Assembly: GCA_032158295.1 (NCBI GenBank)
Contig: CM063243.1
Span: 17,273,635-17,337,634 of the forward strand
DNA length: 64,000 nucleotides
DNA from: Pycnopodia helianthoides
Lineage: Eukaryota; Echinodermata; Asteroidea; Forcipulatida; Asteriidae
Direction: 5' to 3'
The notes below the pieces were generated by a model, which saw only the letters and a list, made by a program, of their open reading frames with translations, did not search any database and had not been told where the DNA came from. This document shows positions 1 to 64,000 of the stretch, in pieces (the first letter of the stretch is position 1; the number at the start of each line of letters is the position of its first letter). The translations under genes and the position numbers were made by a program.

Positions 1-230
1 GCTGAATATTTAACCTTTTCTAAATTAACTTTTTGGGGTAACGCTAACAATATTGAAGTTGAATGTTTTCTTGCCCTTATTCCACATTAGAATGAATGCA
101 GTGTTTGTTTTTTTAAGCATTAAGTGCATGAAGCTCTAGATAGAACCTTGAAAATGGAAATTCTGTCATCGCTTTATTTTGTGTTATTTTGTTCAAGGTG
201 TAAATGACTTGCCAATGGACTATGCCTTTC

Positions 231-249
231 TAGTGTGTGTGTGTGTGTT
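231..249. repeat. (TG)n microsatellite
   Basis: A short run of alternating T and G, seen directly. Confidence 0.7.
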
Positions 250-336
250 TTAGCCTTTCCAAACTCAATGCGGGTGACCCATATAAGGCCATGTGCTAAT
301 AATACTCGGTTATTTTGGTTCAGTTTTCCTTGATTT

Positions 337-342
337 AATAAA
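337..342 (+). promoter_or_regulatory. Candidate polyadenylation signal AATAAA of an upstream plus-strand gene
   Basis: AATAAA is followed about 20-50 bases later by a GT/T-rich stretch (tgtctgtcttcctcgtttc), the usual arrangement at a 3' end. The sequence to the left has no convincing coding frame and could be 3' UTR of a gene starting outside the window. AATAAA is common by chance in AT-rich DNA, so this is weak. Confidence 0.25.
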
Positions 343-1660
343 GTTACTATGTATTCAGATCAACATATGGTGTCTGTCTTCCTCGTTTCTGCGGTTGTTT
401 ACTTCCATAATGGACTCTCAGTGTTATACATTTTCAAAGTTCAAATTTGTTTTCAATTTTAAAATTTGCTCAAGTAATTTTGAATTGACAAAGACAATAT
501 CACATTTGTTTTTCTTGGAGCAATAAGTAATTACAACCGTCTACTGTTGAATCAGGGCCGAAGTGTGATTCACTCAACCAACAGTGGTGTTATATAACCC
601 AATACAGAGATATGTGCCAGTTGCTATACATAAAATAGAACCCAGACCCATGACTCTTCTAGGATCCCCAAAGCGCCCTCTATCGGTAAGCTCCCTCGTG
701 ATAATTGTTGGTCTAGAACCCACATGATAGTGTGTTGTCCTAAGACTAAAAGTTCATTCAAACAGAAAACAATGCATTCAAGTAAAGATGTATATGTAAG
801 TCAAACAAATTGTGAGGAATATTTTTCCCTGAAAGACATTCTCTTCGCACAAGATTAAAGAATGCATAAGACTTGCCAATCATAGTCTTCAATCGAGAGC
901 AAGTTCAACGCCTAACCGTAGACCTGTACTAAGTAGTAACTTGATTCAACCTAGGGCGCAGCGTCTCTTCCGCCATTCAATTCCTGGTTCGAACAAACGG
1001 CATACGTGTACATTAAGATCACTTCCACCCAGGAGTTTGCCCCACAAAGACAAATTTGCTCAGTGCAAAAAAGTGAACATCCTTTGAGGAAAGTACACAT
1101 AGAGCTCATGTTAGTCCAACAAAAATGTCCCGTTAAAGTTTTAAACTAAAAAGGTTCAAAGACACCTCTGGGCATGTAAGCAGTGATAGTGTTTATTTAT
1201 GCCGAGCTTTCTTTGATATAGCTATGACTGCATGTCAAATGCCTTAATAACTCACTGCATGATGGTTTTACTACAGCCATCCATATTTGAATTATGGTCT
1301 TGGACATTGGTAGCTTCAAGTTAACCAGTGGTTAGCAATTGCACTTGCTCCATGAAGACCAATATTGGCAACATCACAAAAACAACAAACACTTCTTAAT
1401 TATTAATTCAAGAATACACTTCAATTTTATGTAAATTGAATAGGTTAAATGGGTTAGCAACTCTAAAGCCTTAATTAGTCGAGTTTGATCATTTTAAGCA
1501 AGTTATCTTCCCAAAAATAATTTGGGTTACGACACTGTTTAAAAAAATTGTCTTTTTTGATTGGTGTACACTATTTTTGACCATGTCCTCTAAATTGATT
1601 TTTTTCCTGTGCAGAGCAGTTCCATGTTGAAGGCCTCTTGTATATCACTACTAACTGGTT
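343..1660. other. Gene-free stretch left of DPP3
   Basis: No frame here looks coding: the open frames are short, lack conserved motifs and most use non-ATG starts. No tRNA, SINE head or inverted-repeat element was recognised. Confidence 0.5.
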
Positions 1661-1670
1661 GAAATCACGT

Positions 1671-1965
1671 GGGCAATATTGGTAATTGTCAAAAACCAGC
1701 ATCCAATCTTTATGTGACCCGACATAAATGACAAACCTGTAGCTCAAACGATCATCAGAGTCACGAACACCCCAATTATATATTTTCACTGTTTTCAGTC
1801 ATCAGAATTTGGACTTGGATTGATTACACATTTCTCAATAACTGTAGCACTTCAAGAAAACATATTTCCAGGGCAGTTTTCCACCGTGACTATCTTCATA
1901 CCATATAAGTTAAGTGCAAATCTGTGAACATTTATACTTTCAATTTAATCGTTGATCTGCAAACC
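1671..1965. mobile_element. Degraded TTAA-type MITE copy, family D
   Basis: It shares with the copies at 22,004 and 37,057 the stretches around tgacaaacctgtagctcaaa, the 'gtcacgaacac / tttcactgtttt' part and the end 'gtgcaaatctgtgaacattt'. The outer TTAA ends are not preserved. It lies just downstream of the DPP3 3' end. Confidence 0.5.
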
Positions 1966-2016
1966 CTTTAAGGACTCAACTTTTGTTGCACTTGGCAAAA
2001 TACATTACTTGGCAAA

Positions 2017-2022
2017 TTTATT
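2017..2022 (-). promoter_or_regulatory. Candidate DPP3 polyadenylation signal (AATAAA)
   Basis: On the minus strand AATAAA lies about 136 bases past the DPP3 stop codon. It is the first such hexamer I noticed downstream of the stop, giving a short 3' UTR. Transcript 3' ends would settle it. Confidence 0.4.
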
Positions 2023-2157
2023 TGCACAGAAAAAAATTTGCCAGGGAACCAGTTCCAAGCAGTGCACATTTAATGGCATTTTCATTTTTTAGAAAAATTG
2101 ACCTGCTTGGATGTTGAATGGACCCGGTGGATGCTACATGGATTAAATCCGGTAGCG

Positions 2158-2294
2158 CTAGTAGAACTGAGCCCTGTCTTTATCCCACAGCGCCCTCACT
2201 ATGAGCTCAAAATCACTCCCAGTAAAACGTTCCACAAAGGACTGGACTATCCCTGCAGCTGTTGGTTTGTATTCACATAGAACTACCTCACCAT
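2158..2294 (-). CDS. DPP3: DPP3 coding exon 16 and stop codon
   Basis: It encodes (D)[19 protein letters not shown], then [20 protein letters not shown] and RAQFY, ending at TAG (2160-2158). It matches the C-terminal LLEYE.S.AG.I.SF.ERF region. The tail is shorter than I recall for mammals. Confidence 0.92.
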
Positions 2295-5200
2295 CTGTTG
2301 GATTTAAATCAACGACAAATCACACAATTAGAAATCAAGAAGAAAAAAAATGATTTGTTTCAATCTGATGAAGATCGCACCTGTACCAGTTCTCTGTCTC
2401 AAATACTGTCAAGAAAATAATATTTGAGGACCCCCGAATGCAGTTGCTTATTTTGAGAACCACATTCTCTATTATTATTAGTAATCTTAACACCCTTCAC
2501 TTCCTTGCCCATGCTCCTAGATTATTTACCTGCATCAGTTTTAGTGTTGACTTGAACAAACATCCGACGAGGAAGCTTTCTTGACATGACTACCTCTCTT
2601 AAAGACAAGAATTTCTCTTGTGTGTCATCTTTAACGGCAGAGTAGCCATCATACATGGCCTTTGCACTCTCGAAGTCACCAGTTGCTTTGTATACCTATT
2701 CACAACAAATTCAAAGAAAGATTTTTGTCAACGCAATGCTTATTTATAGGCAAGATTATAAAGAAAGATACAATAAAAGTCACATGTGAAAGTTTCAGTG
2801 TCTACTTGCTGAGAAAACAGCAAAAACTTTCAAAAGAATGTCAAATCCATCCAAGTATAGCGAGGTGACAGCGGGTATCAACTGCATCTCTGGCGACAGC
2901 ATTCCCAAACGGACACCAATCCTCAGAAATCTGAGAAATGTTTTATTTTCAGATTCAAATGTTTTTGGGTGAAAAACTATCCAAACCATATTGCTTCCGA
3001 AGGGAATCCTTTCTCAAAATAGTTTATACTATCAACAGCTGCAGTGATTCTCACCAAGAAAATTTTAAGGTCATTGATTTTTAGAGTGTTTACCAAACTT
3101 AGACCCCCCCCCCCTTTAAGGGATTCATACAATATGGGATAGTACATCTGGGATAGTTAAAGTGAGATACAATGTAGTTTCAAACTAAAGTGCCGCGTAA
3201 AGGGTGTTTTGTTTTCGCAATGCTACGTTTTTAATACCATAACAATGATAATCATTAATCCTCAAACAGACAGTTCAATCTGATTTCCCATGCATCTTTC
3301 TCCACTTACAGAGAAGGGCTGTATAAAAAAGGTACCCCAAAACTTTTAAATTTTCCTGAACGTAAATGACATATTTTTCGTTCCCCATACCTGAAGCTTC
3401 CTGAGAAAGTTTCTGATCGCTTCTTTGCCCACTGTGTCTATCTTTTCCCTGTCTAACAACACAGTCGCATCTGAGCAGCCATCTTCACCGGTACTCTGTT
3501 GAATGGTGACCAGTCCATTACCGGCCTCCAGTAAAACACGGAGGATGACGTAACGAGCCTGCATATGGGCCTAAAATGGGGAGGAATTTAAAATAAAAAC
3601 CTTCAATGAAAAATACAAGTTTTGTAGGCTATTACTTAGTGAATAAAACCATGTGGGCAACAGAGCCCATTTTCATAATGCTGTTAAACACAAAAATTTC
3701 TCTACCATAGCCAAATATTGCTTTAGCAAAAAAACAGGTTATCAGCCAAAATAACAAATATGGTACAGTGCACATTGGTTGTAACTGGTGACCAATTAAT
3801 TTTTGCTTCTCAAAGGAAATATGTTAAGCGATATTTTCTACTCTAACAATTTTATAAAACTGGCGTTCATTCACATCGGCCAGCCCCCGAGACCCACTAA
3901 CCTGTCTCCATGATTGAGTATCTGGGGTGAAGAACTCTAGGGCCAGTAGACCAGCACGAACCATATTCAGCCAATTGACGTAAATGATGTCATTGGCTGC
4001 GCTACCTTCATGACCAAAAATCCTGCAAGTAAAAGCAACCATTATTAATTCATTTGGGTGAGGAGAACAAGAAAGACTGTTCTGGACACTATCCATTCAA
4101 AAATAGCAATGTCGTATTATACAAATATACCATGGTATGAGGGTGCACAGTCGATATAAGCTCCCCGCGGTATTGGAAGTTGACAAACTAGTTCCTTCAG
4201 CTTGGCCTTGGGAAGTTTGTCAACTTCCAATACAGAGTTTGTTAACTTCCAGTACCGAGGGGTGCTAATATTGACTGTCCACCCGATATAAACCATGTTA
4301 TACTTGTCTCACTACTCTAGTCTCTTACTTCTCTAGTTCGGCATCATTGAGATCGGGAAAACGCGGTTTGACATTTTCATGTGCCACCATCTTTTTCATG
4401 TGAATATACCTAGCGATGCACACGCATGTGTAATATGCTACACCAGTTAAACAGTTCCACGATTGCTTTGTAAAGCGCATGCGTAGTAGACTGCTGCACG
4501 TGCGACAGTCTACCAACACGTTAGCGTGACTTTGGATTTGCTTACGGTAAGGAAGTGATTATGAAATAGAAATTCTAGTAGGACTAACTGTAAACATACG
4601 ACCTTTGATTATGGACTTCACGACATTGGCTCAGGTCATTTCACAACTACCACAATAAATGACCGGGGTTATTCCCATGATGTTTGAGCAAAGCTCACTA
4701 AAACTTAGTGACCTTATTTGAACTTACTGTAGTACATTCTTGTTGAGGCATAGGTATAAACCAACACACTCAGCTCTGCATTCTTCGTACGAGGAAGCTA
4801 TGATGGGGAATTTACTATCATACGTGTCATTTGCATCATACCAACTCTGGATCTAAGAAATTCAAAAGAGATATTGATAGAAACATTTCTCAGAATAACT
4901 GATTGGTACTGCATCATATTTTTAAAAAGTAGCTTTGAAACTAAGGTTTATCTTAAATTTTTCAAATAAGAGTTATTATAATTCATTTGTTTTTGTTACA
5001 AGCCGAAATTTAAAGCTTTAACAAAGACGTTATTTCAATATTTGGGTTTAGGTTTTTTGGACTAACCTTCTCTCCTGTTTCAGTGTGTTTGACGTTCTTG
5101 ATGTCAAAGTTGAAGTTCTGCTTTTCATCTTTGATGAAGAGCTTTCCACTTCCATGACCCAAGAGCTCATGAAGTCCGACCTGTACCTCAAACGAAGGGG

Positions 5201-8200
5201 CTTTGAGAGTGCTGTACAGCTCCTAAAGACATCAAGACAGACCAGACAACTTTGTCACCCATGTACTCATAGTATTCATTGTACTTTTTTTTGTTAACTG
5301 AGCTGCCTGTCTGGGCTTGACGGTGGGTGATGCACATCCCTCCTGGGAAGGGTTTGTTTGGTCTTTTATTGTCTAAGTGGCTTTGAGAACCAAATAGTCA
5401 GCCACTTTGAAAGTGACTTTTTTCTCACTATTGGTTTTCCCTGCCGGGGTTCTTTTGTTTCTGCATGTATTTGCCGGCCCAGCCGGGTTGCTCAGTACTT
5501 TGCTAAATGTTTTTACAATTTTGTACACTTCTTAACACCGCCATGTAAAATGAATCCAACACATAACATGCTTAAATAATGGCACACTGGATCAGCCCTC
5601 TAGGGAACTGTCTCCTAGCTTCTCCCCCCCCCCCCTCCCCAGCCAAGGCTGTATGGTGTCTGAGGGGGTGGGGGAGGGGACTTCAATGTCAAACACCTAC
5701 CTTGTCAGCCGCCTTCAGGAATGTAACCTTCTGGTCTTTGGTATGTGCAGATAAGACGTTACCTAGAGACACATTCTTAAATCCCTCATCCTGACGTATA
5801 TCATCATCTAGTCATGGATATGAGAGACAGAAACTGTTCCTGTTTAGTTACATCATTAGAACCTTTCTCAGTGAGTTTGAATTTAGTTTGGTATAATTTC
5901 AGGCTGACATGCCATGTAGTAACTCTGTACAATGAGGCTCAATGCCATGTAAGGCTTACTAGGGGATGTGGTACAATTTGCGGCCCAATAATGCCTGGAA
6001 ATTATATGGGGCCATTCGTTCTCAAAATGTTATGTGTCCCAAGCTCTTTATAATGCATTACACAACACACAGGACCTACATGTACGAAGAATGGAACAAT
6101 TATGGTTCAAGGGTCTTGCTCGAGGACACAAGAGCTAAGACCAGGACCCAAACCCACACTCTGACAACACTAGAAATTGAATCTACTGCACATTCTGCAA
6201 AGTATGCGCCTACACACTTCTAGAGATTGCCATTGTTTTTCATTTTGTCTGATTAGCAACCTCCCATAGACTTTGTATACGAAATTCCTTCTGGAGCTTC
6301 TGTCTCTGGAATTTCCCCGTGGAGAACTTTTGTTTCTTCTGTCTTCGGTTTCCATTAAAGAGTCAACTTTAGGAACACTAGATCACAATATGGTCACCGT
6401 GGTCCGGTGGTTAGACTGCTGGACTTGCAATCACAAGGTTGTGGGTTCAAATCCTACCAAACTAACCGCTGATTTCACAATGACTAGAATAAGTATTGTC
6501 GTCTAGTTACTGAATCACAATTTGTTGATTTGCGCAATTCATAATCATAGACGTTAAACCAATGTTTGTGTTTATATCCCATTGTGGGAGTTTGCCGAGT
6601 TCCCTTGACGGCAAGATCATCTAAACAAACAAACAAACAAACACCCCAACACCCCAATAAACAAACAAACATGGCCACAACAGTCCATTAGCCACACACT
6701 TCATTAGGTCCAATCGTGACTTCCCCTTGTAATGAGAAATAAGTGAAGCAGCTTGTACTCACAATTTGGAATGTTGATGCCAGCTGGTATACCACTAGAT
6801 GCATAGCTCAGGATATCTAATGAGGTGAAGTCCGGTTTGAGGAAGACGTCTTTCTCGTAGGCCTTGGGCCATGGTAGCAGGGGTAGAAAGTTCTCTGCGT
6901 TCTCAACTAAATTGCCAAACTTTGCACTCATCTCTTTGTTAACCATCGACACAAAACCTGCACATGTCAAACAAAGCTGCATGATTCTTACTTTTGTTTT
7001 GTAAATTTAAGCCTCGGGCAATACTTTTAGTTTTGACTTAACAATATTTAAATAAGGTACGCAAGAAAAATATCAAACCATGTAATTTCAAGGTATTATA
7101 CAGGATTGGTAAGGATAAAAAACATCAATGTTTAATTTTTAGTCCAAAAGCTTTACTGATTATGAAGTTCATACTATAACCATTTTTTTTCTGTGAAATG
7201 TTTCCCTCTGAAATGAAGTCCAAGTCATATTCAAGAAAACTGTATCTGAAAACCTTTTGAAAATAAATAATGACAAAATTAAGGACAATGTGTTTACATG
7301 CTGAATTAATCTGACAACTAAAATAATAATAATAATAATATTAATAAATGAAATATAAGATTACCTTCCCATTCTCCACGCACACCAAAGGGATCTCTGT
7401 AAGTCTCAATGAAGCCTATATAGCTGCAATTCACATCAATTGATAACATCAGTACAATGTAAGGTTTGACGTAATCACTAGCGAGACGAAATGTTCAGTT
7501 TTTAAATGTGGGAGGAAAACCCCCGCAAACAGGAGCCATTTTCTTTGTACAACTGTGTTCAGCACCCTAGAGCATGCATGCATGATTAGGGTACTTTATA
7601 AATGTTGTTATTATTACTTAGCACTTCAAGCAAAAGCCGTTGACATTTTCACACAAAACTGTTAAAAACATTGAACATGTTTTATGCCTGTAGGTATAAA
7701 GAACGACATTTCTTACTGTTCCACGATGGGTCCCTTGTCTTTTATCCAGCTCCTAGACCCGTCCATGTGATCTTGTAGTGACCCTGTGGTGAAGCTACGT
7801 GCGTATAACTGAAGCATGTTCTTTTCATGCTCATTGGCCCCAAACTCCTGCAACCAAACACAACAGGAACGTTGAACATTAGATTACACTAAAACAATGA
7901 ATTCCTAATTTTATTTAACTATTTATTTGAAACCATATTTAACGAGGGTGACCCATCGAGCACAGCTGATCATGTGGGGCCCTCACATTAATAAAAATAC
8001 ATCAAAGATAAAATACTAACAGTGACAAGACTTTGGCAGAAAGTGCATAAAAGGGAATTTAGTAACTAAAAATGAACAATAACTTATTAGGACAATTGGA
8101 CGAAATTACACACTATTCATTTCAAAAAATTAAAATAACACCTAAAAAGTAGAAGATTAGATAAATGAGTTAAGGGATACAAGCGCCCCCATACTCCCAA

Positions 8201-11200
8201 ATGTAGACTATTGTAAAAACAGATAAATTATAAGTTACAAACCAACAGCCCAGGCAAAGCACAGGTTATGACAAAATTTACTGAATAACATGAAAGTAAT
8301 TCAAGCCTGGAATGTACACATTACAAAAGAATATACAATAAACAAAACAATCAACTGAATTACTGCACAATGCCAATAAAAATTTTTTAAAAAACACCAC
8401 CCAGTTACCCTTACAGTCCTACCCTTCCCAAACCTTCCTGGCTAGTAGAACAAAGATCACCATCACTCTTTGACTCTTACAAGCTTAGAAAGGACATATT
8501 TATGTTTGTAGGTAAATCAAAAACACAATATAAAACAATATTTGTTTCTATCAATAAATGCTGTCTAAATACATTATTGGATAGGATGTACTTGGTTTGT
8601 CTCCTTCATTGCATCTGATAAAGTAGTTGTTGCTACGAAACCTCATGTTTTTTTATTTTAATAATTAGTTAGTCCTACCACTACCTTGTTTGTTTTGTCT
8701 AAACACGGACAATAGTTGATAATTTATACTACACTGACCTTTGCTTTGAGTAGATTATCAGACACTAGCTTCATCAATGTAGAATAGTCACCCCTAGTCA
8801 CATTGACTGTGAGCCCCTCAAAGGTATACATTCCAAGCTTCAAGCTGTCACTATCCTCTGCACCTGATACACCAATCATGAGCAATGCTGGGTATAAGGC
8901 CGTATCCGAATTGGCGGCTACAGCTACGGCTACGACTGTTGCTAAGGATGTATTATACTTTATTGCGTGATGACATGGAAATCTAGTCGTAGCCATAGAT
9001 GTAGCCGCCAATTTGGACACGACCTATCCAGTTGTAAAAAAAAAATTTAAAACAATGGAGGTACAGCTATTTGTTACTCTCCAGAGCTGCCATTTATTTG
9101 AGTGAAATTTTAAAGGAAAAGTACAGCATTCCTTTTAAAAGAGCTTTCTATTGTTGATAAACAAACCACGCTGGTTGGCATGGCCGGCCGAATGTTAGCA
9201 AAACATTCAATCATGTTAACAGATGTTGGGACCAAGTTCAACATTTCTTCAAACTTTCAAAAATAAAAATATATATCCTATGATTGGTTTCTTTGTTTCC
9301 AACAAGTTCAATACTATTTTTGAATATTTGTGTAACATTGTTACAAGCTGTGGCTATCTACATTTGCTTTGAATTTATAGTTTTCCAACCTTGGTTGGCA
9401 AAAACTCGGGCTGTGATATTGCAATAGAAAGGTCTATTAGTGTTTATTGTTGGGAACTTACCAGTCTGAGACGATGCTAGGCGTACTTCATATACAACCT
9501 TGCCATCACCATCTTGGGTTTTGAAGAGACGAGTATTGTATGCATCAATGTTCTATGGGAAGAGGACAAAAACAAAGATCTTTGATGACCAAAGCAAAGC
9601 ATACTATCCTAGAAAGCTCTGTGACACTGGTCAGTCTTCTGAATGAGACACAATTTACATTAAAGGGAGGGTATACCTTTGGTAATTACTCCAAAAATGA
9701 CTGACCATAAAAACTTGGTTGATAAGAAGCACTGCAGCTGCTGATAATAAAACATTTTGAGATACGATTCCCTTCTAAGGAATGTGGTTTTAAGAGAGAG
9801 GGATTCAAAAACATTTCAACTCAGATTGTGCATTCCAATTGCGGATTATTCTTCCTGTGTGGACATGACCGCTCAAGATCTTTGGCGCTATCTCAAAAAC
9901 ACTATCACCTTTTGAAATTTAATTTTCACAGGTTAGTTTAATGTAGATATCTATATTTATATAGGATTAAAACAGTCAAACAGTTCCAAAAACCAAAGGT
10001 ATACTTTGCCTTTAAGTCAAGTTTGTTAACAGCTTTTTAAAAAACCTCCTCATTGTGACTAAGTTACCCCAGTGTTTTCTGAATCAGTTTAAAAAAACCA
10101 GAAAATGCCAAGAGTATAAACGAAAAGAACATAGTACAAATACATAGTATCACTGAATCTGCCATTATTTATATCATTATTTCAACAAATAATTAATTTA
10201 CTCCTATCCATGTCAAGTTTAATTGTTTGAAAATTGAACTACAACTTTAAGCTGTTAAATTAAACCCCAGAAGTATTTAGAAAGAACAATTCTGCCTTAC
10301 CTTCTCTACCATGAATCTCTTAGCAAACTCAGCATCAGCCATTGAACAGTTACCTGAAAAATAGGTTGTAATTCCCTACAAACACCAACAAATATATTTT
10401 TAAAAGTTTAGAAATGTTCACAATATTACTAACTATATCATTTTGATCTAAACTAATTTCAAACTGGCAGAGGAGTGGTTTTTAATTTAGGGTCCTGTTA
10501 TTGATAATTATAGTGTACATTTATGGTGATAATTTGTGGCCTGTCTTGGCCACGCGGTTAAGAGCAGAGTGTGGGTTTGAATCCCGTTTATGGCAATTGT
10601 GTCCTTGAGCAAGATACTTTACCACTATTGCAACAATGTTGCACCTTGCTTTGACCTTTGGATGGGACATTCAGCCGCAGGTCCCATGTACTAGGATTGG
10701 TAGTGCACGTAAAAGAACCCAGAACACTTATCATGGAAGAGTAGGGGTTAACCCCGGTGTTTCTGGCTTATAATAGCAAGCACCCTTGTTTCCAGGTTTC
10801 CTCAGGCTTGCGAGCTACAGTGATTAAGCTCACTTATGAGGCATCCTTGGTTTCATTACCAGAAATATATAAAAATAATAATAATAATATGTAATGCCCT
10901 GGTGTCTGTTGATGCCAAATGATTAAATCAGGAGAAGATTGTCGAGAACTTACATCATCTCCCAGCCCCAACTGCAGCTCTTTCTTGGACAGTGAGTAGA
11001 TGGCATCACCACAGAGTGAGATCAGCTCATCAAGAGACGAAGTGTCCGATGCATAGGCAGCACTAGCCTTCACTAGAGCAACTAACTTGTCCTGTTTTCA
11101 GTCAATATCAACAATTATTAACAGGTAAAACACAGGATTGGCATTTGGCAATGAAACAAAAATGATCGCACAGTTTCAATCTGAAAGCTCTGAGATGATT

Positions 11201-12431
11201 AATTTCATACAAGTGACTATCTCCCGAGAAATATTTACACATCAAATTGAAATACTGTTAAAGTTCAGAAAATAAAATTTGTTAATGTACAAGACAGCGA
11301 GATGTAAGTTTGATACATACTTCATAAACAAATGAGTTTTGCCTTGAATTTTTTCAGCGACTAGTCAGTGAAACCATGGAGCTATGAAGTATAGCTCCAT
11401 GGTGTAACCTTGGAGGTCTTTTCACTGGTTCGTAACTTTGTATGGTACAAAGCTTCTATTAAACATCTCCTATGTACAGGACTTGAACTTGAAGCCATTG
11501 GCGCAGACAGTAAAATGTTCACATTGTATAGCTTTGAGGAGAAACACTGAGCTAGCCAGTGGGACTGCTTGGTCAGCATTTTTGACTGGTCCTGAGGTGT
11601 TTAATAACTGGCATTTGATTTAGCAAACCACTGTAATAGAAAAAGGTTGTGATGCTATGCAAAATGTTACCTTTGATAAATCAGGAATGAACTTTGTGTC
11701 ACCAAACGACTTGTAGTTTCCAAGGTTTGCAAAGAAGGCTGCTGCATAGGTCAAAAATGCCTAAAATAAGAAAGAAAGATCGCATCACAGATTTAATTGT
11801 AAAATACAGGATTGATATTCCATAAAAATGATAAGTTTCAGGTGCAGAAGATTACTGATTACAGAGACTATACCAGTGCTAGCCCACCTTGTTGGGTCGT
11901 TATGGCTCTCTTTCAACATCAGTCTTGTGCAAACTACAATAAGACCGATGTTTGAACTTAAAAGAGACCCATAACAGCCCAACAAAGTGGGCTAATGTTA
12001 TACTATGGCTCTAAACCAGTGGAACCTTAGGCATTGTCAAACCATATACAGCTGGTCAAACGGAACTAACGATCATCCAACCACAGAGATAGAAAATAAA
12101 CTAAAAAGTAAAAGTAAACCCGTCATCTACTTCGCATTTACCTGGAACTCGTCGTCAGTCAAGCCAGCTTTCAATGCCTTCTCCTTCAAGATGGTAACAG
12201 CCTCTGCCTTGAACAATTTTTGCAAGAGGAGGAAGATGAGGGGAGCTTCCGGGGATGTCTGGAACAGACAAATCAGCCCTCCACACCAAGATGCCTTGGC
12301 CAAATAATGGGCGTACTTCTTCTCCTTCGAGGTGAGAGCCTGGAAGGCTTTCTTACATTCCAGGGTGACAATCGGTACGTCGTTTGGAATGAGGAATTGA
12401 GACAAGTCAGTGGTTTCGTGATTGCCGGCAT
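2158..12431 (-). CDS. DPP3: Dipeptidyl peptidase 3 (peptidase family M49), 16 coding exons
   Basis: DPP3 is a cytosolic zinc exopeptidase that removes dipeptides from the N-termini of short peptides such as enkephalins and angiotensins. In vertebrates it also binds KEAP1. The exons, read right to left, give a protein colinear with vertebrate DPP3 as I remember it. The zinc motif HELLGH is at 5154-5171, the second zinc motif EECRAE is in exon 12, and ETGE is at 5070-5081. All introns are GT-AG. Exon spans: 12142-12431, 11671-11760, 10954-11091, 10301-10375, 9462-9552, 8739-8863, 7717-7847, 7365-7423, 6763-6957, 5701-5807, 5067-5222, 4728-4852, 3902-4022, 3391-3570, 2530-2695, 2158-2294. The length is about 728 residues if translation starts at the ATG at 12,431 (vertebrate about 737), but that ATG is one base out of frame with the exon. 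Identity is very secure; only the start is uncertain. Confidence 0.96.
2530..2695 (-). CDS. DPP3: DPP3 coding exon 15
   Basis: It encodes [20 protein letters not shown], then [20 protein letters not shown] and [15 protein letters not shown]. It matches the family's STGD...LYEGY...FL.LR..V..RK segment. Phase 1 donor GCAG|GTAAAT. Confidence 0.95.
2744..3119 (-). mobile_element. TTAA-type MITE, family C, in a DPP3 intron
   Basis: It shares over 350 bases with 43,965-44,349, including 'catccaagtatagcgaggtg' and 'ctatcaacagctgcagtg', and both end in gtgtttaccaa...ccctttaa. The right end keeps TTAA (3116-3119) but carries a run of 13 C. The left end is degraded (ttataggcaagattata). Confidence 0.8.
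3391..3570 (-). CDS. DPP3: DPP3 coding exon 14
   Basis: It encodes [19 protein letters not shown], then [18 protein letters not shown] and [18 protein letters not shown], ending RKLQ. It matches the [18 protein letters not shown] block. Acceptor TTTTAG, donor CAG|GTATGG. Confidence 0.97.
3902..4022 (-). CDS. DPP3: DPP3 coding exon 13
   Basis: It encodes (Q)[19 protein letters not shown], then [19 protein letters not shown] and RQ. The [16 protein letters not shown] block is nearly invariant in DPP3. Donor CAG|GTTAGT, phase 0. Confidence 0.97.
4141..4284. mobile_element. 144-base MITE with about 49-base terminal inverted repeats
   Basis: Bases 4141-4189 and the reverse complement of 4236-4284 match at about 42 of 49 positions (gggtg.acagtc.atat.agc.cccc.cggta.tggaagtt.acaaact). 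A second, perfect 17-base inverted repeat (ttggaagttgacaaact / agtttgtcaacttccaa) is nested inside. It sits in a DPP3 intron. Confidence 0.8.
4325..4391 (-). pseudogene. Possible N-terminal fragment of a Crypton-type recombinase or related mobile protein
   Basis: The minus strand reads [20 protein letters not shown] then ELEK and stop, inside a DPP3 intron. The FPDL.D.ELEK signature resembles the N-terminus of tyrosine-recombinase-like proteins that recur in invertebrate genomes, as I recall them. It stops exactly where a donor (GAA|GTAAGA) could lie, so it may be a first exon or a truncated copy. The match is short and untested. Confidence 0.25.
4728..4852 (-). CDS. DPP3: DPP3 coding exon 12: second zinc motif EECRAE
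   Basis: It encodes [20 protein letters not shown], then [19 protein letters not shown] and VL. EECRAE supplies the third zinc ligand (Glu) in the family. Phase 2 donor ACA|GTAAGT. Confidence 0.97.
5067..5222 (-). CDS. DPP3: DPP3 coding exon 11: zinc motif HELLGH and KEAP1-type ETGE
   Basis: It encodes [16 protein letters not shown], then [19 protein letters not shown] and [23 protein letters not shown] (bases 5154-5171) is the M49 form of the zinc-peptidase motif: two His ligands and a catalytic Glu, spaced one residue longer than HEXXH. ETGE near the exon end is the motif through which vertebrate DPP3 competes with NRF2 for KEAP1. Phase 0 at both ends, donor AAG|GTTAGT. Confidence 0.97.
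5701..5807 (-). CDS. DPP3: DPP3 coding exon 10
   Basis: It encodes (Y)[19 protein letters not shown] then [16 protein letters not shown], matching [16 protein letters not shown]. Tyr is completed across the intron. Donor AAG|GTAGGT. Confidence 0.95.
6075..6215 (-). mobile_element. tRNA-derived SINE fragment, minus strand
   Basis: On the minus strand, 'agtgttgtcagagtgtgggt' is followed by 'tgtcctcgagcaagaccctt'. It shares this order with the SINE pieces at 10,540 and 40,130. It lies in a DPP3 intron. Confidence 0.55.
6396..6672 (+). mobile_element. tRNA-derived SINE with (AAAC)n tail
   Basis: The head holds a pol III A box (tggtccggtgg) and B box (ggttcaaatcc) at tRNA-like spacing. A non-tRNA body follows (gacgttaaaccaatgtttgt ... 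gccgagttcccttgacggc), then a repeated AAAC tail. The anticodon stem does not pair well, so this is a retroposon and not a functional tRNA gene. It lies in a DPP3 intron. Confidence 0.75.
6763..6957 (-). CDS. DPP3: DPP3 coding exon 9
   Basis: It encodes (G)[18 protein letters not shown] through [20 protein letters not shown] and [18 protein letters not shown], ending IPN. Family blocks LPWP..FEKD.FL.PDFTSLD and [13 protein letters not shown] are intact. Phase 1 donor ATT|GTGAGT. Confidence 0.96.
7088..7316 (+). mobile_element. Truncated TTAA-type MITE, family D subtype
   Basis: It starts 'aaggtattatacaggattgg' and continues with 'aaggataaaaaacatca', matching the copy at 53,330. The left TTAA is mutated and the right end is missing, replaced by an (AAT)n run at 7319-7345. 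Confidence 0.65.
7319..7345. repeat. (AAT)n microsatellite
   Basis: Repeated AAT/ATA units 20 bases from a DPP3 splice donor. Confidence 0.7.
7365..7423 (-). CDS. DPP3: DPP3 coding exon 8
   Basis: A 59-base exon encoding (H)[19 protein letters not shown], matching the near-invariant YIGFIE.YRDPFG.RGE.EG block. Donor AAG|GTAATC. A degenerate MITE and an (AAT)n run lie immediately downstream in the intron. Confidence 0.96.
7717..7847 (-). CDS. DPP3: DPP3 coding exon 7
   Basis: It encodes [19 protein letters not shown], then [19 protein letters not shown] and GPIVE. This matches the family's SFTQGSIEAHK...SRFWIQDKGPIVE segment. Phase 2 donor ACA|GTAAGA. Confidence 0.95.
8739..8863 (-). CDS. 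DPP3: DPP3 coding exon 6
   Basis: It encodes [18 protein letters not shown] then [16 protein letters not shown] and DNLLKAK. The VTRGDY motif is conserved in DPP3. The donor is AAG|GTCAGT. A small MITE lies about 35 bases beyond the acceptor, inside the intron. Confidence 0.95.
8897..9025. mobile_element. 129-base MITE with 40-base inverted repeats (GGCCGTGTCC family)
   Basis: The left arm reads ggccgtatccgaattggcgg... and the right arm, reverse-complemented, ggtcgtgtccaaattggcgg.... The pairing continues through 'ctacagctacggctacgac' with few mismatches. Flanking TA on both sides fits a TA target duplication. Related, weaker copies appear near 46,892 and 62,730. It lies in the DPP3 intron beside exon 6. 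Confidence 0.75.
9462..9552 (-). CDS. DPP3: DPP3 coding exon 5
   Basis: It encodes [18 protein letters not shown] then [12 protein letters not shown] and ends in phase 1. It matches the family's AYNTRLFK...YEVRLAS stretch. The donor reads ACTG|GTAAGT. Confidence 0.95.
9660..10015 (+). mobile_element. TTAA-type MITE, family B, complete
   Basis: TTAA at 9660-9663 and at 10012-10015. The inner ends read aagggagggtatacctttgg and ccaaaggtatactttgcctt, an imperfect inverted repeat. The interior shares 'aagaagcactgcagctgctg' and 'gggattcaaaaacatttcaa' with the copy at 24,699. It sits in a DPP3 intron. Confidence 0.85.
10301..10375 (-). CDS. DPP3: DPP3 coding exon 4
   Basis: It encodes [17 protein letters not shown] then AKRFMVEK, matching the family signature [10 protein letters not shown]. 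Donor AAG|GTAAGG, phase 0. Confidence 0.96.
10540..10830 (+). mobile_element. tRNA-derived SINE
   Basis: The head reads cttggccacgcggttaagag and the B box ggtttgaatcc. The body includes 'tgtccttgagcaagatactt' and 'aggattggtagtgcacgtaa'. Minus-strand fragments of the same family lie at 6075 and 40,130. It lies in a DPP3 intron. Confidence 0.7.
10954..11091 (-). CDS. DPP3: DPP3 coding exon 3
   Basis: It encodes [15 protein letters not shown] through [19 protein letters not shown] and ends GLGDD. Acceptor TTTTCAG... (AAAACAG|GAC), donor GAT|GTAAGT. This is the less conserved part of the N-terminal domain; frame and phase fit both neighbours. Confidence 0.92.
11373..11403. repeat. Perfect 13-base hairpin
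   Basis: accatggagctat and atagctccatggt flank a 5-base loop. It opens like the hairpin at 16,300 and may be a worn transposon end. Confidence 0.75.
11545..11630. repeat. Fragment of an interspersed repeat (gactggtcctgaggtgttt)
   Basis: 'gagctagccagtggga...ttttgactggtcctgaggtg' recurs near 57,045-57,120 and, partly, near 48,190-48,260. The element class is unknown. Confidence 0.5.
11671..11760 (-). CDS. DPP3: DPP3 coding exon 2
   Basis: It encodes [20 protein letters not shown] then [10 protein letters not shown], matching the conserved [11 protein letters not shown] segment. Acceptor TTTTAG, donor AAG|GTAACA, phase 0 at both ends. Confidence 0.95.
12142..12431 (-). CDS. DPP3: DPP3 coding exon 1 (N-terminal domain; start uncertain)
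   Basis: It encodes [18 protein letters not shown], then [13 protein letters not shown] and [13 protein letters not shown], matching the DPP3 N-terminal helical domain. It ends DDEFQ at a donor reading CAG|GTAAAT, phase 0. No ATG occurs in this frame anywhere upstream in the open stretch. A well-placed ATG (ACCATGC) at 12,431-12,429 is in the +1 frame and would join the frame with one added base. Alternatively an upstream exon could splice in at the AG after TTTGCTCGGC (about 12,500). There is no sign that the gene is dead. Confidence 0.85.
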
Positions 12432-13134
12432 GGTAAGTTGCCGGTTTGTAATGGATATTGATGACAGCGACTAACGTTAACGAGTCGAGTTGGGAAATCC
12501 TGCCGAGCAAAGAAAATATGTGATTGTAAGATAATTGCGGTCGCACTCCTAGTCCTTGCCCTAAGTGCCATTCCACTTCGTAGCCCCATAAAATACATAG
12601 TGCCAATCCACTTTAAATCCTTAGCCCCCAGCAGCAGTGAGTTAGCATCTCCAAGACCGTACCGTAGACCATGTACAAAGAAAGAAAGACCCCGTACAAT
12701 GTCAATGTACATAACGTAAACTTAAACGTAGTCGTAGACCACCAAAGCAACTCCAATCTTTGTGCCCGCTATGGCTTTCAACCCGCTTCGATCATGAAAC
12801 TTACCGATGGAATGCTATTGACACTGTACTTGGTAGATCGCCCTACTGTTGGACTTTGTTGGGAAAAATCACAATTTTTGGGGGAGAATCAAATGCTTTT
12901 TTGAGAGCGAATTTTTGTAACATTTTTTTGTATACGTTCTCAGAATTAGGTTCACAAAATCGACCTAACGTTATTATATACCGGAATCGAGCACCAGTCC
13001 CAATATTTGGGTACGATAACCAAATACCCAAACTTTGTCGCAATCCCTTGACAACTTTACACAAAGGGTGCGATCAACTGCTACAATTGAATGGGAACCA
13101 GACTGATTTATTCAGCTCGCAGTTTACGGCTGTT
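12432..13134. other. DPP3 upstream region (5' UTR and promoter expected)
   Basis: It lies between the likely DPP3 start and the foldback element. Overlapping short open frames occur but none looks conserved. No TATA box or other core element is obvious. Confidence 0.4.
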
Positions 13135-13148
13135 TTGTGAAAGAATGT

Positions 13149-13293
13149 CAGACAACTCGTCCGTCGGACAACTCGTCCGTTCGGACAACTCGACGGTTCA
13201 GACAACTCGACCGTTCTGACAACTCGACGGTTCAGACAACTCGACTTTGACACAACTCGACGGATGACCAAGACAAGTCGACGGTTGAGCGGC
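13149..13293. repeat. Left arm of the foldback element
   Basis: About eight tandem variants of 'gacaactcgacggtt', alternating cggac, cagac and ctgac at the junctions. Confidence 0.85.
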
Positions 13294-13517
13294 TGACCTC
13301 CGTTTCTGACATGTTTACACGAATTTGTCCTGCGATTCTATATTTTTTGCTCGAACCTCAAGTAAGTATTCCTTCTCTTTGGCTGGATGCACGGCCGGGA
13401 GAGTGACACTCGGGTGTTTAGAGCTCTTTTCGTAGCCCTCTGTTCTCTAGAGGCGTGCATCGCACGCAGCGGACGGATCTCCGCCGTGTATACGGTCTCC
13501 CCTCCCGCGCGCCGAGT

Positions 13518-14005
13518 CCGCTCTTCACCCCTCCCGCCCCGTGCTGAGCCCCCGTCACGGACATCCGTCGACAAGACTTCACGCCGAGGATGTTGCATCG
13601 GGGAATCTTGCCCTATTTATACAATTACTTTGTTAGTTATAAGCCGGGAAAAAAGTGTACCCTTCCAATTTGTACAGAATCAGAAACAGGTTTAAAAAAA
13701 CCATTAAAACATTAAAACATTAAAACATTAAAACATTACACAGCTCTACTAGAAGAATTACTTATAAAAAATACTTTATTACCACCAACAACAACAACTC
13801 ATAATGAAAATGGTAATGGTAAAAAATAAACAAAATTATCAATTATCAAAACCATCATACCCCACCCCGGGGGACGCCCGTGCACCCCCTCCCATCACCA
13901 GTACTGAGCCCCCGTCACGGCCATCCGTCGACTACCCACCATACCCCGCTCTTCACCCAACCCGCCCCGTGCTGAGCCCCGTCACGGCCATCCGTCGAAC
14001 TTGTC
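13518..14005. repeat. Direct repeats inside the foldback element
   Basis: About 57 bases from 13,518 (gctcttcacccctcccgccc...) recur from about 13,947. A third, shorter copy around 13,902 shares 'gagcccccgtcacgg.catc'. Confidence 0.75.
13700..13738. repeat. Tandem 8-base repeat (CATTAAAA)n
   Basis: Four and a half head-to-tail copies inside the foldback element. Confidence 0.85.
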
Positions 14006-14146
14006 TTGACCCCCAAGTCGAGTTGTCTGACGGTTGAATAAATCATCCGTCGAGTTGTCTGAACCGTCGAGTTTGTCTGAACCGTCGAGTTGTCTGAACC
14101 GTCGAGTTTTCCGAACGGACGAGTTGTCCGACGGACGAGTTGTCTG
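13994..14146. repeat. Right arm of the foldback element
   Basis: Tandem variants of 'aaccgtcgagttgtctg', the reverse complement of the left arm. A short unrelated interruption (aataaatcat) breaks the series. Confidence 0.85.
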
Positions 14147-14439
14147 GTCTCCTTGTGAAATCATGTCTGTGCGGGCGAAAAACATTATTTAACCATTTTA
14201 ACTTATCAGCCTCGCTACCATGGGCAGCGTGCCGTATCGATACCTCTCGTCAGTGTTACCTTACATTTTAAGGTGAACACGTGATTTTTGCCCTAGACTT
14301 CTCCAATTAATACAACTTAGCAATAGTCCCCACATAATGACTGCAATTTACGCCCCCCCCCTCCAGAGTTAAGTTGATAACCACGTACATAATGGGGTGG
14401 GCGGGGCTGGGTTGGATTGGCGGGTGCGCCAAAACGTCT

Positions 14440-14799
14440 TTAAAGGCAGTGGACACTATTGGTAATTACTCAAATAATTATTAGCATAAAACCTTACTTG
14501 GTAACGAGTAATGGGGAGAGGTTGACAGTATAAAACATTGTGAGAAACGGCTCCCTTTTCGAGAAAGAAGTAATTTTCCACGAATTTGATTTCGAATTAG
14601 AATTTGAGGTCTCGAAATCAACCATCTGAAAGCACACAACTTCGTATGACAAGGGTGTTTTTTCTTTCATAGTTATCTCGCAACTTCGACGACCAATTGA
14701 GCTCAAGTTTCTACAGGTTTGTTATTTTATCCATATGTTGAGATACACCAAGTGAGAAGACTGGTCTTTGACAATTACCAATAGTGTCCAGTGTCTTTA
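14440..14799 (+). mobile_element. TTAA-type MITE, family A
   Basis: The ends are TTAAAGGCAGTGGACACTAT and ATAGTGTCCAGTGTCTTTA, an inverted repeat that continues through ttggtaattact. TTAA is intact at the left; the right reads TTTA. The interior matches the copy at 39,021 almost throughout. Confidence 0.9.
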
Positions 14800-15167
14800 T
14801 CACGAGCCTTTAAGTTTGATATGCAACACACTAATGTGGATGGGCGGGCAGGGTTGGGTTGGAAATAAGTAGGGCACGCTAACATTAAAATAAATTGATG
14901 AATTAACACAACAATTTTATAATCACAAGTTTTTATTTTAAAAAGGGTAATTTGAATATAACTAGACATATATTTTTGTAGAAACAAAAACAAGGTGTTC
15001 GATGTAGACATGTCCGAGTTAGTTTTGAACATGTCTTTGTACGAAATATTGATAAACTCTAAAGATTTTTAAATTTGAAATAAGAAACATTGAGTAATTC
15101 GGAAACCGATGCATCAATTTGATTTTAAAGCTGATTTTTTTTATCAAGACTTTTATAACCCATTTAA

Positions 15168-15322
15168 CCCTTTCCATATGTGTATTAAGCACTGTATACT
15201 TAGTACTTTCCTGAGTTGCGTAAAACAAGAAAGAACAAAACAGGCACAATACGCGGGTGGGATTCGAACCCAAGACAGTTGCACTGCTAGAGCAGATGTC
15301 TTACCACCAGACCACCGAAAGT
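15168..15322 (-). mobile_element. tRNA-derived SINE (family with the 'acagtgct' body), minus strand
   Basis: On the minus strand the A box is tggtctggtgg and the B box ggttcgaatcc. The body 'gaaagtactaagtatacagt' recurs in plus-strand copies at 49,098 and 57,901. Confidence 0.8.
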
Positions 15323-15330
15323 GTGTCTTA

Positions 15331-15790
15331 GTTGGATGACAAAAGTGCTGTAATTTAGCATGTTTGCGTGGATTAGACTAACACAACATCATACCAAATC
15401 AGTTTGTGGTCAGTCTGATCAATGGAGCGGAACAACCAGCCACTAGTGCTTTTGCATATACACGCTGAGTAAATGCGGGACAACAAATGACAGCGTCTTA
15501 CGTCTGATTCGACCAAAAATTTAGGTAAAATTGAAATCTGTTGTAAAAATTGGACGAAATGATAAGTGGTTATTGAGATATGAATTTTTGAAATGTTCGA
15601 CTTCCGATTTGAACCGGAAGTCAAGGTCAAATGGGTCACATTCTATGTACAGTTTGTTGAGTGTTTAATTTCCTTTCCGATAACGTTTAGAATGTAACAA
15701 TCCAATTAACGGTTCTTGGGTTATGATTTATTTAAATAATAAACTTTGATTTAGTGTATTTCAATATCTAATGACGTCATTGATAGCGGA
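15331..15790. other. Gene-free stretch
   Basis: No coding frame, RNA gene or inverted-repeat element recognised. The sequence 'ggacgaaatgataagtggtt' and its surroundings look unique within this window. Confidence 0.4.
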
Positions 15791-15798
15791 AAAAGACG

Positions 15799-15830
15799 AG
15801 GAGAAGAAGAAGAAGAAGAAGAAGAAGAAG

Positions 15831-15860
<30 letters not shown>
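15799..15860. repeat. (GAA)n microsatellite
   Basis: About 20 uninterrupted GAA/AAG units, a polypurine tract able to form triplex DNA. Confidence 0.95.
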
Positions 15861-15862
<2 letters not shown>

Positions 15863-15875
15863 TTAAGAGAAAAAA

Positions 15876-15989
15876 AACGAACAAAAACAAGATGTGTTGC
15901 GCGCTATGCTACGAACACCTAAAAAAAAAAAAAAAAACGAACAAAAACAATGCGTTGTTCGCGCTGTTGCACGAAGACCTAAAAAAAAA
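15876..15989. repeat. Two diverged tandem copies of about 65 bases
   Basis: Each reads cgaacaaaaacaa..tg.gtt then cgcgct.t.c.acgaa.acct and ends in an A run. Confidence 0.75.
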
Positions 15990-16299
15990 ACAAAACAAGC
16001 AAACAAACAAACAAACACCGGGGTTACATAGAAATAAAACAGCTTTTATCACAAAAATGGGAACACCTCAAACAAATTCCTGTTTATTGCAAAAAGAAAT
16101 AACAGAAGCTGAACGATTTTACTGAAAATGTTTAACAGATTTTAATTATTTTGCTGTTACGAATGAGTTTTACCATACCTCCATGGTTTTACTATTTTTT
16201 AATCTAAGATATTGTTCGACTTACCCTCGGCCCAATTTTGGTTGGTAATCCTGTTTTTATCAATGAAGAAATTCATGCTAAGCTAAGGGAACCAGTCTA

Positions 16300-16328
16300 A
16301 CCATAGAGAAAGGTCCTTTCTCTATGGT
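16300..16328. repeat. Perfect 14-base hairpin with a 1-base centre
   Basis: accatagagaaagg and cctttctctatggt flank a single T. Related hairpins are at 11,373 and 26,241. Confidence 0.85.
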
Positions 16329-16427
16329 CCAACCATGGAGGAAGTGTTCTTATTCTTCCATGTTCCAACAAGGTCGTTGGCAGTGTGTAACAAAAGAACA
16401 AAATCCGAATCGATTCAATATATAACT

Positions 16428-16595
16428 AGCAATAACATGATACTTTGTGTGACCATTTTTTTTTTTAGACCAGTGAGACTGGTAAACAGCAGTGACTTGA
16501 TCAAGTTTACTGGGAATAACGTGTTACTTTGTTGTGTGACCATTTTTGGCCGTGAGAATGGTAAACAGCAGAGTGACTTGATCAAGTCTACTAGG
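16428..16595. repeat. Tandem duplication of about 85 bases
   Basis: 'gtgtgaccattttt...ggtaaacagcag.gtgacttgatcaagt.tact' occurs twice in succession with moderate divergence. Confidence 0.8.
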
Positions 16596-16924
16596 GATTT
16601 CCCCGAAAGTTCCCGTTTAGTCTGTGTAATATACAGCGAGTACTTGCAAATAATTTAAGGAAACTTCTTTTAGTAATTTTCAACCGTAAATCATATTAGA
16701 ATGAAATACAAACTCTAAGACGTGAATTTAATTAATTTAAGAATTGTGTTTAAAAGAATCCCTCCTTTTGGTAAAATTATTTGGAGAACATGAAATACAC
16801 GTTCGTTAAGAAATTTTGTGTGACGCTGGTCCCATTCGTGTCACGCTGAATACCTCATTGTTTGATGTGCGATGAATACATCCGGAATTGGAAACACTGC
16901 ATAATATTTGCGAGCAGGATCCGG

Positions 16925-17030
16925 AATAAGCGAGTTCGGCATTTCGCGCGCGCTATGCATGCTGGGTAAAGGTCAAAGGTAATTCGGGATAAACATCGCC
17001 GTTGTCACACGCGCTTGTGTGTTACGCAGT
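16925..17030 (+). repeat. Left terminal inverted repeat of the SAP-gene element
   Basis: It pairs with 19,312-19,417. It is GC- and CpG-rich (cgcgcgcgctatgcatgc) and lies directly upstream of the SAP gene, so it may contain that gene's promoter. Confidence 0.75.
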
Positions 17031-17106
17031 GTGTTAGCATCTTGCAGACGCGAATAGGCTCACACGTCTTGCTTTTCTTTAATTTTTGGTCAATTATTTT
17101 TTAGAG

Positions 17107-17360
17107 TATGAGTGATCAAAATTACGAGAATTTGAGTTCGGATGACTTTCATGCGATGGAAAGTTTAAGCTTTGAAGAACTTTTTAGCAGACAGGGGACT
17201 GAAAAGAACGGGAAGAAAGAAAGAATTGAAGGTCCCGGTGCTGCCGTCTGCAACTGAGGAAAAGAGGCAGCATGCTCAGCAATATCGTGAGCTGCTAAAG
17301 TATGGTGACATTATGCTGCCAGATCCTGTCCAAGACCTCACAGATGGATGGCTAGGCTAG
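17107..17360 (+). pseudogene. Frameshifted N-terminus of a SAP-like (DNA-binding) mobile-element protein
   Basis: From ATG at 17107 the frame reads MSDQNYENLSSDDFHAMESL then SFEEL. The protein-like sequence then continues in another frame (from 17172): LKNFLADRGLKRTGRKKEL, a good SAP-motif pattern. Next come PVLPSATEEKRQHAQQYREL and LPDPVQDLTDGWLG, then TAG. Beyond the stop, other frames still look protein-like (ESKGILQLLPTMQLY, then YIELANHLNNLAVRAG), so the gene decayed by several small changes. SAP motifs bind AT-rich DNA. Invertebrate genomes hold many multicopy proteins with a SAP-like start, an 'EEKR' stretch and a 'GW' region, as I recall them. The function of this one is unknown. Confidence 0.6.
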
Positions 17361-18838
17361 GGGAGTCAAAGGGGATTCTTCAGTTGCTACCTACCATGCA
17401 GTTATATTGAACTGGCCAACCATCTAAACAATCTAGCTGTTCGAGCGGGTGAACCGGCTGGAGGTTCTGGGAGCACGACCACGAACAGAAATTTTATTTG
17501 TAACAGGGTGCTAATTAAAAGATATTAAGTTGGAAATACAAACACCCAAGAAGGGTAATTAATTTTAACATAAACACTAGGTCTTTCACATGAACATATC
17601 AGGATATTTAATTTATTTGGTACTGCCAGAGAGAGGTTCAAATTGCTATAGGACCTACACTTTTACCTAAACACTTTTAAAATGTCCTGTTTTATGTACA
17701 TAAAAAATAAACGTGTTAATGGATGCACTTGCTCTTTTATTGCACATGACATAATTTGAAAAAGTGTGACGGAGGTTGAAACTGTCTACACATACATAAC
17801 GGGGTTTTAAATTGATATATTTCAGGTAGTAGGCCTACGTGTTAAAAAAAATTGTTTATTTTTCCTGACTTTGTTAAGTATTATGGTTAATACTGTCTAT
17901 AGATAAATACTGACATGGGATTGGCAAAAATATTAACAATTTTTCATTGAAATCCATGATGTTTAGTGAATGTACATGTTTACAACAAAGTTATCACAAG
18001 GAAAAAATCTTAAGAAAATAATGCACACATTTGAAGGCCGTTACAGAAAATGATTTCCTTTAATGTGTATGTTAAATATAATTATATAAATAGAAATGTA
18101 AAAATATAGTACAATATAAATAACTTTTTGTACACACTAGAGCGGCCATAAGGAAGCATAAGATATAATCCTTAATTTGGTAAGAGGTAATGTGCATGTT
18201 GTATGCAATAAGTAGCAATTAGATGCATTTTGTGCCTACTTGTTTTGCTGCAGATTGAACTGTATGTTTTTATAACTGTTTTGTTCTTTTATGAATAAAT
18301 TGCACATGCCATACTTTGGCAAAATCTTACAGAAATTGAAACTTTAACATTTACTTTTCTCAGGATGACTTATGTTACAAGTGGGGGTGACAGATTAGTG
18401 ATTGCTGCATAAATGATGAAGATTTGATCAATCAGGGGGAGTAGTGTGATGGGCAAAATGTTTGATAATTTGGAAGCATTTGAGTCTTCCTATAGCTCAT
18501 TCAACATGGTCCAGACTTGCGAGGAGATGATTTAAATCTCCTTGTAACTTTAGTTGATGTCACCTTTTTTTACCCTGGAAAAGTATGAAGGGTGGGCTAC
18601 AGGTACACCGTCCTCTTCCGAAGTTGCAACCATGTTCGTTGCAAAACAAAGCTTTCCACTAAGCTGAAACGTGCTATTTACACAATTCAATGCAGCACAA
18701 ATCCTCATTGGCTAAAAAAATAAATAAACCAAAAGTTCTATCAAAATAACTTGCCAAATATTTAGTAAAAACCAGCCCACAACTAACATTATTAATAAGT
18801 TCTGGATTCAATAGCAAGACAATACTTTAACTTTTCAT

Positions 18839-19150
18839 TTAAAAAATTGCTTTCAAGAAAACAAAAATGGAGAGAATTTTATCATCGAGCAGAAAAATAA
18901 ACACAAAAAGGTGTCCAATGACTTCCAATTCTACTTCAGTCACAAACAAATATAGTTTCAAAGAGTTGACATTCAAATTTCCTTCCTTTTTTAAAGTCAA
19001 AATATCAATAAAATCGTCTTTGATTTCTGGAGTCGATTTACTTCTCCGTGTTTTTAGTGGTGTACGACAACGAACGGGGCCCCTGCCGGGCCGCGGCGGC
19101 CCCCGGTGCCTAGTGTTGACCAAAGGGGTCCCGAATACTCGCTTTTCTCA
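18839..19150 (-). other. Unassigned minus-strand open stretch near the right end of the TIR element
   Basis: The frame reads VNTRHRGPPRPGRGPVRCR, then TPLKTRRSKSTPEIKDDFI and DILTLKKEG before turning AT-rich. It has no ATG and meets an in-frame TGA upstream. The basic, Pro-rich part is much more GC-rich than its surroundings. It may be an exon of a second element gene or a chance frame. I recognise no family. Confidence 0.2.
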
Positions 19151-19311
19151 GCTACATTTGAGCAAAATTTCGTTGTTTAATGCCTCACAAAATACAATTT
19201 AGTTGGAAAACCCTGCTTAAAGCATGTCAAGGAATATATATATATATATTAACAACTAACTTATTTTCCGAGAAAGCCTGCCATCTATCCAGGTGCGCCA
19301 TAAGAACAACG

Positions 19312-19417
19312 TGTGTTTGTGCACTGAGCTAGTACGCGTGTGCCAATGTTTATCCCGAATGAACTCTCACCCAGTAAATCTCGGACATGCGCAGTCGGAA
19401 TGCCGAACTCGCTTATT
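19312..19417 (-). repeat. Right terminal inverted repeat of the SAP-gene element
   Basis: Reverse complement of the left repeat: a perfect 19-base terminus, a perfect 15-base inner block, and a diverged middle. Confidence 0.75.
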
Positions 19418-20005
19418 ATAACTGTTTTTTGTATGGCATTGGTAATGGCTAATTACGAGCAATACTTATCCCTTGTTAATGCAGATGTAGTTTCAAAATC
19501 AGTGACGAGATCATCTGGAGTTCTGGCTGAAAGCAAATTACCGGAGTAAAGATGTTCACTTCATGACTGACTTGGTTGGTATACTTTGACAGTGAGTGAC
19601 ATTATGTATGACAGTATGATTGAATGGCACTAGAATGGTTGAACATGTTGAATGATTGCTAGCCAATTCCAAATTTCCGTTCCCACCAAACCAGTATTGG
19701 TGAAATTATATTTCCAAAGTGGTGAGTTGTCACTGACTTGTTACAAATTTTCACGTCCACAGTTGCTACCGCAATCGTCATCATCAGTGATTCATTGTTG
19801 AGGAAGTTTTTTTTAAATGCTACATTAATTGAAAATGTAAAAACTGGATGATGGTATGATTTTATTGATTGTCTATTGATCAGCTGAGATAAAGATTTGA
19901 AAAACCCAAATAATTAGTTACCACGACATTCTTAAAAACAAATTAAACAAATATTTGTACACATTATTAATACTGCTAGTGCTAGTACTACAGTACTACT
20001 GTTGG
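19418..20005. other. Gene-free stretch
   Basis: AT-rich, no feature recognised. A plus-strand open frame at 19,340-19,549 overlaps the TIR and has no protein-like character. Confidence 0.4.
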
Positions 20006-20042
20006 GCGCGATCGGTCAATCGGCGCGATCAACCGATCGCGC
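20006..20042. repeat. GC-rich 11-base inverted repeat beside the gap
   Basis: gcgcgatcggt and accgatcgcgc pair perfectly around a 15-base loop. 'gcgcgatc' variants continue to the gap edge, so the gap may contain a longer palindromic or tandem repeat. Confidence 0.7.
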
Positions 20043-20079
20043 TGCGCTATTGAAAGATCTATTGGTCGCGCAGCAATCG

Positions 20080-20179
20080 NNNNNNNNNNNNNNNNNNNNN
20101 NNNNNNNNNNNNNNNNNNNNNNNNNNNNNNNNNNNNNNNNNNNNNNNNNNNNNNNNNNNNNNNNNNNNNNNNNNNNNNN
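20080..20179. other. Assembly gap of exactly 100 N
   Basis: A run of 100 Ns, a usual placeholder length, so the true distance is unknown. Any open frame across it is meaningless. Confidence 0.98.
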
Positions 20180-21263
20180 GGCCTCAAGCGTTCAAAAGTA
20201 TCGTTCAACCATAACTCTATGCGTTAACTCAACAAAAACAAAATCCCCCATGCAGTCGGTGGTTTTTGTGTGCGTGTGTGGTTATACATGTACATCCATA
20301 TAGTGTGTGTGTAATGGATGTGTACAGCACGTTGAATGATGAAGGATTTTTGTGTTGCGTTGCGATTCAGCTTATACCGGAAGCTGTAAATCGAGTCACG
20401 AAAGCTGTGAGTTTGGGTGGAAATCATTGGGTGAGTGTGAAGTTAGCAACTTAGTTGTATTGTCATAAAATACCATTGGATAACACTAACAGTCACAGTG
20501 CGTAAATAATTCTGCCCCGAAACAGCGGGGAATACACTTTTTAGGGCAGGACTGCTGTAGTGAAACACGGACGTAAATACTATAGCAAGATTGGTGAGTA
20601 CTGTCACTGTCATTATTTTGTGATCAATATTACTACAGAAGTAATAATATAATAGTACACTATCGTCCCGTTCAATTTTTAAATTGTAACAAGGCAAGGT
20701 GTACTCATCATGGCCGGTGGTCCATTACTTGAATTGTCATGGTCAGTGTGAAGCTACTTCACCTACATTGTACATCCATGCGTCCTGATTCTAAACTAAA
20801 GTTCTATACATCATGAGTTTTTAATTTATTGTTGTTGCATGTATGTTCAGATGTACAATTGAGTGTTTGATGTTAATTCAAATTGTAGTGTAGTCTTTTA
20901 GTGGAGACAGTACGTTTGCATTAGATAGTACTATGTACAGGAAGTATTAAATATGACACGGTTTCCTTTCAGAATGGTAACTTGTATAGTGCTGACTACA
21001 TCATGTACGTGTTGTACACAACTCGTATAGTCGTAGAGAGTCCAGTGAAAAGGTTTATTATAATGGATACTATCAAAAGTGGTACCACTACCAGTATCAC
21101 TTTGTTAAAATAACCTTTAATTTTTATTTAGACTTTTCTGTCGTTCCTGTGCCCTTTAAAAAACACTTCATTAGTTTAAAAGATTTCTTGTTTTTCTTTG
21201 TGATCTGCCATTATTTTTAATTCATTGAAAATACATAAAATTTAAGCCATTTCCCATTGTGGT
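20180..21263. other. Gene-free stretch right of the gap
   Basis: A (GT)-rich patch lies around 20,269-20,311. No coding exon, RNA gene or inverted-repeat element recognised. Confidence 0.4.
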
Positions 21264-21609
21264 TTAAAGGCAAAGTAATAATTAATACTGTTGGTTTTTG
21301 GAACCAATCGATTGTTTTAATCCTATAATGTAGATGTACAATAAAACTAGCCTGTGAAAATGTTATTTCAAAAGGTGGTAGCATTTTTTGGATATCGCTG
21401 AAAATCTGGAGGGGTTTATGTCCATGCAGGAAGAATCAATCCCTAAATGGAATTTCAATCTGAGAATTGTTTCATGCATGAAATTCTTTAGAAGTGAATC
21501 GTTTCTCAAAATGTTGTACATTTTTCAGCAGCTGTTATGCTTCTTACCAAGTAAGTTTTGGGGGTCTTTAATTTTTCGAGTAATTACCAACGGTATACCC
21601 TCCCTTTAA
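21264..21609 (-). mobile_element. TTAA-type MITE, family B, reverse orientation
   Basis: TTAA at 21264-21267 and 21606-21609. The right end reads gtaattaccaacggtatacc then ctccctttaa, the reverse complement of the start of the copy at 9660. The interior 'tcaaaaggtggtagcatttt' is shared with the copy at 25,984. Confidence 0.85.
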
Positions 21610-22003
21610 CTCTCGTGCAAAGCCATCTTGAATCATCACAATGTCTTTGGCTAACTTGTAAAACCTAGTAGTAATACCTCAAATTTATGATTATTTTTTT
21701 AAGTTCTTTATTTTATTCTTCATGTTTATTTACTTCTTGCACATGGTGGCAAAACATTGGACTGACATACATACCCCAAAAATGCAAAAATTTCAATGTT
21801 TCCAATTTAAGAAATGATTTGTAATTAGTGTGGACACAACTGGTAAAGTAAAGTGTACTATTAAGTATTATCCAGTTTGTTTTGGTATTGTGAGCATTTT
21901 GAAGATATTAGGTTGACCTTTGACTATCCCAGCCTTGAATGATATAACATTATTTTGTTCAAAGATATTTATCCTGTACTTACTAAATAAACTTATAGAG
22001 GGC

Positions 22004-22360
22004 TTAAAGGTATTGTACACTTTTGGTAACAGCTCAAAATCAGTGTCCACATTTTGTGTGGTTCAACATATGCATGAACAAACAAACCTGTAAAAGTTTG
22101 AGCTCAATTGGTCATCGAGGTCACGAGAAAATAGTGAAAAGAGACCTTATGTGTTTTCTGTTTTTTCAAACATCAAGTTTTTATCATGCGTGATAAAAAC
22201 TATTGTTTTACTCATTTCTCAGAAACGATAGCATTTTAGGCAGAAATGTTTTAAGGAACCCTTTCTACCATTACTTACTTTAAAATCGTGTAAGTTATGT
22301 GTGAATCTGTGAACATAAATGTGTTTTTTCAATCTTACCAATAGTGTACAGGGCCTTTAA
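22004..22360 (+). mobile_element. TTAA-type MITE, family D, complete
   Basis: TTAA at both ends. It opens aaaggtattgtacacttttg and closes ccaatagtgtacagggcctt. The interior 'gaggtcacgagaaaatagtg' and the palindrome 'tttttatcatgcgtgataaa' are shared with the copy at 37,057 at high identity. Confidence 0.9.
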
Positions 22361-24313
22361 AGGATACTTTTACTGTCTGTACCTCATGAATATTCAGACC
22401 TTTATTTAAATATGTCATGTGGCTGTCGCCTAGCTGGCAGCGTTTTATAAATCACGTTCTGTGTGAGAATAGTACAAGTTGATCTTAGATGGAGAGGGGT
22501 ATACAATCAGGAATTGTTATCTCTGCAGATTATATACAAAGATTTGCACTCCATTAAAAGTGCTGTTTGAGAACTCTGATGGACTGATGTATTATGCACA
22601 TTTGGTTGATTGTTTCATTCATACTATGCAGCTTTAAATTAAATTCCGGGAATTCATTTATCCTCTGTTTTGAAACTGGGTGCTTGTGAAGTCCATAAAT
22701 TAGGCCTAATGGGTGTTTTTGCAGATTTTCATAAAAGGGGTCATTCTGTTATTAAAAATACAAAGATTTTTTAGTGCGACAGATTCAGCTAAACAACAGA
22801 TTTTGATGACACTAAAATTTAAAAAGTATATTATTTAGAAATACCGCTTAAAAATTATTTTGGTCTCTGATTGTATCCCAGTAAGACTGCAAATTTGATG
22901 GTAGGTGTATCCTGCTGGTTCACCGGGACCATGAAACGTTTGGACGTGAGCAAAACATAAGAAATACAGATTAAAACACTACCATGACTACTGCCACGCA
23001 AAGATAGACTTCTTCATGCAGTGTTCTCTCCATAATAACAAAGATGTCTCTGCATTTCCATTTCTCAAGACCCCCCTCTGAGACCTTTTTCTTAAATCAA
23101 CTTTCCCATCAATTACGGTGACGTCCGTTTCATTATGTTCAATTCTTTGGTCAGCGCTCCTCCATTATAGTTATTTTCCAACAATGAGTAATATTAAATT
23201 GGGAATATAAAAGGTTTGGGCTTTGTGCAGAATTCAAAGCATTGGACATTACGGGTATTGGTTTGTTTTTCTTAAAGCCATGACTCGCGGTTGTGATCTG
23301 CAGTCAAGCATTGCTCTGGTCTTCTTGTACAGTTGTGCAAATTATAATACAATAACCACCCAAAACTTCAGATTTTGGGGTAGATGGGGTTGATTTTAGA
23401 GGGTTTAATTGGTAATTTGGGGCAAATGAGCAGCTAATTTAGACGTCACGTTGTTCTATTTGGTGTGAAATTGAAAACTCCTCAAAACATTAATTCAATT
23501 TCACTTCAAGTGTAAACAATTGTTCTTTCACGTCATGCGATAGAAAAAGATAACCATTCACTTTAAGAATTCACTTAAACAGCATTCATAAGTTGAATGC
23601 CAATTTAGCATGGCTAAAAAAGTTTAACTGAATAATGCTATAAAAATATGCATGTCTCAAGGTGAAACTGAATAGACAAAATGGCTTTAAAACGGATGAA
23701 AGTGATATAGGCTGCTGTTTTTTCTGAAAATATATATATTTCTATATCTTCACAACAAAAATCAAAACAAATTAAGAAACAGTAGAATTGGACTGGGAAA
23801 ACAACTAAATAAGTGATACGATATGAATAAAATATCTCCTTCAAAAGGCAAGTTTAGTCTAAACAATAATGGCAATAAAAGCAGTAAGCCATCACAAATA
23901 GAAACTTGAACAAAGCAGGAATTATAGGGTTTTAATAAATGAAATGAGGTTATTTTAAAGCAGACAGTGAGGGATTTTGTTATTAACAATTTCTCCAAAC
24001 ATGTTTGATTCATCGTTCAAAAGGAATGAAAGGAACATTACTCTGGATTTTGGTGTTTCAGAAAAGATTGTTAGTTTCGGTTCATGTTGTACCCATACGC
24101 TTGTAAATTCATGGAAAGAACAAAAACAAAACCAAAAAACTCAGGAAATATTACTCATCACATTTTGTATTTCAAGCATTGTTCCAATACGTTACTCAGT
24201 TACAAAACAACTGCTAATATCTAAACTAAAAAGAGCACTTAAGAAATAGTTCCGCCAAAAGTGTTTCTGTGGTTGATATTTAAAGGCTTTTGAATTTTCA
24301 GTTGAATGGAGTA
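22361..24313. other. Gene-free stretch
   Basis: Nearly 2 kb of AT-rich DNA with no protein-like frame, tRNA or inverted-repeat element that I could recognise. Confidence 0.4.
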
Positions 24314-24521
24314 CAGTCGACTCTTTTAGTTTTAACAACAGGATCACTGGGACTGGCCAAATTACCTCTTCTACAACAGGAACGATGTAATAAACGGACA
24401 GCAAAACAAAGAAACACAAAGCAGAAATGAGATTCGGGACTTCAGAATGTACTCTTTATAAGCAGAACCTCTTTATAACAGTGTTCTTTATAACAGTGTT
24501 CTTTATAACGAGGGTCGACTG
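24314..24521. mobile_element. 208-base pogo/Tigger-like MITE
   Basis: The ends are cagtcgactctt and (reverse-complemented) cagtcgaccctcgttataaa. CAGTCGAC with a following GTTATAA is typical of pogo-type ends as I remember them. Three tandem 'ttctttataacagtg' units lie near the right end. Confidence 0.6.
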
Positions 24522-24698
24522 TGCTCCACTATGTACAATTGTACATGACCTCTTTTTTTTACCTCTCTTGATTCAGTATTTTGGATTCATTTTCCACTTG
24601 TGCTCCATTGTTTTGGAACTGATTTTGAACTGTTTTGACTGATTTTACTTGAGACCTGTCAAGAAGTACTTCAGTTCACTCTTTTTTCATTAAGTTCG

Positions 24699-24932
24699 TT
24701 AAAGGGATGGTATACCTTTGGTAATTACTCCAAAATTTAATGACCACAAAAACTAACTTGGTAAGAAGCACTGCAGCTGTTAATAATGTATACAGTTTTT
24801 AGAAACCATTCCCTTCAAAGAAATGTGGTTTTAGAGAGAGAGGGATTCAAAAACATTTCAATCTGAGAAACATTTCTGCATTAAACATTTCTCAGATTGT
24901 GTATTCCAATTACGGGAAATATCTGTAGACCA
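24699..24932 (+). mobile_element. TTAA-type MITE, family B, right end missing
   Basis: It starts TTAAAGGGATGGTATACCTT and shares 'ggtaagaagcactgcagctg' and 'gagagagggattcaaaaaca' with the copy at 9660. Similarity stops after 'ccaattacgggaaatat'. Confidence 0.8.
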
Positions 24933-25983
24933 GAAACAGTTACTATTACCTGTCAAGAACATATTCATTCAAAACAAAATGTAAATAGTTTGACGTGTTT
25001 CTCAAAGACTCAAATACAGTAGTTATTTAAATGGGGCTCAAAATACCATGGAGATAGAAATACAAGATATCCACTGGACCAACGGCCAAAGTCCAGTAAT
25101 TTTAGCATTGAGCTGGTAACCCTTTAAGCAAACAAGCACTGCACTCTTCAAAACACACATTTTTATAGATACTAAAGAATGGTAACTGTACAAAAGAAAA
25201 GGAATGATTTTAGTAGATTGTACCATGGAGGTAGGATTGATTGTACACAGTATTTCTGGTCCAGTGAAAGTGCAGAGCTGTACAAGACCTGTGGTCTAAA
25301 TGGATACTGTCTTGAAATTTGAGCCCTGTTGATAAATGAACCTTGAGTAATTCACTACTAGGGTCCTCCTTTACTCTAAAATCCAACACCATTATGGTAA
25401 CTCAACTCCCAAAATGTTGGATTTGGATTATGGTTGTATCCCTATTCCAATGTGAAGCATATATCCGTTTTAGTCCAGTCCTCAGTCCAACAGAATCAAA
25501 ACAAATATATGCAGATGGAATTTAAAAGAGGGATGGTTATGGAGAATGTTTTGACCAGTATATTTATGGTAAAACAGGGTCCAATTGTTTCCTGTTGCAA
25601 CAAACCTGGCCTGACCGTTGCAACTTTGAGCGACTTGACTTACACTTTTTGTAAATTTCTTCTGAAGAGTTCAATAAGACTAAGAGAGTAAATGACAACT
25701 CAGATTTGAAGCTAACATTCTGTTGGACGCTCTGTCTCCTCTCCTGTGGTCATTGATGGTATGTGCTCAATCAGGCGAGGGTCTCACTCGTTGCCCCGTA
25801 CACACCTTCAGTTTAGTCGCAGCACACACTTTCGGCATCTTTTCCCCCTCTTCACTGTATCTGTCCCAAAGGCCAGTACTATGATATGAGATATTCTGTT
25901 GATTGTTGGCATTTTTCCCTGCACTGCGTTTTGGAGCTCCCTACCTGTATCTTGTTTTCCATCATCGTACAATCTATTCCAGT
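24933..25983. other. Gene-free stretch
   Basis: No exon, RNA gene or clear repeat recognised. Confidence 0.4.
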
Positions 25984-26336
25984 TTAAAGGCAAAGTATAC
26001 CTTTGAAAATTTCATTTCGAAAGGTGGTCTCATGTTTGAAATATCGCCAAAATCTGCAGCGAATATGTCCACTCATGAAGAATAATCCATAATAGGAATA
26101 CAGATTCTGAGAAAGGTTTCTGACAGTCTCAGATTCAATTTTAGGGGGATAAAAACTGACATCTTTTTTCCTATCCACAGTATTTTGAATTAAAATATTT
26201 CTCAAAATGCTTTATACTATCGAAAGTTGCTTTATTTCTAACCATAGAGGCTGTTCCTTGCTCTATGTTCTAACCCAAAAAGTTTTTATTGTCAATCATT
26301 TTTAGAGTGATTACCAATCGTATACCTTCCCTTTAA
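25984..26336 (-). mobile_element. TTAA-type MITE, family B, carrying a hairpin insertion
   Basis: TTAA at both ends. The left end aaaggcaaagtatacctttg and the right end ccaatcgtataccttccctt are the family B termini. The insert-like hairpin 'accatagaggctgttccttg / ctctatgtt' at 26,241-26,272 is absent from the other copies. Confidence 0.85.
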
Positions 26337-26433
26337 GAGGAATGTGAACAGATACCAGGGTTCATCCCATGCATAAGCTAGTGTATCGGGCTGAAATTTG
26401 GGTATAAGAACTCACACGACAGTAATGTACTAG

Positions 26434-26892
26434 CAGCGGCGGCACCAGACCTGTTAATCTGGGTGGGGGGGGAAGAGGGGGGCAAACTTAAATTTAGGGG
26501 GGCAAACAAAAATCTATAATGTACTGTATAAGCCTACAATTCACTCCAGAAATAAGATTTTGCACTGTGTGAATGTGACGTGTTGTGCGAACTGCGTGTA
26601 CAATGGCTGCTTGCGGTTTTGGTCAGACAATGCATTTCTATTTACAGATAAATAAATCCACATTTAATAACATTGCCAGAGATACAAAGTGTATTGGGCT
26701 TTTTTGATGGTGCCAGCTAATTATGATGGATGAAATTGAGTTTATTATTTACAGCGCAAACAACATTGTAACAAATTGGGTGCAATGGTTTGGGATTAAA
26801 CTCAATTTCCGCCATCGGGGAAAAAACTGGGGGGGGGGAAATAACTGGGGGGGGGGGCATTCCCCCCCCCCCCCCCCGTAGCGCCGCCGCTG
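26434..26892. mobile_element. 459-base hAT-like non-autonomous element
   Basis: The termini cagcggcggcaccag and (reverse-complemented) cagcggcggcgctac form an inverted repeat. The flanking 8-mers tgtactag (26426-26433) and agtactag (26893-26900) match at 7 of 8 bases, which fits the 8-base target duplication of hAT elements. G runs near the left end and G and C runs near the right end are prominent. Confidence 0.75.
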
Positions 26893-26900
26893 AGTACTAG

Positions 26901-27965
26901 CACCAATTTAATTGTTTGGTTTATTCTCAACGTTTCATTTAGTCTTGCCCTTATCTTCAGGAATTCAGGGAACAGTTTTAGTTACATTTTTTTAATTCAG
27001 TTGGTACCTGGACAATTTGATGATGTCAAAAATTCATCATCCTAATGATTTTTTTCCCCCAAAACATGTATAATTCCTAACCTAGAAACCATTCAGAAAG
27101 CCACGCACTAATTTAATTTGCCCTTGTCCAGTACGGTGATGAGTGGCCTAGAGACCTTCTCCTTAATATATGAATGATAGTTAATTTACTATGTCGTGAT
27201 TCAATTCACAGACTGAGCACACTGAGCGTGACCCAATGCTAGTGTTTGGCAGTCAGATATGGTTGTCAGGCATTCGTTGATTTTCTTTTTTAGCAAGGAG
27301 AGGACAAAGTCTACTATAATCTGATTGATTAGCAGTCAATCTCACATAAGTCCTGAATTGACAAGCTGCTTATGAATTGATATTCATGCAAAGTTTTTAT
27401 AAACAACATGTAGCTGCCTGTACAACTGTACTTGCCTTGCTGTACAACATGACGTGGTTGTATCATAATCATAACGGTTGTAAATGTGTCAGTATGGTTA
27501 AAAAAGCAAGGACCTTTTCTACTTTTTTTAACACAAATTATGAAACTGGAGCACTGTTTACAATTTTCCTGGCATTTCCAGGGTTGCTCACATACATTAA
27601 CACTTACCACTTGATTCACATGAATTTCTCGGCATGATTTTTATTGACTTGATGTGTTCACATTTTATTTACATTTTATTTGCTGTTTTATTTGGTGTTC
27701 TCCTGCTAACATTAAGGGCCCTATTCAAAGTTTAAGAAAAAAGGGATAAGGAAAATATAAAAATCAGTATAAAAAGTAGCAACAAATTGTTAAAATAATG
27801 TAATAAAAGATGTGTCAAACTTCTATTGTTCTATATCAAGTCTTGAAAACTTGTAATATAAATCAGACAGGTTTCATTTTTAAGGAGATGAGTACAATCA
27901 CTCTTCTCTGCACTCCTTAACCTTGTCCGAGGAGCGCGAAAAATAGCACTCCTTAAAAGTGGATT
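26901..27965. other. Gene-free stretch
   Basis: Plus- and minus-strand open frames around 27,330-27,640 overlap each other and show no conserved motif. Confidence 0.4.
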
Positions 27966-28352
27966 TTAAAGGAACATTACAGAATTGGTTTTTGCTAACA
28001 AAACAGTTGCTGGCAGTGTAAGCACTTTATGTAATCCACCAGAAACTGAAAAACCTGTAGAAGTTTGAGATCGATCCGCCATCTGGGTCACGAGAAAATA
28101 GTGAAAAACTGATTACACATTTGCATGAAATCATATAGATTCAACAAATGAATAAAATGCTCACTGAGCGATAAACTCCAATCGGAAAATTAGTTTATTC
28201 ATTTCTCATCAAATATGACATTTCAGACAGAAATATTTCAAGGGATGTTTTCTACTATCATCATCATTAGACCGTGTAAGTTTGGTGTAAATCTGTGATC
28301 AAAAGTATATTTTACAAGTTTTTTTCTTACCAATTCTGTAATGTTCCTTTAA
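27966..28352 (+). mobile_element. TTAA-type MITE, family D subtype, complete
   Basis: TTAA-AGGAACATTACAGAATT and its inverted copy AATTCTGTAATGTTCCTTTAA form clean termini. The interior keeps 'gagatcgatccgccatctgg' and 'tcacgagaaaatagtgaaaa', which relate it to family D. Confidence 0.9.
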
Positions 28353-28631
28353 GAACTCATGGAAAAATTCATTTTATCCACTGCAGGAAATTAATATGAT
28401 TTTATAACAAAATTATCAATCTGCCAATCCAATCCTGCAGTCCGATTTGCACTGTATGAATCAATTTGCCTGCCTGAATTCAACATCATGAACAGTCAGA
28501 TTCGATCAAATCCTGTTTTCATTTCACTTTTTTTAGACTAATGTGTGGAGTTTGGTTCTGAAGAGTTCAAAGGGAGAGCGGATTATAGCTCTCCTCAGTT
28601 GTTTTTTCTTGAAATAAAGGGACTGACAAAT

Positions 28632-28760
28632 GCAGGCCTGGAATTTCATCTTCTAGAGGGCAATGCCATTTTCTACGGGAACATTTGAAGGGGCACCAAG
28701 GCCAAGACAAGGGCAACAGAGGCCATGGCCTCTGTGACTTCCGCTTAATTCCAGGCCTGA
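28632..28760. mobile_element. 129-base short repeat with 'aggcctggaatt' inverted ends
   Basis: It begins gcaggcctggaattt and ends taattccaggcctga. The core 'ggggcaccaaggccaagac' recurs at 40,970-41,110. A related core, without these ends, is near 41,980-42,130. Confidence 0.65.
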
Positions 28761-29612
28761 AATGTAGTGAAGACTTAGTTCCCTGTAAAATTACAGTACT
28801 GTGTACATGTATGCAAGCTCTTCAAAAAATATAAATAAATAAACTTGTAAACAAAAATACTGACTTGATACACATTTGGTATCCACATACACTCATTGGT
28901 GTACATGTTACACTACAGAATTGTGTACAGTGATTTTAGCAAAATATTTGGACGAAACATCTTTTGTACGCTACTATTGAGTAGCAAATGATGATTTTTG
29001 AGTAGCAATCTGAACACCTTGTGTAGCATTTTGCTATGCTATATACTGCTATTCAAGGGAAATAATTCACTGATGTTTATTCAGATCAATGTCCAAACAA
29101 ACACGGATGAAATACATAATGTACATCGAGCATTGGTTGCTCCGATCAAGGTACATTGTAGAATGCATCAGGTACATGTACCTACTCTAAACTTATGAAA
29201 CACATTGTAAATTTATTATGCAAATAACAAACAGTTATTCGGAGTACCAGCAGATATTTCATATACTACACACTTACTCAACAAATTATTAGCAGTGTCT
29301 TTTCAAGTTAGTCTGGTTAATTACAATGTACTTCATGTTTTGTCTGTATTATTTTAATTCACTTTGTTTTACATAATTTCTTGTTTCCAATTTGTAACTT
29401 TGTTGTAAGTGACAAACCTTGCACAAAGTTTGTTTTTTAATGTGTTATTTGCCATTCATAGTTTTGGAATGTGAACAATTCTTCTGACCATTTTTATTTC
29501 AGATCTAATCCAAAATTTGTCAATTAGTTTGTTGTTGTTGTTGTTGGTGTTTTTGTTCTTTTATTGAAAACAAAGATTTTCTTGTAACATTTGATGTATT
29601 TCATTTACTGCA
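28761..29612. other. Gene-free stretch upstream of the Ser/Pro-rich gene
   Basis: AT-rich, with repeated 'gagtagcaa' around 28,978-29,010 and a (GTT)n patch at 29,528-29,550. No coding frame. It could hold intron or promoter sequence of the plus-strand gene. Confidence 0.4.
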
Positions 29613-30424
29613 GATTCTGTTACCCTAAAGTACTGTCGCTGCTAGTTCCCTCCCAGGCTGTCAACAGTTACCTTGCATGGACAATTATTACGGATTACGC
29701 CACACAGGATAAAAACACTTCCTTTCTCTTTATCCATTGATGGAATTACGATCTTTTCCATTGGTACCCATCAAGGACAAAAGCGCCCCTATCTTGTATG
29801 TGAAGAGGATTAGTCCCCGGCTTTTTGTTGGGGGATTAGTGACAACTGCTGAGTGGAGTCATCAAGTGACTTCGGATGATTCACAAATAAATATAGAGTA
29901 ACAGGAGAAAAATGTGAAATACTGGCAGGTGTGTCCAAGGTTTTAGATTTATGATAATTGCAAGGACTGACACTTTGACAATTCTCAGAATTATAATCAA
30001 ATCATCTGGCTAGGAATTGTGAATATTTACCGCGGGGGCCACGCAAAGAACACGTTGCATGGTGGAGACTTAGCTGCAGGCGTTTATCGAACCTAAAAGT
30101 GTGCTGTTTACACTGGAATTGAATCCTGTTTTCATCTGCTTGCCGGGAGAGTTTTTGTCAATGCTGTGTGTTTTAGAAAATCACCCGCTTTGAATGACAC
30201 ATTTCCCATTGTGCTTCTGGATTTGCCCTTGTTTGATTCTGTGGCGTTCTTGACGTGAGGTCAGAGATTCAGGGGGAGTAAGTGTACAGACCTTGATTCT
30301 AGTTAAGCTGATCGGTTGGGAGGGATGGACAACTTTGACGTCGTCGGCCTTTCTTAGCTTTTTAACATTCCCATGTGCCTGATTATCCTGTCAGTGAGTC
30401 CGTGTGCCTTGGGATTTGATCTTA
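29613..30424 (+). other. Possible 5' UTR of the Ser/Pro-rich gene
   Basis: A candidate splice acceptor (tttcatttactgcag) ends at 29,612. An in-frame TGA at 30,395-30,397 closes the coding frame upstream, so the segment up to 30,424 would be untranslated if the exon begins here. Confidence 0.35.
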
Positions 30425-32194
30425 ATGCCACTTTATACTTGCCCTGTGTCTTCTGTAATGAATTCACAGTATAACTCTATGCAAGTGGGCACTGGCCACC
30501 CATTCAGTCATCCAACACCCAGCTTATTAAAGTCATCACCAGTAGATATCCCCGAAGGGAGCAAAGTCGGCCATGGCAGGGAATTCTTTTGTTTCAATGA
30601 AGATGTGCGACAAGCAGTCTCTTGTCCTTCGGCTTTCCAACCCGTCTGCACATTCAAAATGGCAGAGAGAGACAAATTGAATCAGATTCCAGTGAGTGAT
30701 CAACCAAAGATGTCTGCAAACTCTCCGCCAAATACAACCCTCATAAGGCGTTCTGTTTCCCCGCAGACTGTCGCTATCAGAACAATACCACCTGGGGACA
30801 ATTTCCAGTCGCAGGGACGCGTGGCGCTTCCGTTATCTAACATGGGCAAAGAATCCAGTTCCAAACCTAGTTGGATAAGAACTCGGCATCAAAGAGATCG
30901 TTCTCCTTCTGTGGATAGGCATCTGCTGAAGAGCTACAATCAATCGTCACCCAACAGAAGTCTTTCATCAGATCCGGCGCATCCAGTGACTGTCCGACCA
31001 GTGTCACCAGGAATCCTAAGTCTATGCAACAAATTTGCTCCGGTGAATACCGCCTCGGATTTTAACTTGGACCTTCCGAAGGGCCGTCCCCGATCAAAGT
31101 CTGCCACAGGTGCCATGATCAAGAAACCTGACTCGCCAGTTTCTCCGCTGCTCCTTAGGCGATCAGTGAGCCCCAAACCATCAAAACTGCTTCTTGCAAC
31201 TGATTCGTCTGACTCTGAATCAGGACAAGGCCTGAGTGCAATGGCAAGAAACTTGTTATCGCCAGGAAACAGCCCAAGTAGTGGGTATGGTAGCGGATTT
31301 TACTCCAGCAGTCCCCTTTGCCTTAGCCCAAGAAGTAACTCTCCTGCTCTGACAGTAGAGGTAACCCATAGTTCAGACAAAACAAGTCATGGACACTTAA
31401 CCTTGCCTGATGCGGACGGCAGTAGAGCAGTGCGGACCTCGAGCCAGGATAGTGGAGTTGCAAACATTTCTGACTCTGGACTTCAGTATGGGCAAGCACC
31501 ATCAAGTGGAACAATGTCACCACCGGAAACAGTTTTGAGTCTCGCTGTCCCAGTGAGCAACAGACCCAAAACTTTAGTTCGTTCGAACAATGTCTTCGAG
31601 AGTATCGACCAAAGAGAGTCTGAGAGCTTTCGAGAGCCAAGTCCTCAATCCCCAGATGAAGGATTCCAAGACAGTGACAAATCAAATGCTTTTGATCCTT
31701 CGGTAGCGCCCTCGACTAGAGACAACCATACACCAAACCAGGAGGTTAAAAAATCCAAGCTAACAATCCGACTTAGGAGTCCTGGGAACTCGATTGACCG
31801 ACCCCCCTCTCCTGATCCCCCTAAAAATCCCAGAGAAGTAACTCTGCCGGTGAACTCCAGACCCTTCCTCACCGTCGAGGAGCGGCGGCGTGACTTTGGA
31901 AACAGATCCGACACGTTAATGTCAAGTATGCAAAGCTTTGAGTGCCTTCCATCGGTTGTTGTGAGTGACCACTGTGATGAAGAAGTTAGTAACATTTCAT
32001 GGGATGGAGGCAGTATGGATGCGTCAACGTTTACCCCTAAAGAGCCCAGTCAGATCGGCTTGTCCATTGATGATATCCAACGGTCTAAGAGTATCAGGAA
32101 GCTGTCCAACGCTAGCACAGTGTCCTCATTCAGCCATGATTCTTTAGATGATGAACTCAGTGATGATATGTGTTTCAAAGAAGAACCTAAGAAG
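30425..32194 (+). CDS. Large first coding exon of a Ser/Pro-rich disordered protein; perhaps an inositol-trisphosphate 3-kinase N-terminus
   Basis: ATG at 30425, 30 bases after an in-frame TGA, opens 590 codons ending EEPKK at a consensus donor (AAGAAG|GTAAGT, phase 0). Another well-placed ATG (aaaatggc, MAERDKLNQ) is at about 30,659. No signal peptide or membrane segment is seen, and the composition is that of a disordered cytosolic protein. Repeated RRSVSP/RSPS-type sites and a basophilic-kinase or 14-3-3-like RKLSNAS (about residues 558-564) suggest regulation by phosphorylation. The order 'LPSVVVSD ... RKLSNASTVSSFS ... DDELSDD' near the end resembles, from memory, the stretch before the catalytic domain of vertebrate ITPKB. 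I see no catalytic exon in the window, so that identity is a guess. That this is a real coding exon is nearly certain. Confidence 0.9.
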
Positions 32195-32200
32195 GTAAGT
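32195..32200 (+). promoter_or_regulatory. Splice donor of the Ser/Pro-rich exon
   Basis: AAGAAG|GTAAGT matches the donor consensus fully. Codon quality collapses immediately after it, and the open frame ends 13 codons later at TGA. Confidence 0.85.
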
Positions 32201-35200
32201 GTCTCTCGAAATATCTTGAATAGAAATCTTTGAAGTGATATTCCTTATAATGAAAGCCTCTTAATACAAAGTCAATAAACCCAAACCAAAGCATCGTGAT
32301 TGGAATTTCTTATGCATGGCCTTGTTATGAAACATGATGTTGTTGACCGTTTCAGCTGTAAGAGTCTATCAAAGTCCAACAGCACACACTAGCTGAGTTT
32401 AAATGTGAATGTAGGTATGGACCAAAAACAATGGATTTTAATGAAACTACATGTAGATAGCATGGATAGTGTGGCCTCAAGTACATGGACATTGTGTATA
32501 TTGACAAAGGATTCAAGTCAATCAAATTGCAAAAGCGACACCAACGTACTGACCAAAACTGCTTGCCACAGAACCCCCCCCCCCAAAAAAAAAAAAAACA
32601 CACACATACAAACAAACAAAAAACGTTCAAAGTTTAGTGTGCTTTGTCACTTCCCATTTACAAAGTTGCATCATCAATTAGACTTCATCATGCTTGAGAC
32701 TGAGAGCATCTTGGAGAAATTCTTGACAAGGGAAAGTTCCTATCCAATATACCTACACAGGGATTTAGTTCGTGGGGCAGTCTTTCCTAACATGAAAGTA
32801 CGCACTTTAAGTTTCTCTTCAAGAAGAAATAACTAATTGATAAAACTGGAATTTGAACCCAACAGATATATCAATATTAGCTTCACCCTTAAGAGACCAT
32901 AGCGGCCAGGAAACGGCTTTTACCAAAATGTTCGTAGTGGCCGCAAGTGGCTGCAAGATTTGACCCACTCAACAGAAAAGGGTCAAAGTAAAGATTTTCC
33001 ATGTTAACACAGTGTCTATGTCTTTAAAACAAAACAAAAATTTCTTTTTCATGTTATTTTTACAGACACTTTAATACGAGGACAAAATATGTATAAAAAG
33101 ACAACAATATTAGTAGTTGTGTCTGGAAATATGGGGATGATTATACAGAAGTGAACGGTCTCTGAAAGGGTCATTGGCTGATTGATACTTCATTGACGTC
33201 AGAAGCAGCTTTATTTATGTTTGCATAAAGTATGAAAGTTTGCTGAATCACTTTCCTTTTTTAATAGCAGTCTGAAAAAGGTTGAGATTACACTGTGTAC
33301 TCATTTACATGTTGTACACTAATAAAAACAGCCCACCATGAGCAGGGGGTTTCTTAACATGAAATACATAGCTAGCTTCATGATTAATATGGTTTTGAGT
33401 CTCATTAAAGATGCTAGGTCTGATCTTTGGCTGATTTGACATGAAAAATTTAATTGAAATTTTAACTAGCTTTTTTGATTCAAGAAAGTTGCAAGCTTTC
33501 ATTCATAGTATAGTAGGAGCAAAGGTACATGTATTGTAGTGAGTCAAAATTAATTAGTGTGGGGATCCCGACGTTTGTGCATTGTCCGTGGCATATGCAA
33601 AAGTTTTGCGTTTTGAAACAGCATTGTCTGTCTAAATGGTTCTTTAAAATGTTTTTTTTTTCCGGTGAAAATCGAGCCTTGCAACTTTTAGAGACGTCAC
33701 TGTTTTCAATATTTGAACTCAAACTGCTTTCATTCAGCATATTAATTACAAAACAAATGTTGATGTTCACCAAACAGTTTAAAGGGAAGTTATATCATTG
33801 TTTTTGTGTTGTTGTTTTTTAAAGAGAAAATTAATTCCCAACCTCTACACGTAGTTCTCGATTTAAACACGCCATTGTTAACAGCCAATTTCCTAAACAT
33901 TTTATGTTTGGTCAGGAATGCGGCAATCGAAATACATTTGTAAGCAATGACAATTTCAAATGCTATTTTCTCTTTTTGACATTTTTTTTCAGACCAAGAC
34001 ATTTCTCTTTGGGATTGATTTGTGTTAACTAATAACAAAAAAGGATGTTTTTACATTAAATTAACCAATTCTGTATTTTGTTTTCGGACATGAAATTGTG
34101 CTGGAAGACTTGTAGAAACTCTTTTGTAAATATTCAGAATGTTTGTTGTTGAAAATCAAGTACAAACGGACATGTAATTCTGACATTTTAAATCTTCATT
34201 CATGCCTCCTCCATGCTAGTGGAAGAATATTGTTTCTCCGAAAAGCGACCTTTACACAACACTGCACAAATTTATTCTGCTGTAACTATCACAGATGTAT
34301 AGAAGTGTACGTGCACAAGTTCATGTACAACGTTTTTGCATAGTGCTTTTTTCTTGCCAGAATACAACCAAAATCAAGATGCTAATTGTGTCTTTGCACT
34401 GACGCCATGATATCTAGATTTCTTCTTTCCCCGTATGCTTTGAAGTGGAGATGCTTGTATCGATTTGTAATTGAAGCCATTAGTATGGCCTAATTACACA
34501 TTTTATGGAACCTGCATCTAAACCTCTGCTAATATTACCTACTTCCTGCTTTTGGTGCCATGGGTATAATTTTGATGTATGACATGTACATGTATACAAT
34601 CATGAAGGTACAATGTAGATGGTAGATTAGATGACACCATTCTGCCAAGCAGTGTAAAGTGTGCAGCTGTGCTGATTTAGTTTTGTTTGATGACTGTTGA
34701 CCAATGACCCTAAAGTATGAATATAATAAACAATGAGCACAGTTTATTATTTATGAAATAGTTGAAGGCTACCAGTCCATGTACATTTATATTTATTGAT
34801 TTATTTTAATTTGTTGAGTATTATCAACAGACTCGCTCAATAATTTGATCGATCATAAAATGGTGTTTTTTACTAATATTGTTTGGGAACAAACTTTGTA
34901 ATTCATTCTCGTCTTAATCTTACTAGAACAGGCGTGTGATTTCTCATGATTTTTTCTGTTTTCAAGATTTTTTAAAATCTCCTTCTAAGCCTTCCACTTC
35001 TTTTGAAAGAAGTGAAACAGTCATCGAAGGGAGAAAGAAACTGTCCACATTGTGTCCAAATTGTATTTCTGGTGATGCACAGAGCCTGAAAACCTCCTGA
35101 ATTGTCACATCTTGGAGGTTTCAGGTCTAGAATAAAAGGGAACTCATACATTGTACCTGCAAGCCATTTTCAGGAATTGTTACATACTCATCAAATCTCA

Positions 35201-37056
35201 TCCTTGCTAGAAAAGAACCCTGAAATGTCACTGTGCCTGCTGGTCTTTCCGGAAAGGTTGCAAAATTCCAGGAAACTGTTACAAAGTCTGTGGAAAGTAA
35301 AGGCCTTATGGCAACCTTTAGAATTTGCTGGGTTTATTTTGTATAAATATGGATTCATCACAAGCAACATTGAATCCCTCTGATTCTGAACACATAAAGT
35401 ACAGTACATTTACATCATACAATGAAAGTACAGCATGTACAGTATGTACATTTACCAGAGTTCTCTCCAGGAATTTTAAAACTGGGGGGCATTCTGGACC
35501 AAAATTTTGAATGTTTGGCCAAAGCGCACTGAAATGAAACGAGGTCATCGGAATGTTTTCTACTTGGTGTTTAATCTTTGGTTTTAAAAGCCCTACTGTG
35601 TAATCAGGAGCATTCAACATGGTTTTTATCTTGATGATGTTGTGAGTTTGATCTGAAGTAAAACCAAAAAATTGAAAATAAAAAATTGTTTTGTTTTGCA
35701 TATTGGCCGCAATTTGTGTCTATCGGCACACAATTCACTCGTATCGGCCCGATACACTATACATACTGTATGTAGCTTGTGCATGGAAAGAACCCTGTTT
35801 ACTCTGTACATTAACAGACATCTCAGGAAAATATGTAATACTCTTCTTGAGAGGCATTTGTTATTTGACTGAACTAATATACATGTACATGTAGGACCTT
35901 ATCACTAAATTACAAAATTCCTTTTGGATGATGAAAGTACCTGCACAATAAACACATTTTGGGCTCTTCTTGATGTCTGTAATAAATGTACTCTAGGAAC
36001 TGGTGAAGCCTTTGAACTGAGATCTACTTTCTGTTCAGGTGGGTATTTCCACAGAATCCAGACAGATGATTAATTCAAGGAAGTGCATTGTGTGGCGAGA
36101 TCGGGCTGTAGAAAAGCACCTGTACTACTCAGGTTTTTTTTTTTTACTTTAGTAAATTGGTAACACTATATTGTACACAGGAGAAATGTATTGTAGCCTA
36201 CAAAGTACATGTACTCACGTACGAACTGCATTTTGTTGGTTTCGGTCGCCTTGTCACTCTCTATGACTTTTTATGAGTTGCGTGAAGAAGCTTGTGGTCC
36301 ACAGAGAGAAAAACATTTCCAGTATATTTTTAAAGACAATTATTCACAATATCTGCTGTATCAAATTTTAAAAATATGTTTGTACTGTAGCCATATTAAT
36401 AATAATTGTTAATAAAGAATAGAAACACTAAATCCCTAGGAGGCCTACATCAACATGGACAGGTGTTATTGTGTTTTCCAATTCTGGCATGTCTGAGGTT
36501 AATTTGCTATTGTTCAGCGCTCTAACAAGAATTTAGACCACTCCCGATTGTAGTCCTTTGTTGTTGGTAATTGGGAAAAGTTAATAGTCATTTTGTCAGG
36601 CGATGATTGAATGCCTATTAGTAGCACAATGCATGGTTATCACCTGGCCAGATGACACTGACGGAGAACCATCTCCGCCATCCTTGACTATCACGCTTCT
36701 TGCACACGTGCAACAACATAAGAAAGGATGTTGGACTTCCTCTCACATCCAAGTCTCGGCGAGCCTCCGCGATTCAGGCAAGATGAATATTTTTGCTTGC
36801 TCCGTGGTGATTTGTGTTTCCCCTCTCACAAATAAATGTCGGATTGGTTGGTAAACTCAAAAAATTAGGTTTGCAATATTTGTTGAGGATCCGAGCAAAC
36901 AGAACAAATTAGATTTTTGTGGAAAAACCTGCAGTGAAATTGCTAATAACTTACACACAGTTAGTCATTACATGTCTAGAGCTTCCCCAGTCTAGCAAAT
37001 ACATGTGTCAGAGATGAGAAAATGTATGTCTTTTGTCTGAAAGTGAAATCAGACGT
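32201..37056. other. Presumed start of a long intron
   Basis: No following exon was recognised. There is a run of C and A at 32,574-32,598 and frequent TGTACATGTACA-type palindromes. Open frames here lack conserved character. Confidence 0.4.
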
Positions 37057-37423
37057 TTAAAGGTATTATACAGGATTGGTAGAGCTGACAAAATAGTCGC
37101 AGACAGTGTTCATGTTTTGTGTGATTCAACATATGCATGAAATAACAAACCTGTGAAAGTTTGAGCTCAATCGGTCATCGAGGTCACGAGAAAATAGTGA
37201 AAAGAGACCTTATGTGTTTTCTGTTTTTTCAAACATCAAGTTTTTATCACGCGTGATAAAAACTATTGTTTTACTCATTTCTCAGAAACGATAGCATTTT
37301 AGGCAGAAATATTTTGATGAACCCATTCTACCATTACTTACTTTAAATCACTCATGTAAGTTATGTGTGAATCTGTGAACATTTGTGTTTTTCGATCTTA
37401 CCAATAGTGTACAGTGCCTTTAA
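37057..37423 (+). mobile_element. TTAA-type MITE, family D, complete
   Basis: TTAA-AGGTATTATACAGGATT at the left and AATAGTGTACAGTGCCTTTAA at the right, with TTAA on both sides. The middle is nearly identical to the copy at 22,004, including the palindrome 'tttttatcacgcgtgataaa'. Confidence 0.92.
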
Positions 37424-38017
37424 TGGCTGTCTGGTGAAAAAAACCTGTTTTATTTCTTCGATATAAAGAAACCATGCTCTTTGATTTACCTCTGTAGTGC
37501 TGAGGATACTGTTCCCAGTTCGGTCCTTGAAATCTCCAACTCCAAGAGTTTACCAAAAGGTGGAAATAACATCATTTCAACATAATTCCTTAAACACAGA
37601 GCCTGGTTTCAGATCTTTTTGCCAGCAATGACTCTCAACCCTAAATTATACCAAATGACTAATAATTAACCCCGTCATCTGATCATGCTCTATAATGAAA
37701 TCCGCAAAATCTGTCAAATATTTAGAGCCAAAACACTCTTGAAGAAAAGTCTTTGAAAACCACGTAGACAATCCTTTGATTCAATATGACGCATGATGTC
37801 TCTTTAGTGTTTTCATTAGACTGACATGGTTTTATTTTATCTACACACTATTTATGTTTTCTCACAGGCATGACAAGGACACAAGTTAAAAAATGCAAAA
37901 TATTTTGTGCACAAACACATTGTGTGAATTTTGTGAAAACAGTTTCCGGGATTAAAAATATATTCTGTATTTGTGTGTGATCTACAAAATGCCTGTGTTG
38001 AAGATGGTGACTGCTCT

Positions 38018-38163
38018 AGGTTCCGACACCCCAAAGTTCTGACATTCCTGTGATTCGATCGTGATCTATACGCTAGGGTTAAGAGTAAAGGGTTAGGGTT
38101 AGGGTTGGATTAGGAACCCATGACATTGTGGGGGTGTCGGAACTGATAGGGATGTCAGAACAT
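38018..38163. repeat. Imperfect inverted repeat enclosing short telomere-like (TTAGGG) units
   Basis: 'ttccgacacccc' on the left pairs with 'gggggtgtcggaa' on the right. 'gttctgaca' and 'tgtcagaac' also occur inverted. The centre holds agggttagggttaggg. Confidence 0.5.
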
Positions 38164-38599
38164 AGACGTGCGGCTGTTGAAGATTCCTTCCTTTTACTCT
38201 GGGATACTCTAAGATAATGCTGACCATGCACTGGCCTTGTTAAAAGCAAGAGTAATTGATTCTATTTATAGAATCATCTTTACTGTATCCAAGATACTTA
38301 GTGTACATGTACATATGGGGATTGGTGATCAAATGCATTTCCATTTATGACGTTACCATAGAGAGGTAGAAATCCTACATTGTACACACTGTGTATGAAT
38401 CGGGGTTTTATCATGGTTTTACAGTACCTGCATCCATTGTCATATCATGTATTGAAGAAATAGCATACACTTGTCATGTAGGGGTGTTTTCCCAGCCGGG
38501 AAAAAAAAAAAGGATCCGGGTGTGTTGACGTTGCCCCCCCCCCCCCTAAAAAAAAGTACAAACAATTGGGAGTGGGAGAACAAAAAGAAGTCGATGATT

Positions 38600-39480
38600 T
38601 ACAGGGTCAATAAATATGTTTTTCTTCAAGCAAACTTGAATCCTTGATTCTGATTGGTCGATCCATAACAACAAAGAATATGATATTAACCTATATTCCA
38701 CGGCCCATATCAAACCCTGTCCTATCCCACTGTTCTAACTCTGCGTAATTGCGATAATTTAAACTCAAGTTTGCTTGAAGATAAATTGGAGTACGGAAAA
38801 ATATAGTGCATGCTGCATCTCATATCCAACTCAGCCTTTGGCCTCGTTGGATTTAGGACTAAGAAGCGATATATTTTTCCATATTCCACTCACACTTTTC
38901 TAACTCTGCGTAGTTGCAATATTATAAACTCAAGTTTGCTAGAAGATAAATTGGAATACGGAAAAATATAGTGCATGCTGCATCTTCCAACTCGGCCTTT
39001 GGCCTTGTTAGATTTAGGACTTAAAGGCACTGGACACTATCGGTAATTACTCAAAATATTTGTTAGCATAAAAACTTACTTGGTAACGAGCAATGGAGAG
39101 CTGTTCATAGTATAAAACATTGTGAGAAACAGCTCCTTCTGAAGTAACATAGTTTTTGAGAAAGAAGTAATTTCTCAGTAAAATATTTGAATTGATTTCT
39201 CGAAATCAAGCATCTCACACAACTTCGTGTGACAAGGGTGTTTTTTCTTCCATTATTATCTCGCAACTTTGACAATCAATTTTGTGCATATGTTGAGATA
39301 TGTACACCAAGTGAGAAGACTAGTCTTTGACAATTACCAAAGGTGTCCAGTGTCTTTAAAAGCGATATATTTTTCGATATTTCACTCGTGCTTCCTTGTG
39401 TGATAACTATGTATGAGTTACTCAGCCATTCTGCAGTGACTCTTAGGACAAGCTGCAGTATCTAACACAGGATTATCCAT
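38600..39480. mobile_element. Interspersed repeat (attctgattggtcgatcca family) with internal duplication and nested MITE
   Basis: It shares 'gattctgattggtc.a.cca' and 'agtttgcttgaagat.aatt' with the copy at 46,165. Perfect 16-base inverted arms lie at 38624-38639 and 38765-38780. A segment starting ctaactctgcgta is repeated 166 bases later (38,734 and 38,900). A family A MITE (39,021-39,359) splits the second unit; 'aagcgatatatttttc' resumes after it. Confidence 0.8.
39021..39359 (+). mobile_element. TTAA-type MITE, family A, complete and nested
   Basis: TTAA-AGGCACTGGACACTAT and its inverted partner ...GGTGTCCAGTGTCTTTAA. It has inserted into the older repeat spanning 38,600-39,480. The interior matches 14,440-14,799. 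Confidence 0.93.
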
Positions 39481-40129
39481 CTTTGAATCCTTGCCACATA
39501 CACACACGTTTGTCGACTCCGTAAATCAAGAACATATTTTTGTTCTCCCATTAGTTTTTTTAACGACATCCCCATTGGTTTTGTACACCAAAACTGATCT
39601 TTCTCGGGAGCACCTTCAAACTGTCACCTTGAATTGTCACACTACCCGGATCCCTTTTGTTGAAGTCTTTAGTTTCATTGGGTAGACATTCTAACCAACC
39701 TAAAACCAATTTAAAAATTTGGTTGTAAAAAGTGATATTTTCAAGAATTATTGGAATTTTTTTAAAGTTAAACATTGACATGGACCACTGAACAATAACA
39801 AACACTGAAGGTGTACATCTAGTTATTTTTAGAACGTTGACCAAACAAAATACTTTGCGTATTATGACATTATTAATTGTCTACAAATATAATAGGCAAA
39901 TGTTAATTCCTCTTTTACCGGGAAATTTCAAGATTGATTATTAGGAATGTGACTAACATTCCTGCATTCCAAATATACATGTAATACGTGTACACCTTTG
40001 CTTCGTAACATAGGCCTATTGCAAACTAATTAGGTATTATTTGTCATAAAACTGATAACGCTCCTGTCATGGTCAGTAGCTCTTAGTGTATTGGGGTTCT
40101 GTTTATGTGCATTACGCAACACACTGTAC

Positions 40130-40270
40130 ACACAGTGTGTATACTGCTATACATTCTGTCGGAAGGACGAAGCAATTACACTACATAGTGTCTTGCTCTT
40201 GAGGATGCAAGTGGCATGATGAGGACCCGAACCCACACTCTGTCAACACTAGAACTTGAGTCCGGTGAAC
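40130..40270 (-). mobile_element. tRNA-derived SINE fragment, minus strand
   Basis: The minus strand reads 'agtgttgacagagtgtgggt' then 'tcctcaagagcaagacacta', the same order as the SINE at 10,540. Confidence 0.6.
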
Positions 40271-40964
40271 TCAGCTGTTTCCATTTGTAATGTATTTGTG
40301 TTATGATGTACAATGGAATTATTAAATCTGTAAATGCTAAAAATGTACAACATAGCCAGCGCTACATTTACTGCAAATACTTAGTCAATCATCATCCAGC
40401 AATGACAATTGTACTGTGTTGCATGATGAACAACTAACACATTGCAAGTGATGAGGTTTCATATTATGGGTAGAATTTTTTTTGTAAAATGTGATTTTTT
40501 ACAAACTTTATGAAATGTACAGGCTAACTGCAAACCTGTACACATCATGGAATATTGATCATGAAAATGTAATCTGGATACCCTGCTACATGTACATGTG
40601 TACATGTAGGCATTTGCCTATTGAAACTTGTTTTAGTTACTATTTCATATTTTGTTTGTAATACAATTTAGAACATTTTATTACTTTTTGTATTTTTGCT
40701 GTACTTACCTGGCTACTGTGCAGTTTCAATTGTGATTCTGTAATATACATTACTTTGCTATACATATGTAAATAAAGAAGGATGACTAAGGAGTTCCTGA
40801 GATTTTGTTTTCTTCAGGATTAAAAATTATGAAAGCTTTCTTGATTTGGTTACAAGCTTCTTCATGCGTGTACTTTTCAGCTCAGATTTCACTCTGATTA
40901 TTTAATGGATTGAGGCATGGTTTACCACACATGATGCTGATGATACATCAATCAGCATGTCTTG

Positions 40965-41113
40965 CATTTCAAGGCCATTTTCATTTTGCAAAGGGCACTT
41001 CCATTGGAAAATTTTAAAGTCCATGGGAAACTTTTTAAGGGGCACCAAGGCCAAGGCCATGACAAGGCAACAAAGGCCATGTCCTCCGTGGCCTTCAGAC
41101 TCCAGGCCTGAAT
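40965..41113. mobile_element. Second copy of the 'ggcaccaaggccaagg' repeat
   Basis: It ends actccaggcctgaatc and shares 'aaggggcaccaaggccaagg' with 28,632-28,760. The left end is worn (tttcaaggccatttt). Confidence 0.6.
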
Positions 41114-42700
41114 CAGACTGCAGCCCATGCAAAAGTACTCCCCCCAAAAGTTCTCATATCATTTCTTGCACTCTGCTTGTACAATGTGATCTCATTCCCG
41201 TGCCGCTAGACTAAATTGCCTGCCTTTACACATGATTACAAACACTTCAACTACATGGCCTGCTGAGACTTAGCCAGTCAATCTTCATTACAAACAAAGT
41301 TGATTCAGCAAACAAGTCGCTATTAGTAGCCTTGGTTACAAATCTTATTCTTAAAGACATTTCCACTTGATGTGTCACTGCATTACAAGTCTCAAGCTGA
41401 GTAGCCTTAAATTAGTGTGGTAACTTACTCCAGTGAGTGGTTTTTTTTTTAAAAGACCATTTTATCATTTAGGTGCTATTCATTGGGGTCCATGATGTAT
41501 TCATCCATTCATTCTACATCGTGTAATTAATGTGAACTTACAAATGTAACCTTTGTTTACAAAAAGAGTGACCTTGTACATTCCAGGGCCTTTCTGGCAG
41601 GCGACATACTACACAGGTCATCTGGGAAATGTTACATTTTGTATTCTTAATTTCCTCTTAGAAATTCTAGAGCCATAAAAGTAACACCTGAACAAGTTCT
41701 GAGATGTGCCCACTTTCTTCATATCAAAAGTTGATAGAAATCAGAGGGTGCATTCTCCATAAAATATACATGTATATAAGATTGTTATGTTTTCTTCCAT
41801 TTATGTGCAAATCATGCCTGCAGGAAGTCCAGGCTGTGCTTGCTCTTTTATAAACATGTGGTGTCACAGGTTACAAAGTTTATGCGTTGTACAAAGTGTG
41901 CTGGTTTCTGACCTCCTGTAGATAGTGCACTCACAGGCACCATGGAAGCTTGATAGTTTGGTCCTGTTCCACTTCTACCCCCATGGGGCAAGGCAGTTTT
42001 TCCCTCGATAAAGTGCACCTCTATGTGGCAAGTGTAAACTTCTACTGGAACATTTCCAGAGGCACCAATGCAGTGACCACGGGCCATAGAGGCAATTGCC
42101 TCTATTGCCTCCACAAGGCTTAACCCTGCAAAATCCAACATCAGAAACTGTCTTCATGTCTTACGGCTTGCACTAAGTACTTTTTATGTTATGGACTATT
42201 CGTCTGAGCGAGACAGATCCACAGGCCAATATAACATTTGACTTGTCTATTAAAGACTGTCCAAGTAGTTTTTCTGGTCATTTCCAGAAGTTGTGTGTAT
42301 GCTAAATAATCACCCTTGACAAAGAATCTCATTTGAAGAATTATTTTTGAACATTCACAAGATGAATCCTAAGAACATCACATCTTACAGGTAATTTCAT
42401 ACAGAAAGGTTGCTCATTGTTGACTAGCATTCCCTCACTCCCCCTGGCTACCTAAGAAATATACTTTATTTGAATAGCCTGGCCTGCAGCACCTTCAACT
42501 AGTGTTTGCAATAAGGGCTTAGGACTAAATTGAACCCTGGTTGCATGATGCAATTGTTTAGCCACTGGCAAGGAACTGTCACTACAAAATACATACATTA
42601 GGGAGAAAATTTTAAATGTTTGTGTCAGCTGTGATAAAAACTCTCCTCAAAGACCTCTGGTAACCTTCTGAAGTACTAGCTGGCTTCAACCTTCCCAGAA
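41114..42700. other. Gene-free stretch with one diverged repeat fragment
   Basis: 41,985-42,125 holds 'ggcaaggcagtttttccctc' and 'acatttccagaggcaccaat', related to the two copies of the aggcctgg repeat and to 43,425-43,500. No exon seen. Confidence 0.4.
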
Positions 42701-42736
42701 AGAGCTGGTGTCGCCTAAACAGGCTCCTCATAGTCC

Positions 42737-42945
42737 ACGGGGGCGTACTGGCCATATACTACACAAGTGCAGATTAAGCCAACACCTGAGTGTGGTTGTG
42801 AGGCTGCCACCATGGCTGCTGAGCAGCCCGCTAGGCACATCATCAATGAGTGCCCCATTAGAAAACTGGACATTGAATGTAGTTTTTGCTGGCCAGCTGT
42901 GATCCGATTGTGCGACATGGTGGCTGTTGGACGTGGACCTTGACA
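42737..42945 (+). pseudogene. Non-LTR retrotransposon (LINE) reverse-transcriptase tail, frameshifted
   Basis: One frame gives TGAYWPYTTQVQIKPTPECG then CEAATMAAEQPARHIINECP and IRKLDIECSFC. The pattern 'TG...P.CGC...T..HII..CP' is the cysteine/histidine-containing C-terminus of many LINE reverse transcriptases. Another frame keeps GRTGHILHKCRLS, so at least one frameshift exists. Upstream reverse-transcriptase sequence is missing, so this is a 5'-truncated relic. Confidence 0.65.
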
Positions 42946-43149
42946 TTTTGATATTTTAATTCAGTGTTGCATACGAGAAAAGAGCACTCTCCAACCACTT
43001 TTTTCTGGGTTAAAAGTGAGCAAGAAGGTTAATTTAGAGAAGAAAACAATTTTAAACGGATATTATCAAAACAGAACTGGGCAGGTTACACAAAGTGAAA
43101 ATTTAATCTAATTGACTCAATTATTGCTTGCAACATCAACTGCACATAA

Positions 43150-43964
43150 TAAGATCAGTATGCCCTTTTTGAAATCAAGGCTTGGGCTTGGGCTTCAGCT
43201 TGGGATTTGGATCTGTCCGTGCCTGATTGAAGCCCCGTAAGGAAAGCGAACGCCTTCTTAACATAACTGAAGGAGACCAATCCCAAGCCCATGGTTTTTG
43301 AATAAAGGGCCCTAGCACATGTACCTTCACAAATATATAAAATTATAGTGAGCTTTTTTTGTGAGATTAGGCAGGTAGGTCTACAGTACTCATATTCAAG
43401 TCGGATACTTTGTTGTCGTGAAGGCAAGGCAGTTTTTCCCTTATTAAAGGGCACGTCTATCAAGGAACTTTTTTTCTTGAACATTTCAAGGGATCCATGT
43501 TACAACCTCGTCCCCATGGTTTACTTTATTTCCAACCATGTTTACAATAGTAAACCCTGGGAGGGAAACTCCTTACTTGGGCCCTGATTGGACAAAACCA
43601 AATGTTAACCTTTGTCAAAACAGCCGGCCGGCAACCAATGTACAAACAGGATATTAAATCTGGTACCGGACCACAAGACCATGACGAAGATGTGAATTTC
43701 GAAAAGCAGCCAGACTATTCTAATTTGCATACGTATCCAAAAATTTGGGATATATGCAAATGATCCAATACCAGGGTGAGAGAGCGGTCAACCTCGTACT
43801 GCTCGACACACCCTGGGGACGAGGTTGCCCATGTTATGGCCCTTTTTGACACCACACCTTTGTCTTAGGCTCTGTCAGTAACTTTTAAAACGTTTACTTT
43901 TGCTGCAGAGCTTTACAGGTAGGGTCTGTTGATTGGTTTTTGTCCACATAGTGCTGATTTACAC
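43150..43964. other. Gene-free stretch
   Basis: An imperfect palindrome around 43,178-43,293 pairs 'gcttgggatttgg' with 'ccaatcccaagc'. No gene seen. Confidence 0.35.
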
Positions 43965-44349
43965 TTACAGGCAAAATTATAAGGAAAGATGCAATAATAG
44001 TCACATGTGAAAGTTTTAGCTGAATGCAGTGTCTACTTGTTGAGAAAACAGCCAAAAAATGTCACAGTACTTTTACAAGAACGTCACATCCATCCAAGTA
44101 TAGCGAGGTGACAGCAGGTATCAACCGTATCACTGACCCGCCTCAGAAATCTGAGAAATAATTCATGCATGAATCGTTTCTCAGATTTAAATGTATTTTG
44201 GATGAAAACAATTATCCAAACCATATTACTTTGAAAGGGAATCCTTTCTCAAAATTATTTACTATCAACAGCTGCAGTGTTTCTTAGCGAGTAAGTTTTT
44301 ATGTTCATTCATTTTTGGAGTGTTTACCAATCTATGACCCTACCTTTAA
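43965..44349 (-). mobile_element. TTAA-type MITE, family C
   Basis: The right end gtttaccaatctatgacccta then cctttaa keeps TTAA (44346-44349). The left end ttacaggcaaaattataagg is worn. The interior is shared with 2744-3119. Confidence 0.8.
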
Positions 44350-45336
44350 TCAGGCAGTCAGGTCGAAACCTGAACTAAAATCCGAAGCTGAAGCGGTAGT
44401 TTCGAAAAAAAAGGGCCCAGAAGAGGTGACTAGGAATAAGGATGCACCTGCCTTTTTTGCCTTCTGTGAAGTATTAAACTCACTGATACATGTCAGTTGA
44501 TAACATTGTATTTATGAGGGATATAACAGTGTTCTACAACTTTCAAAGTTAAAGGTTAGCGCTTAGCAGGACTCCTAAATCGTGGCAGGTGCCACAGAAA
44601 GCTTGATGGTGCACTATGCTTGTTGTACATTGCATGTAGGAGAACACTGATATTAAATACAGTAACATGTGCATTTACAAGGAGTGTGCAATGTGCACTT
44701 GTGCTTGTATACATACGTGAAGACCACATTTTCATGCATATTTGCACATATATGCATGTGAATTACATACACTTGTGTACCGAGATTGATCTGATCTTGG
44801 TTAATCATTCATCGTTGTGGTTATTGAAGGGCAATACACAAACTGATAATCAGAGCTGTACATGTTGAACATGTTGACTTGGGGGTTCAACAATGGTGAC
44901 CCCATTCGTCTTGGACATGTTGGATTACTGGAAGTTGCATTCAATCGCTTCCAACAAATATTATTGGCTTATAATTCGTCCAACATCACCTGTCAGTCTT
45001 CACCCTGCACAGAAGGCTGTGCTTTCAATGTTGACTTCAAACGATGGATGCAGCTGAATCTAACAATTATTACTTTTTTGTCTACTTCTTTTTCAAATGT
45101 TTTCAAGAGCTAGTAATACTTGTCAATCCAGAGATTTTATTCTGCTATAAATTCTACAGTTTTGGGATGATGGGATTTACATGGCATTAAATACAATTTC
45201 ACCGGTCACTCTCTGAAAAAAATACATCTAGGACTTTGAATCTTTAAGAAATATCAAGTCATAAACCTCGAGGGAAATGGACTGGGTAAATGTTTAGTTA
45301 ATTTTGGGGTGAACAAAGAACAATTGACTAGAGCTG

Positions 45337-45398
45337 GACTTGAACCTGCTACCTCCAGATTACATGCCGGAACTCTACCAACTGAGCTATCTAGCCCT
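45337..45398 (-). mobile_element. tRNA-like SINE head, minus strand
   Basis: The minus strand reads gggctagatagctcagttgg then tagagttccggcatgtaatc and aggttcaagtcc, with clear A and B boxes. The anticodon loop carries one extra base and the acceptor stem does not close, so it is a SINE or tRNA pseudogene. Confidence 0.6.
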
Positions 45399-45978
45399 TG
45401 GGTACAGATGTACATTAGCACCAATTTTGATAAGATACCCTTAGGTTATTGATTTGAATTGTTGAATGTTCAACTATATTTGGAGCAGGAAGTGGGTACA
45501 CCTCATCAGCTTAGAATTTCAATAGATTTTATTTCAATGCAATAATTGATTTAAAAAAATATATTGGAACCGTAATGAGTCATAACATGTATAAATCAAT
45601 ACAGGGAAATGGTCAGTAACTCAAACCGACTATGTACAACTCTTACAACTCTTAACTCGAAATGAGTCAAGAGAGTGAGAACTAATCTGTGTGAACTCCC
45701 TACCACAGTCTGTTCAAACACCATTAGCAATGTACGCTTGCTTTATCCGGTTGTAAAACATACTACGTACATGTTGCCATGGTAGTCTGTTTGTGTACTC
45801 TTGCGGAGCTCAAACAAACTCAATGGCCCCTAGACAGCAATTGGATTAAAAAAAGCTTGCATGCATGGATGAACTACAGGTAGTACAGCGCATGGGGTGA
45901 AGTTGATGCCTCGTGCTCATTACCATAAATTGTCAAAACTTTTTTATAAGAAGAATGTTTTTGTTGATTGTTCAATAT

Positions 45979-46005
45979 GGGGGTGGGGGTGGGGGTGGGG
46001 GAGTG
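45979..46005. repeat. (GGGGGT)n simple repeat
   Basis: Four 'gggggt'-like units in a row (gggggtgggggtgggggtgg), followed by a (GT)n run; potentially G-quadruplex forming. Confidence 0.75.
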
Positions 46006-46164
46006 TGTGTAAACATGGTTCTGCATCATTTGTGGTTTTGTGCTTCCACCTTTGTGCAAATTTATTAGGCTTTGAAGTTGGTTCCACTTTAAAGGGCAAG
46101 TGGAGGGAAGTGTTGGAACAACCTATTAGTTTGGGATTTGCTAATTTGCAAATATTGATACAAG

Positions 46165-46530
46165 ACATTATCTTCAAGTAAACTTGAACCCTCAATTCTG
46201 ATTGGTCAACCCATAGCAACAAGCGGTGTGATATAAACCTGTATTTCATGGCCCATAGCGCTGTTCTAACACCGCGTATTGCGTTAAGCTGTGCATCAAG
46301 TTTGCTTGAAGATGAATTCAATATCACATGCGCGCTCATGGAATACGGGCAAATATAGTGCATTATCTGCATCCTAAATAATAATAATAATGGATTTATG
46401 TAGTGCCTTATGCAAGCCTCAAAGTGCTTCACAGTATAAACAATGTAAAAAGGATGAAAAATTCGTCCCTGGATATGGGACGCAGAAGTGCTATACTTTT
46501 CCGTATTCCACTCGCGCTTGTGTAATAACT
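46165..46530. mobile_element. Second copy of the 'attctgattggtcaaccca' repeat, with an insertion
   Basis: It shares its left arm (cttcaagtaaacttga), right arm (tcaagtttgcttgaag at 46,297) and 'tattccactcgcgcttgtgt' end with 38,600-39,480. A 90-110-base piece starting aataataataataatggatt interrupts it at about 46,378. Confidence 0.75.
46378..46485. mobile_element. Short retroposon-like insertion (atggatttatgtagtgcctt)
   Basis: It starts with (AAT)n followed by 'gcctcaaagtgcttcacagt'. This sequence type is widespread in marine invertebrate DNA as I recall, but the class is uncertain. Confidence 0.45.
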
Positions 46531-49090
46531 AGTAATATTGAATTATGAATTTATCAATCATCGTTCCTTAGCTTTTAAAGAAAAACAAATTTACTCATGA
46601 ATGGGAGTATGGTGCTCCCACCCCCCCCCCCCTCCACCGAACAGTCATGTCTTATTCAATGTCATAGGAATCAGTCTCAAGACAACTCTTTGTTGGTCTT
46701 GGTCTTGGTCGGTCTAGTTATCAAACTGAAAGATCTTGGTTTCTTGGATTTCCATATTTTGTCTGCATAATTGGCAATATACATGTAAATGTATACCTAC
46801 CCATAGTGCTTGAATACTTCTAACTACAAAGCTGTATCAGAGCATTTCCTCTGCACATGTACACCATGAAGACAAGAACATGGTTGTCAGGCCGTGTCGG
46901 AAGTGGCAGCTGGTGCTGCAGCTGGATCGCCACGTTAACATGCATAGAATAATAGACCGCCCCTAGCAACACTCCTAAGCGACAGCCATAGGCACAGCCG
47001 CAGCCATTAAATTGGGTCAGAGCCTTTTTACTAATTCTGATGAGAGAAAAAACGAGCCGTTTTATAGTTCCTGGTCGTGCCGCGTTTTCTCCCTTCAACA
47101 ACAATCATGATGGACACGAGCGTGTACAATTACCTGTATCACAAGGTGCTGTTAAAAAGCTACCAAAAAAAAGGCACGCTCTCTAAAAAAAAAAAAAACA
47201 TCGCGCATAAGAAACGCTTTGTTTATACCCTTTATGTGTAAAACATAAAGTGATTGAGTGTGTGTGTGTAGTATTAGAAGCAAACATACTTAAAATAATT
47301 TTGCAATTTCTTTCTTTACGGGATGACGCTTGAAAGCTTGCTTCGTGTAGGCAGAGCAAAAACACTTAACAAGGTTCGTCCTTGACTAACGTAGCGACAT
47401 TAATCTGCACGATGCGTGACTGATAATGCAGTGACTGCAATAAAATACTACACATGGCAATTAGACCAGTAACTTTGATGTGTGCATCCTGGAATGATGA
47501 AATTATTTGACGAAAAGGACAAAAAAGCAATTTGTAAGATGTAGAATGATCAATCATGTTGGATTATTCACGGTAAGACCGGCACTACTGATTAAAAAAT
47601 TTGACCTGGGTGGTATTTTCTACAACAAATCCAGCTTTCAAGACAAATATTGCTTATTGTCAGTGACTTGCAATTTTTGGTCATAAGGCACTTCATCTGT
47701 ACATGTACATTTAAGCACATGTACTGTACATGTAACTCTGATGATTAGATGGTGTTTTTTTTTTTATATTAAAGCAGATTTGTTGAATTGATTGTCATTT
47801 AGTTTTGCTGATGTAGGTTTCTCTCTTAACAGCTGTACGCTGGCCAAATGCCAGTTACATGTAAAACACCCAAGGATCGGTTAAAATTCACTGCAAGGGG
47901 TCTGGCTTGCTAGTTCTGTGTTAACCTTCTTGCTGTCTGACCATTCAATACCATTCAAGTGGTTTTGAATGATAGATAAGCTATGTCAGCCTGCAATATG
48001 ATACATGAGGGAATGCATGTACACAGTAGTACACAGTTAGTTCTGTGCACAGTTGTGCCACCGTACACAACCTTGGCAGTCGAATGGTTTCAAATGGTTG
48101 GTCAACTCACTGGAAAATGTTGCCTAGAGTGACAGTAGGAGAAAAGCATATCTATTTTGTATGAAATATGGACCTGTGAACAACAAACTGGCAGACCAGT
48201 GAAATGACCAGTTGGCTGGTCCTGCTGGCTAATCATTAATAAATTGAAGGGCAAACCCTGTGATACCGTACACAATACATGTAGTCCAAATAATATGCAA
48301 AAAAAAAACTGAATTTGATTTAGCTACAGAAGTTGCTTTAGTGCAACTATGCGCATAATTGACCATGGCCTTGAGGCTATTTTGTAAACAACTGAGTGAT
48401 GTCACATATGGTCACACCTACAACAGTCCTACATGCGCATTACAAGTCCTGTATATTTATGAATGACATCATAAGCCCGTGAACCACATTCCATTATTAT
48501 TGTACTTCCAACACAAAGAAGACAATTGCTTAACATCACAATGGATTGCATTATTTGGGTATTTCCAAAAGTTTGTTGCCAAATGACATAATTCTCTAAG
48601 TGGATGATGCGCAAAAATAGCCGAGCTCCACCAAGAGCAAAAAATACATTTTTTAAGTTTTATTCTTTTTCCTCCTTTTGATTATCACTCAAATTGTACC
48701 ACTTGAGAGTGACACACCCAGGTGGACACACCCCTTTTTGCTGATAGTGTTTTTATTTCACTTTTGTCTTTCCCCTAGGCAGCCCATCTTTTTTGTTGGT
48801 CTATTGCCCCCTGACTATATATTTGTCCAATGTCTGTATCCTTGTAATTTCTTTGGGTTTTTTTTTTGGGGGGGGGTGTATTTTTGTGCTGTTTTTTTTT
48901 GCCTTGTAGTTTTTTCTGTGATTTTTTATTGTAAACTTTATAAATTCTTTTGTGGATTTCTTGCTGTATATGGGGGAGGGGAGGTATGTATAATATCTGT
49001 TTTATCTTTTTTATGAAATCTTTTTTTTTCAAAGTATTGTTGCGGTAACCCACTGCTAAAATAAAGGGTACTAATTGCCTTAGCTATCGG
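46531..49090. other. Gene-free stretch
   Basis: No exon found. 46,892-46,990 (ggccgtgtcggaagtggcag ... agccgcagccat) is a diverged relative of the MITE at 8897. 48,190-48,260 shares 'gaccagttggctggtcctgc' with the repeat near 57,045. C and G homopolymer runs occur at 46,620 and 48,868. Confidence 0.4.
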
Positions 49091-49097
49091 GCACATT

Positions 49098-49262
49098 CTG
49101 CGGTCTAGTTGGTAAAGACATTTGTTCTAGAATAGAACGGCAAAGGTCCCTGGTTCAACTCCCAACCGAGTAATATGCCTGTGGACTTTTTCACAGGACT
49201 CGTGAAAAGTTGAGTAGGCTATACAGTGCATTACACACATTGGTGTATGGGTAAAACCAAAT
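49098..49262 (+). mobile_element. tRNA-derived SINE ('acagtgca' body family)
   Basis: A box cggtctagttgg and B box ggttcaactcc are followed by 'gcctgtgga.ttttttcacaggactcg' and 'acattggtgtatgggtaaaa'. The body matches 57,950-58,040 closely and the minus-strand copy at 15,168. The 'cctgtg...cacagg' part can form a hairpin. Confidence 0.8.
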
Positions 49263-50044
49263 AATATTGTGATATGCCTGAATGAAAAATTATTATTATG
49301 ATCATAAACCTATTCTACTTTTACAGTGATATCTGAATTGAGATGTCCATGCTGTACATGTAGATAATTGTAAGTAGTATCTTCTTCATTGACAGTACAT
49401 GTACCTGTGTTGTATACAGAGGTGTGCAGTACATGGGTCAAAGTTTGCAAAACTGATTAGATTTGAAATGATTAAATATTATCTTCTGTTCAGACCCGGA
49501 ATAATCGAGTTACGTTTTTTAGAGTCTGTGCTGGCACATTGTAAAACTCCGCAGAGGTGTGCACTGTTTGTGTGCAGTCTCCCAACACTGGTCTGTCCAA
49601 TTGAACGAAGAATTTACAACCATTTGTAATGATCTGATTGTTTCATGTGAGTACAAAGTGTTGGCATAAATATTTATGGTAGCAATTTTTCTTCTCCAGA
49701 ATAACTTCCTGGCACAGTTGACACTTTCACGCAATAAAGCTCTGAGGAAAGTAAAAATATTTGAGATATATTGTAATGATGTTTGTGCACATCTCAAGCA
49801 ATTTGCATCGGTGGTTTAAAGAAAATTAGCTGTGTTTTACCCATTTTTCCACCATTTTAGGAGTCAATTCCTTTGTGTACATTTTGACTCCCACAATAGC
49901 GTACAGAATAGGCGCGTGTAAGTGCACTGCGCATTGTTTCATGTGTGTTATGCTTCAGTCACATCAAACCCGTCCGAGCCCGTCCATGAAGTTCGTAAAC
50001 AGACCAGAAAAAAATGCTACTACAATAGATAGTTCCCAGTAGAC

Positions 50045-50223
50045 GCCATCTTTACGGGCAAAGTGTATTTTGGCTTGCAGGTGCGTCAAACGCTCAACTT
50101 ATTAACGCAGCCGCGTTGTTCACTGACCAATCCTGCAATGAGTTTCGTGAAATGCGCGCGTGTTGCACGCCGTTCTCACACGAAACGCATGACTGTTTGT
50201 TCCAAACTGCCCGTAAAGATGGC
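50045..50223. mobile_element. 179-base element with 16-base perfect inverted ends
   Basis: gccatctttacgggca at 50045-50060 and tgcccgtaaagatggc at 50208-50223. Weaker pairing extends outward (atagatag...cagta on both sides), so the real ends may lie near 50,024 and 50,250. The interior is CpG-rich (cgtgaaatgcgcgcgtgttg). Confidence 0.65.
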
Positions 50224-51119
50224 CGCTTTACGTCATACTGCAACCTATCTATATGACCACTCCATTTGCACACAGTTTAAGCCCGTTTGGCTACATTTTT
50301 CAGAACGTAGTGAGAAGGAGGTTGGTGTGATGGGTTCAACAGCTTTGGTCTGTGAGGGCTAGGATGACAGCTTCGAAGGCAGCTGTCTTAAAATTAATCT
50401 TGCTGGTACATTGTAGACCTTCAATCCCAGACATGGCTACCGCTTAGTCCACTATGTAAACTGTAGACTGACCTCGTCACAATATTTTGATTATCTCCAA
50501 AGATTTCTACAAACATAAAATCTTGTCATTGAAGAGTAGAGACACTTCTGGTCCATGTATTGTTCATCAACGCGATTCAAGGTTTTGATATTTACAGTGT
50601 GGCTCCATGCAAACAATGATGCGTCACATGAAATTACCATTTTAAGAGTGAAGAGTCTCTCAGAGAGTTTTCAGGATTTGATTGCATTTGTTCTGTTACA
50701 ATCGAAAACCAGTCGCGTTGTATTCACTTCATGATGAGGCTGTGGTGTGTCAGGGAGCATCTCATAACAGCAGAAGTGTTCCATCGGGAACCTGGAGTGT
50801 TTGCAATCAGAGTGTGACTGCCCTCGTAAGGAACAGGTGGTACTCAAGACGTATCCGAAGGGAATGCTCCAGTTGGAAATTGGAACGTTAATGAAACAAG
50901 TTCACGGGAACAAGAAGTCTTATATTAAAACTTGTACTAATAATTATTATATTATATAATGTACAACTCACGGCACCTGCTTAAAAAGGAAAACAGGGAT
51001 ATTGCAAACAAATACAAATACAACTATTTAAGTATTATGGAAATTATACAGGTGTACATGTACATGTAGATTCAAGTTTTTTATGTTTACAGTGCCTTTA
51101 ACGTACAAGGCTCAACCTA

Positions 51120-51625
51120 GTTGGAAGTTCTTTAAAGTTTTGATTTATTTACTCATGAAGTTGCATTTAGCAGATAGCTAATAAAAGTGCATCATATCTT
51201 CAAGTTAATGGGACCAAATGTCACACAAAGATAAAAATTAATAGTTTTACTCGCTTTTCAAAAACTATAGCATTTTAGGCAAAGATACTTGTTCAAGGGA
51301 AGTTTTCCACCATGATGTTTTCCATTCCATACCGTGTAAGATATGCAAATCTGTGAACATTTATATTTTCAATCAGGGCCCAATTTCATAGAGCTGCTTA
51401 AGCAGATAATGTTGCTTTACAATTTTCTGCTCAGCAGAAATCAGCAGGATAGCAGTCTCACATTGTATATGTGACATGATAGTTTGGCCGTAACCTTACT
51501 CTGGTAAGCATAATTTGTTTTGTGCTTAGCTACTTTTTGTTCTTATACACAAGCACAAAATGCAGCTAAGCACACACAAAATTATGCTTAATAAGCAGCT
51601 TTATGAAATTGGGCCCTGATGTTAA
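51120..51625. mobile_element. Family D-like MITE relic split by a palindromic MITE
   Basis: 'aaaactatagcattttaggc' and 'gcaaatctgtgaacatttat' are family D sequence. Similarity stops exactly where the element at 51,373 begins. Confidence 0.6.
51373..51619. mobile_element. 247-base MITE with 'tcagggcccaatttcata' inverted ends, family E
   Basis: The terminal 18 bases pair perfectly with tatgaaattgggccctga, and pairing continues through 'agctgctta'. The interior is built from sub-palindromes (taagcataat / attatgctta). A second copy is at 59,427. Confidence 0.88.
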
Positions 51626-51879
51626 AGCATAACCTTTAAGTGGAAATGACAAAGGCACAGTGTGAAGCGAAAATTAGAATTACAACATGACCTGCTGGTT
51701 ATGGCCTTAGCCTACATATTGTTGTCACAGCTTAAAACAATAACAGAATGGATTGTGGGATTATCACAAGCTTCAGCCTGTTCTACTTTGTAGCGATATG
51801 TACTTGCAGCAGGTTGTATATTAGGTACATGTGTTGTGGGAATTGATTGACACAATTTAAATTGTTGTCAGACTGAACA

Positions 51880-52240
51880 TAAAGGGTGTGAACAGCATTG
51901 GTAAGAGTGAAAATATTAATATTTACAGATTTGCACACAACTTACAGTAAAGTATAAAGATTGTTGTGGTGGAAAAATGTCTCTCCCTCCAAATATTTTT
52001 GCCTGGAGAAGTCAGTAAAACAGTTAATTTCCATCTCGCGAGTTTAAACCTGATGTTTGGAAACAGTGAAAACGTATATTAAAGGGGATTTTTCACTAGT
52101 TTCTTGTGACTCGATGACCGATTGAGCTCAATCTTTCACAGGTTTTTTAAAATTTCATTTATGTGGCGTCACATGAAGTGCAGATACTGGATTTGATACA
52201 TGTATCCTACACACTATAAATGGCACTGGCTTGGGTAAAA
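51880..52240 (-). mobile_element. Diverged family D MITE, reverse orientation
   Basis: 'gtgtgaacagcattggtaag' starts it, and 'ctcgatgaccgattgagctc' with 'aatctttcacaggttt' follow in reversed family order. The termini are worn. Confidence 0.55.
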
Positions 52241-52309
52241 TAATTCATTTCAAAATTCAGAAAAGTGCATTTCAGTCCGTCCGTTTTCAAAGGTAGCTTT
52301 GTTAAGTCT

Positions 52310-52680
52310 CTCAATGCCCTTTCTTTGAGTTACCTCCCATCTCTACTTGATATCAGGAAGTCTTCCTCGTACGTACTGTCTTTGTTCTTCTGTAGGCGGA
52401 TGTCTTGATGTTCCCAAGTCTCGCATTCAAGCTGGTGATCGGTCTTTTTCTGTCTGTCTTTATTATGGAAGAAACTTCCTACTCCTGTTACTAATTCTGC
52501 TGGTCTCATTGCTTTAAAAAAATCCCATTATTTCTCTGTTCACATGTAACTGGGTTTTCTCCAGTCCGCCCCCCCCAGTCTTTCTGGCTGCCTCTTCTTT
52601 CCTTTTTTACAGGCTTTGCATTTTCTGGTGAAAGGCGCTTTATAAATGTGCTGTTTGTTATTATTGAAATTGTTGTAATT
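52310..52680 (+). pseudogene. LINE reverse-transcriptase C-terminus and 3' UTR (CR1/L2-like), frameshifted
   Basis: One frame reads CLDVPKSRIQAGDRSFS and another WKKLPTPVTNSAGLIALKKS. Together they recall the conserved tail 'P..R...GDRSFS..G..LWN.LP......L..FK..L' of many non-LTR retrotransposons. The 3' part ends 'ggcgctttataaatgtgctg' and a TTATTA-rich tail. A 5'-truncated, dead copy. Confidence 0.65.
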
Positions 52681-53329
52681 CATCCTTTGTGCTGCGAAGA
52701 CATTTTTTATAAACAAACTCTTTTATCTTCCTAACTAAGTTTGTACAAGTACAGAAGTAGTCAATATGAGATAACAGTGTCTCTGCCTGAACATTGTTTG
52801 GAGTTCTGAAAATGATAATTAAATCTGCATTTTAGGAAGAAGAAGAAAAAAAAACCACACATCTTAAATTTATAAGAATCTACAGTAAACGTACAAACAA
52901 ACGAAAGCTTAACATGTAACTGTTAGATGTTGTCCTTCCTTAAACCTGACCATGGGTTTCAACAAAATGAATTTTTTTTTTTTAATGCCATGTTTTCTTG
53001 AGCATTGGAAATTTAATTAATTGCGTTCCCTTCCAAAATGCGACGCAGAACCTTACCGTAAATAAATTAGAATGTGCGTACATTGTTCATGTATAACCAT
53101 GAACATGACTTACCTATGTACCTAGTCTTAGTCCAGTGCTAAAAACCAAAAGCACAGAGTGTATTGATGTTAAAAAAGGTATCGCTCCTTGAGAATTGGA
53201 ATTTTGTTTGTACAATATGTCGGTATTTATTCAACATTGGATTATGCATTTTCAAGTGCTTTCATTGTTCACATCAATTGAAAATAAGTTTGGTTTGGGG
53301 AAAGGAATTGTGACTTTCACCCTATGACC

Positions 53330-53683
53330 TTAAAGGTTTTATACAGGATTGATAAGGATAAAACAAAACATCATTGTTCAATTTTAGTCTGAAAGCTTAC
53401 TCTGAAAATAAGTTATATTCAAGAAAACTGTTTCTGAAAACCTAAAAAATACAATCAGCTAAATTTGGTTATTACAACCAAAAGTAAGGACAATGTGTTC
53501 TCATGCTGAAATTTGTGCCTGTCTTTTTGGTTTCTTAAAACTATTCTCTCCTGACTCACACAATGGATTAAACCCACATTTTCAAGGGTTTGTTATTTCA
53601 TGTGTTAATGGTTGAATCACAGAAAACATAAACACTGTCTGCGGCTATTTTGTCAGCTCTACCAACCTTGTATAATACCAGAT
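53330..53683 (+). mobile_element. TTAA-type MITE, family D subtype
   Basis: It starts TTAAAGGTTTTATACAGGAT and ends in the inverted 'accaaccttgtataatacc' with the right TTAA lost. It matches the truncated copy at 7088 through 'attaaggacaatgtgtt'-type sequence. Confidence 0.8.
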
Positions 53684-53689
53684 TTTGGA

Positions 53690-55299
53690 GCAAAGACTGA
53701 ATTATGGTTTGTGTTTTGTCAGGGATTTTCACAGCTTGTTTGTTATTTGGATTCGACAAAGCTAAACAAGAAATTGATTGTTTCAGATTTCCAGGGCTCA
53801 CTCTTAACACCAGCCTGGCATACATTGACAACTGCTATGGGCTAGTAAAACACCACTTCTCAACTTGCCCTTTGGGCTACTAAAAAACTGTGCGACCTAC
53901 TTGTTTGTAGGGCTCACATTTTTCCCTTTTCAGATGTGAGTAAAACGATTTTAAAAAGTGTTAATTTATTTTTGAGTGCAATTTCAGTTGACCATCGAGC
54001 TGCCTATACATTAGGTATGCAGATTGTCTCTTTTCCCACCATTCTAGTGCCATAGAGAATCAAAAGAAACACAAACAAACAAAAACTCTACGCAAGGTTT
54101 AGTGTGTTTGGCAGTTCCCCCCCCCTTTTTTTTTCAATTTATAACAAGAGTTGCACATATAATTAAGATCCACCATTGGGAGACTCTTTGCAGGATGAAT
54201 ATGTTACTATAGACAGCATTTTTACACACAACATACACATGATGTATATAAACCATTGCTACCTTCCCCCCTTGTACATGTATGTATAATTCAATCGTTT
54301 ATTCCTTTGTTTTTACACTTAGTTTTTATTTATATTTTCTTGACGACATTTTTGCAATGGTCAATTGTCCTCAGCATTGTCCTCTGGCGATCAAATTTCA
54401 TTAGAAGTCAACCAGCCATTCAAATGCAATTAACGTGTAGATATTTTTTTATGATTGGTAAAAACTTGACCGCTGCATTCAGATGTTAAGGAAGACTCGA
54501 AGGAAAAAAATACCTGCCAACTGAGCATTCATTTTAACAATAATGAAAATTGGTAAAAGAAATTGCCAAAGTGGAGGATTCAGAAGGACCTGGACCAGTA
54601 GTTCCAAACAACAGTTGCTTGTCTCAGGGTGAGGCAGTCCAATTTTATTTCATTCTTAATCAATTTGGTGTGGGGTGATATATAGGAGAAGAGGTTATTG
54701 GAGGAATTGGAGGCCACATCCGAGCCAAACTGCCTAGTCTGTTAATTGCAAATGCTTCATTATAAACATGGGTTTTTAAGTTTTTCTTTAATTGGATGAA
54801 AGAAACTGATGATTTGACATATGATGGCGTTTATTCCATAGATGCGCTGCGGCATGAACAAAATACCGATTGCCCCATGAACGATTAGATTTAGGTTCAA
54901 TGATAAGGTCAAAATTGTCAGAACAACGTCTGCGGAGGTGGATTGCAAGGTTTAAGCAAACCATCAAAATATGCAGGGGCACTGTTCGTTGAGAGATTTC
55001 AACACAAAGAACAATAGTACATGTAGCTTGATTCGGTTCAATTTCTTTATCTGTCATGCCCTGCATGAAATTTCCTGCCTTTTCCTGCACTTAAAGAAAA
55101 CAATTAATAAAATCGTGAGATACTTTTAATAGTACATATGAACTTGAAGTAAACATCTCGGTTCCTAAAAGTAAAAATTATGAATGCTTTCAATTTCGAT
55201 CGACTATGCTGGTCATAAAGATTTTATGTGCATTTATTTTATTGTGATTGTTTGTGATTGTTTATTATTCCGTATCCTGGTGATGGAATCTGCATGGCT
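53690..55299. other. Gene-free stretch
   Basis: Several overlapping open frames on both strands show no conserved motif. C and T homopolymer runs lie at 54,117-54,134. Confidence 0.4.
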
Positions 55300-55538
55300 T
55301 TAAAGGGGTGTGCACGATAATTGGTGAGATTGAAAATTCAAATGCTGTAGTGTGTGAGAAATGGGTAAAACAAATTAGTTTGGATCTCGCGAGACCCCTT
55401 GTTTGAAAACAGTAAAAACATATAAAGGGTTTTCACTTTTTTTCTTGTGAATCAGATGACTGATTGAGCCAAAACTTTCACAGGTTTGGTCACATTAAGT
55501 GGAAATACTGGTATTTGACTATTATCAATGTTGTCTTA
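55300..55538 (-). mobile_element. Short TTAA-bounded MITE relative of family D
   Basis: TTAA at 55300-55303 and 55535-55538. The interior 'ggatctcgcgagaccccttg', 'gatgactgattgagccaaaa' and 'ctttcacaggttt' is reversed family D sequence. At 239 bases it is about 120 shorter than the complete copies. Confidence 0.7.
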
Positions 55539-55539
55539 A

Positions 55540-57900
55540 AAATGCATGCTTAAAAAAAACTCTTCAACAATTCAATGATGTATTATACTTTTTCAATAAT
55601 GTCATATTGATTTTTTTGTGTTCAATTACCTCTTCAAATTTTTTGGAAATATCTGCAATACTGACTGATCTTTTACAACAATGACATGTCATTTTATGCA
55701 GATAGATACTGTAGGAAAAGGTACCCATACATAAAAACAAAGAAAAACAGGATGAATAATTTGACACTATGAGATTGAATTTCACTTTAAATAATCTTGT
55801 AAGACTCCCTTCAAGTAGAGTTGAATTTCTCATATTGTGTTTCACTAAAGAGCTCTCAAGGTATTTTTTTCCCCCGTCTCAAAAGTAATTTTAGATTTCA
55901 TCTTTTTCGATATTGTATTTCGCATGATTTTTGTCTCATGCTGTCTGGGATGCATACATATTATGGATTGTTTTAATTAAGTCATGAACAATGTAAGAGT
56001 TACAGTGGATGATATTGATTTTCCAGCGTCAAAATCTATACACCGGTACTAATGAAGAAACACATGGTCCAATTTACAGTTGGAGTTTCTGTGACTGTTC
56101 TGAGGAACAGAATAACTGCATTCAGGCCAAGAGAGGGCGCTATTGTAACTGTGTATCACACCCCCCTTGTGTTGTAAATAAATAGACAGGTCCCCATACA
56201 TGTGTGCAGTACACTATCATTTTGGGACACAGCACCTTTTTGTTCACAAGTTAAAGTGGATACAACTCTACACGTTTAGAAGGAAGGTAAGTGACTTATT
56301 AGTTACCACACTTGTGGGTGAAATTTTATCTGTTTCTTGAATGATAATTCCTTGTTGATGATTGAGCAAAACCCTTAATTCCCACAATTTTTTTTTCTGA
56401 CTTCCAACATGAAAAAGAGTGACATTTTACAGTGTTTAAACACCCATTCATGAGTGTGGAGGCTTGCTAAGTGCTGTATGGGCTTTAATGGTGTGTCCAA
56501 TACCAAGAGACTGTATTGATATAAAATGTGTACAATGTACTGTATGCAAAACATGTAAATGGGACACTTACATCATGTGGTTAAATTGAGGTGTTTAAAA
56601 ACAGACATGCATCATTTGGAAATGGCACGTTTAATATAAGAACAACATGCATTTTTGTATTTATTTTGTACACATTTTAACTTGGATGTCCCTTTTTGAG
56701 ACAGATAATATTGAATAAGATGTCTTTATTAATAATTATGGTTCACATACTTCGGAATGCATGCAATTATTCAAAGGTGCAGGCCGATGTTTTTGCGATC
56801 TCCGTTTCGTCAATTTCCTTTGGATGGAGTACACGCTCGCACACTTGCATCCATCTATATAGGTCAATCAAGTTCTAAACTTGCAGTAAATATTAGCTAG
56901 GATATAGACAGGGTTTGCCCTTAACCTTTTTTAGTGACTACTAATAAACTAGCCAGCAGGACCAATTAGCTTGTCATTTCACAAGTCCCCCTAACTTTTT
57001 CACAAGTCTATTATAATTCATTTTAAAAACAAGGGTGTTTGTCAACACTGAACTAGCCAGCAGGGCCACTTGGAGAGAATTTTGACTGGTCCTCATGTGT
57101 TTTGACTAGCATTTGGCTAGTGGACCTTCTACTTCTACTCTTGTACTCGGTAGAGTCCTCAAGTCTGGATGTTACGCTGACGGTCCACTGTTAAGGGAGA
57201 ATGCTGAAACAGGAAAAGGTCAACATTTGGTGTAAATTATTTTTTGAAAAAAGGTATCCCAGTTGCTCACATTCATATGTTATAATCCCTAGCTAGGGAC
57301 CCACCAGAATCCTCCAATATCCCCCCACTCTACTGGCAACTCAACACCATGCCGGGCCAGTGTGCCGGGCCAAGTGATTGGCAAATGTTACATCGCCTAC
57401 AGTCAATGACAGTCCCGAATCCTCCAAAATTAGACAACTTCCTGAATAGGATTTTTAGAGGTTTTTGGAGGGTAAGGAGTTACTTACAATAATTACATCC
57501 CGTGCAGGAGGACGCAGGGGGACAGTAGTTGCAGAGTGAAGATTAGTTTACATTGTGAAGATTCCGGAAACACAACACAAGGCTTTGGATTGGAGAGGAG
57601 AGCAAAAAAGAAAAGTAGGCTGTAGGGGGCGAGTTGTTGACACATGCATGTAAAGAAAGAATACAAAGCTACAGGGGGAAGCCTCTTCGCTATTATCTAG
57701 GAATCATCACAGTGTGAAGAAAAGAAACGTTCTTCAATGATCAGGCCTTGAAAGGAGTAGGGGACGGTCGTGAGGGTGGGAGCATGGAGGGGAGGGGAGA
57801 GGATGACAAAAGGACTTGGTTACAATGTGCACACGCCTTGTTACATAATGGACAATTAGAATAGATCTAGCAATTGTATTGATCTGATTGAGGTTGGAAC
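55540..57900. other. Gene-free stretch; possible alternative 5' exon near 56,280
   Basis: A good donor-like AAG|GTAAGT lies at 56,285 after 'cacgtttagaaggaaggtaa', but there is no open frame with it. 56,900-57,125 is an interspersed repeat (actagccagcaggaccaatt ... gactggtcctcatgtgtttt) shared with 11,545. Confidence 0.35.
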
Positions 57901-58040
57901 GACTCTCGGTGCTAATAATAGATGTTAAATGTATGGGTTTGAATCCCACCCGAGTAATAAGCCTGTGATATTTTTTCACAGGACTCGGGAAAGTACTGAG
58001 TATACAGTGCTAACACACATCGGTGTATGGGTAACAACCA
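57901..58040 (+). mobile_element. tRNA-derived SINE, head degraded
   Basis: The B box ggtttgaatcc and body 'ttcacaggactcgggaaagt' then 'acatcggtgtatgggtaaca' match 49,098-49,262. The A-box part is lost or truncated. Confidence 0.75.
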
Positions 58041-59346
58041 AAAATTAACTCTCGGTGAGTTTGAAAAGTGTTCAGTCAGGATGCTGTGTGTGTTCATGGG
58101 TCACTGGACAATGTACACAGAGAGTGTGTGAGTTGGGGGTAGCTCTAAATAAAAGCTGTTGGCTTGTGTTTGTCAATACTATACTTTGTTAAGTTAGTGC
58201 AGTTGGAAACGGCTGATGTTGTCCTTGGCTGAGGTTTTTGTAGAATGTGTACACCGGTTGTCCTGCTCTTGTCCCGTCTAGCCAGTTCTTAAAAGGATCA
58301 TACCTGAAGTTGAAGTAAACCTAACCAGGGCTGCCATCACTGCAAGTATGTATGAAGCTTTAGGATATAAACAGAAAGTTGTGATAGGATGTCCATAGAT
58401 CCTAAACCCCAATTCAATATTTGCCGGTTGGTTACTGGCACTGTAAAAGTTTGTATTGGGTGTGTGCAAACAACTGGAATTGTACAAGTACTTGCACTAT
58501 CTCATGGTGGAAAACAGTGCAAGCAATGTATTGTGGAATATAGTTTTTGAAAACGATCTGGAATTGTAGTACACAGCAAAATCAATTTTGTCAACTACAC
58601 AGTAATTGTCTTGTACCACTTTTAACTGTGATGTAAATGTACATTGCTGTTACAAGCAGTGTAGAGAACGAGTACTGACATCTTTATCTAACAAATACCT
58701 CAGATAATTAATGAATCATGCTGCCTGCCTATTGAGAGCAGTTTTTTCTGCAGGTTGTGACCTTCAGGTTATACAGTGTAACTCCACTCTAAATCACAAC
58801 CAAATACATGTAAACTGTGCCCCCATTAATGTTTGGAATTCCTGAGCCAGTTCCACATGTACTTTACATGTCGCCCTCTGTTGACAGAGGGCTCAGTTAC
58901 ACGAGCACATTCAGTGTGAAATGAGTATTCTGTGACTCTTTGGTGTGACAGTGATACAGCTAGAGTTTCAAAAAATAAAGTTACATGCTGCTAATATGCT
59001 TTATGTTTGGCTGTTTTTAGCAGTTGTAAACAGCTTTAAATAATCTGTTTATTTGGTGTTTACACTAGTCTTTATATAGGTTCAGAATGGTTGGTTCTTA
59101 ATATCTAAATTGAGAAAAACGAATGATCCCCTGGTTTATTTTAACATATCTCTTATTGAAATATTATATATATTAGCAGTATATTTTCCTAATACAAAGG
59201 AACCTTTTCCAAGTAAGGAACTTCTTTGTAGCAAAACAAATTTAATTCCTGAAATGAAACCAAGAGTGTAAATAGAGTAGTTCTATCACAAGTATTTAAA
59301 ACGAGAGCCCCCACTCTACAAGTATTTTCTGGGAAATTTTGATTAA

Positions 59347-59749
59347 CCTTTTCACACTTGAGTCGTTACCCAGGCAAACTCCCAGGAAATGTCAATTTCA
59401 CGGGAAATAGCTACTCCTGCTTGGGAGCTGCTTAAGCACAAAAAGTAGCCAAGCACAACAAAATTATGCTAACCAGCATGAGGTTACCAGCCAAACTACC
59501 ACGTCACATGCACAATTTGTGATTGGTATCCTGCTCAATCTGCTTAGCAGACAATAGTTAAGCAATGTTTTCTGCTTAAGCAGCTCTATGAAATTGGGCC
59601 CTGGGGTTAGCATATATGGGTGCTCATTTCCCTAGGAAAATTGCATCAAGTGTGAAACAAACATGGGTTGGTTGGGGTTAATATATCCTGGGCAAGAGTT
59701 TCCTGTGGGTTTCATTTCCTGGGAATTGGTTCTGTTAAGTGTGAAAAGG
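59347..59749. mobile_element. TIR element 'ccttttcacactt' containing a nested family E MITE
   Basis: ccttttcacactt at 59347-59359 pairs perfectly with aagtgtgaaaagg at 59737-59749. Inner blocks also pair (cccaggaaatg / catttcctggg; acccaggcaa / ttgcccagga-type). The middle is occupied by a family E copy. Confidence 0.75.
59427..59602. mobile_element. Family E MITE, left end shortened, nested
   Basis: It begins gagctgcttaagcacaaaaa and ends 'gcagctctatgaaattgggc'. The interior shares 'agcacaacaaaattatgct' with 51,373-51,619. The left terminal 15 or so bases are missing. Confidence 0.8.
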
Positions 59750-60365
59750 GCTTAGGGATGTAAAGTGTCTTTTAACATGTGAGTATGTTGTTCAAAAGTA
59801 CTAACACAGCACATTTTATCTGATATACACTCACTTACCCTAGTCTAGCAGTGCCCTGTATTCTTGTGTATTACCACGGATGTATTTTAAACTGTAAAAA
59901 TCACTTTTCATTTTTTGGAAATTGCAAATAACAATCCTATAACATGGACTGCAGTCAAGGCATGCACACGTTCAAAGCTGACATCCTGAATGTTATTTTT
60001 GGTCATATTATCTTGAACTTCTACTCAGTGGCTTTAAGGTCAAGCCAGTGTGTCGTAACCAATACAAACGCATTATAAATAGAAGCAATTTAATTGGCCC
60101 TGCCAATAAGTAGTTAGCAAATTGGTGCGGTTTAATCGTCCTGGGACACAGCTGTGGTTGCTAGGGTAAAGGATACTGTTAGATCTTGAAATGTGAATAA
60201 AGTGTGTAGTAGTACAGTGTTTTTTGTTTCCCTCCACACAAAACACATTCAAATGAACAAAGGAACAAGTAAAACTGCGAAAGGCAAAGGCAAAAAATGA
60301 AATTTTCTGCAACCGAAAAAGGTTCAGTCTGCCAATTAAAGTTAAGGTCTCACTTTGGTAATAAC

Positions 60366-60393
60366 CCCCCCCCCCAAAAAAAAAAAAAAAAAC
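60366..60393. repeat. C run followed by A run
   Basis: Homopolymer tract (about 11 C then about 18 A). The same C-then-A junction occurs at 32,574. Confidence 0.8.
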
Positions 60394-61009
60394 TAAATTA
60401 TATCTGAAAGCATACTTGTTTAAAGATGGTACATGGTTTTGTCTGAAATGCCCATTGATTAGAAATCTGTAAAAGTATGTCCAAATATTTGAATCTCTAA
60501 AACTTACCTCAAGGCAAGTTTTGGAGATTTAAACTTCCATGGTGTCTGTTTGAGAACGCTGCTGTCACTTTGCTAAATGTGAATGGATCGGACAATCTTT
60601 ATGAAAATACTGTGAAAGATTTTTGCCAATAAGGTAGACACTATTCAGCTGTGAAACTTTCGCAGATGACTTATAATAATTCATTGTTTTATAAAAAAAC
60701 ATTGAAATGTAAATAAAAGGCAAGCCTATAAATCCTACACATAGAGGAAACAACATCCCCTAGTCTTGGCCAACAACATTATGATACAAGAGCATTTATT
60801 GATTTACTTTTAGGTCAGATGTTAACGTTTCTTTCCTTCCTGGACACCCTATTTGGGGATACATTGTGTATGCATACATGTACATAATACGCACATGTCA
60901 TATTTTCAGTGGTCTGGTATTGATGGAGCTACTTATTGATGTCTGTTTTTTTATACTGCTCTTAAAACCTTCATATTTATTGCATTTACTGAAATTTATT
61001 TTTTTATCT

Positions 61010-61081
61010 TTTTTAGGCTTATTGTAAAGCACCTGGGAGCATTTTTTTATTAATGGATATGGCGCTATTGCTTGTTATTAT
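61010..61081 (+). repeat. First of two direct repeats about 1.17 kb apart
   Basis: ttttaggcttatt..a.agcacctgggagca then tattaatggatatggcgcta and ttgcttgttatta recur at 62,185-62,255 in the same orientation. Confidence 0.85.
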
Positions 61082-61379
61082 TGGGGGTTTTGGCCATTTG
61101 CCGAAACCACCTTTGTTTTCGTCGAGATTTAAATTTTTGTTTTCCCCCACTATTATTATACTTCTTTCCGAAGATTTCTCATAGCATTTACACATGAAAT
61201 TTATCAGCGTTCGATCTCAGGAACTACAGTCTTAAAAAATACAAACAATACATCAAATGAAAGCCTGTGCTCTAACTTAGATCCAGCAGCAGTGCGATCG
61301 AGGGTTTTTAATACCTTTGTTGACGATATTAACAATTTAAAAACACGTATCAAACGAGCACGATCGCCATGACTGTACA

Positions 61380-61703
61380 TTGCACATAAAACACACTGTA
61401 AACTGCTTAGGGGCTGTACCTACACAGAGAGCCATAATGTCACATGCATGGCGTTCATGCATTATTTTGGTTCACTGCTTCGTTCTATGGTCTTATCGTG
61501 TACGAACAACGGTGAACTTGTATAGCGCCCTCTTGCATGTGGAGAGGCCTCAAGTATTAAATACGGAAGCGTTTAGGGATATTAGTAGCGGTTTATCCTT
61601 ACGCAATTTCATTGGATTCTCCCACCACAATTCATTTGAAGGTCTGTGCGGTATATTATTAATAGTTACTAGTTTATTTGTAAATTTAGCCTTGGCGAAG
61701 TAG
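61380..61703 (+). other. Unassigned open frame between the direct repeats
   Basis: About 100 codons open, containing MSHAWRSCIILVHCFVLWSY, with no motif I recognise. It may be chance. Its position between the direct repeats is its only point of interest. Confidence 0.12.
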
Positions 61704-62184
61704 TTAAATTTGTTATTTAAAAGTTTAATTATTTAAAACTTTATATCGTCTGAACCATATGTCATTGTCAAGAGTTATAATTGTTGTGCCATCTTGTAAC
61801 TTACGGAACATTAAACATGTTATTGTGAAAATTTCACCCTCTTTGACCTTTACTTCAGGTCAAACAGGAAGCTCTCAAATTTAAAATCCATATCTCATGA
61901 ATCACATGTCATAAAGTCAAACTCTCTGTGACTTATTGGAGCTAATGATATATTTGTTGTTATTAAAAACATGACACCACATTGATACATTTCCTTCACC
62001 ACATGTCATAAAGTCACAATCTTTGTGCCGTTTTGTAGCTTATAACAAAGTAAGTTTTCGTCATCGTGATGTCATCAGGTGTCAAATTAATTATTACATT
62101 AATTCAAAGTTTATTATTGACAATACAACCGCAACCCCAGTGTTTGTTTGTAACAAACTCAATTGTAGTAATTTTTTTAATCTC

Positions 62185-62258
62185 TTTTAGGCTTATTTGA
62201 CAGCACCTGGGAGCAATTTTATTAATGGATATGGCGCTATTGCTTGTTATTATTATTA
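62185..62258 (+). repeat. Second direct repeat
   Basis: It matches 61,010-61,081 over about 70 bases, followed by an extended (TTA)n run. The pair encloses 1.1 kb without a recognised gene. Confidence 0.85.
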
Positions 62259-62304
62259 TTATTAGAACACACAGGACCCCTTTTCAAGTTTTCAGTCTTC
62301 CAAT

Positions 62305-62720
62305 TTTTGGTTTTCCGTGGTGAGTTAAATTTTCAGTCAATATTTCCAAAAGCCATAATTGATTGACTAGATTTTTGTTTTCCTTGGTGAGTTAATTTTG
62401 CAGTCAATAATTCCAAAAGCCATGAATTGATTGACTAGATTTTTGTTTTCCTTGGTGAGTTAATTTTGCAGTCAATAATTCCAAAAGCCATGAATTGATT
62501 GACTAGATTTTTGTTTTCCTTGGTGAGTTAATTTTGCAGTCAATAATTCCAAAAGCCATGAATTGATTGACTAGATTTTTGTTTTCCTTGGTGAGTTCAC
62601 TTTGCAGTCAATAATTTCAAAAGCCATGAATTAGACTAGATTTTTTGTTTTTGCATGGTGAGTTAATTTTGCAGTCAATAATTCCAAAGGCCACGAATTC
62701 ATTGACTTAATTTCTGTTAG
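62305..62720. repeat. 68-base minisatellite, six copies
   Basis: The unit is ttgactagatttttgttttc / cttggtgagttaattttgca / gtcaataattccaaaagcca / tgaattga. 'tggtga' recurs at 62318, 62385, 62453, 62521, 62589 and 62656, spacing 67-68. The inner four copies are almost identical and the outer ones diverged. Confidence 0.95.
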
Positions 62721-64000
62721 TAAGGCTGTGCAGTGGCTACAGCAAGGTTGCTGAAAAGTCATCTCCTTCAGCGTTTTGTAGCTGCAGCCAACGGCAATAG
62801 CTGTAGCCAAAGTGGCTAAATTCAGTCAAGCGGCATTATAGACCAAGCATTTATGACTCTTTAACTACAATAATCCCAGGCACTGGTTTGCCCAACCCTG
62901 TATTTAGTCTACTAGTGTTTATTGAGTCTATTTGAACAGTGCATATAAAGTATTATGTACATGTACTTCCTACCATACAAACACCCACTGCTTTTTTGAT
63001 AAATGTTATATGCCAGAGAGAACAATTCTGTTTGACCTTCTGCCAGCGATTGACGTCATACTCAACAGTATCATTCATGTATGTGAAACCGTATGCCTGC
63101 ATCCTTTTGGGGCCCAGCTTTTGTGGCTTTTGTCAAAAAGCGCATTCTTTCTTCACAGAGAGCGATTTCTGTATAGTGTTGTTACTTTTTTTGTGAATGT
63201 ACATTTGTACGCCTCAGCTGCATGGTACAGAGTTTTTGACTGCGATTTCAACTTTTGTTACATGTGCATTATGCAGACACTTCCCACTTTTTGCAGTACA
63301 TTTTTCTGTAGGCTTCCTGTGGTACAGATTCACACCCGAATTTTAGCCACAACCCCCCCCCCCTTCGTTTTGTAAGAAACTCTCAAATGTCCATTACAAA
63401 TATCACTTGACCTGACTCAAGTACCAACCTAGTCAAGGTTAGAGCTGGAATTTGAGGGGATACAGGCCTGTTTACAAATTTAAGGCCTTTGGAAGATAGC
63501 AGCTTTTGAATCAAAACATCACTCGATGGACAAATCAAGGTCACATTTGGTCCAAGACCTCAAACACTTTTAAATGGTATATTTCTTGGCTTTTCACTTA
63601 AAATGTTTGGGGGAAAGGAAACTACCATTATTAATGCAAAGGTGCAATATGGTTTCCCGATTGGGTATTGATCCTTTGGAACGTTAAGAGAAGTTGGGTA
63701 CCAGTCAGAATTATTGTCTATCCCATTCCAAATTTTGAGAGGCTCAACTATGATCCCCCCTGTCCTAAAGTTCCTATGCATATCATTGGTCAGTAACTGA
63801 ACTCTTTGTGTGAATGTTTAATCTATGAAATACTATTAACAAACAAACCTTGAACCCTGAAGTTAACAATCTAGAGGATTGATTACACATAGATCTCCAT
63901 ATTGTATTTAATTCCCGTTTATGCGTGTAAAGTTACCAAGTACCAACTCCTCTACTTAGCAAGCAACCGATGTAGCTGCACCACGTCCACTAAACCATGT
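62721..64000. other. Gene-free stretch to the window edge
   Basis: 62,724-62,850 (ggctgtgcagtggctacagc ... gtagccaaagtggct) is a weak relative of the 8897 MITE. An open frame of about 147 codons at 62,932-63,375 ends in a C run and has no conserved motif, so I do not call it a gene. Confidence 0.35.

Follow-up and report, generated by a model that had tools for sequence, protein, structure and literature searches.

Three groups of DNA transposons, ISL2EU, PIF/Harbinger and Spy, are placed in the PHIS superfamily in the consulted sections of Han et al. 2015 (PMC4482050). According to those sections, ISL2EU elements duplicate AT at the target A|AT|T, carry terminal inverted repeats (TIRs) of 6-259 bp and have tips that usually start with GG, a tendency rather than a rule. 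Autonomous ISL2EU copies encode a transposase with DDE, HTH and THAP domains and a second gene with a YqaJ domain, and the function of this accessory gene is described there as unknown. PIF/Harbinger elements duplicate TWA, and Spy elements target AAATTT with no duplication (PMC4482050). Both THAP and YqaJ are among the scallop gene families listed in the consulted part of PMC10225492. The word "SAP" has 0 occurrences in the consulted parts of PMC4482050 and PMC9179366, and we found no literature joining the SAP domain with transposons and YqaJ, or with DNA transposons and terminal inverted repeats.

Here we analyze a window of 64,000 nucleotides of Pycnopodia helianthoides DNA. It contains a copy of a young cut-and-paste transposon that is multicopy in the genome and has no working genes of its own.

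Results

Extent and ends of the element

The features of the element in window coordinates are as follows.

16926..16927, no strand: AT target duplication, left copy, preceded by A (flank comparison and empty-site paralogues)
16928..19414, plus strand: whole element, 2,487 bp, of the 2.5-kb subfamily (tips, length and the genome's converging tip pairs)
16928..16943, plus strand: left tip AAGCGAGTTCGGCATT, a perfect inverted repeat of 19399-19414
16982..16996, plus strand: inner inverted block ATTCGGGATAAACAT, left (repeat comparison and end alignment)
17108..17257, plus strand: ATG frame of the window copy, 49 codons plus stop (open reading frame, no Pfam match)
17147, plus strand: 1-bp insertion private to the window copy (from alignment; the exact base is alignment-dependent within a short run)
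17148..17360, plus strand: SAP-exon remnant; SAP match at 17148-17228 with a TAA inside, the frame reopening at 17169 up to the stop at 17358-17360
19346..19360, minus strand: inner inverted block, right (repeat comparison and end alignment)
19399..19414, minus strand: right tip, a perfect inverted repeat of the left tip
19415..19416, no strand: AT target duplication, right copy, followed by T (flank comparison and empty-site paralogues)

The outer arms (16925-16953 and 19389-19417) are perfectly matched over their first 19 bases, and the inner arms (16971-16996 and 19346-19371) contain 15 perfect bases. When the two 150-bp ends are aligned locally, the score is 49; the highest among 2,000 dinucleotide-preserving shuffles is 27. 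Both inverted blocks given in the preliminary description are thus present. Its 19-base tip needs trimming: 16 of these bases are the element, whereas the outer A-AT and AT-T belong to the target site and its duplication, which sets the element's bounds at 16928-19414.

The six frames of 17001-19402 have Pfam matches to SAP and, below cut-off, to DUF2299, and to nothing else; no DDE, HTH or THAP transposase domain and no YqaJ occurs in the element's six frames. An imperfect direct repeat of 45 bp (78%) lies within the element at 17739-17783 and 18299-18343, 560 bp apart. Across the window, the sole Rfam match at gathering threshold lies outside the element and is tRNA-like (RF00005, 40.9 bits; 45325-45396, minus strand). 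A tandem array with a period of ~68 bp, reported as six overlapping copies, is found at 62274-62748.

A young family of paired ends

We searched the host genome (479 Mb, 742 contigs) for further copies. The left 110 bp have at least 40 scored matches at 98-100% identity, and exact matches to the 16-base tip number 88 (43 forward, 45 reverse), compared to 0 for a backward control. Of these exact tips, 84 form 42 converging pairs of 0.92-2.49 kb, in three length classes: 924-940 bp (7 pairs), 2,286-2,412 bp (13) and 2,475-2,488 bp (22). The ends therefore behave as a genome-wide pair and are not scattered independently, and the earlier claim of a TIR transposon is borne out.

Besides the window copy, 39 copies were compared, 20 with 9.5-9.7 kb of sequence each and 19 with 1 kb; all 39 align with the window element starting at its base 1. 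Mean pairwise substitution is 0.20% among 11 copies of 2.5 kb, 0.56% among 7 copies of the 2.4-kb subfamily and 1.2% between subfamilies. The low divergence of the 11 copies indicates a recent spread of the family. An older copy, L108, is 91-95% alike across its three main pieces.

No autonomous copy with exact tips was found in the genome, the longest exact-tip pair being 2,488 bp. The four unpaired tips belong to L058, in which the right tip is altered, and to L095, L096 and L097, each of which was considered and rejected as an autonomous parent. L095 (lone tip at C22:8093290) is a copy of the short subfamily that is interrupted by ~3.2 kb of other DNA, L096 (C3:13796069) is a copy without its first 240 bp, and L097 (C231:29581) runs off the contig end. 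In L095 (C22:8087300-8093400), the break falls at element position ~76-84 with a 9-bp overlap resembling a target duplication, and the insert has frames of 106-157 codons. Among viral contigs, 47 stretches have one exact tip match each and zero pairs, which we take as chance, and no encoded relative was found there.

Insertion signature

The left flank reads AAT in 21/21 copies, the window copy included. On the right, AT follows in 20/20 copies (L058 was dropped for its altered right tip), the base after it being T in 16 of these and A in the remaining 4. Empty sites were examined through paralogous sequences at two insertions: L061, which lies within a satellite, and L073, which lies within a dispersed repeat. 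All seven L073 paralogues aligned over the junction read AAATTGG. Among eight junction-spanning L061 paralogues, the three closest by identity read CTAATTCG, and the five more diverged ones have AAAC or AATC at the site, not AATT. Together, flanks and empty-site paralogues define the target as A|AT|T (AATT) with AT duplicated, so the comparison of filled and empty sites proposed earlier yields an AT duplication, with AATT in the closest paralogous empty sites at both insertions. The satellite at L061 (C12:15.82 Mb) consists of ~21-bp units on both sides of the copy.

A broken SAP segment in every pair

The preliminary description placed a SAP protein shortly inside the left end. Its ATG at 17108 exists, but the 49-aa frame that it opens has no Pfam match at E <= 1; the SAP motif sits in a different frame and scores below the gathering cut-off. 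The 1-bp insertion near 17147 is absent from 20/20 other aligned copies. Genome-wide, 95 SAP matches were listed, of which 46 have one internal TAA and 49 have none. The TAA-bearing matches fall one each in the 42 window-family pairs (42/46), and the others lie in L058, L095, L096 and L108; among the matches listed, no stop-free SAP match lies inside any of the 42 pairs. The segment was therefore broken already when the family spread. A working SAP gene in the element has to be rejected, given the in-frame TAA in all 42 copies and the additional insertion in the window copy. SAP remnants nevertheless lie between paired ends in 42/42 pairs, and neither outcome that had been named as speaking against the description, ends occurring independently across the genome or SAP relatives never lying between them, was seen.

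In a 5.8-billion-protein set, the SAP remnant, length matched to long relatives, gave 11 word-sharing candidates with none at E <= 10, and its 86-aa read-through gave no candidate.

A sister family with some stop-free SAP matches

L106 is flanked by AT at both ends; its tips AAGCCGATTCACTATT can be aligned to the window element's left end, and it carries a SAP exon ~200 bp inside its left tip. This sister tip occurs 56 times in the genome (control, 0), with 48 occurrences in 24 converging pairs, 19 of them of 1,050-1,075 bp. Of the 49 stop-free SAP matches listed, 14 lie at most 400 bp from a sister tip, 12 of these inside a complete pair. The remaining 12 of the 24 pairs have no listed stop-free SAP match, and in one of them, L110, the SAP frame is shifted. 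The sister family thus resembles the window family in the place of its SAP exon and in its related tips, and differs in length and in having a stop-free SAP (12/24 pairs). The earlier hunch that a DNA transposon may be the origin of multicopy SAP sequences is borne out for these two families.

L110, a 4.09-kb sister pair, was rejected as a parent: over the first 1.5 kb examined, it matches a standard copy for 626 bp and then continues in other DNA, most likely a nested insertion. At C23:130453-135467, three sister copies follow one another head to tail in a stretch of 5 kb.

SAP and YqaJ lie together in the genome

There are 37 listed matches to YqaJ (PF09588) in the genome. Five of the 49 listed stop-free SAP matches precede a YqaJ match on the same strand by at most 6 kb, compared to an expected 0.011. 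The scores at some of these five places are identical or almost so, which may mean that one element was copied, and the five are not counted as independent. At L105 (C3:13371300-13380300), SAP and YqaJ lie on the plus strand, and the minus strand carries DDE_Tnp_4 (E 1.6e-44), HTH_Tnp_4 (E 1.4e-11) and a partial THAP match of 18.5 bits, under its cut-off of 23.9. This gene set equals the published ISL2EU set plus a SAP in front. No TIR was found around it in the 10.5 kb searched, so that L105 is a candidate single element whose genes are known there from co-location.

The window remnant aligns with the SAP exons of L106 (44% of 36 residues) and L105 (36% of 39), and with L107 over 74 residues (27%), including the stretch past SAP; the similarity is short, and the E values of 2.6e-6 to 4.3e-4 refer to ~19 kb of sequence only. 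Seven YqaJ stretches of 3.0-3.5 kb gave no convincing alignment and contain no SAP; in one of them, L098 (C1:31901500), a SAP lies ~5 kb upstream, beyond the fetched stretch. From these sequence comparisons, the SAP remnant looks like the front end of an ISL2EU-type nuclease gene of the order SAP ... YqaJ. A stretch of ~0.8 Mb at C15:9.3-10.13 Mb holds five of the 37 listed YqaJ matches, four of them with an in-frame stop.

Discussion

The window element has a cut-and-paste structure, an AT duplication, a recent history of multiplication and no remaining coding capacity. We put the probability at about 0.8 that it is a non-autonomous, internally deleted ISL2EU-type (PHIS / Harbinger-like) transposon that keeps its TIRs and a pseudogenised first exon of a SAP ... 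YqaJ gene. Since the element encodes no transposase, its group rests on the target site and the gene fragment; ISL2EU is indicated both by the duplication of AT at A|AT|T and by the link between SAP and YqaJ, which makes this assignment likely.

Such an element would have arisen by internal deletion of a full-length element with these tips, the position of the deletion having left the accessory nuclease gene with its first coding exon, now a pseudogene. The SAP exon probably survived owing to its position near the left end, where deletions that spare subterminal DNA also spare SAP. A transposase made elsewhere in the genome, presumably of ISL2EU type, would bind the ends and excise the element, which would then insert into AATT and duplicate AT; the inner inverted blocks may be recognised too, as binding sites.

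The element could instead belong to a different or undescribed AT-duplicating group and have captured its SAP fragment from an unrelated host gene. The tip that starts with AA rather than the usual GG would suit such an origin, as would an element without transposase in a genome where no autonomous exact-tip copy was found. We nonetheless consider it unlikely: the target matches A|AT|T exactly, SAP adjoins YqaJ at five places in the genome, and the sister family, whose SAP lies equally far from a related tip, is easier to explain by a gene of the ancestral transposon than by a captured one. A fortuitous match between inverted ends in unrelated DNA has a vanishingly small probability and is refuted by the 42 converging pairs, in keeping with the alignment score of 49 against a shuffle maximum of 27.

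Selection on the SAP segment offers another way to account for its presence in all 42 pairs, long and short: it may have been kept as useful, either because it encodes a small peptide that binds DNA or because it serves, as subterminal sequence, for binding or as a promoter. The stop-free match in 12/24 sister pairs would agree with this. A peptide is contradicted by the stop in each of the 42 window-family matches, and in half of the sister pairs no stop-free match is listed, with the frame of L110 shifted; a role as DNA would be compatible with these stops, but overall we regard retention for a function as unlikely. Returning to the ISL2EU-type reading, a bolder extension that we hold to be quite unlikely is that SAP is a standard front module of the ISL2EU nuclease, that the SAP exon and left end were repeatedly kept as a unit by non-autonomous ISL2EU families, and that the sister family's stop-free SAP-only frame could yield a small peptide competing with the full nuclease at the ends.

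If the SAP-module reading is true, it would explain some of the predicted multicopy proteins that start with SAP in invertebrates. For annotators, multicopy SAP fragments can be transposon debris. Our data further suggest that a SAP DNA-binding domain can stand at the start of the ISL2EU accessory gene, which would provide a handle on the gene's function, and a young family with formerly unassigned ends is now placed in a described group through its insertion signature.

Compared to ISL2EU, the element differs in a tip that starts with AA (AAGCG) instead of GG, in lacking a transposase, as expected of a non-autonomous copy, in lacking YqaJ, and in its SAP domain, which is unmentioned in the consulted sections of Han et al. 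2015. PIF/Harbinger and Spy are alike in their PHIS membership and AT-rich targets, but neither the TWA duplication of the former nor the AAATTT target without duplication of the latter fits the element. Its likeness is to ISL2EU, with which it shares the AT duplication in A|AT|T and terminal inverted repeats that fit the published range of 6-259 bp.
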